DNA of 64,000 bases from Linderina pennispora (Eukaryota; Kickxellomycota; Kickxellomycetes; Kickxellales; Kickxellaceae). Every line of letters starts with the position of its first letter. Position 1 is the stretch's first letter. This document shows, one piece after another, positions 1 through 64,000 of this stretch. The stretch is from the NCBI RefSeq assembly GCF_002104995.1, contig NW_024468250.1:992001-1056000 (forward strand), in the 5' to 3' direction. Below the pieces are notes generated by a model. It worked only from the letters and a program-made list of their open reading frames with translations. It was not told where the DNA came from and did not search any database. Position numbers and translations under genes: made by a program.

Positions 1-209
1 GAAAAGGATGCGTTGGTTAATGGTGTGGGCAGCCGCTATTTTTTGCAATTCACGTACGCTGCTGAGAGTGGCTAGCCCCCTGGGTGTTCATATATATGGC
101 TAGATTGGTCTCTTTCGTGTCATCCGCGTTGTGCATTTGACACTCCAGGGATCTTCTCCCTTGGATTATTTCCACCTACTTTTGCTTCTACATTCCACCT
201 ATCAAAATA

Positions 210-765
210 ATGCCTATAGTGTCAGTGGCTTCCTCGCTGGTTTCGTCTCACCACATGCCGTACAAGTTCACATATGTCAGCCATAGCAATTTTGATAGCA
301 CCTATTCGCTTATATTTTCCGGCCAACTCGAGAACAGTATGGATGCGGATCTACTCTCGCCAGACTTTACAACCGAAACGGCCAAGAGCAAAATGACGCT
401 CATGTTTCGTTTCAAGGACAACGGGCATGTGATGATGTGTGGCAAGTACGAGGAGCTGACTGGACGGCACGCCACACTGGCTAGGTACGGTACTACATTC
501 AAGGCTGAGCGGCTGCCGTTTGGCAAACGCTGGATGTTCTGCAACAGCGCCGGGTGCTGGTACAACTGGTACATCTCCGAGGAGGGTGATGACATGCTTG
601 TACTCAAGGACTATAACAAGAATATGTTGGCTGAGTTCCATCGCCCGCTGCTCCACTGGAAGATGGAAGGCGTGCTGACTATCCTATTATGACATGGACG
701 AGGGCATGTTTGCGTTGGTACTGCTGACCGCCAAGATGGTGCATCGCAATATTGTAGGCCACTAG
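210..765 (+). CDS. Tubby C-terminal-like (LOR/scramblase-like) protein
   Basis: The ATG at 210 opens a 184-residue protein once one extra base near 685 is discounted. The uncorrected frame stops at 690-692, but the next frame continues with YYDMDEGMFALVLLTAKMV and ends at a TAG at 763-765. The body has alternating beta-strand-like segments (LMFRFKDNGHVMMCGKY, WMFCNSAGCWYNWYIS) followed by a hydrophobic closing helix. This order, strands then a terminal hydrophobic helix after an acidic turn, is typical of the tubby-C-like/LURP-one-related fold. No catalytic residues are known for that fold, and the role here is unknown. Family assignment is inferred from pattern only. Confidence 0.5.
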
Positions 766-1137
766 CTATCTGCTCTGTGATTGTCTTTTGTGTGCCACGC
801 AATGTAAATAAGTCTGGCCAGTGAGAGCATGTCACAATGTATCTGCAGCGCTACTTTTACCGAGTGCTAGTTTTTTTTTTTCGATTTTTGCAATGTGTGA
901 TCTCCGCCTGGGATGTCAGCCGGAATGGTCACACGTACATCAAGCAAGAAGGATATATATAGTGTGCACAGGTAAATTTCGAACGGGCCGAGAGGGCTGC
1001 GGGCACAAAGGGAATTCATAATACATGCAGCGACCGCCTCTCCTTCTTCTCTCTTACGCAGCTTTTATTTACACCATTTATTACGTGCTAAGCTCTTGTT
1101 ATATATTTTTCTGAATTATTCATCTGATAGTAGTGCA
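766..1137. other. Intergenic, no gene seen
   Basis: No convincing coding region. The stretch holds T-rich tracts and a TATATA-like run near 953-960, which could belong to the promoter of the Hsp20-like gene downstream. Confidence 0.5.
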
Positions 1138-1696
1138 ATGTACCGACACCGAAAATCAAAGTCGTCAGGGGACGTGCGCTTCACTGGGGTCACTGTCCGC
1201 CAGGCGCCGCCGCACACCATGACCTGGCACATCTTTAACGGGCGCGCAGAGGAGCCTGACAGCGGGCACTGCCACGCGATCCACCGCTCGAGCAACTTGG
1301 GATCCCTTCCACAAGATTGAAACGCCCGATTTTTTCTACACATACCTGTACTCGTCCGACGACCACTACACCATCGACGTGTTCATTCCAAACACTGTCA
1401 GCCGCAAGGTGATTCTGTACAGGGAGACCCGCATTCTGACAATATATGCGCTGGTTGTAGCACGCCGCACCTGGCACGATTTCAGCACAGGCAGGGACAA
1501 CATCCACGAATTATGGAGAACATATGTGAGGGAGTTCCGGATTCCAAGGGACGTGGATTTCGAAAACATACGGGCGGATTACTACCGCAATGCAATTCAG
1601 ATACGTGTGTGGAGGAGGCCGTCGAGACTCAAGCGCACGCTGAGCTGGGTCGAAGGGAGGTTGAAGCGAAGGAGTTCGCTTGGCATGGCCCAGTGA
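1138..1696 (+). CDS. Hsp20/alpha-crystallin-like protein
   Basis: The start is the ATG at 1138. One extra base near 1295 (in AGCAACT) moves the frame, after which WDPFHKIETPDFFYTYLYSS follows, giving 185 residues in total. The C-terminal half reads like an alpha-crystallin domain: a hydrophobic strand ending in FIPNTV, then VREFRIPRDVDFENIRADYY and a final IQIRVW strand, matching the usual pattern of a phenylalanine-rich strand, a proline-containing turn and an I-x-V end. Small heat-shock proteins of this family hold unfolded clients in the cytosol. It lacks a clear I-x-I tail. A second Hsp20-like gene lies 2 kb downstream on the other side of the aldo/keto reductase. Confidence 0.6.
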
Positions 1697-2233
1697 CCAG
1701 ACCAGGTGCCAGTCTTTTTTAGGGAGGGTGTGAGGCTGCCAGGCCAGTCGTATACTGCATGCAGTTTGTGTCCCCCTCCTCATGCTCGGCTGCTGATAGG
1801 TACACTATCTTACAAGATCTGAGGCTAGTTATAACCTTGCACAGCACCATGTCACTGGAGGCAAGATCCGAGTAACTGCAGCAGCTAGGGACAGATTGTG
1901 GAGTTTTGGCACAGAAAGGGACCCATGTAGGGTGCAATCCTCGGTGGTTGCAAGTGCGCCCCGGCCTAGCAATTTCTGACAAAGCCATGCTGCTTACCCC
2001 TGCCATCCCTTGGCAGCAACTAGTTCCCCTACTCCTACAGCATCGGCATACCAACGTGGTTGCTAATATAAATACCCTCCGTATTGCTGGCCCTGCCCCT
2101 CTGTTCTTCAGCTTACCTCTTCGTTTTTGGTCTCAAGTTCAAAAGAAATACTCTAAATAAAGGTTAGTAGTAATAGCATACATCGTTTGAAGGTAATTTA
2201 TGCCAATGCTAATATCGTATCTGTCAGCTATAG
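1697..2233. other. Intergenic promoter region
   Basis: No gene seen. It contains the probable TATA element of the aldo/keto reductase at 2067-2074. Confidence 0.5.
2067..2074 (+). promoter_or_regulatory. Candidate TATA box of the aldo/keto reductase
   Basis: TATAAATA lies about 160 bases upstream of the ATG at 2234. This is a match to the motif only; the start of transcription is not visible. Confidence 0.35.
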
Positions 2234-3264
2234 ATGGCAAACATTCCTACTATCGAGTTTGGCGTTCCAGGCGACAAGGTCAAGGTGCCGCGCATCGGCC
2301 TCGGCTGCATGGGCTTCTCGCCAATTTACGGTGAAGTCGATGACCAAGAGTCCCTGCAGACGATCAACCACGCCTTGGATGTCGGCTGCAGTTTCCTCGA
2401 CACGGCTGACGTGTACGGCCTAGGCGGAAACGAAAAACTGCTGTCAAATGTGCTGAAGGACCGTCGTGATGACGTGTTCCTTTGCACCAAGTTTGGCAAC
2501 GCCTGGAGGGATCCAGAGCCTGGGTTCCAGGGCGGGTTTGCGGATCTTCTGGTGGGCGTCAAGGGCGACTCCGAGTACGTGCGCAAGTCGTTCCAGAACA
2601 GCCTTGATCGGCTGGGTGTCGACAGAATCGACCTGTACTACCAGCATCGTGTCGACACATCCGTCCCAATCGAGGAGACGGTCGGGGCCATGGCAGAGCT
2701 CGTCAAGGCCGGCAAGGTGCGGTACTTGGGACTATCCGAGTGCTCGGCCGAGACCCTTCGCCGTGCCTACAAGGTGCATCCGATTGCGGCGGTGCAGGTC
2801 GAGTACAACTGCTGGTCGCTGGACATTGAGCAGAACGGGCTGCTTGAAGCCTGCCGCGAGCTGGGTGTCACTGTGGTTGCATATTCGCCGCTTGGCCGTG
2901 GGTTCATGACCGGCCAAATCCGCTCCTTCGACGACCTTCCTGAGAACGATTTCAGGCGTGGCAACCCCCGATTCCAGCCGGAAAACTTCCATGCCAACAT
3001 CAAACTGGTTGAGGCGTTCGAGGAAATGAGTGCCAAGAAGGGTGCAAGCCTGGGCAGCTGGCGCTGGCGTGGGTGCTGGCTCAGGACCGGAACCTGATTG
3101 TGATTCCTGGAACCAAGCGTATCAAGTACTTGGATGAGAACGTTGCATCGGGGCAGGTCCATATCTCTGATGCTGAGAACAAGCAGATCCGCGACATCAT
3201 CAACTCGATCCCCATTTCTGGCGACAGATACTCAAAGTTCGATATGTCGCACACATACAAATAG
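2234..3264 (+). CDS. Aldo/keto reductase
   Basis: NAD(P)H-dependent reductase of aldehydes or ketones, (beta/alpha)8 barrel, about 343 residues. The sequence shows the family order: [12 protein letters not shown] at the N-terminus, [16 protein letters not shown] containing the catalytic Asp and Tyr, a Lys in [15 protein letters not shown] with the active-site His, GLSECS, then VEYNCW and [11 protein letters not shown]. It resembles the fungal/bacterial YakC-type (AKR13-like) subgroup. One base is missing near 3055 (CTGGGCAGCTG); beyond it the frame resumes as [20 protein letters not shown] with the cofactor-binding IPGTKR. The stop is TAG at 3262-3264. The substrate cannot be told from sequence. 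Confidence 0.85.
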
Positions 3265-3561
3265 GCATTTGTGGTTGTGAGCAAAGCATGGTTTACAATA
3301 AAACAGAACCCTCTAAGGCACCCACTGCTTTACTACCCATGCACGGGTGCGGCCATGGGACCAAGAATCACTGACGGTCAGGCCAGTGAGCGAGCGTGGC
3401 CAGGTTTGCATGTCAGCCTAGTCATTGCATGTAGTCTCATGCGCACTATAGCTCTGACCCTTTGTTGGCCTCCATCGAGAGGGATAGGGCTCCAGCCTCC
3501 TTTCCTACCTGTCCATTCCCTCTGCAGTTTTTGCACCTTTTACATACCTGTACAAACCCCC

Positions 3562-4023
3562 ATGCGGCGGCTGTCGAATTTAGACAACAACGTATTTGGC
3601 GCGCATTCGCATTTCCACACAATTTCCGCAAGCTCAGCGGCGGGCCGCACGCTGCCCGACTCGGGCTGGTTCCTGTCGTGGCCTGAGCACCGGCGCACCA
3701 TAGGGCAGCACGGCGACATATTCAGCCGCGGCTTTTTCGATGAGCCGGCAGCAGTCACAACGCGCAGCAAGCAGTCGCATGAGCAGGACGAGATCTGGGT
3801 AACCAACGAGCTGTTCAAGGAGGCGAGGCCAAAAGTAGAAGTCAAGGACGGATTCCTGTGCGTGTATGCGGGGCGGTCACGCACTAATACGCACGGCGGA
3901 GTGGCTGCAAGCGAGACGTCGGAGGTGGTCTACCGCACTCTGCTGCCAGCAGGTGCGGTCCTGTCGAAGCTGTCTGCAAAGCGTAGCGGCGACACGCTCC
4001 ACCTGGTGATTCCAAAGAAATAA
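3562..4023 (+). CDS. Hsp20/alpha-crystallin-like protein (second)
   Basis: I chose the ATG at 3562 (MRRLSNLDNN), giving 153 residues; the open frame extends upstream but that part reads like non-coding sequence. The central segment ELFKEARPKVEVKDGFLCVY and the end LSAKRSGDTLHLVIPKK match the first and last strands of an alpha-crystallin domain (K-x-E-x-K-D-G-x-L-x-V and a terminal I-P-K). It is a likely cytosolic chaperone. The frame is unbroken. It sits 300 bases after the aldo/keto reductase on the same strand and 257 bases before the acyl-CoA dehydrogenase. Confidence 0.6.
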   Translation: MRRLSNLDNNVFGAHSHFHTISASSAAGRTLPDSGWFLSWPEHRRTIGQHGDIFSRGFFDEPAAVTTRSKQSHEQDEIWVTNELFKEARPKVEVKDGFLCVYAGRSRTNTHGGVAASETSEVVYRTLLPAGAVLSKLSAKRSGDTLHLVIPKK

Positions 4024-4280
4024 ACAAGGGCTGCTCTCCAAAGCGGTCACCTGAAGGCGAAGCTCCGAAAGGCGCCGATTTGCCGCTTTGTCACGTGTAA
4101 GGGGCAGTGCCACCCAGAGTTTCACATGCAAGGCGTCCATGTGCACATGGCAGGTGCATTGTCTTTCTCCGGGGAGAATAGCACCTCTCCCACCTTAAAA
4201 ACGCAAGGACCGCCCCGGCAGGAACCTCAGGCTTCCACTTTGTCTCTTCCTCGACACTCTTCCCCTCGACTTTTAATAGA

Positions 4281-5523
4281 ATGCTTCGCTCATCGCTCTT
4301 CAAGACTCTGCGCACGGCGTCTGCCACCCGCGCCTTCACCACATCAGCCCCGGCTCGCCAGTTCACTCTGCAGCTCAGCGAGGACCAGGTGGCGATCCAG
4401 GACCTCGCCCGCAACTTTGCGCGCGACGTCATCATCCCGGCAGCCCCGCACCACGACAAGACCGGCGAGTACCCAGGTCGACGTCATCAAGCAGGCATGG
4501 GAGCTGGGCCTGGTGAACACGCATCATCCCCAGCGAGTACGGCGGCCTGGGCCTGGGAGTGTTTGACGCAGCGCTAGGTGTCCGAGCAGCTCTCGTACGG
4601 CTGCTCAGGGCATCCAGACGGCCATCGAGGCCAACGGACTTGCCGAGGCACCGGTGATTCTGGCCGGCAACGACGCGCAGAAGAAAAAGTACCTGGGGCG
4701 GATGACTGAGGAGCCGCTGATGGCCGGGTACTGCGTGACGGAGCCGGGAGCCGGATCGGATGTGGCCGGCGCCAAGACCACAGGCGGTCAAGAAGGGCGA
4801 CAAGTGGATCGTCAATGGCCAGAAGATGTGGATCACTAACTGGCGGCAAGGCCAACTGGTACTTTTTGCTGGCCAAGACCGACCCGGCGGCCAACGCCGG
4901 CAAGGCCTTCACGGGCTTTATTCGTCGACGCCAACACACCCGGAATCACCGTCGGCCGCAAGGAGTGGAACATGGGGCAGCGCGCATCCGACACCCGCGG
5001 CATTACCTTCGAGGACGTCGAGATCCCCGACGAGAACGTGCTGGGCACGCCCGGCCAGGGCTTCAAGATCGCCATGGGCGCCTTCGACATTACGCGGCCG
5101 TTGGTGGCCTCGGCGGCAGTGGGTGTTGCCCAGCGCGCCATGGACGAGGCTAGCAAGTACGCGCTCGAGCGCAAGACCATGGGCAAGCCCATCATTGCCC
5201 ACCAGGCTGTTGCCTTTATGCTGGCCGACATGGCTATCAACACTGAAGCCTCGCGCATGATGGTGTGGAAGGCCGCGTGGCTGCGCGACCAGAACCAGCG
5301 CAACAGCTACTATGCGTCCATTGCCAAGGCCCTGGCGTCCGAGACCGCAAACAAGTGCGCCCAGGATGCGGTCCAGATCTTCGGCGGCAACGGCTTCAAC
5401 ACCGAGTACCCGGTCGAGAAGCTGTACCGGGATGCCAAGATCTTCATGATCTATGAGGGCACGTCGCAGATCCAGCGCCTGGTTATCTCGCGGGCAGTTG
5501 CTGATGCGGCCAAGGAGCTTTGA
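4281..5523 (+). CDS. Medium-chain acyl-CoA dehydrogenase, mitochondrial
   Basis: FAD enzyme of the first step of fatty-acid beta-oxidation. The N-terminus ([20 protein letters not shown]) is a typical mitochondrial presequence. Family motifs follow: [14 protein letters not shown] (flavin/substrate site), [38 protein letters not shown] and [10 protein letters not shown], whose Glu (about residue 390) is the catalytic base position used by the medium-chain class. Seven separate one-base insertions lie between about 4478 and 4925; removing them gives 1236 bases, a 411-residue protein of normal family length. The last 600 bases are unbroken. The even conservation between shifts argues for sequence error, but a recent pseudogene is not excluded. 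Confidence 0.88.
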
Positions 5524-5805
5524 GTTTAGATCGAGAAAATTGCCTAATATTACTTGAATTTACATTAGCTCTGCTGCATACTAGCTGCCCTGCGCCCCAC
5601 GGATCCTCCTTTGCCGTCTAGCAGAGTTTGTTTCTGCGCACCTGTTACTTCTGTACGCCATCCACCCTTGACAGCCGTGGGAGATAATCAGCCAGCAAAC
5701 ACAGCGCGCAGCTGTGGAGAGTGCAACATTCAGGATGCTGGCTGTAGAGATACTGATACTGCCGTTGTCTGTCTTCATGGTACTTTTGCATTTTCTTTGT
5801 AATAG

Positions 5806-6270
5806 TTAGTAGAACATAATCAATACAACGCCCGCGGCAAACCCAATAGTCGAGATTCCACGATACACCGTGTATTCCCGCTCAGCATTACCCATGAAGT
5901 GGAAGTGGTCAACCAGCATGCCCATGACCATCTGCGCAACCACCGACAGGGCAATGCAGATGCCGACACCGCGCCTCGGGATCATGTAGGTGATCACAAA
6001 CACGTAGAAAGCGCCGCACAACCCGCCTATCCATGCATACCACGGAGAGTCGCCGAGCTGCTGCTTGTAGTCCAGATTCTTGGCCCCCTTGCTTTCGCCG
6101 ATCCAGATAATAAAGCAAACCACCATGCCGCCAAAGAATGTCACCCAGGGCACGATCTGGCCCGGCACCTTCATGCCTCCGGCGCCATTCACCGTCGCCT
6201 GCACCGCCAGCGCGCACCCAGCTACCAGACACAGGAAGATACAGAATCCAGCGTTATCGATCGCCGACAT
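5806..6270 (-). CDS. YdcZ-type (DMT superfamily, DUF606) membrane protein
   Basis: Intact 154-residue protein with about five membrane segments: AGFCIFLCLVAGCALAVQAT, IVPWVTFFGGMVVCFIIW, WYAWIGGLCGAFYVFVITYM, GVGICIALSVVAQMVMGMLV and ISTIGFAAGVVLIMFY. The pattern A-V-Q-A-x-V-N-G in the first segment, P-W-Y-A-W-I-G-G-L-x-G-A-F-Y-V in the middle and L-V-D-H-F in the fourth is characteristic of the YdcZ half of the drug/metabolite transporter superfamily, best known from bacteria and also present in fungi. The substrate is unknown. It is transcribed towards MCAD, with a 282-base gap between the two stops. Confidence 0.75.
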   Translation of the reverse strand: MSAIDNAGFCIFLCLVAGCALAVQATVNGAGGMKVPGQIVPWVTFFGGMVVCFIIWIGESKGAKNLDYKQQLGDSPWYAWIGGLCGAFYVFVITYMIPRRGVGICIALSVVAQMVMGMLVDHFHFMGNAEREYTVYRGISTIGFAAGVVLIMFY

Positions 6271-6863
6271 GGTGAAAAAGTAGGGTTTAGTATGAATGAA
6301 AAGCTACGCGTAGAGACCAAAAGCAGAGGCAAGGTTTATCAGTGAGTCCGGGGATCGCAAAATGGACAGACCCGTATCTTTCGGTTTGTTTGTGCCTCCC
6401 TCTCCCCTTTTCCTGCGCCCAGCAGCGGGGATCGGGAGAGATGAGCAGGAGAAAAACTTTTTACACCTCGGTCAAAACACGCTTGCCCTGTGTACCACTG
6501 AGCATCGCCACAGAGACCCAACGGAAAATTCTATAGTTGTAAAAATTTCTCTATTCGGCATCCCGCGCTCCCCACCTATCACATTTGTCGCAGATCTCGC
6601 AGTCTTTACATGTAAAGACGCGGGTCACCCTCCCGGGTATATGTTCCTGAAAGCCACCAGATGTCGCAAAATGCGTGCTGGTACCCGGGAGACATTGCAG
6701 ATACAGCCGGGGGTAGCCTCTTTGCAGCTAAAAGCCACCCGCCCACCACGAGAGAAACTATCCGTGACACATTCGGCAGGTAAATGAAAGGCGAGGGAGG
6801 CCACTCTGCTTTCCTCCACCTCCCCCATCCTGTAGTCTTTAAATTTGCACTCTAATTCTCAAT
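6271..6863. other. Divergent promoter region, no gene seen
   Basis: Lies between the minus-strand YdcZ-type gene and the plus-strand 7TM-RGS gene. No coding signal. It would serve as promoter for both. Confidence 0.45.
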
Positions 6864-8542
6864 ATGTCTGATAGCGTTATTGGCACCAATGACAACAAGG
6901 CTCCGCTGGACTCCCTCAGCGACCATGCCACCTATGTCCGCATGGCTGTGATCATGTGTATCCTGGCACTCTACATTGTCTATGTGGCATGGTCGACGTG
7001 GCTCTTTGCAAGACGCACGGCAGCGTGTCCGCGAGCTGGTCCACCGGCCCATCCCGCTGCTTGCTAGCACAGACCGCCGGATGCCTTTTGTTGGGCATCT
7101 ACGGTCTGCTGTGCACGGCGCTGCCCCAGTTCCCGTGCTTTGTGCAGCTCTGGCTGCTGACCATTGGCCTGACTCTTCTGATGATTGCGCTGGCTACGCG
7201 CGCCACGCAGCTCATCATCATGGCCAAGATGCACCAGGTGAAGAGCCAGCTGGCGGCGCTCGGCGGCGTGGGCATGACGCATGCGTGCTCTCAAATCACT
7301 CCTGCGGATTCCTCGGCTGGCAACCAGAGCAGCGCCAGACTGAGCGAATTTGCCGCTGGTCCCGGTCCGTTCCCAGCGGACAGCATGCATCTGGCGCCGG
7401 TGCTCAGGAAAGGCGACTATTCGGAGCGTATCCGTCTGCACACGAGCCTGGTGCGGTGTCAGCGGGTGCGGAAACTCACCAGCGACAGCCGGATGAAGCA
7501 GTACGCGGCCTGTCCTGCTCATGTGCATGTTCATCATGACCCTGCTGATCAACATACTGTCGCCCAAGTTCTCGCTTATCCCGACAAACACTGAATGTGG
7601 GTTTGTCTGGGGCATTTTCCCCATCATCGCCATCTACGGCACCTTCCTGGTCATCGTCGTGCCTGTGTTGCTGATCATGCTGTGGTCAGTCGAGGACGTG
7701 TACGGAATCAAGGACCGACCTGGCCATCTGCGCTGCATTAACCACGCTCTGCCTGGTGCTGATGATAGTCTGGAACGTCAAGCTGGTGGCCGCTCAGGAA
7801 GCCGATTTCCTTCGCAGTTCTTCGTCTGGTTGTCGGCATGCGTCCTGCACTTTATGTCGATTTCCTGGCCGGTGATCCGCGCCCGCCGCCTGGCCACGTC
7901 GCCGGGTGGCGATGCCTGGCTTAACGCGCAGCAGTACAAGTCGCAGGCAGCTTCCGGCGACGAGGCATTGTCGCCACGGCAATGCGAGTTTTTTGCCATG
8001 CTTGAGAGCGACATCGAATACGAGCGGTTCCGTCGGTACGCTGCCGCCTGCTTCTGCTCAGAGCTCACCTGCGTTCCTTGACGAATACCAGATTCTAAAG
8101 TACTGCACTGTGCATGCGCTTGAGCAGCGCGCCAGTTTTGTGCGGTCGCGGTCGCCGACCAACGTCAATGATATTTACGACAGACTGGTTGGTGACCGCG
8201 AGCGAAACCGCCCGCTGCGCCTCTACACCCACGTCACCGTCGGCATTCTGGAGACTGTCAGCGCTGTGTTTCCCGGCCTCCAGTTCTCCAAGGACTCGTT
8301 CTTCCCAAGCACAATCGCCTATGTGTATGTGTCGCTGGTGTCGACGTATATCCACCCAGAGTCACACTTGGCCATCAACGTGACCCGGCCACATTGCCGA
8401 CGATATCCTTGACAAGCTCCACAAGCGCGAGATGACGCTGGGCGCGCTCGACACTGCCAAGGACGAGGTTCTGAGGCTGCTCTACACTGATGTGTATCTA
8501 AGATACTGCTCCAAGCAGGACCGCGTCGACAGCTCCAGGTAG
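6864..8542 (+). CDS. 7TM receptor with C-terminal RGS domain
   Basis: Predicted plasma-membrane receptor that accelerates G-alpha GTP hydrolysis through a C-terminal RGS domain, the architecture of plant RGS1 and fungal GprK-type proteins. Seven indels (six insertions, one deletion) are needed; the corrected length is 557 residues. Membrane segments include MAVIMCILALYIVYVAWSTW, CLLLGIYGLLCTALPQF, LWLLTIGLTLLMIALATRA, MCMFIMTLLINIL, GIFPIIAIYGTFLVIVVPVL and FVWLSACVLHFMSISWPVI. The RGS core is visible as SDIEYERFRRYAAACFCSEL, FLDEYQILKYC, AINVT and DEVLRLLYTDVYLRYC. The second copy at 33.5-35.3 kb supports every frame change. Its stop is 55 bases from that of the convergent P450 gene. Confidence 0.8.
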
Positions 8543-8596
8543 CGAAAAAGAAAAAGCACAGAAGTTTATTCTAATGATCATTAAATATCCCCTCAT

Positions 8597-10155
8597 TCAG
8601 CGCTTGGTGATAACAATATTGCAATCGCGCTCAGGGAAACGCGGATGCGACAGCAGCGTGTGCTTGCGCGGCATAATGACCGGCTCACCGTCCTCGCCCA
8701 GAACCTCGGGGCCGAACAGCGAGTCCTCAGGCAGCTCAAAATTGAACCGGCTGATCAGGTTCGCCAGGGTCACGAAAATCTCAACATACGCCAGGTGCTT
8801 GCCAGGGCACACGCGCACGCCGGCGCTGAACGTCAGCAGCTGCTGCTTCATTTCGGGATTGGCAAGGAAGCGGTCCGGATTGAACACGTGCGGGTTCTCC
8901 CACACATCCGCATTCATCTGCGAGCCGCCCAGGCACACGGTCAGCTGAGTAGCCCTCGGGGATGAAATGGCCCTGGAAGGTTGCGCCGCCTTGCGGCACT
9001 ACCCGGGCCACATTGCCGGCCACTGGGCGGATGCGCATCGACTCGTACACGCAGGCCTCCATCAGCGGCAGCTGCGCCTTGGCTTCCTCGTATGTGATGA
9101 TATGGTCCCGGTCGAATGCTGCACGCACCTCCTCCTTGACGCGCTTGTACCAGACCGGATGCAGAAGCATCAGATGCGTAGTCCAGCACAGCGAGCTGCT
9201 GGTGGTGTCGGTTCCGGCAATGATTGTCACGATGCTCTCCGAGACCACCTCCGATGGCGTCATCTTGATTTTGGACTCGGGGTCCTCGGCATCAATGAAC
9301 GACTGCAGGATGTCCGCGGGCGGCTCAATGCCCTCCCTGACCTTCTGCTTGCGCTCGTCAATGACCGACTTGCCAAAGGCAATCAGCTCGTCGACACTGC
9401 GGCGGATCTTGCGAGTGAAAGTAGCGCAGAGGTTGGTACTTTGTAACCGGGGAAAATCATCTCGCTGACCAGCAGTGCCATTGACTTTTCAATCCAGTTG
9501 ATCAGCTGCCGGTTGCCCGAGCGCAGCGCATCAAAGTACCTGCCAAATGCCAGCACCGAGATCACGTCAAAGGTCATCAGCATATACGTATTGTAGTAGC
9601 TGACCTGTGGCACGACCGCCGGGCGCGCTGTCGATGGCGCTATTCCACTGCTCGATGACGGGCAAAATGCCGCATTCCAGGATCTTGGGCTGCATCTTGC
9701 GCAGACTGGCCGGGTTGAATGTTGGGCCCACCTGCCGCCGCCGCTGCTTGTTGGCCTCCGGGTCGACTGATGTCACCAGGTTCGGCTCAATAAATGTGAC
9801 GTGCTCGTAGTCCTTGTCCTTGCGGAATGCGTGTGTGGACAGCACCGCGCGGCAGTCGCTTGGATCGCACAGGGCAATCTTGCGCGGACCAACCAGGAAT
9901 ATGTTGCCATACTGCCGGTAGTTGCGAAGAATGTACTCGGACTCGTTGCCAGCAAACTTGTTCTTCCAGAACACCATCTTGTTGAACCGCGCCATGAAGT
10001 CGCCTGGGAATCTTGCGCACCGGAGAAAGAAACAGGGCGTAGATGAGCTGGTACAGTGGGTAGGCGCACACTGCTGCCATAGCCGCCTGTCTGGTGAGGT
10101 AGGGTGCGATGCTCTCGAGCACCCTGTCCATCGCTGGAATATCTACAGAGTACAT
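8597..10155 (-). CDS. Cytochrome P450 monooxygenase
   Basis: Heme-thiolate monooxygenase, probably ER-anchored by the N-terminal hydrophobic helix (AAMAAVCAYPLYQLIYALFL) followed by the proline hinge SPVRKIPGDF. Visible motifs: I-helix AGTDTTSS, ExxR in YESMRIRP, PERF-like FNPDRF and the heme loop FSAGVRVCPGKH with Cys near residue 441. Four indels (three insertions, one deletion near 9445) restore 518 residues, a normal P450 length. I prefer the ATG at 10153-10155 (MYSVDIPAMDRV); an internal ATG at 10131 is an alternative. The substrate and CYP family cannot be assigned by eye. Confidence 0.9.
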
Positions 10156-11210
10156 CAGAGATTCAAAAATAATACAGGAGAGGAAATGGCGAATTATGAG
10201 AGATAAAAAAATAAACACTGTCCAATTCCGGACTGTCTACCAGTCTCCTTTCTGGTCTCTTAAATACCACTTGCATTGCACGCAGACGGCCTCTATGGAG
10301 CCTACACACATCCATTTGACAGTCGGACAGGACTGTTTCGGACCCCTGGAGGCACCGCTCGGATGTACAAGCATGGAAAAAGAGGCTGTGGAGGAGGGTT
10401 CGTTTCACGAGCATCCAGGACACGCAGTGGTCCTAACCAGTAAGGGATGAAAACGGCAGACTCGCTCGAACGCGCCAATCATGACTCGCCCGCGCAGCTC
10501 AGACATACAGAGTGGGGGACCGTCCAAAAGAAATAAAGCGGCTTCTATATCCGCGGACCCGCCAAGATTGCCACCTTCCAAGGTGTGACAAGCTCTGAAA
10601 ACGAAAATGAAGGCAGTCCAGGGACAGAAATCCCGTCAGCTCCGTGCTGGTCGGAACGAGAGGACATGAGGTTTCCGAGAAGACGCCGCACTGAATGTGA
10701 ATCCAGGACCGCGCAATTCGAGTTCATAAACCCCTCATAACTCTCCCCCATGTCCCCCCATCCACCACACAGTTTCGCGGAGGCCTTCGCCCTGCTGCTC
10801 TGGATATTTTGTTTGGGACCATGCTTGGTAGTTCAATTAGCGCTGAGTGGACAATCCTCCCCCACACTATTTCTCTGGCCTGCCAGAATCGATTGCCAAA
10901 TGCCAGTCTAATTGCGAATGGCATCGCGCTGCAGAGGAGATGCAAGACGCTGCATTCTCCGCCTGCCCGTCCCAGCAAGCCAGAGCGATGAACAACAGGG
11001 CTGTGAAATTAGATTAGATCCAGCGATGATGTGCTGTTGCCAGCAGCAAGGGGAGGAGAGAGGACATGTGCATCGTAGCAAACACCCGGCGCACCCTAGA
11101 AGCCATCCGGGAATCCAGTTTAGACTACCTCTACATACAAGCTGCAATTTATTTTTGGAACCAAGTCCACCTCTTGGATAACAGCAAGCACACATGTTCC
11201 AGCGCATGGC
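10156..11210. other. Intergenic, no gene seen
   Basis: About 1 kb between the P450 start and the end of the first array receptor. Short open frames on both strands lack domain-like or codon-like character. I see nothing supportable. Confidence 0.45.
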
Positions 11211-12300
11211 TTAGTCCAATATGTACCGATTCTGGTTGCCCATCCTGTCCAGGCTCGGGGTGCTGTGGATGCCCATATACGCTGTGCCTCCAGCAGCGCT
11301 GCTCTCGAGATTGCCGCGGTAGAAACCGCCAATCGCGGTCATGCCCTCAGCGGTATAGTTGGCCGGATTTCCTCGGTCGTACGAGTTGCTGAGCTTCATT
11401 GATGTGTCATGCGCTAGCTGGTACTCACGCGTCATGTTGGACTCGCGCAGCCGCTGTGCAAAGTAGCTCAAGTGCTTCTGACGGTTAAACATGCAGTGGA
11501 AGACGGGCGGCCCCAGGATGACAAAAAAGTACACTTGAGCGACGAGAATGGGCAGCATCGTGTTCAGTGCACCAAAAATGAAGATGCGCTCCGGCGTCAG
11601 CGGAATCCAGGCCGTAGCAATGCCAATAATCAGACAGACGCATGCAACGATGAAGCACCATACGACCTGCCTGTACTCTGAGAAGCACGTGTTGATGTGC
11701 CGCGAGTAAAAGAGGACGAAAATGAAGGCCAGCATCTGGAGGAAGCAGAACGATATGCTCATGTAGAAGAGATTCATGGACCCGTCACAGCCCTTCCGTT
11801 CGGGGACGTATCGTATGCCATTCTCTTCTGGCAGCGCGATTGAGACGATGCCGTAGACGAGAGGAATCGAGACCATGTAGATCATCGGATACCAAAAGTA
11901 CTTGCCCTTGACTCGCTGCTTCCAGATAAAAATGCTGATATACTGGTACAGCCTGGCCTGGAACAGAGACATCCACAGGTAGCCACCCAGGCACATCCGC
12001 AGCCACGAGTTGGCTGCGACACATGTAACCCTGTTATACTTGGGCAGCGTGAAGAACGTGTAGATGTCGCCAAAGTACCACAGCACTGAGGATATAAAGG
12101 TGTATATCATTAGCGGGATGTTTTTGGCCTTCAACGGAAGATACGAGCGGTTGGCGTAGGCGTAGACCTAGGATGAGAAAGTCGATGAAGAGGCACCCTG
12201 CAGCCGCACAAATAACATAGATCTCACGTGGGGTTGGAAGCGACACAGGTGCAGCCACAGGTGCAGCCACACTGGTTGGCATAGGCGCAAGCGAGGACAT
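11211..12300 (-). CDS. Array 7TM receptor-like protein 1
   Basis: One insertion (CCTAGGTCTAC near 12168) separates the first membrane segment from the rest; corrected length 362 residues from the ATG at 12300. A proline/alanine-rich N-terminus (VAAPVAAPVSLPTP) precedes seven hydrophobic segments. Array-wide features are present: a short loop after TM1 with YLPLKAKNIP, WYFGDIYTF in TM2, a NSWLRMCLGGYLW motif in TM3, GKYFWYP before TM4, a Cys in the extracellular loop (KGCDGS), FYSRHINTCFSEYRQVV, AWIPLTPERIF and FHCMFNRQKHLSYF after TM7, then the tail motif LRESNMTREYQL. It is probably a surface sensor; the ligand and coupling are unknown. Confidence 0.7.
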
Positions 12301-13880
12301 GCTTACGTATAGTGAGGATATGGTGTATTCGAGCAATGACTAAGAGGCAGTGAGGAATACAGCGGAAATAGGGTGGATTTCGAGATTAATTTACAGTAGA
12401 GTAGGGAGCAAAAATACTAAAGGCAGGGAACGGACTGAACACAAGCTACTGCGCCTTGCACGTCTTCTTATAGAGACAGCCATGTACGCGTATGTAATAA
12501 TTCCCACAGACGACAGAGAACTATACGCCAAAAATAGAACCACTACGGTCCAAAACATTGCCTGTGCATCATGTAGAAAAGAAGGCAGCTGATAGCGAGC
12601 GACGATGGTGCATCCAGGGATCTCCCTGTAGACAGCTTGGCCCGCAGCTATTTCTTTGTACCTTTGTAGACCGCTACCAATTATTGTGACAAACTACAAT
12701 TCCCCGTGTTTAGCAAGTCTCGATCAATTTTCTTCATGAAAATCACTCCCCCGCCAGAGCCCACTCATTTACTTGCACTAAAACCTGACTAGTAGTTGCT
12801 GTTTGTTGAAGAGCCGCACTTTTCAGCAAAACTTCCATGGTTGCAACCACGGCTGCTTAGTAATATAGTCCGTGCTTGGCTTGGCATTGTCACAGCGTCT
12901 GTGCGTGGCGACCATGTCGGAGACCTTGTGAACTGCACCCCACCTGCGCATTCTGCATAAAGCATTGGCGATTGCAACTGGCAGTGAATTCAAAAACGCC
13001 CACGCCCTACCTTTGCAATGTTGAAAATTTAGCCAGTGCTTGGTTTAAAAATAGAATAGGCAAAAAAGGGATTCAGGCGAAGCAGTCCCCGACGGTCATC
13101 GATGCATAATGGTGGGTGGTTTCCCATCAGCTCATTTGCCCCATGCATAAACCTGCGATCAGCAGGACTGGTAGATCACTAATGATTGTGGTGCATGGCC
13201 CAGACCATACATGTGCTGGTTTGCTGCTTACTGATACATGCAGCTGTGGTGGTCGGGAACAAACAAATGCTTCTAAGAAACGCTTACAAAGAGCATCTTC
13301 AATGCACCGAGTTAATCTCCATTCCCCAGACTGCTAACCCCGTGTGCTGCCGGTTGGTTTTTTTTTTTCGAAAACAACCGAGGCAGGATGCACCATCATA
13401 TGCATTTGCACACATGAAGCAGCAACTGCAGTGCAGCTACGCGCTTTTTAGGTCAAAGAATCCGCTCAGCGTCAAGTAGAATCCCTACAAGATGCTTACG
13501 TAAATTGATTGCAAGTGGTCGAAACACGTTGTGATCCTCCAGGCGATGGCAGGCATAAAGTGGCTGTGCGCTATCTGCCAATCAATGGGTGGTGTGTGCC
13601 AGTGAACCTGCTCCAAAGTTACATTGACTGGGGCTGTTGCATCAATCGTCATTATCGCTGTCAATGTTGCTGCCTCTGCTGGAGAATAAGGCCGCAGCAA
13701 TGCACACATCACTTCTTTGCACCAGCATAGCCTTCCATAGCTATTTTTAATATAAACTGTGTGGTTGTTAACACAGTCAGGAAGTGCCACAAAAAATATA
13801 TTTTTGGCACGGTATAGCCGACAGAAATCATACAAGATATGCTAGGGTCCTTGCTTCTCCAGATCAGGATAGACATTTGC
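12301..13880. other. Intergenic, no gene seen
   Basis: About 1.6 kb separating array members 1 and 2, the largest gap within the array. I looked for receptor motifs (YLPLK, RMSLG, NLxxEY) on both strands and found none. AT-rich with scattered short open frames. Confidence 0.4.
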
Positions 13881-14842
13881 CTAGTACACTCGATTGCTGG
13901 GGTAGAACGTATTGCTTGAACCGCTCGTGCTATTGACCTTAGATGCGGTCAGCGGCCGAGGACCGTGGATCTGTGCAGAGTCAGTTGGCTGGCTGCTATC
14001 AGCGCAGTTGTACTCCCATGTCAAGTTGTGTTCAGACATCTTCCGCAAAAAGAAATCCAAATACGCGTTCCGGTTGAACATACAGTGGTAGATTGGCTTT
14101 CCCAGGGTGGTGACAAAGTAGACTTGACACGCCAGCGCAAGGAGGGAGGTTTTCAGTATCCCTAAAATGAGGATGCGCTCAGGCGCCATGGGAATCTAGT
14201 ATGCTGCAATGGCAACAGTCGGCGATAACGATGTCACTGATAAACTAATCATCATCTTGCAGTGCTCGCAAATTGAAGTCCTGATGTTGCGCGAGTAAAA
14301 AAGTACGTATGCGAACACAGTCATCTGGCAAAAGGCCAGTGCCAAGGAGATGTAGAACAACAGAGACGACCCTGGGCACGTCTTGGTTTCCTGATTGAAT
14401 CAAATTCCGCAATTGCGAGGCAGTGCCACACTCACTACAGCGTAGATGATCGGGAGAGCTACAACATAGATGCCTGGGACCCAGTAGCACTTGCCCCGGG
14501 CGCAACAATGCCAGATATAAATATGCAAATATGCCTGTAGAGTCGGTGCTGGAGCAGTACCATGAACAAGTACGCGCTGAGCGACATTCGCAGCCACGAT
14601 GTGGTTACCACACATGCAAACCAGCTGCTAGCCGACCTCACGCCCATATAAGAATAGATGTTACCAATAAACCACAGCGCTGACGTAGCAAATGCTATTA
14701 GAATTAGCGGGAAATCACGCGACTTGATCGGAAGGCGTCCTCTCTGAATGAATGCATAGATGGGGCAGGCAGAATTCAAAATATACACAGCAGCTAGCAC
14801 CCAGACTATAGTCTATCTTTTGATACCATCCGAATCTGCCAT
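13881..14842 (-). pseudogene. Array 7TM receptor 2, decayed
   Basis: Homologous over its whole length to array member 1, from MADSDGIKR at 14842 to the C-terminus NRVY at 13881. It differs from its neighbours by carrying in-frame stops that need no frame change: a TAG right after MADSDGIKR, a TGA after ALPRNCGI (aligned to Arg in member 1) and a TAG before IPMAPERILI (aligned to the conserved Trp of AWIP). A frame change near 14525 is also needed (IFI to WHCCARGKCYW). Conserved landmarks remain: WFIGNIYSYM, TSWLRMSLSAYLF, FYSRNIRTS, YHCMFNR and the tail MSEHNLTWEYNC. The stops look like genuine inactivation. Confidence 0.65.
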
Positions 14843-15698
14843 GAAAACGAACAGCTAAAACCAAGATAGCGATAGATAATATTGTAAATGTGTATAGACT
14901 GTATTGGAGAAGAGCTAGTAATTCAGCAGCAGCAGCAGCTGAATAGGCAAAGGTGGCTTCGTATTTATGATCTTTCAGAGCGTCCACAAAAACTTTAATC
15001 CCGCACGAGGGATAGTCACTGCTTTGTAAAGAAACTATGTAAACACCGACCGCTGGCTCCTGAGCATATCAGCAAAGCTCCCCTGCAGCAGGCCATTGTT
15101 GGAGCGATTGACTTAACAGAGACAGAACCATATACTGTATTAAAATACTGTACCAATTTGCAGTATATTGTCATCGGTGTCGATTGGATGGCAGGAGGCT
15201 TGGGTCTGGAATTGAAATTATACTACTGTGGGCAGTTCTTAGATCCGCAACTGGGGTTTTGATTCGGCCAGTCTGGTAGACCTGCATCCAGTTGCTGAGA
15301 TGGCGGTATTTTGGTTTGGGCAATCAGCTGCTTGATCAGCTAGAGCTCTGACGACTGCTAGGTCAGTGTGTTTAATACAGTGCACCTCTAGATGCACTGC
15401 TTAGTGGCTAGACCATATCGCTGGTACACCACCCATGAGGAAAACCAAAAATAGCCTGAGCATACACAACAGACCTTTGGAGTAGCATCTAGTAGACATG
15501 CAGTCATGCAGCTGTTGGCTGAAACAGCGCTTTTATTCACAACACCACCCACCACTTGGCTCTGTGGCCTGTGATCTGCTTTGTTGGTATTCATTGGCAT
15601 ATTACCAGCGAGAAAGTGATTTCATCACGGGCTGCTGTCACTTGATATAAACCAGGTGTAGAAACCCATGGAACTATGCTTTTTATTCAATGAATGGG
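14843..15698. other. Intergenic, no gene seen
   Basis: No receptor motif or other coding signal found. A short CAG/CTG-rich tract lies near 14925-14940 (alanine or glutamine codons if translated). Confidence 0.4.
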
Positions 15699-16747
15699 CT
15701 AAACTAGTTTACGGATGTACTGGTTGCTGTTGCTGTTGCTGTTTCTGTTGCTAGAGCTGTGTCCCTCGTTGATTTCTTCGAGTGCATGGTATGCGTTGAG
15801 TGCATTTTCCCTCCTATTCGGCCCACCAAGCCAGCTGTGACGGCTGGCAGCTACTGTTGTCGATGTCCTCAGAGTGGAAGTAAGGTTGTCAACCTGACCA
15901 GCAGTTGAGATACTGTACTCTTGCATAAGATTCTGGGTCCGTAGCCGGTGCATAAAGTACTCAACGTATTCATTGGGGTCGACGATCGAATGGTAGATGG
16001 GCTTGCTCAGCAGGACTATCAAATACAACTGGGCGGCGATGAGCATAAAAGAGGTATCCAGCATTCCTTTGTAGAATTTGCTCCCGGTGGTGTTAGGAAT
16101 CCATCTGACAATGATGGATGCAACTGTTGCGGCAACTGTCGTGGAGATGATGATGACAATCTCTCGGAACTCTCGGAAACAGGTGTTGATGTTGCGTGCT
16201 AGATAAGTCAGTGCAATCGCCGAGCAGAGCTCAATCACGATTATGGCTATTGCAAACATGTAAACCGGCGCTTTTGTTACGCAGTCGTTGTTCTCGGGGA
16301 AGTACTCAAAGCCGATGCTGGGTGGAAAGAGTATAGCAGCTACTGTGTATGGCACAATGAGTACGAATACATAAATGGCAGGCCACAGCAGATACCGCCC
16401 AACTGCACGCTGCTTCCAGCGGAAAATGAGCAGATACTGCCAGATTCGGAGCTGGAACAGTGCGACCCAAAGGAATGTCCCGAACGACATGCGCATCCCA
16501 AGCCCACATGACGATACAGATCATTCGGCTCTTTGGCATCCACGTCGAGTTGTTGACACTCACATTGCCGGCCCACCACAGGAACTTGCCCAAAGAATGT
16601 CGCATAGATTAGTGGCAGGTTTTTGGCTTTCAAAGGAGGATAGTTTCTCTTGAAGAAAGTGAAAACCAGGACGAGGAAGTCTATGAATACCACTCCAGCG
16701 GTAGCTATCGAGAATGCCACATCGCGGCTATCAACATTCATCGCCAT
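15699..16747 (-). CDS. Array 7TM receptor-like protein 3
   Basis: The ATG at 16747 (MAMNVDSRDVAF) and two single-G insertions (near 16585 and 16497, both in GGG runs) give 348 residues. Seven hydrophobic segments with the array landmarks: NYPPLKAKNLP after TM1, FLWWAGNVSV in TM2, MRMSFGTFLWVALF in TM3, GRYLLWPA, a loop Cys in NNDCVTKAP, YLARNINTCFREFREIVI, RWIPNTTGSKF, and YHSIVDPNEYVEYFMHRL followed by the tail LRTQNLMQEYSIS. The cytoplasmic tail is Ser/Asn-rich and ends QYIRKLV. It is a predicted plasma-membrane sensor of unknown ligand. Confidence 0.7.
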
Positions 16748-17682
16748 TCGCAAAAAAATGTGCTGTAAAAAAAGACAAGGAGACGAAGATTGATAAACGC
16801 AATACCTGAGCAGTCCAATCGACCCATCGCGATTTCGCCAAGGGATGCATTTATGTACTCCTCTTGCTCACAGGATTGCCAGTATCATTGCAGATAGGGA
16901 TCCCCTCAATTTCACATCAGGCATGGAATGTTCCTCAGTACATGCTAAAAATGGTGTGTTCGAGCAATGTAGATTCCTAAATCATGGTCCGGATATGCCG
17001 CTCAGGCTGGACCGACATGTAGATTACGGCTAATCGGCTTAGCTGCAAAGGACTTTGGTTGGTGATCTGTCCTTTGCCGTCGACGGATAAACCTTTTGGA
17101 ACATATGAGGTCCGCAAGCTTGCTATTTAGATTTACACAGTTGACAAGAACAAAAAAGCGGGTGTGCCTGTCCCATCTATGTGGGCTCCAGTCAGTCAGT
17201 ATTCCTTTCTTGGCCACGGGGCTTCTTGGTGAATCGGTGCATATGGTTGCTACCTTGGATCTGTCTGGTCCGTTGCCGCTGGTAATCACCAGATTATTAT
17301 CAATTTATTTTGCTACTTGGTTAAGTCAGCTCGGTCCATCTCCATTTCGCAGTGGGGCCATATAAATCTGGCAAGACAGTGTAGCGGTCGATGGAAAATT
17401 TCACCGGTTTGCCTAGCTGGTGTCATAGCCAAGGGGGTTATACATATATACATGTATATGATAGCCAGAAGGCAATAGCCGACGAATGCTATCCTAAATG
17501 GGGATACGATGGAACAGGGGACGGTGCTGGCTTAAAATTCGTGCCCACACGGTCATCTGAGAGTACAGCATAGATCAAGTTGGATCTCGATTATGGCGCT
17601 GGTGCCATATGTGTACTGGGTCGGCAGGGGTCGGCTGTCATTATCAATATAACCAAGTGGCAAAGAGCGGCTGCCCTCAACT
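16748..17682. other. Intergenic, no gene seen
   Basis: No coding signal found. A palindromic run with ATATATACATGTATATG lies near 17443-17459. Confidence 0.4.
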
Positions 17683-18210
17683 TCATATACATCCAAAAGG
17701 ACTGTTTTCATGGAGGTACTCAATAAAATGATCAAGATACGCGTCACCATCAACAAAGCAGTGATATGTAGGCTTAAAAGAGGATTATACCGAAATAAAC
17801 TTGGCATGCCACGGCAACAACTGTGGCCGTGGCCATATTTGCCGCAGACTGGTTTTGTTGCAGTTCATGGAGCCAGCGCATGGCCACCGTGAACAGTATG
17901 GTGACGACACCACCGGTAATTCATATTACAATTTCTGCAAACTCGTTATAGCATGATCCGATATCGCGGGCCATATATGCCAGTATTACCGCTACCAGAA
18001 ACTGCAACACCATCAGCACAACAGAGATGACATACAGTGGTCGCTGAACTGAGCATATACCAGTTGTCTGGTCGAAGGTGATTCCGACGCCTTGGGACAT
18101 GATTACAGCCTGGAATAGCATAGCACACAGAGATAATAGCTGCACTCATAACCGCTGCCCACAGATAAAAAGTACAGCGAAAACAGCCATATGATGGAGG
18201 GGTAAAAGGA
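17683..18210 (-). pseudogene. Array 7TM receptor 4, truncated and decayed
   Basis: Only TM4 to the start of the cytoplasmic tail is left; the first three segments are absent because the next gene's 3' end (18354) lies directly upstream. Recognisable pieces are FDQTTGICSVQRPLYVIS, AYMARDIGSCYNEFAEIVI, a TGA, then VVTILFTVAMRWLHELQQNQ, VAVACQVYFGIILF, a TAA, and after a frame change CFVDGDAYLDHFIEYL ending in a TGA at 17683-17685. In-frame stops plus N-terminal loss make a functional product very unlikely. Confidence 0.7.
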
Positions 18211-18353
18211 GGACAAGGATACACTGGAACTATTAATATAAAATGAGGGTTTAGAAAACTTAATTTTAGCACTAACCAGACCGATCGCGAGTACACAGTC
18301 GCTGGGTTCTCTTTTGTACCGTGGACAGCCTGAGAGACAAGACTATCTACATT

Positions 18354-19425
18354 CTAGACAATGCGACGGTCAGGGTAAATCGAGCTTTGCCTTGCTTTCC
18401 ATGAGTCAACCAAGACCATGTGCATCTGCGGGTCTGATTCGTAGATCAGAAAACTGTCAGTGTGGCCAACTTGAGAATCAACTGTGAATGTCGACCGCAG
18501 GGAGGGATCTGTTATCCTTTGTAGAGTGGCTGCTGTTTCTGTCCGCTGTTGATGCTGCTGCTGCTGCTGCTTTTGTTGCTGGCGGGAAATATCGTACTCT
18601 GTCATCAGGTTACTTTCTTTCATCCTGTGTAGCATAAACACCAGGTACTCCTCACGATCTACCAGAGCGTGAAATATCGGGCGGCCTAGCAGCGCAATAA
18701 AGTATATCTGGCATGCAACAAGCAGCAGGCTGGTATTGATGATACCAATCACGACACGCGAATCATCGCCACGTATGATCCACCTAAAGGCGACTGACAG
18801 GCCAACCGAGGTCGACATAGCGACCAGAATCACCACCATCTCGGCAAACTCATTAAACAGCGGCGTCATTTTGCGAGCATGAATAACGAGCGATACCGCG
18901 GCAATCATCTGCAGCGCAATTATTCCGATGCCAGTGTAGTAAATTGGCTGGTTGGCTTCGCATACACCCTGCTCCGCATTGTAATCGAAACCCGTATCTT
19001 GGCGGGAGAGCTGCTGCCGCAATTGCGTATGCCGCAGATAGCGTGGCCATTGTGCATGTCGGTAGGAAGAAGTACCACCCCGTTGGTCGCTGCTTGAAAG
19101 AGAATATCAGTATAAAGTGATACACTCTATAAATGAACAGCCCGACAAACAGGAATCCGCCTAGCGACATGCGAAATATGCCCAGTGTCAGGATGCAGAT
19201 GGCCCGGTTACGCGTAAGAAAGGTGTTATTGTAGCAATAGATTGTGCCGATCATCCAAAATAACATAGCAACGGATGACGCGAATATGTTTGTAAGGTTT
19301 TTCAACTTCAGAGGCAGATAGCTGCGTTGCCTGAACGTGTAAATCAAAAATAGAAAATTCAGGACCATGACGCCAGCGCCGACACCAACTATAATCTTGT
19401 CTCTGCTGTCTGGTACTGTCTTCAT
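18354..19425 (-). CDS. Array 7TM receptor-like protein 5
   Basis: One insertion near 18990 (GGGTTTCGAT) joins two frames into 356 residues starting MKTVPDSRDKIIVG. Seven hydrophobic segments carry the array landmarks: SYLPLKLKNLTNIF, FWMIGTIYCY, FRMSLGGFLFVGLF, TGWYFFLP, loop Cys in EQGVCEANQP, HARKMTPLFNEFAEMVV, RWIIRGDDSR and FHALVDREEYLVFMLHRM, then the tail motif MKESNLMTEYDIS. A polyglutamine/lysine run encoded by CAG-rich repeats (18545-18590) follows, and the protein ends YPDRRIV. Probably functional. Confidence 0.72.
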
Positions 19426-19844
19426 TGGTAAGGGGATCTGGGAAATGCGCTAAGAGAGACAAAATAAGTAAAGTATTTACATGGATAGAAAGCAGAGAAA
19501 AAGCCTTTGCCCTGGCCGTGACTTTGCTGCCCTTTTAAAGCTGGGTGGTGCGGCACTTGGGAAGCTCCCGTGCTCGGAGTCTGAATGGGAGTTGTACGCA
19601 CCTGCAGTTCTCAATTGCCACAAAAAAGAATAGAAGCTGATTCCGAATACGATGTCATCGTTCCAACTCCCCTTTAAACCGCGTTCTGCGAATGAGCTCA
19701 GGAACAAATCACTGCACAGGCATGCAAGGCGGTGTTCACTGTATGCCCGCATGTTTATTGACAGCTTGCTGCCAGAAAGAAAAGACAATTGTTCGGTACC
19801 AAAATAGTGGCTGTGCTATAGCTTGGAATTGGAAAACTAAAAAG
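19426..19844. other. Intergenic, no gene seen
   Basis: A 419-base spacer between array members 5 and 6 with no coding signal; presumably the promoter of member 5. Confidence 0.4.
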
Positions 19845-20925
19845 CTAGACAATTCTGCGATTTGGAAACAGATCCATCTGCCCCATGTTGGCTGTATCCT
19901 CGAGACGCAAGTAGCTTCCGTCAAATCCATTTGAATAGAGGGCAGCCGTGAATACCCTTGGACCTGTAGATGCGATGGTTTGCTGTGAGTTGTTGGCTGT
20001 GGGGTCTGTGACGCAAGCCTGCTGCCGTGCCGGAACACCCGCTGATGCTAATAGTTTCGCCGGCGCCATGCCACCTCTGCGCATACTCCCACTCTCTCCC
20101 TCTCGCATGTGATGCATAAAGTGATCCAGATACCTGTTCTTGTCAACGAGACAGTGGTATAGTGGGCGACCAAGTAGCACTATGAGATAGAACTGACAAA
20201 CTAGCAGGTCAAAAATTGTAGTAACTGTTCCTGAAATGAACTCTCGGTCGTTTGATAGCGGTGCTATGCGAATAACAGTTGCTACAACAGCAGCCATGAA
20301 AATCATGGCGCAGATGCTAACCATCTCCCGTGACTCGTTGAAGAGGCTGTGGATGCGGCGGGTCATGAAAGGTAAGGACCAGAATAACAATTCCTTGAAA
20401 AATAAAATATCCGGTTGCTAGGTACTGCATGGTGTTGCTGGTAATGCATTGGTTTTGTTGCAGGTCGTAGTTGAATCCGTACTGACGAGGTAATGCAGCT
20501 GCTAATATTGCGTAGATAAGTGAGGGAATGGCCATGAAGGCAATTGGCAGCCAAAAGTATTTGCCTGTTGGCCGCATCTTCTTTATGAAAATGAGCCAGA
20601 TGGAGTATGCTCTGAACTGCACGCAGCTAGCAAATACATAGCTTCCTAGGCAGATTCGCAACCAGGCGAACGTTGCGACGCATACCACCCAGTTTTTACT
20701 CACGAACGAGAAGTTGTGGGCATAGAAATCGCCTAGCATCCAGAAAATAATCGCAGCAAAGGAGACAAATATTAACGTCAGGTTTTTGGATTTTAATGGA
20801 AGGTATGTCCGCTGTGTGTATACGTATATGAGAGCGAATAAGTTTAATGCCAACACGCCCGAGCATGTTATAACCACAATGCGGTCCCGGTCATCTGGTA
20901 TAGGCGTAGGTGCGGCAGTGGACAT
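19845..20925 (-). CDS. Array 7TM receptor-like protein 6
   Basis: One inserted T near 20368 (ACCTTTCATG) joins two frames to give 359 residues from MSTAAPTPIPDDRDRIVV. It has seven hydrophobic segments and the array landmarks TYLPLKSKNLTLIF, FWMLGDFYAH, FAWLRICLGSYVF, TGKYFWLP, QNQCITSN (loop Cys), FMTRRIHSLFNESREMV and YHCLVDKNRYLDHFMHHM. The tail diverges from the NLxxEY consensus (MREGESGSMRRGG) but the extreme C-terminus LFPNRRIV matches member 5. Predicted surface sensor. Confidence 0.72.
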
Positions 20926-21780
20926 TGCTTAGTAATGAGATAGTAATGTACAGTAGTGGTGAAGATGAAGGAGCGGGAATGAAAGTGAAAAGAAGTTTGC
21001 ACCAGATATTCTTGCCGGATCCAGCTGTATATTAAATACCTGTGTCCTAGGGGTTAAGCAAAAACAGCACTTGGCACTAATTGCCTTTTTGATGCCTCGA
21101 CTGTTTACTATTGTTAGCCCAAGGGGACATGGCGATCGACGGTGGAAATGATGTGCATACCCAGAGGTTTGCACGTCAAGGCGACTTTCCTCGCCATTTT
21201 CCTCAAGAATCTCTCATTTGGAGCTTGCATCGCACAATCCCCCTGGTGTAAATAGATCCGCTTAGCATTGTTCATGCAATTTCGGGCGCAGGTGCACATT
21301 TTTTGCTGGTCGTTTTTCCAAGAGCTACTTCCCAGGTACAAGCGGGGTGCTAGGATATGTGCTGTCTCTCCACGAGGACGCAGTAAAACTCGTCGCACTG
21401 TCACAGGCTGTCGTTATTTGTGCTGTTTTCTCTTTACAAACACTCCTGCACGCCAGTGCTTGTCTTGTGCCCAAATAACGCTGGTGATCTGCTCACAGTT
21501 GGGGGAGACGATCTGATGTGTCTCACTAGAAACACCCACGCACAATGGATTATCAACGTGTCGTAGTGGAGAAAGGTGCAGTGGTGTCTGTATTCCGCAC
21601 AAGAGCAGAGTTTGTACACTTTGGGGTTGCGATACTTTCCAGACGTGCCATCCCCAAACACATCAGGTTTTGCTCATGTCTGTGGTGCATGGGGCTTCCC
21701 ATTACGCACGGCTGTCAAATAGTAGACATTGTTAAAGTACACCGCCACTATTTTAGTGCCAATTTTCGGTGAAAACATGC
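20926..21780. other. Intergenic, no gene seen
   Basis: Roughly 850 bases upstream of array member 6. No coding signal found on either strand. Confidence 0.4.
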
Positions 21781-22650
21781 TTACGAAAACGATATCCGGA
21801 TATACACTTCTAGACTCCGCTGTGGGTCCTGCGCGTGTATCGGGTATGGGCTATTGTGAAAGGCTTCACTGTCCACTTTCGCAAATTTGTCCTGAAACGT
21901 CAGCGCTTGAAGTGCCCTGATCTCGTTGACGGATATGCTGTATTCCTTGGGCCATATTGGTCTGGACCAGTTTCTCGATAAAGGTAGTCAGATACTTGTC
22001 AGGATCTATGAAGCAGCAGTAGAGGGGACGCTCAATAACCATGATGAGGCACATTTGGCACGCAATCACCATCAACAGAATTTTGACTGCACCAATGATG
22101 CTCCCTGGTTCCAGTGTCTTGATTACCCAGCGAAATGCCGCAGACACGATTACTGAGGACGCAATTGCTAGAATGATAACCAAAACCTCTCTGAATTCGT
22201 TAAATAGCGAATTGATATTACGGAGGAGCAGCACCGGCACGAACATGTAGACCATACGGAATATGATAATGACGATTACAAAACAGCATTTAGGAAGCTT
22301 AGCCCACATATATCTTCCTCGGGGTTGTAGTTGAAGCCATGCTTTGGAGATAGGGCAGCTGAAAAGACATCACATGTCATGCACAGTACTGTGAGATACA
22401 CGATAGGCACGATTCTGTATAAACCACCTGGCAGCGAAACTCCATAAAGGTAAGTGCGTGCTCGTAAACACGCATAAGAGAGGCGCCAACGAAGACGAAC
22501 CCATCCAGCGACATGCGGAATATATCAAACATAAAGGTACAAATAGCGTGGCTTCGCTTCATGTATGAGCCGTTGTTAATCTCGATGTTTCCGACTAACC
22601 AAAAGGCCATTCCGATGTATGACACAGATATAAGGGTCAGGTTGTTTGAT
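21781..22650 (-). pseudogene. Array 7TM receptor 7, lacking the first membrane segment
   Basis: Homology begins at the loop after TM1 (LIKSNNLTLISVSYIGMAFW) and runs to the tail EYSISVNEIRALQALTF, ending at the TAA at 21781-21783. Landmarks kept: FWLVGNIEIN, FRMSLDGFVFVG, FNYNPEEDIC with the loop Cys, LLRNINSLFNEFREVL, FRWVIKTLEPG and CCFIDPDKYLTTFIEKL. The sequence before the loop is the 3' end of member 8, so TM1 and the start codon are missing. At least three frame changes are needed. It most likely arose by a truncating event during array expansion; an unusual short protein is less likely. Confidence 0.55.
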
Positions 22651-23664
22651 TTAATCAAGTGAAATATGAGACAGGTTTCTATGTGTTTCCTTTGACATGC
22701 TTGCAGGGGCATGTGCTTCTGCTGGCAAGTTCAGCGTTGATCCGGAAAAGTTCAGACGCACAGCATCTTCCGATCCATACGATGTTGTGAAACTGAACCG
22801 GAGCGAACTTCCGGTATCGCAGTCTTCCGCGTCATACTTGTTCCAGAGATCGGTCTTGACAAGCTTGTGCATAAACCGCTTGTGGTACTCTTCACGGTCA
22901 AAGATCGAGTAATAGGCAGGTGGACCGAGAACGATGAGGAAGAAAACATTGCACACGACGACCATCAGCACCATGTTTACAGCCCTTATCCAGAATGCCC
23001 TGTTGTCGCCTACGGTGATCCATTGAGTAGCAATCGAAACTGCCATGAGGGCTGTGATTGTAAAGGTGAGTATGAGCAACTCCTTCGACTCGTTGAAGCA
23101 GCTATTGATTCTACGTGCCATAAATGTCAACACAATGATGGCCAGAACCAATATGATAATGATTGCGGTGGCAAAGTAGTATATCAAGCCTCCAGTCTTG
23201 CAGTTTGCGGAGGCTTCGTCGTAGCTGAACCCGTGAGCATCAGAAAGCGCCATGGCAACTAGTGCATATGTGAAGGAGGCAACTACTAAGCTGCCAGTAA
23301 GCCACCAAAAGTACCTGCCTACTGGTCTCCGCTCCCACTTGAAGATGCATACAAGTGAGTACACGCGGTACAAGAACACACCGAGTGTCAAAAATACCCC
23401 CAGGCTCATCCGGATCCAGGCGAAGTAAACGACACAAGAGAATAAATTAAAATTGAACAGCGACGGGGCATTGAATGCAGTGTTCCCAATAAACCAAAAG
23501 ACTGCTCCGACATATGCCAGATAGATGCTTGGCAGGTGCTTTACTTTCAATGGCAGGTACTTTCGGTTAAGGTGAACATAGATTATCAAAGCCAGGTCCA
23601 GCGCGAGCACCACGGCGCAGCAGCTGACCAGAGCGATCTCCTGCCCCTTGGGCTTGTACGGCAT
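22651..23664 (-). CDS. Array 7TM receptor-like protein 8 (intact reference copy)
   Basis: The only unbroken single-exon member, 337 residues from the ATG at 23664. Seven segments: about 9-31, 42-62, 70-100, 115-138, 154-180, 190-211 and 218-250. Landmarks: YLPLKVKHLPSIY, FWFIGNTAFN, FAWIRMSLGVFLTLG, VGRYFWW, loop Cys in ASANCKTGG, FMARRINSCFNESKELL, TQWITVGDNRAF and YYSIFDREEYHKRFMHKL. The N-terminus is short and outside, the C-terminal tail of about 85 residues is inside. There is no RGS domain, but the helix order and several loop positions match the 7TM half of the two RGS-bearing receptors in this window. Ligand unknown. Confidence 0.8.
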   Translation of the reverse strand: MPYKPKGQEIALVSCCAVVLALDLALIIYVHLNRKYLPLKVKHLPSIYLAYVGAVFWFIGNTAFNAPSLFNFNLFSCVVYFAWIRMSLGVFLTLGVFLYRVYSLVCIFKWERRPVGRYFWWLTGSLVVASFTYALVAMALSDAHGFSYDEASANCKTGGLIYYFATAIIIILVLAIIVLTFMARRINSCFNESKELLILTFTITALMAVSIATQWITVGDNRAFWIRAVNMVLMVVVCNVFFLIVLGPPAYYSIFDREEYHKRFMHKLVKTDLWNKYDAEDCDTGSSLRFSFTTSYGSEDAVRLNFSGSTLNLPAEAHAPASMSKETHRNLSHISLD

Positions 23665-24094
23665 GGTGGGTGAGGTATGCTTTAGTGTAAGAGTATGCAA
23701 TGAAAAATGGACAGATGAGGATTGAGGAACAGAAACAAGACTTGCTGCTCGAGGTGGGCAGGTACCGGTGGGTATATAGGAATTCTGCTGGCCTCCCCAG
23801 CCCGCCAAGCTCTACTCAATGAGAGGAAATGCATACGAGGGCTATCCGCTGCCCGGACGTATGCATGACGCGAGGATATTTTTAAATCCAAAAGGATCGA
23901 CAGGTATCCCAAGGAGTTTCTTTGCAGGCACAAAGAAGCTTTTCTGCTCGTTCGGTTTCTGAGCGCAAAAACTGGCTTGGATAGCTTGTCAAAGATAGTA
24001 CTATAGTTTTATTTTTAAATTTGCCAATTTGGACAGACGTGTATGCACTACATGCGGGAAATAGTATGTACAGAAAGGGAAGGGGAATCTAGGT
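23665..24094. other. Intergenic, no gene seen
   Basis: Promoter side of array member 8. A TATATAGGA-like motif near 23773-23781 (plus strand) is the only element noticed. Confidence 0.4.
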
Positions 24095-25217
24095 TTAAAC
24101 GAGCGCCCTGGGCGGGTGCTGAATTTTTAACACGCTATCATCGACGATTAGGTCCGGGCTGTTTTCATAATAATAGTACTCGTCGTACATCTCAGCTTCA
24201 GGAGTCCGTCCGATCATGGCTAGTGCTCCAGCGCTGCATCTGTGCACCGTTCGCAATCTCATACACCGACTCGTTGTTCTCACGACGCAGCTTCTTCAAG
24301 AAGAAGCGCAAGTATGCCTCTCTGTTCACCAGGCAATGGAAAGGTCGGCTTTGAGACCAAGAAGTAAAAATTGACCTGGCACACGATAAAGTCGGTCAGC
24401 GTGACCAGTGTGTTGTATGCGAACTCGTTGCCCGAGATATTCGGCACCCAGCGCAAAATGACCTGCACCAAAATGGCAATGATGGTGACAAAGAACGTGG
24501 CCAGCAGCTCTCTGAACTCATTAAACGACGACTGGATGTCGCGCGCCATATAAGTGAATACTGCACACACAACCAGCAGCGAGATTAGCACGGCCACCTG
24601 CGAAAAAGTAGATTGGGTTTGTTGGCCTTGCATATCATTGTGTCTTCGACATACTGGATGCCCTTCTCTTCGGGAAGCACAGTGGCGAGAATCCCGTACA
24701 GCAAGCAGACAGTTGCCATGGTGGCAAGTGGGATCCAGAGGTAGCGACCAGTGGCACGGATTTTGTACTCAAAAATGCAAATATACTCAAAGGTGCGGAA
24801 AATGAGCAGGCACACAACGGCAAACATTCCGAGCGACATGCGCAGCCACGAGATTGTCGCAATGCAGATGGCCCATGACGTGTGTGTCAGGGACGGGATG
24901 GTTTGCAAAGACATCGCCCACAAACCATAGCACCATACCTAAGAGTGCCAAGAGGAAAAACATGCATATTAGCACCCATCTCGTTGATTTCTTGCACTTA
25001 ATTCCATACACAGCCATTGGGTTTTTTCCTACAAAGTAGGCTTTTGCAAATAGACTTACTAAGAAACGATAGGTTAAGCAGCGGGATATTTTTGCACTTC
25101 AGTGGTGTATACGAGCGGTTGTAATTGATAAAAATGAGGACCATGAAGCTGAAAAAGCAGCATAGTTGAGCAGGCGGCAACTACTGCGACATCCCGCGTA
25201 TCGGCAACCTCTGGCAT
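24095..25217 (-). CDS. Array 7TM receptor-like protein 9 (with intron)
   Basis: Starts at the ATG at 25217 (MPEVADTRDVAVVAA). A 121-base intron (24939-25059) interrupts the TM2 region between NLSFLS and MVLWFVGDVF. Four insertions and one deletion must be counted; the spliced, corrected length is 332 residues. Landmarks: SYTPLKCKNIP, SWLRMSLGMFAVV, TGRYLWIP, a loop Cys, YMARDIQSSFNEFREL, RWVPNISGNEF and FHCLVNREAYLRFFLKKL. The tail has a tyrosine/acid cluster (EMYDEYYYYEN) and ends PPRALV. It is the most upstream member and the only one with an intron at this site. Confidence 0.68.
24939..25059 (-). other. Spliceosomal intron in array member 9
   Basis: On the minus strand the donor is GTAAGT and the acceptor CTCTTAG, with a GCTAAT branch-like sequence about 30 bases before the acceptor. 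Splicing joins codons to read FLSMVLWFVGDV, which matches the TM2 pattern of the intronless paralogs. Confidence 0.75.
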
Positions 25218-25904
25218 TGTGGTGTAAAGCGGGATGTAGTGATGGAATGCTGCTCTTATAATTGCTTTAGTTGAGAAAGGATGGAAGAAATGGCAACGAT
25301 GTAGGATTGCCTGCGAGTAGTCTCTTTATACGCTCACAGCCCCGCCATTTGGGCTACACCGTGCTGGCACACGCTTCATTCTTTCCAACAATGGTGCGCT
25401 TCACACACCCAACGCCGGTGCCTGCCCACCTGCAGCATGGGCTTCCCCTACGCGGACAATAAAAATGGCTGCAATTGGTGAAAACCGCAGGCAGCACTGA
25501 TTCCAGCATGCATTATCTTGAGACCCCGTGGCCACACCTTGGCATGCAAGGACACATCCACTCTACCTCATGCACTCCTGGTTATTATCCTCGCCTTTCA
25601 GCATCAAAAAGTCTTGCCCAGGTGGCAAAAGGCGGGCAGGGTATTGCTGGCCTCGATTATACCGTACTGACGATAAAGGTGTTGGATCGAGCAGTGTGCA
25701 GTCTGGCGTTTTGGTGTGTGCACAGCCACAGCCGGTTCTATTGAAGCAATTAAGCACGCTCGATGCAATTCATTGAATGCAACATTTTATTACTTCTTCC
25801 TCTTTAACAGCTGCCAGATCCCTGGAAGAATGCATGCAACAGGCAGTGGCTCTGCCTTTGTAGCGTGTTTTCTGAGAATAGAATACTAGGTTGACACATA
25901 CTGC
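25218..25904. other. Intergenic, no gene seen
   Basis: Upstream of array member 9 and downstream of the disordered nuclear-type protein. No coding signal found. Confidence 0.4.
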
Positions 25905-27066
25905 TCATACGGTCTCTTCAGCGAGCTCGTAGCCGTCGATTTCGTCAAAGTGGGTCGTCAGAGCAGACTCCGGGCTCCATAGCTCTGCCTGTGGCTGGTG
26001 CTGCGTGGCAGTGGCTCTCTTCTTGCCGTACGTCGCTCGTGTGCCTGTCTTTATCGCATCCTTGGTTTTTGCCGCAGCTCTTGTCCTGCTGCTCCTCACC
26101 GCTGGCTTCTCAGATCTCCACGACTCGTCAGGCCCATGTGCTGATTCCTCGCTTCCGTCAGCATCGATAGCAAGCCTCTGCTTGCGGCCATTTGCTGCTG
26201 CCCTCTTGCCAAGCTTCTTTGTTGGCGTTTTGACCTGCTGCTGTGTCCGATGCCGCTTGGGAAGCTGTCCGCCGACGCTTGGCTCCTCGAGCCAGTCCCT
26301 TGTTGCCAGCTCGCCTGCGGCCATGCGGCTAGCCACGTTGGTGCGTCTGGAACGAGTTGGCCTTGGAGTAGCAGTTGTTGTGTTTTCGGCAACAAGCTTG
26401 TCAATATCAAATACGTCGCTGTCGCTCTCCTCCTCGCTGTCAACTGGCTCTTCGGCGAACCTCGAGTCATCACTAGACGCATTTCTTTCAGCAGTAGTGC
26501 TCGCTGTACCCTCAACAGATGCATCCAAGACCTTGTCAGCATCAGCCAGCTCGCTGCTGTCAGCTCGTTTGCGTTTGACCAGCCCAAACTCTAGTGCCCT
26601 TCCATTATGTCTGCTCGCCAGACCATCCTCATCTCCCTCCACCAGGTTCTCCAGCGGACCGTCGCGCCTGATGGGTGAGATGCCGTCGATGACCTCATCA
26701 TTACTCACAAAGGCCCCTGATATCCGCCTAATCCCACCTGATGCGGAGAGGCGGTGGGTGCTACTGCTTCGGCGGCCGTAGGAGGTAGGCGATCTGGGAG
26801 TGCTGAACGGGGAGTCCACACTAGGGCGCTTCTGAGGAGTCCCCACAATCGGTGACGCGCCCAATGTCTGCTGTTTGGTTGGCGACACAGCTGATGTGGT
26901 ATGGCTACGCAGTTGGCGCGCAGGACTGTCTCTTATCAGTATCACTCTGGCTGTCTATAACAACCTCTACATGCAGCTGTGTCGATCGTGCTGCCCGTGT
27001 AGGCCTGGGTGCGGTTGTTATCTTTTCTGCTGCTGCTGTCTTTGCTTTGCGTGTAGGTCGTGGCAT
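25905..27066 (-). CDS. Disordered, basic/acidic, probably nuclear protein
   Basis: I do not recognise this protein. From the ATG at 27066 (MPRPTRKAKTAAAEK), with one extra base near 26940, it gives 386 residues. It is low in hydrophobic residues and rich in Ser, Thr, Arg, Lys, Asp and Glu. Features: proline-directed phosphorylation-type sites (VSPTKQQ, GTPQKRP, STPRSPTS), an acidic stretch (EEPVDSEEESDSDVFDIDKL), basic clusters (KRKRADSS, GKRAAANGRKQR, RTRAAAKTK) that could act as nuclear localisation signals, and a distinct C-terminus (AELWSPESALTTHFDEIDGY). The composition suggests a chromatin or cell-cycle regulator, but that is only an inference. The long opposite-strand frame over it is a shadow. 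Confidence 0.6.
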
Positions 27067-27196
27067 AATTTGAAGAAGTACTTTATTGCACGAATTCGGA
27101 GAAGGAAAAAAGAGCTGCCTACGTGTGCAACCAACTGCGCAAGCCACTAATAGCACGAGGTGAGTTCCAGGCGCCCGGCTCGACTCGCCCTTGTTT

Positions 27197-28288
27197 CTAG
27201 AGCCGCGGGCAATCGCTGGGCCGAGTCAGTCCATTGGCGATCTGAAGGACTTGCCTGGCAAAGCCAGCACTAGACTGGTAGCCGAAGCCGGCATGGCCGT
27301 AGCAGTGAATGGCAGTGAAGGCACCGCCAAAGTCCTCAACCTCGAGCCTCACACCACCCACACGCGCTGGGCGGAAGCCGACATTGACAGAGACAATACT
27401 CCGCCGCAGAAGCTCGGTCCGCTGCTCGAAGCTCAACCCGCTGCTTCCCGGAACAAGATCGGACTCGAGTGCCAGCGCCTTCTCAAGAATTGCCTGCGTC
27501 GTTTCGTCATGCGCCGATGCATCCCAGCTCCCCCGGTCAGCCGTGCCACCGATGACTACTGTGCCATCGCCGCGAGGAATCACATAGCCAAAGACCTTAC
27601 CGATGCGAGTCAGCGTGCGCTTGGCCAGTGGGAGCGTCAACTACCAATGTCTGTCCACGGATCGGGTACATGTTCTGGTCATTGACGCCGCCGAGGCTGC
27701 GGCTGCCCAGCGCCGTGCAGTTAATCACCAGTGGTGGGTCTGTACGAGTCTGTGCGAAGAGTAGTGCCTCTCTGATGTGGTCTAGACGACTTTGGATGAC
27801 ACGTCCGCCCAGGCTCTCGAACTGCGCTTTGAGGTAGCTCAAATAATGTGGTACGTTAATCAGCAGGGTCGAATATTTTAGTCCATAGGCAACCCCCTCT
27901 GGCAGCTCGCTTTTGCGCAGCTCTTGGACATCATCAACTTTTGTCGCATACCACAAAGCCGTTGGACGGGTTTGTCTTCGAATAGGTCGACCCCCTCGGT
28001 CTCAGATATGCCGCTCTCGGGTGCTGTTCGCGCCAGCCGCTGCATCTCGCGATATGTCTCCAACTCCATATCCTGCAGCAGCGTGTCCTTATCGCCAGCC
28101 CATGCCCGCCAGTGCGCCCCAGCCCATGGCGACGCCCATCCTGTGGACTCGCGTTGACCTACTGACTTGTGTTGCGGGATGTGTTCAGCGACGATGGTTA
28201 CGTCGAATGCACCCGATTCCTGGAGTCGGTTTGATACCGTCAGGCCGATCACGCCGGCACCAATAACCACCACTTCGCGCTTTGCCAT
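27197..28288 (-). CDS. D-amino-acid oxidase family FAD enzyme (copy 1)
   Basis: Oxidises D-amino acids to 2-oxo acids, ammonia and peroxide. The N-terminal Rossmann motif is VVVIGAGVIGLTVSNRL, followed by GWASPWAGAHWRAW, where family members contact the flavin. Later motifs: VINCTALGSRSLGG, YPIRGQTLVVDAP, YVIPRGDGTVVIGGT with the substrate-binding Arg/Tyr region, and HCYGHAGFGYQSSAG near the end. One deletion (near 27955) and one insertion (near 27625) leave 363 residues. The last three residues are PRL, at best a weak peroxisomal signal, unlike the AKL of copy 2 at 54.4 kb. D-aspartate oxidase is an alternative. Confidence 0.85.
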
Positions 28289-28783
28289 GATCCAGTAGAG
28301 TGTGTCTTGGATGTCTGGAGTGGAGACGAAAAGTGTGGGACGGCGGAAACAGCGGGTGCTTTCGGCGCATCCTGGTCATGCCAACTAGCCTTAATTGCAT
28401 TTCCAAATCCAAGTCCGGATCAACGCCAGGTTGGATATTGCTGCATGTTGCTGTTTACAACGTGCATGTCGCTTCTTTGGCGAGAATTGATTACCGACCA
28501 GCTGCAGCTTTCTATGCTGGACCACCGACCAGAGCCAGACCGCTTGGGCTGCATTGGGGAAGACCATTGTTGACCTGGGCGTGCTGAACCCGAGGATCTA
28601 CGCTGGCCTGATTTCCAAGATTATTTATGGCAGACTGAATGCTATGTCTGCTTATCAGCAAAGGAGACACCCCAGGAGCAACAGCACAAGAGCCAAGGGT
28701 ATCCCTAAGGCCATGGAGGCGGTTGCGACTATTATACTCTTTCAGCCCCCCTCTTCCATCCCTACCCATCTATTCTGCTAACC
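28289..28783. other. Divergent promoter region, no gene seen
   Basis: Lies between the D-amino-acid oxidase start and the first GPI-type surface protein. No coding signal found. Confidence 0.45.
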
Positions 28784-29311
28784 ATGCACAGCAAACTTGC
28801 TCTTACTACTCTCGTTTCGACTGTGCTGACGTTCACAGCAGCCCAGTTGGTAATAAACTCTGGAGACAGTGCCAGTGGCATTTTGTCCGGCGAAGGTGCT
28901 GTTTCAGAGGTGGTTAGCACCATTGATGATAACCCCCTTAGCCGCTTCAGCGACCCTAGCTTCCTCGCATCACTTAGCGCTGCCAATGCCGCTGCCTCGT
29001 CTATGGCCAACGGTCAATATCCTGGCGACGGCACACTCATACCTGCTATTGGTGATGCTATTCAAATAACTGCTTCCCCAGAAGACCCGTCCTCTTCGGC
29101 TTCATCTGCAACTGCCAGCCCCAGTGGCAGTAGCAGTGCTGGCGATGATAGTGACGATGATGGCATCACGTCGGACGTTGAATCCAAGCCAGGGGTTAAA
29201 ACCCCTGCTGGATCATCAGCTACTAGTACTAAGCCCAATGGTGCCACGGGCTCGCAGTGTGCTGTCTCTGCTGTCGCTGCCGTTGCCATCGTGGCTGCAG
29301 CGTTCTTCTAA
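28784..29311 (+). CDS. GPI-anchored Ser/Ala-rich surface protein A1
   Basis: Intact 175-residue secreted protein. Signal peptide at 1-20 (LALTTLVSTVLTFTAAQ), a domain shared with the next two genes (FSDPSFLASLSAANAAASSM), then a Ser/Asp-rich spacer likely to be O-glycosylated. The C-terminus has a small-residue omega-site region (KPNGATGSQ) and a hydrophobic tail ending AAAFF, typical of GPI attachment. It is probably a cell-wall or plasma-membrane surface protein; no enzyme motif is seen. First of three same-strand paralogs at 28.8, 30.1 and 31.6 kb. Confidence 0.7.
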   Translation: MHSKLALTTLVSTVLTFTAAQLVINSGDSASGILSGEGAVSEVVSTIDDNPLSRFSDPSFLASLSAANAAASSMANGQYPGDGTLIPAIGDAIQITASPEDPSSSASSATASPSGSSSAGDDSDDDGITSDVESKPGVKTPAGSSATSTKPNGATGSQCAVSAVAAVAIVAAAFF

Positions 29312-29760
29312 AGCGCCTGTTGTCTATTTTGGTGCCTATTTTAGAACAGTGAATACCCACCATCCTCTACTCAATTTGTGTATCTGCATGTATCGTGCAA
29401 GTACCTTCAAGCAAATGGAAAAGTACGGACTAATCGGCAGCTGGTAACATAGCATAAGAGAAAATGCTAGCTGAAAAGCGACCGCAGTGGTACACATATC
29501 GCTTTGGCTGCTGTGCAACCAGCATTGCATCCGAGTCCGAACCACGGACAATAGCGTGTTTGGAGCCAGGCCATCGGTTAGCTGCCCCTCGGAATCGCCG
29601 GGGCTCGCTGCCATCGGCTCGGCTCCGGAACAGCATGAATCAAAAATCAGTCATCGGCTCCCTTGTGAATCCAAGAAATCAAGCATCCGCTCTATATACG
29701 GACATAGGTTTGGCTGATGTTGTGAATCTGATGTTTAGTATTACTCCTGTTTGGGATCTT

Positions 29761-29840
29761 TGTGAGATTCTTCTATACCTTTTGAGATTTCTCTGTGCCT
29801 TTTGAGATCTTTCTATGCCTTTGAGATTTTCTGTGCTTTC
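29761..29840. repeat. Four-copy 20-base tandem repeat
   Basis: Four consecutive 20-base units share TTTGAGAT followed by a T-rich half ending in GCCT or close variants (units at 29761, 29781, 29801 and 29821). It lies about 250 bases upstream of the A2 gene. Confidence 0.7.
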
Positions 29841-29987
29841 TGTGAGGTACATGGCATAGTTTCTCGAAGACAACAGCTCGCATTGATTTCCTTTTGTTGC
29901 CATTGTTGTTTGTGTTCGGAGGTGACAGGTATGCCCGACGCTTGCTCACTCCAGATAACAGTCTCCCAAGATTTGAAAGCCAGATGG

Positions 29988-29995
29988 TATATAAG
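29988..29995 (+). promoter_or_regulatory. Candidate TATA box of surface protein A2
   Basis: TATATAAG lies 106 bases upstream of the ATG at 30094. Comparable elements precede several other surface-protein genes in the window. Confidence 0.45.
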
Positions 29996-30093
29996 ACAGA
30001 GATCTTGCAGTTGTGTAAAGATCTAAACCTCACTAGCATTTCTCTTACCTGTCTTCCTTTCTCGCCAACCTCATACGTCTGTAAACGCATATC

Positions 30094-30472
30094 ATGTACG
30101 CCAAATCTGCCCTCGCTGCTATCGCAACCATTGCGCTCAGCTCGACTATGGTCGCCGCTGACAAGGAGCTCGAAGACATCCTCAAGGCCATTCCCTCCAA
30201 CATTGGATGAGGCCCTGAAGGATATCCCGTCCGAGCTCGAAGACATCCTCAAGGCTATTCCGACTGATGACGCTGGAATCAAGAGCATGGTTGACTCCTT
30301 CGATGCTGAGATCTCCAGCATTTTCAACGACCCCAAGTTCCTCCAGTCGATCAGCGCTGCCGCCGCTGCTGCCGTATCGGCTGGTGACAAGAAGTCCAAC
30401 AGTGCCATGGGATCCAAGCCAGCCGTCGCTGCCGCTGCTGCAGTTGCCGCCGCTGCTGTGGCCTTCTTCTAA
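30094..30472 (+). CDS. GPI-anchored surface protein A2 (short paralog)
   Basis: Start MYAKSALAAIATIALSS is nearly identical to the start of A3. One inserted base near 30213 breaks the frame; the corrected protein has 125 residues. After the signal peptide an 11-residue block (ELEDILKAIPS) occurs twice because of an internal duplication. Then come FNDPKFLQSISAAAAAAVSA, the domain signature shared with A1 and A3, and directly the GPI-type tail (AMGSKPAVAAAAAVAAAAV, FF). It lacks the long Ser/Ala spacer of A1 and A3. Confidence 0.68.
30166..30261 (+). repeat. Internal direct repeat in surface protein A2
   Basis: GAGCTCGAAGACATCCTCAA followed by GGC(C/T)ATTCC occurs at 30166-30194 and again at 30233-30261, spaced 67 bases (66 after removing the inserted base). 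It encodes ELEDILKAIP twice. Confidence 0.85.
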
Positions 30473-31594
30473 AGATATCAGCGTTCTTTTTGACTCCGTC
30501 TTGACCTAATAAATGTCATCCTTTTTACTCGTATTTTTCTGTGAGTAAACCTGCATATATGCGCCATATGCAATAGCTGGTCATTAATGACTCTGGCGGC
30601 TTGGCACACCCCAATAGAAATTTGTTGGACAAAATGCAACACTTGGGGAGAAGGCTTTGCGACAGCTCCCACAAGATTTGTCCCTGGACAGCGAGTGCGA
30701 TGTTGATTTAGTGGACTCGATTTGGAATCGCTGCCAATTATCGAGAACACATCCAAAAGCAGATGGGCATCAGCAGTGATTCACAGCAAAATGCGATAGG
30801 CTCTTGGAGGTCAGAGGCCAGTTGCCTTTTTGTGAATCGCCAACACCTGCCGTAGGCATTGTATTCAGCGGGCAAGCCCGTGCTGGAAGCTCCGTGGGCT
30901 TGTGCTTCTCCTGTAGTAGCCTTGAATCTCTTGGGTGGTTATACAACTAAAACCATCATCGGTAGAGGCAAATATGCACCCTGTTTTCCTGCACTCTCTT
31001 CTAGCCCACTCTAGTGTTTCTTTGCTGCTGTGCCTGAGCTTCGGAATAGGAACAAGCTTGTTGAAAGCTGCATCAGCTCCCCAATAATGCAAAGCCTGCA
31101 GACAGCAACGCTTGATTTTTCTTCTGGCATAATCCCCAGAAGTTCAATGGTCCCGCTATTTTTGGAACAAACAATGCCAATCTCGCCGGTCGGCACTCTG
31201 CAATCGTCCAACAATGGCTGCCAGCGCGGTCTGCGAGATCGTCCCAGGCATCTAGAGGCTGTTAGCAGTAGTATTACCAATCGCTCCGTGTGAGTGAAAA
31301 TAATGATCTGCCGTGTCCTTGTTTCAAAAGGCTGCTTGTATTTTGTTTTTAAGTTAGGAAACAACCATGAACTCGCCGCATGGCAGGCAGAAAGGGAGGG
31401 CCTACATCAGTGAGAACAGACTAATATATAAAGAAGAACGAGCTGTGTCCTGAAGGAGAGGATATTCTTTGCTCACGACCTTTTCCTTAAAGTCTCGCTA
31501 CATTTCCTCCCATTTATCTCTTTTACACATCCCGACAAATACCCCTCCCTCTCTCCCTCGTTAATTCGCTACATACCCTTTGCAAACGCTTACC
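30473..31594. other. Intergenic, no gene seen
   Basis: About 1.1 kb between surface proteins A2 and A3. It includes the A3 TATA candidate and a pyrimidine-rich leader just before the ATG. Confidence 0.45.
31425..31433 (+). promoter_or_regulatory. Candidate TATA box of surface protein A3
   Basis: TATATAAAG lies 170 bases upstream of the ATG at 31595, followed by a pyrimidine-rich stretch (31500-31560) often seen near fungal transcription starts. Confidence 0.45.
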
Positions 31595-32152
31595 ATGTAC
31601 GCCAAGACTGCTCTGTTCTCTCTCGTGGCCATCGCACTCAGCGCCTCTGCTGTCCAGGCCCAGACGGACATCAACGACATTCTGAACGGCTTCCCGACCG
31701 ATGAGGCTGGCCAGGAGGCTCTGGCCAACTCCATCGCCGCTGGTCTCTCCAGCATGTTCCAGCAGCCTGGAATGCTTGAGTCGCTCAGCGCTGCCGCTGC
31801 CGCTGCCGCATCGGCCGCCGGCATTACTCTGCCCACCAACGCCGAGGAGGCTGAGGCTGCTGCCTCCAAGCTCATTGCTGCTGCCACTGGTTCTGACGCT
31901 AAGGCCCAGCCCACGCATTCCGCCTCCGGTGCTGCCGCCGACTCTTCCCATGCCTCCTCTGCCTCGGGTGCTATCGGCTCCGCTGCTGGTACCACTGCTG
32001 CTGGTGGTGCCCCATCTGCTCCTGCTGGTAGTTCGTCGGCTGTTGGTGGTGGCTCGTCGGCTGCCAGCAAGCAGACCAACGGTGCCACGGGCTCCCAGCC
32101 TGTTCTTGCTGCGGCTGCTGCCGTGGCCGCTGCTGCCGTGGCCTTCTTCTAA
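31595..32152 (+). CDS. GPI-anchored Ala/Ser/Gly-rich surface protein A3
   Basis: Intact 185-residue protein. Signal peptide MYAKTALFSLVAIALSASAV, mature start QTDINDILNGFPTDEAG, then the shared domain signature FQQPGMLESLSAAAAAAASA. A low-complexity Ala/Ser/Gly spacer (about 70-160) is a likely O-glycosylation stalk. The tail is TNGATGSQPVLAAAAAVAAA ending AFF, a GPI signal nearly identical to A1 and A2. The strongly C/T-ending codon use suggests high expression. No catalytic motif. Confidence 0.75.
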   Translation: MYAKTALFSLVAIALSASAVQAQTDINDILNGFPTDEAGQEALANSIAAGLSSMFQQPGMLESLSAAAAAAASAAGITLPTNAEEAEAAASKLIAAATGSDAKAQPTHSASGAAADSSHASSASGAIGSAAGTTAAGGAPSAPAGSSSAVGGGSSAASKQTNGATGSQPVLAAAAAVAAAAVAFF

Positions 32153-32628
32153 AAGTTCACTTACGGTATTCGTTGTTGTCTTTCGCGTGTAATAAACACT
32201 TCATACTATTCATACTTGCTTTGCACGAAAGATCCTTTGCACCAGGTGCATTTGCAATAATAAACCCCCCTCAGTATCACTGGTTAGCAACCACTCGCTA
32301 TTCAGCACTTCATTTGCTGAACGGCACTTTCAGATAGCAGTCCCAGTTATCCGGACAATGTATCTATTGTTCTGGGCACTTCCACTTTGGAGCGTACTGT
32401 GAAGACTGCTATTTTCGATGTATTGGTTTGCTGCTGTTCTTCAACTCTATATCTGGTATAAATGTCGGCGTACAGCATATATCAGAAAATTAGATTACTT
32501 CTCATCCTTTTCCTATTCCTTTTATTCTCGAATCGGTCCAGTCACCGGTCTGGTCCTTTTTTTTTACCAACTCCTTATTAATATCTTCAAGACTGCCTTG
32601 GTCTGTCTCTTTTCCAATCTATTCTCTT
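32153..32628. other. Intergenic, no gene seen
   Basis: Convergent spacer between surface protein A3 and the receptor fragment. AT-rich, with AATAAA-type motifs near 32190 and 32259 that could serve polyadenylation. Confidence 0.4.
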
Positions 32629-32889
32629 TTACTTAGGTGCCACAGCCCGACCAAACTCAATAGCTCGTAACCTCAAACAGTTGCATGACTGTAGTATGAA
32701 CATGGCGGTTGTGGCCAGCACAAACAGTGCATATAGCCCATACACCGTAAACACAATGCTGCTTTTGATTTTGTAGCTCCTGCCTCCGATAGCCCATTCT
32801 GAATCTCTGATGACCAAGCCTGTACATCTCATCGACCAGCCTTTCTGCTTTGGTGTGAGTAGGCTAGAAACGTCTTGGGTCACAGCCAA
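32629..32889 (-). pseudogene. TM1-only fragment of a 7TM-RGS receptor
   Basis: An open frame ending TAA at 32629-32631. It contains RDSEWAIGGRSYKIKSS, VFTVYGLYALFVLATTAMFI and LQSCNCLRLRAIEFGR. This lines up with the N-terminus of the full receptor 0.6 kb upstream on the same strand (PDSWRPGTSNYRAREIS, VYGVYTVFVIVHT, FLVQSRNPRSELSKRS). The only ATG in frame (32832) would give 67 residues with a single membrane segment, and nothing homologous to the rest of the receptor follows. I read it as a leftover of a tandem duplication. Confidence 0.5.
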
Positions 32890-33538
32890 GGATATATGCG
32901 AAGTAATTAGTGACTACGAGATATTGAATAGAAATGCAAGGGTGTAAGGAGTAGGAATAGGAGCATAGCTATGACTAATGGCAAGGGGAACGGGGAGCAG
33001 GAAGATAGACTGCTTTTAAAGAGCTTAGGTCTTGAGCAGGTGCCAGGAAGAGGAGGTGGACTTGCAAAACGGAAGGTTGGATTTGGGAAACGCCTTGGTG
33101 GTGTCAATTGCGCAACAGCACGTCCTTACAGCATGGAGGAGGAGAGGGCTTTGCGCAGACGATCAATGCAGCACAGCTGGTAGGATTTCTCTACGCATTG
33201 CCTGGACTTGCATGGGCCAGTTCCTGCTAAAGATTGCCTTCCCCCATCCCCGAAGCGGGCCGAATATGTGGGTTCCTGACTGATTCCTGTCAAAGCCGGG
33301 GGGCAATCGCGCCTTTCGGTCTCAATAAAAGCAGATACAAACGGCACTGGAAACAAATAAGCGGAGCACTGGGATGTCGACACTGCGCACATATTGCATC
33401 TTCTCAGCCGAGTTTCCTAATAAAGGGCGCTGTCAGTGTTTAGGGACTAAGTCATCAAAACGCGCAATTTATCCAGCGAGCTATGCTACAGACTGGGGGA
33501 AAAGGAGACTATATAACACAAGGCCTGGCTAATATCAT
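32890..33538. other. Intergenic, no gene seen
   Basis: About 650 bases between the receptor fragment and the complete receptor. I found no further RGS or TM motifs that would extend the fragment. Confidence 0.4.
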
Positions 33539-35263
33539 CTAGCGGGTTCGCTGATAGCGTGTAAACACGTCAGTGTACAGCATAAACAGCACCTCGTCCT
33601 TCACCTCGTCGAGGATGGGCAGCGACATCTGCTTGCGGTCGAGCTGGTCCTGGATCTTGCGTACCATGACTGAGGGAACATTGAGCGCCATGTACGAGTT
33701 GAGGTTGAGGTAAATAGAGAATATGCGCACCAGCCGATCGAGAACCGTAGTGGGGAACTGCGTGTTCTCGGCGAACTCGTGCTGTGGGTACGCAGCCTTA
33801 GCTGTTTCGAGGATGCTGACCGATATACCGGTGCTGAGGGTCAGCGGCTTGGCCTTTGATGCCGTTTTGTTGTATGCGAATTGCTGCGGATGGACCGACA
33901 CATCGCCGTAAAAATCGCCGTTGGGACTGTCAAGCGAAAGTGACGAACGCCAGCTGCTGCTGGTCTCTAGTATCGGGCTGTCAGCATTGCCCAGGGCGGT
34001 GACGGTCTTGGTCTTTAGCGACTGGTACTCGTCAATGAAGGCGGTTAGCTCTGAACAGAAGCACGAGGCGGCGAACTCGCGGAACGTCTCATATTCGTAC
34101 GGGTCATCAAGCACCCGATTGAAGTCTGAGCGACGTATCTTGGTAGCGCCGCGATCGTTAGCGTGCACAGAATCGCTGTCGGAGCTGCTTGCAGTTGAGT
34201 GGCGGTTTCTGATCTGATGCTTGGTACGCTTCGAGTGGCCGATGGCCTTGATCAGCGGCACGACGACTGACGAGATGTGGATGAGTAGCATGGCCACCCA
34301 GACAAAGAACAGGCAAGACCAGATCGACGAAACCTGGTGGAGTCCAAACTCCCAGATGAAGGCGACTGCCAAGCACACAATGCCGACTGTATCGCAGATA
34401 AGCAGATCTCTGCGAATACCGTAGGCATCCTTGAGCCCCCAAACCTGCCATAGCAGAATAGGGAAGACGATGAGGAGGTACACACCAATCAGGATTGTCA
34501 CGGGGATGAGCTCCCAATACATCGAGCAGGCGATTGGTGACCGGCTTGATTGTGTAGTCCTTACTGATGGCATTGATGGCGGCGGAGACGGCAATGGCGA
34601 CACTGGTTGCAATGGCGATGAATATGATCATCCTGCGGTCGGTAACGTGGTGGCGGCGCCTGATGTATTTTTTGAGCTCAGCTTGGATTTCTTGCTGTGT
34701 CTTGGAGGCCCCGTGCGACATTTTGGCAAACCCGCTTTGGCCGACTGCGCTCATGCCGTGCCACTCTGCTGGTTCCAAGTCGTTTACGTTGATTCCGTAG
34801 AGCTTCCCCTCGGCGGCTGACGAGATGTGTCCGTCAAGCCCAGGCACCTCTGTGTACTCGAAAATGTCCTCGTAGTGCACCTGTCCAGTGAGCGAGTGGA
34901 TCTTCGAGATGATTATTAGCTGCATCGCTCTGGCAGCCAGGGCCGACAGCACAATCGTGAAGCCAATATCGTACAGCCACAGCTTAATGAAGCACGCCCA
35001 CTCGTTAAGCGCCGTACTGACTAGTCCTAGCGTACCAACAATAAAGCAGCCAACGGCCTGGATGGAAACCAGCTTCACCGACCGCTTTGAGAGTTCGCTG
35101 CGAGGATTCCGGGACTGCACCAGGAACATGACAAGTGTGGACAATGACAAACACCGTGTAAACGCCATAGACCTGTGAACATCGATATTTCGCGGGCACG
35201 GTAGTTGCTGGTGCCCGGACGCCAAGAATCAGGGACTTCTGCTATCCTATTAAATCGTAGCAT
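33539..35263 (-). CDS. 7TM receptor with C-terminal RGS domain (second copy)
   Basis: Three insertions (near 35188, 35137 and 34523) return the frame to its origin; corrected length 573 residues from MLRFNRIAEVPDSW. Membrane segments include VYGVYTVFVIVHT, VSIQAVGCFIVGTLGLVS, YDIGFTIVLSALAARAMQLI, MIIFIAIATSVAIAVSAAI, LIPVTILIGVYLLIVFPIL, ICDTVGIVCLAVAFIW and FFVWVAMLLIHISSVVVPLI. The RGS domain carries DPYEYETFREFAASCFCSEL, FIDEYQSLKTKTV, MALNVPS and DEVLFMLYTDVFTRYQ. It likely damps G-alpha signalling in response to an extracellular cue. Same family as 6864-8542. Confidence 0.82.
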
Positions 35264-38200
35264 GTGTGCGTGTGTGGTCCGACTTTCCAGAGGTCCAGGG
35301 GTGTCATAAAATTAGGTATTAGATTATCAGCAACCCGGAAACAGTCGGTATTCAGCGTGGCCAACTGGTGATGCACGAACAGGAAAAGGTATTAGGATAT
35401 ATGGATGCAGAGCGAGTGAGGAAAATGAAAAGCCGGTAAGAGTGTACAAATAGGCAGGGTAAAAGGAAACAGGAAGAGGGTGAAATCAAAGCCTTTTTGC
35501 CGAAGAGATGGACAGCACCGCAAATATGTATGAAACAGGCGAGACGCGCTCTGTCAGACCAACGTACAACCAGGTTTTAAAGTATAGAATAAGGCTGGCT
35601 GGCAGGACTTTTGGCAGCGGGAGCATTGAAGTAGTCGCGCTTTTGCCTAAGCGCGAAGCAAAAAGCGAGGGAATGGGGGGAGGCGCTACTCTCCCGGATG
35701 CCCAAACGCTCCACATGGGGAAGAGTAATTTTAGAGCGATTTTCCTCATGCATGCAAAGCGTTTGGCGCTTGGTCTTTGTGGTGCCAAATGGCCCGTCAG
35801 TGATAGGCGCTTTTTGCAAGTAGTGCGTATGTCCTCATTGCCAATGGACATGGAGGCATTTAGCGCTTGAGTATGTTGCGGAATCAAAGAGTAGGAGGAT
35901 TGCCGCCGGAACGAGAGAAGGGCATATGCATGATTGCATGAGCTTCGTCCCTCCATTAATGACGAGGAGTGCAACTATGTGCACATCGGTGCAGTCCCCA
36001 ATTGGCCACCGCTGGTGCCCCACTGCCACCTGGGCTGGCCGGAGCCGTGCATCATAAAGGGGCTATCTTTCAATAGTAGGGTGCTTCTGTTGGGGAGGCG
36101 TGGAGCTCGGTTAGCATCGCGCCATCTGGCCGGCGGCAAATTGACTGCCTCGGCTGAACCAGCCAGGTATCCTCCGCCGGCGAATATGGATTCCGGACAG
36201 ATGAGCGGAGCGATTTCCGGGCCATATTTCCTTTTCCACTCCCCCGATCCCGCAGGGTAATGAAGAGCCGATAACCAGCATCCCTGACCGAGATTCGCCC
36301 GGAAAGAGAACATGGACATGCGCTCTCTCCTTTGCAGCGAAATACGCGCCACCACAGCAGCCCATGCTTGTGGAGTCAATGCATGCTTGACGCCGGCCAT
36401 GCTGCTGCTGTTCCAACCTGTGACATCCACTTTTTTTTTTGGGAAATCTGTTTGTGTACATAGCCTACGCATGTCTCCAAAGCGCAAATTCGATGGATGA
36501 AACTGCGGCCGTTCCACGCAGAAGCGGATCGACATTACAAACTGTCGATGATTCAGCCATCGAAACACGCCCACCGCATATACACCCACCACATACAGCC
36601 CAACACTCCCGATAGAGGACGGAAAACGATGTGCTGCTGATCTATGCTGCTGGTGTTTCCGTCAGCTGCCCTCCCACGGGTGCTAGTGGTTGACTGGCGG
36701 CCTATTTCCGCTTCGCCACATTCGGATATGCGCCTGGATTTTCTTGTTTTGGAAACAGCGCGGCTTACCAGCCGCCGTTCTCTGACGTACCAGACGTCTT
36801 ATCCATTAGCCCATGGTACGGCAATTTACCGCTGCTGCATGCAAACGTGGACTGAACGCGTTGCACTCCCAGTTTCGCCCCTGCTTGGACCGGTGGGGAG
36901 CAAGGAGAATCACCATGGCGTTACAGGAGATGTTCAGATGCCCTCCTTGCCGATCCGTCTAATTGCTTGGAGTTGGCTATCCAATGCTGATTCGGCATGC
37001 ACCGCAAATGTCAGCTGTTGCAGTACCACTGTCATAGCGGCGGATCCGCCTTTTGTCTGACTCATTTTGGCGAGAGCGATGGAGGTGTATCTTTGAAGCC
37101 CAGCTGTGATGCTGTGGGCTTAAAGAAAAAGGTCCATTCTTTGAAGCGCACAGCTGCAAGCTGCTGAAGAACCATTCCAACAACCTACTCCCGATAAGCA
37201 GTCGGAATGAAGATTCCGCCCTGTTGCCGAGGAGCCAGCCCCTGAATATATATCCCATAGTACACTAGCAGCTTCTATGGATGATACCTATGTGCCTTTT
37301 ACTGCTGCTATTTGCTGCCTAGGGTATAGTCCACCAGACAATGCCTTTGGTACCTGGCCTTTCTTAATGACGCAACCATGAGCACTCTGCTCCCCGTTCT
37401 CCCACTCGTGAATTCAATAGCAGTCATGTGTAGTGTCGCTGGGTTGAGCCAGAACCAACAAACCCTATCGTACCTGCAGGAAGGTGTCATAGCGCGGCCC
37501 ACCCTAGCGGCTGTCCCCACCTCGGCAAGCTTGCCTCCCCAATGCAGCCCAGGTCTTGGCACAGCGACAAGAGCATGGGGGCACTTTGGAACGGCATCAA
37601 AGGAGTGCGCAAATATTCCCATGGGTGTACCCAACAGCACTTTGGCCTGTCGCTGTGCCAGAAATGCACACTCTTTCACCCATATTCTTTCATGCATATT
37701 CCGCCACAGCCCGCATTTTGCGCTGTGTACGTGCTCTGGGGCTGGGGGAGATGGTGAGCGGATGGTGAAAAAGACAAAGGGTCGCTGAACAAGCCAGTGC
37801 GAAAGGGGCAGAGCAGGGCTGCATTGACTCTGCACAGGCACCTGTTTCGGGAAAGGCCGCGGGTGCTCGTCCGAGCCACACCAAATATTCGCTAGCACGA
37901 AATATACGGGAATCTTCAACTCAGAAATGCGCCTGTTTGTCTGGATTCAGTGCGCTGGCGCACCGCAAATACGCCATTTCCAAAGCATGCCATATTGCAC
38001 AATATGGACAGGTATCAGCATTTTCTATTACAGGGGCTTGAGGCAGACATGAAAACACAGTCTCTAGCGTCTTCCACTCTGTCAATATTGGAACCCAGCA
38101 CCTTGTTCACAGCTCAATAGGGGAGAGATTCTGGGAACGGGCGGCTTGTGCACTTGCGCCTGTATTGTCGGCGAGCCATATCCTATGCTCATACGTCACC

Positions 38201-38904
38201 GTCTCCAGCGCAACAAATAGACTGCATGCAGCGTATACGGCTTTTTTGAGCCCATGCAACAGAGGGCTCGCAGGACGGAGAGCGCCATCTGCGAGCAAAA
38301 GCGGGGAGGTTGCGGGTTGTCCTGTTGAAAGAATGGTGCGTGCCGGTATGTTTGGGGAAACAGCAAGAAAAAAGAGTGAAAATTACATTTAAACCGACGT
38401 GGGAGGGAGGGAGGTAGGCGCCTGAATTGGGCCAATGTATTGTGCTATGAATTCGTTTCTAACAATCTGGCTTGTATGCGTAAAATATGTAGAGTGAGCG
38501 ATGGGGCTTGCTAAACACAACAAAGCTCGTGTTTACACCGATGAGAAAAATACACACGCACACACAAGTCCCACCGAGAAATGCTGCCATCTCGAGACAT
38601 TTCCAGCACTTGGCAATGCGGCAGTGTGGGTTGGGGAGAAGTGGAAGCGACACTGGCACCAGCGCCAATGGCCAGAGTGACATATATATACATGCAAGCG
38701 GAGCGGGGGTCGGAGGGCCAAGGGACTATTGCACTGGTATTTATATGAAGACGGTTCCGCCATAGCTCACTTTCTATATATTCCTCCAAGGGGTGCTCTA
38801 ATTTATTTCTTGCGCGAGTCCTCGTTTCACATACAAACTCATCTAATCAGCTTCAGTTATCTTTCAAAGGAACTAGTATCACTCACATCTAAAACACAGC
38901 TAAT
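35264..38904. other. 3.6-kb gene-poor region
   Basis: Several open frames of 100-200 codons occur on both strands, often overlapping in three or more frames, which points to chance openness and not to genes. None has a signal peptide, membrane pattern or recognisable motif. I noticed no tRNA B-box, transposase motif or terminal repeat. It may hold regulatory DNA for the surface protein at 38905. Confidence 0.4.
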
Positions 38905-39999
38905 ATGCAGTACGCTATTGTTGCCTCGCTACTTGCCGCCGTCGCTCTTGCGCAGACCCCGGATCAGCAGGCCGCCGGTGCGGCTGTCCCCGCTCAGCTT
39001 CCAGCTGGCGTTCAGGCTCCAGCCCAGCTCCCGGCTGGTGTTGAGGCGCCTGCCCAGCTTCCTGCTGGCGTTCAGGCTCCAGCCCAACTCCCAGCTGGTG
39101 TCGAGGCGCCTGCTCAGCTCCCGGCTGGTGTTGAAGCCCCGGCTCAGCTCCCGGCTGGTGTCGAGGCTCCGGCCCAGCTCCCAGCTGGTGTTCAGCCCTC
39201 CCCACAGCTCCCGGCTGGTGTCGAACCTTCCCCACAGCTCCCGGCCGGCGTTCCTACACCTGGCCAGCAGGTTGATATTGATCCGCTCAGCGCTGCTGCC
39301 GCCGCCAGCAGCGATGCTGCCGTAAGTATACACAACCAAATGCGTATCACACGTAAATGCTCCAGTGCCAGTGACTAACATTTGCTTCAACTCCATATTG
39401 AACCCATGTAGAAACAAATCGCTCAGCTGACGCAAAGTGTGCAGGACATTTTGAACGGCAGTGCCGATGTCGCTGAGAGCACTCCGCCCAGCATCAGCAT
39501 CCCAGCTGGTGCCAGCAGTGACTCAGCACCCACTGCCACACCCACTGCCGCCGACAGCAACACCGAGTCTGCCACTGCCACACCCACTGCCACCAACAGT
39601 AACAGCGAGTCTGCCACAGCCACAGGCAGCGACACCGAGTCTGCAACTGCCACTGACAGCAACACCAGGTCTGCCACAGCCACAGGCAGCAAGACCAAGT
39701 CCGCCACAGCAACTAAGAGCAAGTCTGGTCACAAGTCTGGCGAGGAGAGCGGATCGGTCACTGGGTCGGATGAGGAGTCTGGAAGTGCCCATGAGTCTGG
39801 CGAGTCCTCGGTTGAGGTGAGCACCATCCAGTCCGAGTCAGAGCTGCTGTCGCTCGACTCGGAGTTTAGCGACAAGGAGACTTCGTCCAGCCGCTCCAAG
39901 AGCAAGTCGTCCTCATCTTCAAATGGCGCTGCCGGCGTTCAGATGGGCAGCATTGCTCTCACAGTGGCTGGACTCCTGGGTGCTGTTGCTCTGTTCTAA
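38905..39999 (+). CDS. GPI-anchored repeat protein with PAQLPAGV decapeptides
   Basis: Two exons joined across a 90-base intron (39322-39411, phase 0) give 334 residues. A signal peptide (MQYAIVASLLAAVALAQ) is followed by nine ten-residue repeats of the form P-A/S-x-Q-L-P-A-G-V-x, then a helical Ala-rich link, QIAQLTQSVQDILNGS, a Ser/Thr/Ala repeat stalk with a period around SATATxS, an acidic Ser-rich block, and the GPI tail NGAAGVQMGSIALTVAGLLG. The Pro-rich repeats probably form an extended rod displaying or spacing the protein in the wall. No enzyme motif. Confidence 0.75.
38989..39258 (+). repeat. Nine 30-base coding repeats
   Basis: Nine in-frame 30-base units encode variants of APAQLPAGVE or SPQLPAGVEP. 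Third positions differ between units (CAGCTT/CAGCTC, GTT/GTC), so the protein repeat has been held while silent sites drifted. Confidence 0.9.
39322..39411 (+). other. Spliceosomal intron in the decapeptide-repeat gene
   Basis: Donor GTAAGT, branch-like CTAAC at 39375-39379, acceptor ATGTAG. Without splicing the frame ends at a TAA inside CTAACA; splicing keeps phase 0 and joins two long open exons. Confidence 0.85.
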
Positions 40000-40666
40000 G
40001 CTCCTCTTGGGTAGCAAACCTGCACATCGCCCTCGCTTTGCACAGCACTCCAAACCCCATTGCACACATCCTCCTAACCACTACGCCTCCCCACACCTTG
40101 CCCCCGCCTCAGTTTCTTTATAAATTCTCCTTTCGAATATTAAACCAGCCTCCTTATTTCCTTCTCGCTAATCTGCTATCCCCAGAGTCTTGAATATTGC
40201 CGAGACAGAGCCGAATCCCATGTCAGGAGGGCGAGTATCTCTGAATTGCCAGGGCCGAAAAATGCAGCGCTGGCCGTGCTGGATCGGCAGGACCAGCGGC
40301 GATGCGAGGAGCTCGGCTGCCCATCGCTGAATACTGCTCTGACCGCAGCTTCTGCTGAGCACGACGCTCGGGGGACGAGGCATGCTTTACCACCTGGAGA
40401 GGAACACAATGCCGACGCCTCCCTGCCAGTCAAACCAGGCAAGTGCTGCATTGTTCAGGCGGTTGTTTATGTTTTTTCTTTCTCAGAAAGTTTCGACGCA
40501 AAAACACCGAGCAGCACCGTAATAAGCACAAGGCGATATAAAAAGTTTGCGCAAAAGAAACCACCGGCAGCCGACGCCACTGCAACATCTCACCTCTCCA
40601 GACACTATCTCTCCAACCTCATAGAGTCACCTCCGCGAAACTCATCCCCTTGCCGGTGCAAAAACC
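40000..40666. other. Intergenic promoter region
   Basis: No gene seen. It includes a C-rich 3' region of the preceding gene and a TATA element at 40537-40545. Confidence 0.45.
40537..40545 (+). promoter_or_regulatory. Candidate TATA box of surface protein B1
   Basis: TATAAAAAG lies 130 bases upstream of the ATG at 40667. Confidence 0.5.
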
Positions 40667-41384
40667 ATGCGCGTAACGTCATACCTACTCCTGCTCCCGT
40701 TGTTCGTGGCAATGGCACGCAGCGACGACGACTATAGCAGCTTCATCAGCAGCCTCTCGTACAACTGGCAGAACGAGTACTCTGATCTGCGCTTCCAGGT
40801 CAACCAGCTACAGAAAAACGACCCGCAGCAGTACCAAGCGCTGGTGCTGGCGCTCGGCCTCAAGCCAGGGGTCTACAGTCAGCGTGCCGTCGGAGTACGA
40901 CGAGAAGTGGGCATCGAAGTTTGTCCAGGCGGTGGGGCTGTACACACCGCCAGCGCCGAACTCCGAGCAGACGTTTGATGAGGCAAAGGCGACGCCGACC
41001 AAGGGCACTGATGACTCGGGGAATATTGTGATATCAGTGCCGACGCATTCGCCTACGTCGAGCAGTGACGATGGCAGCGACATGGAGTCCAGCGAGGGCA
41101 CAGACTCGGGCGATGTCAGCGGCTCCGAGGGGAGCAAGTCAGCAAGCAAGAAAAAGAAGCCGGCATCTGCTTCGGGCGACTCATCGGCAGACGAAGAGAG
41201 CACGCCGTCGTCGCACAAAAGCAAGAGCTCGTCGGTGCAGTACGGCAACCCAGTAGTCAGCAACCTCGACTTCCAGACACAGGGAGTCAGGCCAACCGGC
41301 ACTGGGTACAACGCTGCAGCACTGGCCTCAACACCTTTCGCCGCCGGCACGCTGGCGCTGGTCGCTCTAACAGTTCTATTCTGA
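40667..41384 (+). CDS. GPI-anchored surface protein B1
   Basis: The ATG at 40667 and one extra G near 40870 (CCAGGGGTCT) give 238 residues. Signal peptide MRVTSYLLLLPLFVAMARS; then a roughly 70-residue domain (ISSLSYNWQNEYSDL, QQYQALVLALGL, SEYDEKWASKFVQAVGLY) that matches the N-terminal domains of the proteins at 53154 and 57360. A Ser/Asp/Glu and Lys-rich stalk follows, then a C-terminal tail (STPFAAGTLALVALTVLF) suitable for GPI addition. Its stop codon overlaps the end of the convergent CAAX protease gene by nine bases. Confidence 0.7.
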
Positions 41385-42269
41385 GATAAACACACCTGGC
41401 CGGGTCATAGGCTCGATTAATAAGATAAATGCTACAGCTCCTGCCACAAACGCCGCCCAGATGGCGTACCGGTACTGCGGGTACTGCGATATCCTCGACA
41501 CATCGGGCAGGCCCTGGATATTGCAAAAGCTGTGCGCTACAATTGGCCCCACCACGCTTTTGGAGCGCACATACAGAAACACGGCGTACCAGCCAAACAG
41601 CGTCGTGTAAGCGAACTGGAAGCACGTCGACAGGGCAACGGCTGACAGGGGCGAGCCGCTGCGGTAGCTGGTGATTGCGTGGTGGACATGGGCGACGCCG
41701 AAGATCAGCGGCGACAGAAACACACGCCTGTTTGTGTCTATGTCGGCCGCCGTCCACAGCGCCAGCACCGCAGACCGGAAAACCAGCTCCTCGGTAATAG
41801 GACCCACGATGTAGTTGCGGATACTGGATGGCTGGCGCATGGCTTCTGGGATGCGCTTCAAGCTCTCGCTCCTGAACGCCCCATCAAGCTTATCTAGGAC
41901 CAGCGGTCCCAGGTACAGCGCTGTGGTCAGTACTAGTGCCACGACTACGGATGCACCTGCATCACGGATACTCAGGCCTAGCAATTCCACGGCATTCCAC
42001 TGCGCCTGGCCCTCCTTGGTCGGCTGCTGCCATACAGAGAGCAGGAATGCCGTCAACACGAGAGAGAGAACTGTGGCCAGGGTTGCGCCACAAATGCGCA
42101 GGCGGATGATGCGCGGATGGTCGCGGTCGTGGATGGAAACGCCCGGCGCCGCAAACAGCGCCGATACCATGTAGATGCAGAACACATACAGCGACCCGTG
42201 GGCTATGGAAACGAGCACTGCCGCCAGCGAGCTTGGGTGCTCCATGTCTATCCGCTCGGCGACGTTCAT
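41376..42269 (-). CDS. CAAX prenyl protease 2 (RCE1-like, CPBP family)
   Basis: Intact 297-residue ER membrane protease that removes the -AAX tripeptide from prenylated proteins such as Ras, Rho and G-gamma. Multiple membrane segments are visible. The catalytic signature is complete: EELVFRS (E-E-x-x-x-R), a second histidine in FGVAHVHH and a third in IVAHSFCN. The length matches fungal RCE1. It shares strand with CCT8 168 bases upstream, and its 3' end overlaps that of surface protein B1. Prenyl processing fits the wealth of G-protein signalling genes here, though the linkage may be chance. Confidence 0.9.
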   Translation of the reverse strand: MNVAERIDMEHPSSLAAVLVSIAHGSLYVFCIYMVSALFAAPGVSIHDRDHPRIIRLRICGATLATVLSLVLTAFLLSVWQQPTKEGQAQWNAVELLGLSIRDAGASVVVALVLTTALYLGPLVLDKLDGAFRSESLKRIPEAMRQPSSIRNYIVGPITEELVFRSAVLALWTAADIDTNRRVFLSPLIFGVAHVHHAITSYRSGSPLSAVALSTCFQFAYTTLFGWYAVFLYVRSKSVVGPIVAHSFCNIQGLPDVSRISQYPQYRYAIWAAFVAGAVAFILLIEPMTRPGVFISE

Positions 42270-42437
42270 TCTCGGGACAGTATAAGGAGTCTATAGGTTG
42301 AGGAGCAAACGAGGACTTGTCTTCTACCTCGAGCCATTCGGTAAAAAACATTTTATTTGCAAGCACGCGGAACACAAAGTATGGATTTGTCCTCTCCGCA
42401 ATGCCTGGGTATGCTTCTTTTTTATTTTGCGGATCCT

Positions 42438-44160
42438 CTAGTCCTGGTCGTCCCAGTGGCCCTGCTGCTTGGGCAGCTTGGGTCCGCCGGCGGTCTTGGC
42501 CATGATGATCTGGTCGATCTGCAGGACGGTCAGCGCAGCCTGTGGTGGCATAGCGGATGGCCCACTGCTTGACAGCCAGTGGGTCGAGGATGCCCGCCTT
42601 GTGGGCATCAAGCACCCGCGGCTCGTGCTCGTAGTCGACGTCAATGCCGATGGTCGGGCCCGCGACATCGCCGGTCTTCGAGTGGTGGGCAGCAATCAGC
42701 TTGGCCACCAGCGCTGTGCTGTCCACACCGACGTTGTCGCCGAGCGTGCGCGCAAACACCTCCAGCGCCTGCGCGAACGCCTTCATTGCGTGCTGGTTCA
42801 TACCGGCGGTCTTGTCGGCGGCATCCTGCACAATGCGGGCCAGCTCCATCTCGGCCGCACACGCACCCGGCACCAGCCGCGAGTCCTTGGTCAGAGCCTT
42901 GATGACGTTGACACCGTCGTCGACCGCACGCTCAGCATCGTCCAGGGCATTGGTAGTAGCGCCGCGCAGCACAATCGTCACCAGCGGCGACTTCTGGATG
43001 CGATCGGCAAAGGCCGGGCGCTCGTCGGCCCTGCCACTGGCTGTCAGCTCGTCAGCCGACCACTGGCGGATGATTGTGACGCGGTCGCCGCCGATCTCGT
43101 CGGTACGCAGCTCGTCGCAGTATCCCATCTCCTCGGCCATAGGAACGCCGAGGCGCGCCAGCGGGTTGGCACCCAGGACCCGGCACACACGACGCAGCTC
43201 AAACTTTGACGGGCACTTGACAGCAACCATATCATAGCGGTTCAGGTAATGGATGGCCAGGTCGCCGATGCCCGATCCGCACACGATCGCCTTGATACCA
43301 GCGTCATGCAGCTCGCGCACAACCTTCTCCATCTGCGCCTCCTCGCCCTTGGTGTAGTCCAGCATCTCGTTGGCGTTATGCAGCAGCACAGTCCCCTTGG
43401 TCTCGGTCTGGCCCATGTCCACAGGGCACGAGAACACCGCCACCTTTGCAAAGTTGGCCCGCCGGCACACGGTCTCAGGGGACCGCGGGAAGACCATACC
43501 GTGCACGACGCGGCTCTGGCTCAGGCCGCCGCCCATAACCTTGACTACACGCACGTTGTCGACATTGAACCGCGAGTGGTCGCGTGCCGGCATCGCCGTC
43601 ACCACCGCCTCGGCCACCAGCGCACCCAGGATGTCCTCCTGTCCGTACTGCTTCGACGCGATCGCCGTCTTGATCGCCTTGAGCAGCTCGTCCTTGCTTC
43701 TCCAGTCCTTGATCTCGTCCACTGCCAGACCCTCCAGCGCGTCCAGCGACTCCTTCAGCGCCAGCTCGTAGCCGCGCGCAATCTCTGACGGGTGCAGGCC
43801 CATGCGCAGCAGCGCCTCGGCCCGCTGCAGCAGCTCGCTGGCAAAAATGATCACGTAGTTGGTTCCGTCGCCAGCCTCGGCCTCCTGCTGCTGGCTGGCC
43901 ATCACAATCAGCTTGGCTGCCGGGTGCACAACCTCCAGCTCACGGATGATTGTCGCCGCGTCGTTGGTCACAAACAGCTTCTCCAGGTGGTTCACCACCA
44001 TCTTGTTGCGCCCGTTCGGTCCAAACGACGTCCGCGTAATCTCGCTCATTTCCTTGGTTGCCTGAATGTTCCGGATTACCGCCTCTTCCAGCCCCTGGAG
44101 GTTCTTGTAGCCCTCCTTGAACAGCTGAGGGCCAGCCGACTGTGGTACGCGCAGAGCCAT
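42438..44160 (-). CDS. CCT8: T-complex protein 1 subunit theta (CCT8)
   Basis: Subunit of the cytosolic TRiC/CCT chaperonin that folds actin, tubulin and other proteins. The start MALRVPQSAGPQLFKEGYKN and segments TSFGPNGRNKMVVNH, AEAGDGTNYVIIFASEL (nucleotide-binding GDGTN) and LRGATTNALDDAERAVDDGV are typical of the group II chaperonin family and theta in particular. One extra base near 42545 shifts the last 35 codons; after correction the end reads LTVLQIDQIIMAKTAGGPK and stops at 42438, giving 573 residues. The uncorrected frame runs on falsely into the CAAX protease promoter. Confidence 0.93.
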
Positions 44161-44789
44161 TCTGATTACTCCTGTTTAAAGTGCTTGAGGTGATGTGAAA
44201 GAGGGAAAAGTGGAGTGAGAGGCCGAGCTTTGTGAGAGAGAAAAAGTGCAAATTGCCTGGCAGAGCGTTTAGCAACAACAAAAAAATGCGTGCACCTTGG
44301 ATCGGAGCTCAAGGAAGCCTGGAGAATTGGGTTGATGCACTGATTTGATCGCCTGCCAGAAAGCAGCAATAATCACGTGCTACTGCCCGCCGCAAAGTGC
44401 TACTTCGCGTACTCGACCGATGCTTCATCGGTCAGCCTCATCCCCCACACGCATACTACGCTCTCTGGCACGGGCTCTGCGGCGCGAGCGGCTACGCACT
44501 ACTGCCAAATACCCGATAAAGATAGTTACATTTGTTTGTTATTTCTGCCAAAATGCGCTTGGCCATTCAAAACACACAAGCTCGTTCCTGGTCCTCCGCC
44601 ATGCTGGAAGAATGCTCCAGGAGATTATAATATGTGGGGGTGGTGGCGAGCAAGGCTCTGCGCCTGGAGAAAGCAAACCACTTCGACATCTCCCGGATTC
44701 CCAGACCATCCTCTTTGTTTATTCGTGCTCTATACCATTTACACTCCCAATTCGCACCTACGGCTTCCACAATTGGGCTGCTCTGGGCA
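44161..44789. other. Divergent promoter of CCT8 and the Git3-like GPCR
   Basis: No gene seen. It serves two divergent starts (44160 minus, 44790 plus). Confidence 0.5.
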
Positions 44790-47034
44790 ATGTTTGAGCC
44801 ACGCTATTCGCCATCGCTGGATGCTGCGCCAAGTAGCGTGAGTTCGATGCTGGTCACCATCTCATCTAGCTTTGCCAGCATCGTTGGTTGCACATTTGTC
44901 ATCTACCGCCTGTATATTCTAGATCGGTCACTCTGGGCTTGTCGCCATATGCTCCTGTGCGCACTCACGGGTGCCTATGCCGTCATGTGTTTTGCTGCCT
45001 TGATATCTGGCTGCGTGTTTCTTGTATATGGCCGCATTCCATCTCCAGCTGGTTGCACACTAGGTGGCATGATTGAGTTTTGGAGTCCAACAGGCAAGTA
45101 GCTCGAAAAGCAAATTTCTAATGCAGTCAAAGGTGAAGCACAAAGTAACCCTTTCACTGATATGCTTTTTAAATTTTTTTTTGCTTGTAGTGCGCTGACA
45201 TCTGCATTTTGCTTATCGCACTTGGGTCCCTCTCTTCGGTCCGCCACCCCCACAGCTGGGTGCGACGTCAGACATGGCTGCAGACAAGCATCGTGCCTAT
45301 GATGGGTGTGGTCATCTGCCTCCCGCTCACTGTCTCCATTATCGTTCCAAATCATCTGGCGGTTCCGCTCCAGCGAGTTTGCCTACTGCTGGATCCCGCG
45401 CATGCCTGTATACGCGCGCTGGATAGCCTTCGATGCTTGGCGTACCCTCAACATCCTTTGCATCTTCATCATTAATTTGTACATCCTGTCTGTCCTACAT
45501 CCAGTCCAAGCGCCAGCCGGCCACCAGTACCCAGCACCTGTCGCAGTCGATGTCCAGTTCGGCGCGTCCGTAGCCAGCCTGTGTTGATCCAGGTGCCACG
45601 GTACTCGGCCATCGACAGTACTGCAGGTGTCAAGCCCACCATCAAGCAATTACTTTGGCGCATTCAGCCAGTCGCTCGGCAACGCACATCGGTGGGCTCT
45701 GTCGAAGCTTGGTGTCAGTAAGCCGGAATGGCGTGCCGACCCGCGGTCTAAGAGCTACTACCGATGACACAGCCGTCTGTGAGCGTCCGCCGTATAAGAC
45801 CATCGACTACTACTCGATCGGGCTACAGCATGCATCGTACCTGCAGCAGCAACAGCAGCACCCGGATGCTACAGCACAAGCGCCACGTCACTCCATGGCA
45901 CTGACGGTTCCAAAGACGCCACGTAGCTACTACGAGACATTCAAGCGCTCGCTTGCCAACACCTTTATTGGTCCGCTTCATGATCACCACCGACATCCCG
46001 AGCCCAACACTGTCGACAAACTCCATCTTCCGCTCCATCAACTCCCCCTCCAGACTGCGGACCCGCGCAACTTGTAGCGCTCAACGATGGCACTGCTGAC
46101 AACACTGGCGCCACCAGCACTCCCAACCACAGCAACCCAAGTCTAGTTACAAGCTGCCAGCCTGCCAAGGACTCAGACAGCCGCAGCATGGCGACAGTCA
46201 AGCGATGGTACTTTGCGCTGACGCGTCTGTTGACAAAGCAAGGGCTGTCAAGCAGCCAGTGTCTAGAATACAAGCAGCAGAAGCTTAAGCGCTTCCATAC
46301 CATCCCGCCGTCAACAACGTCCTCGCTTGCCGCACGCATTGTCCTGCCCTTCAACTCGCCGCTACAGGCAACGTCTGATACCGACCTGCCTGCTGCTTTG
46401 TCAACCCCCTTCATGTCGCGAATCCTAGAGACACGCATGCACGCAAACCGGGATAGCTGTATTGGCTGTGTATCTAGTGTCAAGGAGCACAATGGCATTG
46501 AGCCTGCGCACATCCGCGCCAACACCAGGTACGGTAGTGCTTCCTGCAATGAGCGAGTACAGCGATGACAGCGCCAAGATAATCGGAGTCGAGGCCATCG
46601 AGCGCTGGGAGTCGCTTGAGGAAGGTCGCTGGGTCGTCACCACCGACAGATACCGCAGAGACCGAGCACAGACGCATACCGTCGTCGACAAACGACCAAC
46701 CACGGCGTGCATATCCCGCATGTTTGTCTATCCGGTGGTGTACCTGGTGATGTATATGCCGCACATTGTATACTACATCATGTCCACGTATGTGTACTAC
46801 ACAGCATTCCACAATGGCAGCCACCACGCACACCACAAACGCGGAATTGATTTGGACAACCTGCCAGCACATTGGACATCGGACCGGTATATGCACAATG
46901 CGTGGCCATACTATCACCACATATCGCAAGGTGTCGGAGGCGCCAGCAGTCTGTGCTGGCTGGCCATATTCCAGGCAGCTCACCTGCTCTCGGGTGCCTT
47001 TGTCGCCTTGCTCTTTTGGTTCACTGAGAAATAA
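44790..47034 (+). CDS. Git3/Gpr1-like G-protein-coupled receptor
   Basis: Probable plasma-membrane receptor of the fungal glucose/nutrient-sensing class. Start MFEPRYSPSLDAA; TM1 is VTISSSFASIVGCTFVIYRL and TM2 LLCALTGAYAVMCFAALISG; after a putative intron (45094-45190) come ICILLIALGSL, QTSIVPMMGVVICLPLTVSI and RWIAFDAWRTLNILCIFIIN. A very long third cytoplasmic loop with polyglutamine follows, as in Gpr1. TM6 is MFVYPVVYLVMYMPHIVYY and TM7 SLCWLAIFQAAHLLSGAFVA, ending FWFTEK. At least five single-base shifts interrupt the loop, so its exact sequence is uncertain. The class assignment rests on topology and the TM5-TM7 pattern. Confidence 0.65.
45094..45190 (+). other. Putative GC-AG intron in the Git3-like GPCR
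   Basis: The donor region reads ACAG|GCAAGT and the acceptor TTGCTTGTAG after a T-rich tract. The exon frame runs into TAG within the intron if unspliced. A GC donor with an otherwise perfect consensus is the classic non-canonical type, but a T-to-C sequence error is possible. The phase needs one extra base in exon 1. Confidence 0.5.
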
Positions 47035-47349
47035 AATTCTGCAGAAGGTATGTTTCCGTAGAGTCGGTATGGTGGCAAATGCCCGAATGGTGACTCGCAT
47101 ATTTTGTGCCACACGCTGTATTTTGCATGGCGCTCACTGAAGATATTCAACAGGAAGCAGTAGGACATGTAGTTACTTTTTCGCACTATAAATGTCACTG
47201 TTATTCTGGCCAAACATGCCACTGTTAATCTAACGGGGGATTCTTCTGTCAGCAACAGCAACAGCAGAAGCAGCAGTTTTTTCTTTTCTTTTGCCGTATT
47301 CATTTAGGGTCTGTACTAAGCAGCTTCTTTACCCAACACACGCTCCTAC
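47035..47349. other. Intergenic, no gene seen
   Basis: A 315-base spacer between the GPCR and the small secreted peptide; contains a CAG-rich patch near 47250-47275. Confidence 0.45.
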
Positions 47350-47538
47350 ATGGCCAGTATCCGGGTATTCTTGGTAGTAGGATTACTTTTCACTACCGCC
47401 TGTTTCGCGAACAATGCGGCAATGAAGCGGCGGTGCTCGCATGAGCCAAAGATCCAGCCATGCTACAACTACTGCACAGCGCACCTGCACCAAGCATGGT
47501 GTCGAAAGGAGCTAATGGAGATTGAGAAAGAGAGATAA
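47350..47538 (+). CDS. Small secreted cysteine-containing peptide
   Basis: An intact 62-residue frame. A clear signal peptide (MASIRVFLVVGLLFTTACFA) is followed by a basic 42-residue mature part with four cysteines spaced C-x8-C-x3-C-x8-C (CSHEPKIQPCYNYCTAHLHQ, then AWC). An even cysteine count after a signal peptide suggests two disulfides. I do not recognise a family. The stop lies six bases before the stop of the convergent aldolase gene. It could be a secreted signalling or effector-like peptide, but the function is not shown. Confidence 0.5.
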   Translation: MASIRVFLVVGLLFTTACFANNAAMKRRCSHEPKIQPCYNYCTAHLHQAWCRKELMEIEKER

Positions 47539-47544
47539 AGGTGC

Positions 47545-48430
47545 CTAGAGAACAAGCTTGCCGTCCTCCTCGTCGACGTCCAGAATGTCGGGCTGTTCCT
47601 TGGTGATCATCTCATAGTATGGCTGGAAGTTGAACCAGCCCGAGATTGGCGCGCCAACAGTCTTGAACGTATCGGCAGCAACAACATCGGAGATCGGAAC
47701 AGGGTTGCCAGCAGCCTCAGCCAGCAGCTGGGCATGGCAGGACCTGTCCATGGCAATAAACCAGAACGCCGCCTCGTCGACCGAGCTGCCCACAGTCAGT
47801 AGCCCGTGGTTCTGCAGAATCAGCGCCTTGTTGTTGCCCAGGGTCTGGGCCATCCGCTCGCCCTCCTCCGCGTCAGCGACGACGCCGCCAAAGTTCGGGA
47901 ACACCGCGTGGTGGTTGTAGAACATGCAGGCGTCCTGCGTCAGCGGCAGCAGCTCCTTGCCTAGCGACGAAAACGCCTTGCCGTGCAGCGAGTGGCTGTG
48001 GCAGGCGGCTACAGCCATCAGGGTGCGCCTCGTGGATCTTGGAATGGATCACAAAGGCGGCAGCGTTCACTGGGCTTGAGCCGTAGACAACAGTGCCCTT
48101 GTGATCTACAAGCAGCAGATCCTTGATGGTGATGCACCCAAAGTACTTGCCGAACGGGTTGACCCAGAACAGGTCCGGGTGCTCGGGGTCGCGGCACGTC
48201 AAGTGCCCGGCGATGCCTTCGTCGAGCCCCAGCTTTGAGAAGATCCGGAACGCAGCCACCAGGCGCTGCTTGCGGTGCAGCCGCTCTGCCTCGACGGTCG
48301 CGAATGTGGGCGGGCGCGGCAGCGAGAACGTTACCAGATTCGACTCCTCGGCGCTGTGGCTAAGCTTGAGGCGCTCGCCCGGCTTGACCTCCTCGGTGAA
48401 GCTGAAGCGTGACCCTTCGGAGTACACCAT
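47545..48430 (-). CDS. Class II aldolase/adducin-family protein
   Basis: Start MVYSEGSRFSFTEEV; one extra base near 48020 joins EAHP to MAVAACHSHSLHGKAF, giving 294 residues. The family core is complete: GHLTCRDPEHPDLFWVNPFG, a zinc-binding CHSHS pair, LLPLTQDACMFYNHHA and LILQNHGLLTVG with the third zinc histidine, and an Asp/Glu-rich C-terminus. Class II aldolases cleave or epimerise phosphorylated sugars; many fungal members are uncharacterised. It is transcribed towards the small secreted peptide. Confidence 0.85.
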
Positions 48431-49373
48431 AGTCGTCTGTGCGTTTAATGCTCTGTCCGGTAAATGAGGATATGTGGGTGGTGGTGGCAGTTGCCAGAAG
48501 CAAGCGAAGGCTGGACAAGATTGTGCGGAGAGAGAAAGAGTGGGAGAAATGGCGGAGTGGGTTCTGGTAGCAGCCACCAGAGTGCGCCTTTTTTATATAC
48601 TCTTCGGCACCACTCCTTTGTTTGCGACACCTTTTTCCCAGGGCCACTGACTAGACAACACAAGCGACAGGTATGGAGGGCGGGTGTGGGATTTTCCGCT
48701 CACACAAGAGGCAACTGGAGCGTCCGCGCCGCTTGTCTACTCGCCGCTCCCATTTTGCATCGCCCTTGTTGCGCTGCAACTCCCCGCGATGTCCGTTGCT
48801 CCTGGCCACCGAGATCGACTGATGGGCATGTGCTGGCAATAGAGCAGAATAAAGGGCATCGTCACCGTGGTCCACACATTCCTGTGCCAGCACCGCCAAA
48901 ACCCCAAACCCAGCATCTTTGAGGGCGACGGGCGGTCCCGGTGCGGGTAGCCGCTGTTTCCGAGAATAGCAAGTCGCATCTCCATGGCAGCACATGGTCA
49001 CCATGTCTGGGTCTGTTACTGGTGGTAGGGAGATTGGTGTGCAGACAAGCAGACGCACCATGAAAATCAAGATGGCCATCATCTTTGCCAGATTGACGGC
49101 GAGCGGTCAGGCGGCCTGCAATCTGGCAAACCAGTTTGGCTAGAAGCCGCCTCCGCCATTGCCAGCTGGGGCTGGCGTCACCTGCACTATGGAGATATGG
49201 CATTCAGACAGGCAGCTGGCGCAATATGCCAGTTACAGACGCTTCAATAAGTTGATATTGCTGACACCAAGAAAACGAGGGGTGGAACTCAGAATTATAT
49301 AGGAAATTGAGAGAATGAGGTGGGAGTGAAATAAATACATGACAGGCGCCGAAGAGCGCCTGCTATAAATCCT
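48431..49373. other. Intergenic, no gene seen
   Basis: Upstream of the aldolase and downstream of eIF1. Open frames occur on both strands but none shows domain-like sequence. Confidence 0.4.
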
Positions 49374-49943
49374 TTAGAAGCCGTGCACCTTGACAAAGTC
49401 CTTCTTGACGATTCCCTCGTTAACCAGGAAGTCGCGGAGGTCAACGCGCTTGTCGCCCTGGAGCTGGATGATCTCGCCCATCTCCTCGTCCTTGACGATG
49501 TTGCCGTTGCACGCAAAGTCCTTCTTGAAGAACTTGAGCATCTTCTTCAGATCGAGCTTCTCGTCCAGGCCCTGCAGCGTCGTCAGCGTCTTGCGGCCAT
49601 TGCGCTGCTGAATGCGGATGTCTACGTTGGAAAGGGAAAGCTCGAGTTAGCTTACATTCTCAGCCGAGGGTTGCAGCAGCGCAGATTGCAGCACTGTTGC
49701 TGGTCAGTGTAACTATGACAAAAGCACTAACAGTGCCGGAACGAAGGCCAAAACGGCCAACGCGTAAATGCCCGGCTATAGATTTGCTAGCAAAATTTTG
49801 ATTTATCATCTTTCCAACGATTGCGAAATCGCCCAAAGATTCAGGCGGGAGACTTACGAATGTAGTTGTCGGTCTGGGCGGCGTCGTCGTCGAGGCCGGT
49901 GTCGGCGAACGGATCGAAAGGCCTTGAGGTTCTGAATGGACAT
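49374..49943 (-). CDS. SUI1: Translation initiation factor eIF1 (SUI1)
   Basis: Start-codon fidelity factor of the 43S complex. Exon 1 (49858-49943) reads MSIQNLKAFDPFADTGLDDD after one inserted T in GCCTTTCGAT is ignored; exon 2 (49374-49621) reads HIRIQQRNGRKTLTTLQGLD, FFKKDFACNGNIV, EMGEIIQLQGDKR and VNEGIVKKDFVKVHGF. Joined across a 236-base intron the protein has 110 residues, the normal size for eIF1, with the conserved QQRNGRK loop and KVHGF end. No single open frame covers it. Confidence 0.93.
49622..49857 (-). other. Spliceosomal intron in eIF1
   Basis: Minus-strand donor GTAAGT and acceptor AACGTAG. Splicing makes I-H-I-R-I at the junction, exactly as in known eIF1 proteins. At 236 bases it is the longest intron found in the window. 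Confidence 0.9.
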
Positions 49944-51025
49944 ATAAGCTTATAGAAAACGGCGGAAAGTCGCGAGCTAAAGTGTATGAAAAAGTTTTAG
50001 TATACAGGAAAGATGGCGCGCTCCGGCGGCGGCGGCGCGCTGTATGCGAGCTTTATAGCTCCCCCAGCCGAGCCGCGGAAGGGGAGGAACGGCTTGGAAG
50101 TTTTTTCACCTGCCCGGGCCGGTGATTGGCTGGGAGCAGGATCCCACAACCGAGCAGTTGCGATTTCAGCGGCGGCAGCAGTATAAATTCTGGGCGCAAA
50201 ATGCGGCCAAAATGGGGTTGAATCTCCAGATCTCACCGAGTTTTATAACTCGTACATGATGAAATGGAGAGTGTTACAGAACGGCGCGTTTGGAGGGGGA
50301 GCGGGTTTACTCGCCCTCCTTCCCGGCCATTGATTCCACTTTAGACGGGGCGCAGCTCACAAACTTGTTACGTTTAATGCGTCCTCTGAATTCCATTCTG
50401 ACCCCCCCCCCACAACTACCACTCGACGAATAGAAACCTTGATGCTGGACCTGCAGAGAACCGTCTCGGTTTCCAGCGGGAAAAGGCCGCCCGAAGGTGC
50501 TGCTGCCCGAACATGCGCTGAAGAACCAGCGCTTGCACTCTTGCATCGTTCTAAACCCTTTGCCGATGACAAGATTCTACCAGTTGGTGCGCAACTTCGT
50601 GGAGGGATATTGGTGGACCATCCGCCCTCACAGGCTGCAGCAGCAATCCCCGGACTAGAGATACTGCTGGCCGCTTCTTGCAGGCGCTCTCTGTAGAAGC
50701 ACCGAGTCAACCAGCAAGCAGAAACGCCGCATATCTCTGATGTGTGTAAGAGAGCGGTTTTCGCTGCGTCGCATGCATACTATTACAAGCCGAGATGTGC
50801 CTGCTATCTTGTAGATGTGCACATTTGTCCCCCATCACAGCGCAGGCGATTGTCTGGAGAAACGCGTCTATCTAATATGGACAAAACAGAAAGGTGGCAA
50901 CAACTAGAATTGTAAAGGGGGCTACAGGGTAATGAGGAAAGGAAAGAAATATACTAAAAACAGGCGCTAGATTGTTTGAACGGATGGAGAGAAGGCCAGA
51001 GAGATGATGGAGGATCTGAGATCCC
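49944..51025. other. Intergenic, no gene seen
   Basis: Promoter side of eIF1 and 3' side of the surface protein at 51026. Contains a run of ten C at about 50402-50411. No coding signal. Confidence 0.4.
50052..50057 (-). promoter_or_regulatory. Candidate TATA box of eIF1
   Basis: TATAAA on the minus strand, 109 bases upstream of the ATG at 49943, next to a GC-rich patch. Confidence 0.4.
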
Positions 51026-51586
51026 TTAGAAGAGGACTGCCAGAGCAGCGATGGCAGCAACGGCCGGGACAGCAGCCAGCGAGCTGGCGCCCGAGTTGCC
51101 GCCTGTGGTCGTGGCCTTGCTTGAGGGCTTGCTCGCGGATCCCTTGGACTCGTCATCAGAGCCGGCAGACAGGTCGTCGTCCAAGAGAGCCAGAGGCGTC
51201 ACTATCGGTATCGGAGGCAGCGTCCGAGCCATTGGTGGTGGCGGCAGAGGAGCCAGGAGACGAGCCACCAGTAGTAGCAGCGGCAGAGTTGTCCCTCAGT
51301 ATCGCTGCCAGTGCCAGCAGCAGACGAGTCGGTGGAGGGGACCGAGACACCGGTGGTGCCAGATGCAGCAGTCTCGCTGTCCAGTAGCGTTGCCATCACT
51401 GGTGGCAGCGGTGGCGTCGGTAGCATCAGTAGCATCGGTGGCAGCGGTGGCAGCGGTGGCATCGGTAGCAGCGGTGCCAACAGCGCTCGAGGGGATGCTA
51501 GACACAGCAGTGTCGGCAGCGCTAGAGTCCTGAGCAATAACGGCAGCAGAGACGGCCAGGAGAGCAACGGCGGTAGCAAACTTCAT
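51026..51586 (-). CDS. GPI-anchored Thr/Ala/Ser-rich surface protein C
   Basis: Three single-base insertions (roughly 51375-51390, 51285-51300 and 51180-51200) must be counted; corrected length 185 residues. Signal peptide MKFATAVALLAVSAAVIAQ, then a repeat of Ala-Thr-Asp triplets (TAATDATAATAATDATDATD), Ser/Thr/Gly-rich stalk segments (SETAASGTTGVSVPST, TTGGSSPGSSAATTN), an acidic patch and the tail NSGASSLAAVPAVAAIAALA ending VLF, a GPI-type signal. A mucin-like, heavily O-glycosylated wall protein is likely. Confidence 0.6.
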
Positions 51587-52256
51587 TTTGTTAGGTATTT
51601 GGTGATTAAGATGGGTAAAAGAGTAGAAGCTGGCTACGGGTCTTGCCGATTAGAGGACTGAGAAAATGAGGAAAGCGCTTGAAGCAACTGGTAATGGTGT
51701 TTGGGTTCGCAGTGCTGGTGCCGATGCGTGTGCCTTTATATGCCAAATGGCTTCCTGTCTGGCAAGCTCCGCCTACCGGAGAGCATACCCGGAGCTAAGC
51801 GGCAGCAAACGGCTGATGGTGCTCACTATGCCGCTTGAATGCTCGCTAGGGATGCTGATCCAGAAGGGGGTATCTCCACCCGCCCTCTGCACCCCCTCCC
51901 GGCCCACATCCTCGCACATGCGCCAGCAAACAAAAGCCGCCGAACCTCCCCACCCACCACAGTGATAAGGCAGGCATAATATTGACAAATAGGCGCCCAT
52001 GGATATTTTTTCTTGGTTCTCCGGCCCGCTGCCTGAGCCGACGCCCAAATAAATAGTGCCAATGCCAATGCCGTCAGCGATTCAGCGTCTTTCCCGATGG
52101 GACTGGCTGCGTACTCGGAATCGAGAAGGCGGCGGGATAGTGGAGCGACATGTATTTTTGGCATCTGGTGATGAGAAGAAGAAATACCGCGGATGATCAA
52201 GCAGAGGAGCGCCGTCACTGGGCAGAGACATCACATTGTTCTTTGACTAGAGCAGC
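51587..52256. other. Intergenic, no gene seen
   Basis: Promoter side of surface protein C. No coding signal found. Confidence 0.4.
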
Positions 52257-52830
52257 ATGGATGACGCCGATAGGGCCAGCAACGACGTCACACCACTGAA
52301 GAGAAAAAAAGTCGCTGGCCCCGGGTTGCTAGAAGGTGCGTTCTATTTTTCGTATGTCCACAAATAGCATATTTTTTCTACAGCCTCCGTCTTGGCATTC
52401 CAGACCTGCGGCATCGATCTGCTGCTACTGCACCGATCCAACTCTTGGCAATAGAACGGCCCAATATGCTATTCTGGTATAATCTGCTGTATTGGTAAGT
52501 TTTAGACAACCTTCACACTGCCCTTTCCCACTCTTACTGCATCCCGCCTCTGGGTCTCATTCCTGTAGTGGATACGGGACTGTGATTGGCGCTGCAAGGC
52601 GCGGGCCAGACCTGTGCAAGGACAGCCGGCTCCTGCTCAGGCCAGAGCTGCTGTCTCGGTGGTGCTGGCACCTGCTGCCACAGTCCAATCCAGTTTATGA
52701 CTCGGATGGAATACTTTTTCACTGCCGCTCTCACTGCTCCAACAATCGACCAACCTGCACAGACCGAACCTCCACACTGCATGCACAGCTGTCATATCCG
52801 GTCCCCAGTTCCAAAATGAAAGGCTCCTGA
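52257..52830 (+). CDS. Possible intron-containing small gene, unidentified
   Basis: I do not recognise this. An ATG at 52257 opens MDDADRASNDVTPLKRKKVA; a GTGCGT...CTACAG intron candidate (52336-52383) and a GTAAGT...CTGTAG candidate (52495-52568) follow. Exon 2 has a fully open frame (LRLGIPDLRHRSAATAPIQL, then ERPNMLFWYNLLYW) and exon 3 continues GYGTVIGAARRGPDLC to a TGA at 52830. The exon 1/2 phase does not match without one indel. The clean splice sites are the main support. Confidence 0.3.
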
Positions 52831-53153
52831 CTCAGATCACACTTGCTGTTTGTTTGTTCGTTTGGCTGGGGCTGGGTTTAGTTATGTACATCACCTCGCA
52901 TTGCAAATGTTTGCTGATCCAATGCTTGCACGCGACTTGGCATGGGCTGAAGGTCGCTAGCCTTCCCGCGTCACCGCCACCCCAGCTGCCCAATTAGCAC
53001 AAGCTGCTCTATGCCTGCCATCCTTGTTGGACTAGCCTGCCCGCCCCTTTGCTTCTGCAGCCCAAAAAAGCCACCTGACAAGCCTGAAATGCTGGTTTTA
53101 GAACATAAAATTTATTAACATCATCCACACATCCAGCCCTACAAACAAACCGA
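52831..53153. other. Intergenic, no gene seen
   Basis: 3' side of surface protein B2; AT-rich end near 53100-53125 may hold its polyadenylation signal. Confidence 0.4.
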
Positions 53154-53855
53154 TTATATCGCAATCGCAACCACGGCGGCAGCAATCACGGCGGCGATCA
53201 GCTGGCCAGCAGCCATGCCTGCCGCACCTGAATCAGGCTTGCTGGTCGGCGAAGAGGTAGCCCCGGTGGTCTTGCCGCCAGTGACCGAGGTAGCATGGGT
53301 ACCACTTCCGCCCGTCTGGTCGGTCTGATCACCTGAATCCGTCGCCTGTCCACCTGTAGTGGCATCACCTGAGGTTGCACCACCACTACCGCCACCACCA
53401 CCGCTGGTGGCCGATCCATGGCCCCCTCCGCTGGTCGGCTCGGGCGTCTTGGACGCGCCACCTGTACCCGTGGCGGTAGCCTGGGGACCTGAGCTGGCTG
53501 ACAGCTCAGTGGTCGAGAATGAGAATTCACCCTGGGCACTGGCTTGGCTCTTGTCCCAGATCGTCGTCTCCGAGACGCCCGCCAGACGCTTGGCCGCATT
53601 CCGCGCCAGCCCCTCGTTGAACAGGCCGGGGAGCGAGGTGGTACCATAGATATCCTTCAGCTGCGTGTACGCATCAGGGTAGTCGTCCTTCGCACTGGCG
53701 AGCACGCCGTTGCCAGCAGCCGCCCAGTCCTTCCACGCAACCATGATGTCGGTGTAGATGGCATTCTCGTCCTTGTCGGCCAACTCAAATGCATACTGCG
53801 CAGAAACTGCGGTGGACAGAACAAGCGCACCCAGGGTAGTGGCGTATAGCTTCAT
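53154..53855 (-). CDS. GPI-anchored surface protein B2
   Basis: Intact 233-residue protein. Signal peptide MKLYATTLGALVLSTAVSAQ; N-terminal domain with IYTDIMVAWKDWAAAGNGVL, DDYPDAYTQLKDIYGTTSLP and FNEGLARNAAKRLAGV, the same pattern (W, spacing, IYG, P-x-x-[YF]) as in the proteins at 40667 and 57360. A Gly/Ser/Thr-rich stalk with SGGGGGSGGATSG follows, then GAAGMAAGQLIAAVIAAAVV ending AIAI as a GPI tail. The stalk would be flexible and O-glycosylated. Function unknown. Confidence 0.72.
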   Translation of the reverse strand: MKLYATTLGALVLSTAVSAQYAFELADKDENAIYTDIMVAWKDWAAAGNGVLASAKDDYPDAYTQLKDIYGTTSLPGLFNEGLARNAAKRLAGVSETTIWDKSQASAQGEFSFSTTELSASSGPQATATGTGGASKTPEPTSGGGHGSATSGGGGGSGGATSGDATTGGQATDSGDQTDQTGGSGTHATSVTGGKTTGATSSPTSKPDSGAAGMAAGQLIAAVIAAAVVAIAI

Positions 53856-54419
53856 TTTGGTTCGGTAGAAATATGGCTATATTGTTGTCGCAGAAGAATA
53901 TATAAAGCTCCGTGGAAACAAGGTGCAAGGGGGACAACAGGATTGCGAGTCCCTTTTCAGTCTGAGCCTGCCTGTGTTCCTCCAGGATGAAGCTGCGTCT
54001 CCTGCAGGCCCCTGCTACGCGTTGTCGATATGCTAAAAGAGTGGGAAAACAAAAAAAAAACAGGGACTCTCTTGGTCGAGACATGTGACCGGCCGCGCGT
54101 AGGGGAGTATTCTTAGCCCGCTCAAAGGTTGTGGCATGCAGCTTTCTCACACAGTTCGCTGGTCAGGCATGCATATGTGGGCCCGGGTCGGAGCTGTACG
54201 CGGCTGCCTACTGGGATTTGCCAGTCTGTCCTTAGTGAGCAATATTTCTCACGAACAGCGCAGCTGCTGGCCCTAAACCCACGCCTATTCAGCGATATAA
54301 GCGCATGGTATGCCTGGATGGAGACGCGGACTGACGACAGAAGCATCCCTGTTTTCTCCTTGTTTTCTTTTCACACCCCTGCTCAGCACATAGCCTGCTA
54401 TTAACGCCATTCCCCAAAC
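53856..54419. other. Divergent promoter region, no gene seen
   Basis: Serves surface protein B2 (minus) and D-amino-acid oxidase copy 2 (plus). A TATATA run at 53899-53904 lies just upstream of B2. Confidence 0.45.
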
Positions 54420-55552
54420 ATGGCCAGCCCAACACCGTCTCACAGGATTGCCGTCGTGGTGGTCGGCAGTGGCGTCATCGGACTGACGACTGCGCTCAGC
54501 TTGCAGCGAACTAACCGCTACTCTGTGACAGTAGTGGCCGACGACGTTGTTGCCGACTTGCATGGCCCGCACAACATTTCCCAAGACTGGGCATCCCCTT
54601 TTGCCGGCGCCAACTGGCGCAGCTTTGCAACCATTGAGCAGACCGAAGCACGTGCTGCAGAGGAAGAAGCCTACTTCAAATTCCGCGACATTGCTCGTAC
54701 GACCCCCGAGGCCGGCGTCAAGATTGTTGATATGGTTGATTTCGGCGACGCCCCTGGCGAGTGCGAGATGCTACATCGCAACTATGTCGCCAACCTGCAG
54801 CCAATTGATAAGGCAGAGTGGCCGGCGGGTGCCTCCATGGGCTACAAGTACGACTCGCTGATTATTAATGTGCTGCAGTACCTGCCTTGGCTCACTGAGC
54901 AGTTTACTGCCCAGGGCGGCCAGGTCAAGAAGGCGCGGCTGGATCATATCCTGGATGCCACGCATTACGCCGACAATTGCAAGGTGGTAGTCAACTGCAC
55001 TGCCATGGGTAGCCGGACCCTGGGCGGCGTCCTTGACAAGGAAATGTACCCGACGCGTGGCCAGACCCTGCTCGTTAATGCTCCCAGTCGTCGACTTCAC
55101 CACGATGTCTCCTGGCAACACTGGCTCAGAGACAAAATGTACATATGTAATCCCTCGCGGCGACGGCACAGTGATCTTGGGTGGGGTCATGGAGAAGGAC
55201 AACTGGGACCGCAGCGAAAACAAGGCTACAACCGAGGAGATCCTTCGCAACTGCCTCTCGCTATGCCCGCAGCTGCTCGGCCGAAGGCTATGAGGGTAGA
55301 TACTCCCGTGATGCTTCGGATGCCGATGTGGAGGCCCTGCGCAACAAGCTGATCCGAGTCAACGTCGCCTTCAGGCCTTCTCGGCGGTCTGGACCACGGC
55401 TTGAGGTTGAGAACAAGGGCGATGTGGTCGTTCTCCACAACTATGGCCAGTCGAGCTTCGGCTACCAGTCCAGCTGGGGATACGCGTTTTCAGCTGTCCG
55501 CAAACTTGATGCGGCTCTCCTGAACCGCCAGCTTCCCTCTGCCAAGCTGTAG
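54420..55552 (+). CDS. D-amino-acid oxidase family FAD enzyme (copy 2, peroxisomal)
   Basis: Paralog of the minus-strand gene at 27197-28288. Rossmann motif VVVVGSGVIGLTTALSL, flavin-contact DWASPFAGANWRSF, VVNCTAMGSRTLGG, YPTRGQTLLVNAP, YVIPRGDGTVILGGV and HNYGQSSFGYQSSWG. Two insertions (near 55087 and 55281) give 376 residues. The protein ends SAKL; the final AKL is a good type-1 peroxisomal targeting signal, fitting an H2O2-producing oxidase. Its 3' end is 78 bases from that of the convergent RING gene. Confidence 0.87.
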
Positions 55553-55630
55553 CGACACGAGGACCATTAATATACGTGAAATTGTTTCTACTATACAGCG
55601 TAAAAGTGTGAAGGGTACATGGGAGGGGCG

Positions 55631-56493
55631 TTATGCCTGGCGAAGAGTGCCTGCGGTTTTGGCCTTGGGTGGCCTTTGCGGCAGCCCCAGCGATGTGCGG
55701 GTATCAGAGTTGCACAGTGGGCATCGAGATGACTTGCTCAGCAGCCACCTGTCAATGCACTCGCAATGAAAGACATGGCCGCAGACCAGCGCCCGGACCG
55801 TCGACTCGGCATCAAACCCATCGATGCAGACCGCGCACATATCATCTGTATCATTCTTGCCATCGGGGGTTCCAGCACATTCCTGCTGTTGCGCGATCGC
55901 GTTCTGCACAGGCACATGCTGCTCTTCCAAGTTCTCTGAGTGGATACTGATAGCATCGATGTCTACGGCTTTCTGCTTGTCTGCCAGCCCATCGAGCGTC
56001 AGGACCGAGTGCTTGTGTTTGGGCCACGCATGCTTGGCCCCACTGGATTTGTACTCGGCAAACGTAAGTGCAGGCATGAGGTCGAGCTCGGCCGGGGTGA
56101 ACACGTTTTGTTTGGCGACGCTACGCCGTGGCCTGTATTCGACCGTGAATCGCACGCGCGGGTTCTCTTCATCGCCGATCTCCATGCGCGCCGCGCGAAT
56201 ACGCCTCTGTATGATGTAGACCGACAGAACAAATACGAACAGGATCCAAGCTATAGCGAGAGGGTGATTAGTCAGACTATGTTGCCATTAGTGTATCCAT
56301 TTTTCTCTGCCGATACATTACCTCCGAAAACAGTCACCAGTATTGTAGTTTGCAGCGTGCTACTCCGGGTCTGTGGGGGGCTTGGCTCAGAAGACAAGGC
56401 ACTGAGAAGAGTCTCAGTTGGCGCACCCGATGCTAGTGTTTCGACAGGGGTGGCTGTGTGGGCGGTTAGGATGTCGATGGACATGATGCTCAT
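55631..56493 (-). CDS. Membrane-anchored RING-H2 E3 ubiquitin ligase
   Basis: Two exons across a 71-base intron (56251-56321) give 263 residues from MSIMSIDILTAHTATP. A Ser/Thr-rich N-terminal part is followed by one membrane helix built across the intron (TTILVTVFG joined to AWILFVFVLSVYIIQRR), a cytosolic linker, and a C-terminal RING-H2: CAVCIDGF, ALVCGHVFHCECIDRW and CPLCNSD, with eight zinc ligands in C3H2C3 order. This is the single-TM RING type that marks membrane proteins for degradation. A protease-associated domain is not present. Confidence 0.85.
56251..56321 (-). other. Spliceosomal intron in the RING-H2 gene
   Basis: Minus-strand donor GTAATG, strong branch sequence CTGACTAAT and acceptor GCTATAG. 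Splicing completes the membrane helix and joins two open exons in frame. Confidence 0.88.
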
Positions 56494-57359
56494 GTGTAAA
56501 TCAAAAAATATGCTGTGTGGTTTCAAAGTGTGCTAATGCGGTAGTGAGGATGTACAACTAATCGTCTGCGCAAAAAACAAACAGTCCTGGTGTAGTTTTA
56601 TATCACCTTGACAGATACTGCCGGCAACTTGTAGCCTTTGTCTTAACCGCAGAAAAGTAACGGCGCATGTCCCTGCCGGTTTTCGGGCAAGCCTGCATGT
56701 CGTCACAGCTACTCCTCGGCCCCAGATGACTAGCTGCCGAAAGAAAGAAGTTCTGGCCTATATACCGTTGCCACCCCTTGCTTCCGGGAGGCGGTCACAA
56801 CAGGCATTGATGAATGCCGAGTTGCCACACAACGTCCCTCGCTGTCTGAGTGCATCTCCCCGCACATTTGCGGATTGCTGCCAAGATTGTGCATGACATG
56901 CGTGGATATTTGAAACACGCGGGGCAGGGGGACATCCGGCAGCCCCATGTCTGGCCAGCTGACCTTCCCCCTGTTTGCCGCTGCCGTGCTGAAGAAAAAG
57001 AACCGGCAGATATGCTTAGGCACGATTACTGCCTCTATCTGCCGACTACTGGGACGATGCCGAGCACGATTTTTCTTCTCGGGACTACCGCCCGGCTCTA
57101 GATGGGAGGCAGTGGGCTGGCCAAATGCGTTTTTGAGAATGCAATGAGTTTTTCTGCATACGACAGCTTTTTGGCAATTATCTGCTGTATCGCGTTGCAC
57201 GTGTGGGAGTGGCAGTTGTGATGACAGCCTACTGATGCAACATTGTGACCTGGTGCATGCTCTTAAAAAAATTATTACGCAGCGAAAAGGCACACCTCGT
57301 TCCCTCTCTCTTCTTCTCGTTGTTTTTTGTATTTATCCATTCATTGCTACTGTTTCCAT
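56494..57359. other. Intergenic, no gene seen
   Basis: Between the RING gene start and surface protein B3, transcribed divergently. Open frames on both strands show no motif. Confidence 0.4.
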
Positions 57360-57815
57360 ATGCGTATAATTCACGCGGTGCTCGTATGCCTGGCTCTGGT
57401 TGTCGTGCCAGCCAATGCAGCTTTCTACATCCCGACAACATCAATCGACAACACCCAAGCGTACTATTCGCAAATGAGCGTCAACTGGGATAGCGTGCGC
57501 TCTAGTCTATCGTCCCAGATCGACGCATACGCCGAGGACAAGAACTATGGCGTGTATGTTCTAATGACGTCTATATACGGAGCGATAATCCCATCGACAT
57601 ACGACCAGGGGTACATGCAGTCGCTCATGCAAAAGTTTCAGGACCTTGGGCCGCGCACGTGGGGGGATGTGGAGCTGCAGAGTATCTCGTCAACGTACCA
57701 GATTGCACACAATTCTGCGTATGTCATTAACCAGGGCTCGCCAGTGTCGGCCATCAGCTCGTGGTGGTTGGCGGCGGTGGTTGCTGGTGTTGTTGCTGCA
57801 CTGATGGTTGTATAA
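57360..57815 (+). CDS. Secreted/GPI-type surface protein B3 (stalkless)
   Basis: Intact 151-residue protein. Signal peptide MRIIHAVLVCLALVVVPANA, then the same N-domain as B1 and B2: AYYSQMSVNWDSVRSSLSSQ, NYGVYVLMTSIYGAIIPSTY and YMQSLMQKFQDLG. Unlike them it has no Ser/Thr stalk; the domain runs on to ISSWWLAAVVAGVVAALMVV at the end, a hydrophobic tail compatible with GPI attachment or a simple membrane anchor. It gives the minimal form of this domain family. Confidence 0.7.
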   Translation: MRIIHAVLVCLALVVVPANAAFYIPTTSIDNTQAYYSQMSVNWDSVRSSLSSQIDAYAEDKNYGVYVLMTSIYGAIIPSTYDQGYMQSLMQKFQDLGPRTWGDVELQSISSTYQIAHNSAYVINQGSPVSAISSWWLAAVVAGVVAALMVV

Positions 57816-58838
57816 ACTTGACCACTGAGGGGGATGCTCAGCCGTAGTTCTACTATTTGGTCCTGGTTTGTCTTCCAGTTTAGTGAATAGAGAGGGTGCG
57901 CTATTCGCAGCGTTCCGAAATGTAAAAAAAGGATAGTATCCGGATTCAGCTGGGATGCGTGCAATAAAACCGGTCCTGTCCTGCGATGGCGACAATGGGT
58001 GGCAAAACGATTCAGCTTGAAGCTAGGATCTGCTGTAGAGTAGCAGTGTCTGGCAAGCCAGGCTTGGCAGTAAATGCTGGCGTCCGTGGTGGTTGATTAG
58101 GCCAAAAATGTCACTCAGGGAGGTCCTGCGAGGGGTTCAGTAAACTAGCCGTAGCATAGTCTACTAGGCTGCAGACGAAGAGGGGATGCGTGCATTTGCT
58201 CTCGTACTTTATTTTCTAGAAAAAAACAAGGGAAGGTGTTCCCTTGTGTGCGTGTGGAATGGGCAGGAGCAAACAAACAGCCAGTCTCTCAACAACAAAC
58301 TAGTCGGTGCAGTAGTAACTGCTGCTTGTGCTCGCTCGCCTTGTCAGCCACGGCTCTATAGCCGTACGCCGGTCTAATCGCCCAGGCATGTAAGGATGCA
58401 ACGAGGTCAGCCAGAGTTCCGAATCCAACAATCGGATCAGTAGACTGGGAACCGTCAACAAAAGACAATCCCCGGGATTATGTCCCTGTTGACATGTTGG
58501 TTTGGTCCTGTCCCCCTCCGCACACACAGATAGAAACGACCGAATCGCTGGCCAGCGGTACCCATGCCCAACAGAAAGAAAGAAAAGGTGGCATGGTGAG
58601 CGCATATTGCAGATGTATTTTTTTTTTTGGCACTGCGGGAGGCTTGCCGCTCCCCTTTTCTCGCTGGGATGTGCACCGTGCATATGTTGCTTCGGTAATC
58701 TTTATAAACTGGGCACAACGAACTCGCCGCTCGCATCCCTTTCTCTTCCGTATACCTCCTCCCTTCTTCCTACCACGTTTGCGTAATTCTTTTCGTCGCT
58801 ACCAGCCTCTTCCCACCCGCCTTTCTCTTGTAATCATA
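57816..58838. other. Intergenic with a TATA element
   Basis: No gene seen in about 1 kb. A TATA candidate at 58703-58708 and a pyrimidine-rich leader precede the next gene. Confidence 0.45.
58703..58708 (+). promoter_or_regulatory. Candidate TATA box of surface protein D
   Basis: TATAAA 136 bases upstream of the ATG at 58839, followed by a C/T-rich tract. Confidence 0.5.
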
Positions 58839-59366
58839 ATGAAGTTCACCGCCGCCGCCGTCCTTGCCCTTGTCGCTGCTGTCAACGCTGCCAATCCTTC
58901 TGCCGCCGGTCTGGGCGGCATCGCCGACCTCCCCGCGGACCTCCTGGCCATCGTTAGCTACCTGCCCTCGGACATCATCCAGGACGCCCTGGCCGACGGC
59001 AAGCTGCCGACTGATATTGCCTCGGTTCTGTCGCGCGCCACCGGCATCCCCACATCGCTGGTTCCGGCGCTGTCGTCCGAGTACGCCCAGCTGCTGGCCC
59101 AGATTGGTGGTGGTGAGGCGTCGGCTACCCCGACCGCCCCGGCTGCCAGCTCCGGTGCCACCCCGGCTGGGTCGCACCCTGCGTCGCACGCTGGGTCGCA
59201 CGCTGCCTCGGATCTCGACAGCCTCGATGAGGAGGAGTCGAGCCATGCCTCGCACTCGGGCTCTGCCGCTGCTCCCAAGCCGAGCGCCGAGAAGTCGGGC
59301 AACGGCGCTGCCAAGGTGGCTGGTTCCCTGGCCGCTGCTGCCCTCGCCGCCGTTGCGCTCTTCTAA
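58839..59366 (+). CDS. GPI-anchored Ala/Ser/His-rich surface protein D
   Basis: Intact 175-residue protein from the ATG at 58839 (MKFTAAAVLALVAAVNAA, signal peptide). The mature N-domain is leucine- and alanine-rich (IADLPADLLAIVSYLPSDII, ALSSEYAQLLAQIGGG). A stalk with PASHAGSHAAS-type Ser/His repeats and an acidic cluster follows; the tail is GNGAAKVAGSLAAAALAAVA ending LF, a GPI signal. Codons are strongly biased to C-ending forms, as in protein A3, suggesting high expression. It likely coats the cell surface; it shares only the end architecture with the other surface proteins. Confidence 0.72.
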   Translation: MKFTAAAVLALVAAVNAANPSAAGLGGIADLPADLLAIVSYLPSDIIQDALADGKLPTDIASVLSRATGIPTSLVPALSSEYAQLLAQIGGGEASATPTAPAASSGATPAGSHPASHAGSHAASDLDSLDEEESSHASHSGSAAAPKPSAEKSGNGAAKVAGSLAAAALAAVALF

Positions 59367-60089
59367 ATCTCTCCTTTTTCTTGTTTTCAGCAATTGATCT
59401 GCAAGCTTCCAATCAATGTCTGGTTTTCGCCTGGTTAGCTGCAGAGCAATGTTTGCGAAATGCACGAAGCGATGCTCTGGAAGTCCACCATTGGTCTGGT
59501 GTGCATGCTTCCGCATCCATGTTTTCGTTTGCGCATAGACCGAATGCAAAAACCGGTTTTTGGCAGCTGCAGTGTGCAGCGGTTCTCACGTATAGTGTTG
59601 GCCGAGAGCCGTCCAGGAAGTGCGCTGTCGGACCAGCCTTGGGCTTGGACTGAGCATGCATAGCCGACGAAGAACCTGGGATGGTTCCTGAGCTCGGATG
59701 TGGAGCTGCCTGTATCCCTGGATCATGCATCGCGCTTTTGTTTTGACATTGCAGCCAGGTGGCTTCGATGCCAAGCCTCAAAATACCCACGCTGCGACAG
59801 CACAGGCGCCAGCTGCTGCCTACACAGCCTACAGCGCAGAGTTTGCGGATCCAGCTAGCTCATAGTTGGTGAATGCGCTCCCTGCGGCTACTATTGCGGA
59901 GCCAGATGGCGGCCAATCCAACACAATCCACGTGCAAACATTCTGGCACTATTCTCGACAGCGCTGTTTAAAAGGCAGCAACTTCTGGATTGTCTTGTCC
60001 TCATCGCCTTTTTTTTTTTTCGAGTTTTCCTTTTTGCACATTCCAGGCATTTGAGAAAGCTAACAGAGAGGAAACAAGGATTATTAACC
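59367..60089. other. Intergenic, no gene seen
   Basis: 3' side of surface protein D and 5' side of the dynein gene. No coding signal. Confidence 0.45.
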
Positions 60090-63000
60090 ATGGAAGATAT
60101 CGGCGGACCAGGAGCGGCTTCCGGTACCGAGCTTGAGCGGAGTGCAGCGGTTTTCTGCGACCCGAACATTGTCAAGCAGTATCTTTTGAACCTGGTTCCA
60201 GTGCTGCTGGGCAGCGGCAGCAGCGACGATGACGACGACTTTGAAGCCGTCAAGGCAATGTTCTCGTTCCCGGACGCGAGCGCCAAATGCAAGTCGTTTG
60301 CCAACGACCCAACGATCCCGGTTTTGTATGTGATCAAGGAGACAGAATCTGATGGCAGCGAGGATACCGATGCTGAGATGGCTGGCTACTCGTTCTCGAC
60401 ATCGACGTATACGCTGAGCTACGAGCTGTCGTGGCGGCCGTCGCATGTGGGCAGCATTGCGCTGATCAAGCGTATGACAACACTGAATCCGTCGCAGCCG
60501 CTGGCAAAGCAGATCCAGGTCATGAACCTGCCTGGCCCAGCATCGACTGGTAGTGCTGGCAGTGTAGCAGCACCAGCTGCAAACTGAGGCAGCAGCAGCG
60601 CCCGCGACCGAATCGGAGGAGGCGAGCAAGGAGCGTGCTGCGGCAGCAATGGCCAGTGGGCTGAATCCGTACGAGGCCTTGCACGCGTACATCCATTTTG
60701 CTGTGACACCGTACTTCAACGCATATGTGACAGCCAAGGAGAAGGCCGAACAGCAGGCGGGTGCTGGCGGCGAGGCTGGTAGTGGGGCATTCCGGGAGGA
60801 CAAGGACTCACAGCCAGGGATTCCGATGGCCAAAAAGAAGCTGGCCGAGCTGGAGCTGTCGCTGCTGCATCTGCAGCAGAACATGGAGATCCCAGAGATT
60901 GTGCTCAGCATCCACCCTGTCATCGTGCGGGCTGTCGAGGAGTGCCGCAGCAAGGGCGAGCGCGTGACGGTAGATGCCATTGATTCAGCGCTGCTGTCGG
61001 ACTCTGGGTTCCTGAACCAGCTGCAGGGAGACGTCAACGGGTGGATCAAGGAGATCCAGAAGGTCACCAAGCTGGACCGCGACCCGGCATCGGGAACGAC
61101 CAGCCAGGAGATCAACTTTTGGGTGTCGATGGAGCGCGCACTGGAGCGCATTGAGGAGCAGCTGCAGAGCGACGAGATTGTGCTGGCCATGGACATTCTG
61201 AAGGCAGCCAAGCGGTTCCACGCCACGGTCTCGTTCCGCACCGATACCGGTCTGAAGGAGGCAGCAGAGCGTGTCACGCGCTACAACGTGCTCATGAAGG
61301 ACTTTCCGATCAACGAGCTGCTGTCGGCCACCGATGTCGGGCGCATCAGCGCAGCCATCGAACAGATCTTTGCGCACATCAACAAGAAGCTGAAGCTGAC
61401 GCCGTACCCGGTGCGGCGTGCGCTGCCGCTGGTAGAGGCGGTGTCGCGCGACTTCAACGAGCAGCTGGTGAAAGTGCTGGGCCACGTGCGGCTCATGCAC
61501 ATGGACTACGCGGGCTTCGAGCGGCTGTTCATCGACACGCAGGGTGCGTTTGAGGCATGGGAGAGCCAGGTCAAGGAGTTTGCAAACTTGGCGCGCGATG
61601 TCACGCGCAAGCGCAGCGAAAAGTTCATCCCGATCAAGATCCGCGCGGCGCACGCAGCACTGCAGGAGCGTGTGCAGTTTGTGTACCAGTTCCGCCAGTC
61701 GCATGAGCAGCTGCAGCAGACCATTATACGGGTCATGGGCTCCCAGGCTAGCATCCTGGAGGCACCGGCAGGCGACGGCGGCTCATCGAGTGTGGGAGAC
61801 ATTGCAGCAATCGACGAGATCAGATCAGCATACGACTCGGTGAAGATGGTCGATGTGCTGGATGTGACGCCTGAGGGAGCAGAGCTGTGGGAGCGCGCCG
61901 AGACCAGCTACAATGAGCGCGTGGCACGGGTCGAGAACCAGATCATTGCGCGACTGCGCGACCGCCTGGCGACGGCCCGCAACGCATCGGAGATGTTCCG
62001 CGTGTTCTCCAAGTTCAATGCGCTGTTTGTGCGGCCCAAGATCCGCGGAGCGATCCAGGAGTACCAGACGCAGCTGATCAGCTCGGTCAAGGACGACATC
62101 CGCAAGCTGCACGAGACGTTCAAGCGGCACTACAACAAGTCGGAGGCGTTCACGCTGTCGCAGCTGCGTGATATCCCGCCAGTCTCGGGTGCCATCATCT
62201 GGATCCGCCAGATCGAGCGCCAGCTTGACATGTACATGAGCCGAGTCGAGGACGTGCTGGGCAAGGGCTGGGAGCTGTATGCCGAGGGCCAGCGCCTGCA
62301 GGCCGACTCGGCGAGCTTCCGCCGCAAGCTGGACACGCGCCCCCTGTACGACGCGTGGTTCGCCGAAATCAGCCGTCGCGATCTGACCGTGTCAGGGCGT
62401 GTGTTTCTGGTGTCGCGTCACCGCGCGTCCGGCAACGCATTCCAGCTCAACATCAGCTTCGATGCACAGCTGATCACGCTGTTCAAGGAGGTGCGTGAGC
62501 TGCTGTGGCTCGGCTTCCAGGTGCCGCACACGCTGGTGAACATGGCGCGCGACGGCAAGCGCGTGTATCCGTTTGCGGTCAGCCTGATGGAGACTACCAA
62601 GATCTACCGCCAGACCAGCCACCGTCTGCAGCAGCACCAGGACATTCATGCCACTGGCAGCTGGATACCGCCGCGACGTCATGCTGTGTATTCGCCGCGG
62701 CATGGGTCTCAAGTGGCAGTATTTTGTGACCTCGGCCGGTCTGTACTCGGCGGGCGGTGCGGGCGCGCTGGCGCAGGTTGATGCCCATGACAGCCGCAAT
62801 GCGTCGTTTGTACGCGAGTTTGCTGCGGTGGTCGCGCTGTACCAGGAGAAGGTTGATGCGCTGATATCGCTCAACGACGAGATCAACGCGGCTGTGCGCG
62901 AGCTGGCCACCTGCCCATACACCGAGGACAAGATGCGCGCAATCCTGGACCGTATCCAGGTGCTGATTGACCGCCTCAACCTGGACAACTACGCCAACCT

Positions 63001-64000
63001 TGAACAGTGGGTTGGGGAGCTCGATGTGCGCCTGGAGCAGGTGCTTGCCACCCGTCTGTCCAGCGCCCTGCAGGCGTGGATCAAGGAGTTCCGCCGTGCG
63101 CCGGCTGTCGGTGACGAAGACGATGACGACACAATTGGTGCCGACGATAACAAGATCTCGCGCCGGCTGCAGCGCAGTCTGGGGGTAGAGGGCGGCGCAC
63201 GCAATGGCAGCGGGCGTGACAAGAGCGCACAGCGACAGGAGAGCGAGGCGGAGGAGGTCATGCCGCAGCTGCGCACGCTGGTGCATGAGCTGCGGATCAA
63301 GAACCAGATCATGTACCTTGATCCTCCCCTGGAGAATGCGCGTGCCTCGTGGGTGCAGCAGCTGCATGCCTGGCTCTCGGTCATCTGCCAGCAGCGGCGC
63401 CCGCAGGCTGCGCGCTACGAGGTGGTGGCAAATACCGACGAAGACCTCGAGTACGACAACCTGACGCTCGAGTACGACCCAGGCACTGCTGTGACAGCCA
63501 CCAACAGGATCACGACAGCCGGGCCGCAGGCACGGTCGTACAAGGACCTGCTGTCCCGGCTGCCTAACAGCAGCCTGAATGAGGCGTACCAGTCGATCGA
63601 GGAGCTGACGCGGCAGGCAGCTGCGTATGTGCAGATCTGGCTGCAGTACCAGGCACTGTGGGACCTGCAGCTGGACCATATGGTCAAGTTCCTGGGCGAC
63701 GATCTGACGCGCTGGCAGTCGATGCTACTGGAGATCAAGCGCGCGCGCTCGACCTTTGACAACTCGGAGACAGCCAAGTTCATCGGCGCGCACTGCATCG
63801 TCGACTATGAGCAGGTGCAGAGCAAGGTCAACGCCAAGTACGACAACTGGCAGCGCGAGATCCTGAACAAGTTTGGGCAGAAGCTTGGCCAGGCGATGCG
63901 CGACACCTGCCAGGCAATCTCGAGCGCTCGCCACGAGCTTGAGTCCCACTCGGCCGAGTCGAGCACTACCTCTGAGGTTGTCACGTTCATCACCTTCGTG
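60090..64000 (+). CDS. Cytoplasmic dynein 1 heavy chain, N-terminal part (runs off the window)
   Basis: Minus-end microtubule motor for nuclear, spindle and vesicle transport. The ATG at 60090 (MEDIGGPGAASGTELERS) opens the tail domain. Two insertions (near 60583 and 62651) are counted. The region LLHLQQNMEIPEIVLSIHPV, WIKEIQKVTKLDRDPASG, ILKAAKRFHATVSFRTDTGL and NVLMKDFPINELLSATDV is the strongly conserved DHC N1 tail that dimerises and binds intermediate chains. About 1,300 residues are present; the linker and AAA motor lie beyond the window. The Asp-rich run DDDDDF near residue 46 is unusual for the tail. Confidence 0.93.

Follow-up and report, generated by a model that had tools for sequence, protein, structure and literature searches.

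Nine homologous genes lie on the minus strand between positions 11211 and 25217 of a 64,000-nucleotide stretch of DNA (hereafter, the window) from Linderina pennispora, a non-flagellated fungus of the Kickxellomycotina, and the members of this array are class C (glutamate-family, 7tm_3) G-protein coupled receptors (GPCRs), old and highly diverged. All nine match one profile in a profile-guided reading, bearing out the nine same-strand genes seen in an earlier reading from the letters alone (the sequence-only reading). We consider it likely that they form a tandem cluster of class C GPCRs without the Venus-flytrap domain, in which the ligand most likely binds within the seven-transmembrane (7TM) cavity or the receptors signal constitutively.

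Layout of the array and class C assignment

The profile-guided model separates six full-length members (A, C, E, F, H, and I), none of which has an in-frame stop, from three decayed ones (B, D, and G; Table 1), the same division into six complete after correction and three decayed that the sequence-only reading had made: B and D carry stops, D is devoid of TM1–TM3, and G of TM1, its homology starting at the stop of H. Besides the single frame breaks of A, E, and F, the model places three in C (the one in the tail being unsure) and four in I, in addition to its likely intron. The motifs picked out earlier (YLPLKxKN, RMSLG, G[RK]YFW, a loop Cys, RxIxxxFxExxE, and a stretch after TM7) are all present and vary between the copies. 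In a tree of 49 rows, the nine array genes and one protein of L. macrospora (P0004) form a single clade with a support of 100/100, and their likeness is therefore not due to chance. Member A has a GenBank model (DL89DRAFT_265228; P0005) that is 100% identical to it, with a UniRef name beginning with 'G-protein coupled receptors'. In this public model most of TM1 is left out, probably as a result of the frame break at that point, so that it seems to lack a helix.

Table 1. Members of the receptor array and other genes in the window (positions of the window)
Feature	Positions	Strand	Description
Cytochrome P450 gene	8781-10218	-	Apparently frame-broken, by eye
Member A	11211..12300	-	Class C 7TM receptor; one frame break near TM1
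Member B	13881..14812	-	Decayed; sister of A; two in-frame stops and one frame break
Member C	15699..16747	-	Full-length after frame breaks; R-x-φ-φ end
Member D	17664..18170	-	Decayed; 3' part from TM4 on, TM1–TM3 absent; one stop and three frame breaks
Member E	18354..19425	-	Full-length, one frame break; R-x-φ-φ end
Member F	19845..20925	-	Full-length, one frame break; R-x-φ-φ end
Member G	21863..22655	-	Decayed; TM1 missing; three frame breaks
Member H	22651..23664	-	Intact single-exon class C 7TM receptor, 337 aa
Member I	24095..25217	-	Full-length; one likely GT-AG intron (24939-25059); R-x-φ-φ end in P0010 frame
DAO-type FAD oxidoreductase gene	27200-28375	-	Neighbouring the array; cut into three overlapping frames
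Class-C-like gene	33542-35228	-	7tm_3-like helices and RGS; two overlapping frames

Member H scores 37.9 bits against the Pfam 7tm_3 profile (PF00003; curated cut-off, 33.5), so that the profile check proposed for it lands in class C and not in an unplaced 7TM family; no other array member passes this cut-off alone. In the Pfam scan, PF00003 is matched at E ≤ 0.001 by 17 of 32 family members, and 9 of its 20 matches in the genome are above the cut-off, one of these with its neighbours in frame. When the PDB was searched with the family profile, mGlu and CaSR receptors came first (best match per receptor for mGlu4, 6, 7, and 8, E = 1.8e-5 to 0.0019), and the motif that follows TM5 aligns with R-x-x-x-x-FNE, the loop-3 motif of class C. 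The AlphaFold2 model of H (pLDDT, 73.6; pTM, 0.71) has helices at residues 7–32, 44–65, 74–108, 117–139, 159–183, 192–215, and 223–255, and Foldseek ranks 1–29 are all class C. These matches by Pfam, PDB profile search, and Foldseek support the 7TM receptor reading. Its label of an uncharacterised family fails at the superfamily level; no described ligand was found here either.

In two fold comparisons, class C leads with class A close behind; because class A chains score just below those of class C, fold by itself does not set the two apart. The sequence profile puts class C first, with a single rhodopsin row at E = 5.3, and class A or a microbial rhodopsin was rejected. A transporter or enzyme, named beforehand as the result that would contradict a receptor, did not appear in the Pfam scan, in which no such match was obtained at E ≤ 0.001 among the 32 members. 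The DUF7536 profile matches H weakly (E = 5e-4, under its cut-off) and none of the other members scanned, and was left unused.

The further class-C-like gene in the window scores 28.8 bits against 7tm_3, below the cut-off, and 29.8 bits against RGS, above its cut-off. Look-alike frames were seen by eye at the loci L046 (two), L047/L048 (near-identical), and L049; among the matches listed by a genome-wide RGS search, one on C79 lies beside L049 and none at L046 or L047/L048.

Origin of the frame breaks

Frame breaks are found in 8 of the 9 window members versus 13 of the 59 family stretches outside the window. Together with the true decay of B, D, and G, this excess could mean that the array consists mostly of pseudogenes, a dying cluster in which H alone still works, but we regard such a state as unlikely. 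The six full members, free of in-frame stops, keep at least 12 of the 13 family-wide conserved positions (13/13 in A, C, H, and I; 12/13 in E; 12/12 of those covered in F); of the same positions, four are changed in B, one or two of the 11 covered in G, and most are missing in D. The window breaks are mainly of the extra-base type (13, versus 4 of the missing-base type), and a family copy close to where the small contig C77 begins carries the same signature relative to its allele: 12 insertions, of which 11 are single bases within runs, against 2 deletions. This signature does not characterise the present assembly as a whole, and to that extent decay is favoured: insertions dominate one of three allele comparisons (each over 500 bases or more), the other two giving 3 extra and 5 missing, and 7 extra and 9 missing bases. 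The flanking DAO-type gene is fragmented likewise; its three frames cover consecutive parts of the profile with no room between them for introns, and the splits are probably assembly errors. At the cytochrome P450 locus, one of three frames matched p450 and two had no Pfam match.

Another L. pennispora record (P0010; partial; locus tag EC988), which was compared directly with I only, is 97–98% identical to I over 89 and 34 residues. It is open across two of the four modelled breaks of I, the other two falling outside its coverage, and across a further frame change in the tail. Relatives of A (P0006) and I (P0008) in other genera are full-length. Because P0010 is open at those breaks of I that it covers, many of the breaks in the six full genes are, as judged from these comparisons of sequences, probably assembly errors, with strain differences as a possible further source. 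Programmed frameshifting was dropped on the same evidence from P0010 and because the break sites are varied.

Family size, age, and conservation

In the genome (26.17 Mb, 222 contigs), a search with H found 67 stretches that match. The 41 non-identical open frames with long matches, alleles included, have a median pairwise identity of about 22%, in keeping with the high divergence noted at the outset. In PMC6757388, the assembly of L. pennispora ATCC 12442 is regarded as PacBio-based and likely diploid, with 24.72% allelic models, and the raw family counts therefore include alleles. For the tree, 68 stretches (nine from the window and 59 others) and two proteins of other species were reduced to 49 rows by dropping six short ones and collapsing 15 at >93% identity; the rows comprise the nine window members, 38 other loci (intact and broken), and the two other-species proteins. 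Counted without alleles, the family has about 47 loci, some intact and some broken, among which the array makes up a single clade. Protein profile searches returned four and seven matches among the 7997 candidates scored each time, L. pennispora DL89DRAFT_316814 (P0002; contig C190) being one of the proteins returned, and a single-protein search with H matched only H itself among 2308 candidates.

Member A shares 53% identity over 306 aa with its Martensiomyces relative P0006 and 77% over 114 aa with L. macrospora P0011, and H shares 72% over 173 aa with L. macrospora P0004. The tree joins A and B with P0006 and P0011 (99/99) and places Coemansia P0008 with I (84/83), the latter on a branch that is not starred. 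Since A has relatives in Martensiomyces and I has one in Coemansia, the split between A and I appears, on the sampled sequences, to predate Linderina, Martensiomyces, and Coemansia, and the relatives of A and I in other genera lend support to the old duplications proposed earlier. Further clusters of the family were observed at L014 and L017 (contig C135) and at L028/L029 and L031/L032 (contigs C168 and C77), some of them in inverted or near-identical (allelic) copies. Many non-window members have a short D-P-[IV]-G-x-x-D stretch directly before TM1, which was not seen in H.

In the family alignment, the Cys pair at the top of TM3 and in extracellular loop 2 (Cys77, 44/45; Cys155, 46/47) and the loop-3 FNE motif (Phe190, 41/47; Asn191, 35/47; Glu192, 43/47) are present and aligned with mGlu. 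Arg100 of TM3 is conserved in 45 of 45 and, like Glu192, aligns with an mGlu residue; these mGlu counterparts form the cytoplasmic TM3–TM6 contact of class C receptors. The mean frequency of the commonest residue is 0.67 in intracellular loop 1, 0.58 in loop 3, 0.47 at the end of TM7 with helix 8, and 0.45 in intracellular loop 2, as against 0.39, 0.37, and 0.34 in extracellular loops 1–3, 0.32 to 0.34 in TM4–TM7, and 0.27 in the tail, the most variable segment. Because conservation is high in cytoplasmic loops 1 and 3 and the extracellular loops vary, a pattern newly described here, the data fit receptors whose transducing side is conserved and whose sensing side differs, which supports the likeness to chemoreceptor arrays drawn in the sequence-only reading.

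A second new feature is a shared R-x-φ-φ-COOH motif exactly at the end of the polypeptide, which was found in 19 of 42 non-redundant tails versus 4 of 430 control stop-bounded ORFs, the majority of them probably non-genic. The count covers loci with a readable C-terminus (window members B, D, and G and loci L041 and L050 were left out) and includes I in the P0010 frame; without I it is 18. The remaining 23 tails, H and A among them, are without this end, A closing with R-Y-I-L-D, one residue too many to be counted. The motif also ends Martensiomyces P0006 (RNIV) and Coemansia P0008 (RMLV), but not Martensiomyces P0003 (SHIL). At least 10 changes on the tree are needed to account for its distribution, and the tail end is encoded by different codons from member to member, a sign of selection on the protein. 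The residue third from the C-terminus is variable (Y, R, H, Q, L, I, F, K, or A). Such variation is at odds with the usual PDZ ligand classes and makes a PDZ ligand less likely; the genome has five PDZ matches, all above the cut-off (best E, 7.4e-6). As an alternative, this tail end may be a COPII export signal of the hydrophobic-pair kind.

Ligand site, signalling, and known relatives

The Venus-flytrap profile (PF01094, ANF_receptor) gave no match in the genome, searched regardless of introns, while 7 of 14 control genomes match. Upstream of the full members, gaps of about 0.4 to 1.6 kb were measured (about 430 bases for H), and therefore only A, with about 1.6 kb, would have space for a flytrap; in most family frames, TM1 is preceded by a few to some tens of residues. 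Since no flytrap is recognised, the 7TM core is the best-supported candidate site for the ligand. A full member consists of a short extracellular N-terminus, seven helices, the Cys pair positioned for a disulphide between TM3 and extracellular loop 2, and a variable cytoplasmic tail. The ligand would most likely enter the 7TM cavity, or else the receptor would signal constitutively. Activation may break the cytoplasmic contact between the invariant TM3 Arg and the Glu of the FNE motif, whereupon the receptor could engage one of the few G-alpha subunits, genes for which are present in the genome, and the tail end common to about half of the family may recruit a shared trafficking or adaptor factor. 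The family probably senses small molecules, candidate roles being the perception of a mating factor, a nutrient, or a cell-contact cue.

Overlapping with this explanation, the receptors might be wholly ligand-independent, setting a basal G-protein tone and diversified by expression stage, which we judge improbable. GPR156, the top Foldseek match, is constitutively active, no extracellular domain is recognised in the array family, and the tail varies most; the spread of the extracellular loops and TM4–TM7 (0.32 to 0.39) against the conserved cytoplasmic loops 1 and 3 nevertheless fits varied ligands better, without being decisive. A special case of the flytrap-less receptor explanation, in which the genes encode mating-pheromone receptors for carotenoid-derived or similar signals, is doubtful as well. 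The available parts of PMC5705715 describe the Rhizopus candidates for a trisporic acid receptor as class C GPCRs that are upregulated in mating, but nine array genes plus 38 diverged loci would be many for one pheromone. The STE3 profile (PF02076, class D) had no match among the 32 members scanned or in the genome, though control genomes gave none either.

More tentatively, a compact repertoire of flytrap-less class C chemoreceptors may have evolved in Kickxellomycotina, with ligands bound directly in the 7TM core and a tail tag, common to a large share of the receptors, read by one trafficking or scaffold protein. If so, this repertoire would be a fungal counterpart of the animal odorant receptor arrays, built from another GPCR class. 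The family would offer a ready set of orphan receptors for the study of fungal chemical sensing, its about 47 non-allelic loci of stripped-down class C receptors a natural test of flytrap-less function, and the shared tail end a testable handle on a common partner.

The literature search found no paper on L. pennispora with GPCRs and, among the matches listed from the Kickxellomycotina and Coemansia GPCR literature, no published description of a compact class C expansion; the array receptors are not named in the available portions of PMC12842992, PMC8778642, PMC10406608, and PMC12716839. Among known systems, the 7TM domains of GPR156 and GABA-B receptors are the best Foldseek matches (ranks 1–6), and the GPR156 chains (269–317 residues) are, as in the array members, essentially a 7TM domain. 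The identity of these matches is 12–14%, and GABA-B receptors carry a flytrap. The receptors mGlu4, 6, 7, and 8 are the best sequence-profile matches and have the same FNE loop-3 motif and basic residue in TM3; mGlu receptors possess a flytrap and a cysteine-rich domain, neither of which was found in the array family.

Class C receptors of early-diverging fungi are already known (PMC3251606, PMC5705715, PMC5168858, PMC12842992). As far as the accessible text of these sources goes, 96 occur in four early-diverging species (78 in Allomyces macrogynus and 14 in S. punctatus; PMC3251606), about 100 with large N-terminal domains in three gut fungi (PMC5168858), and 918 glutamate-class sequences in a 2025 classification, enriched in the flagellated Chytridiomycota and Blastocladiomycota (PMC12842992). 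The Rhizopus microsporus candidates for a trisporic acid receptor resemble the array members, by description, as class C GPCRs of non-Dikarya fungi, and differ in being three mating-induced genes of Mucoromycotina (PMC5705715, available parts). The class C receptors of early-diverging fungi at large, as presented in the accessible sections of PMC3251606 and PMC5168858, share with the array family the large, diverged 7tm_3 expansions, but usually have large N-termini (497 residues on average) of the ANF type or, in gut fungi, of pectin-lyase-like or sugar-binding types.
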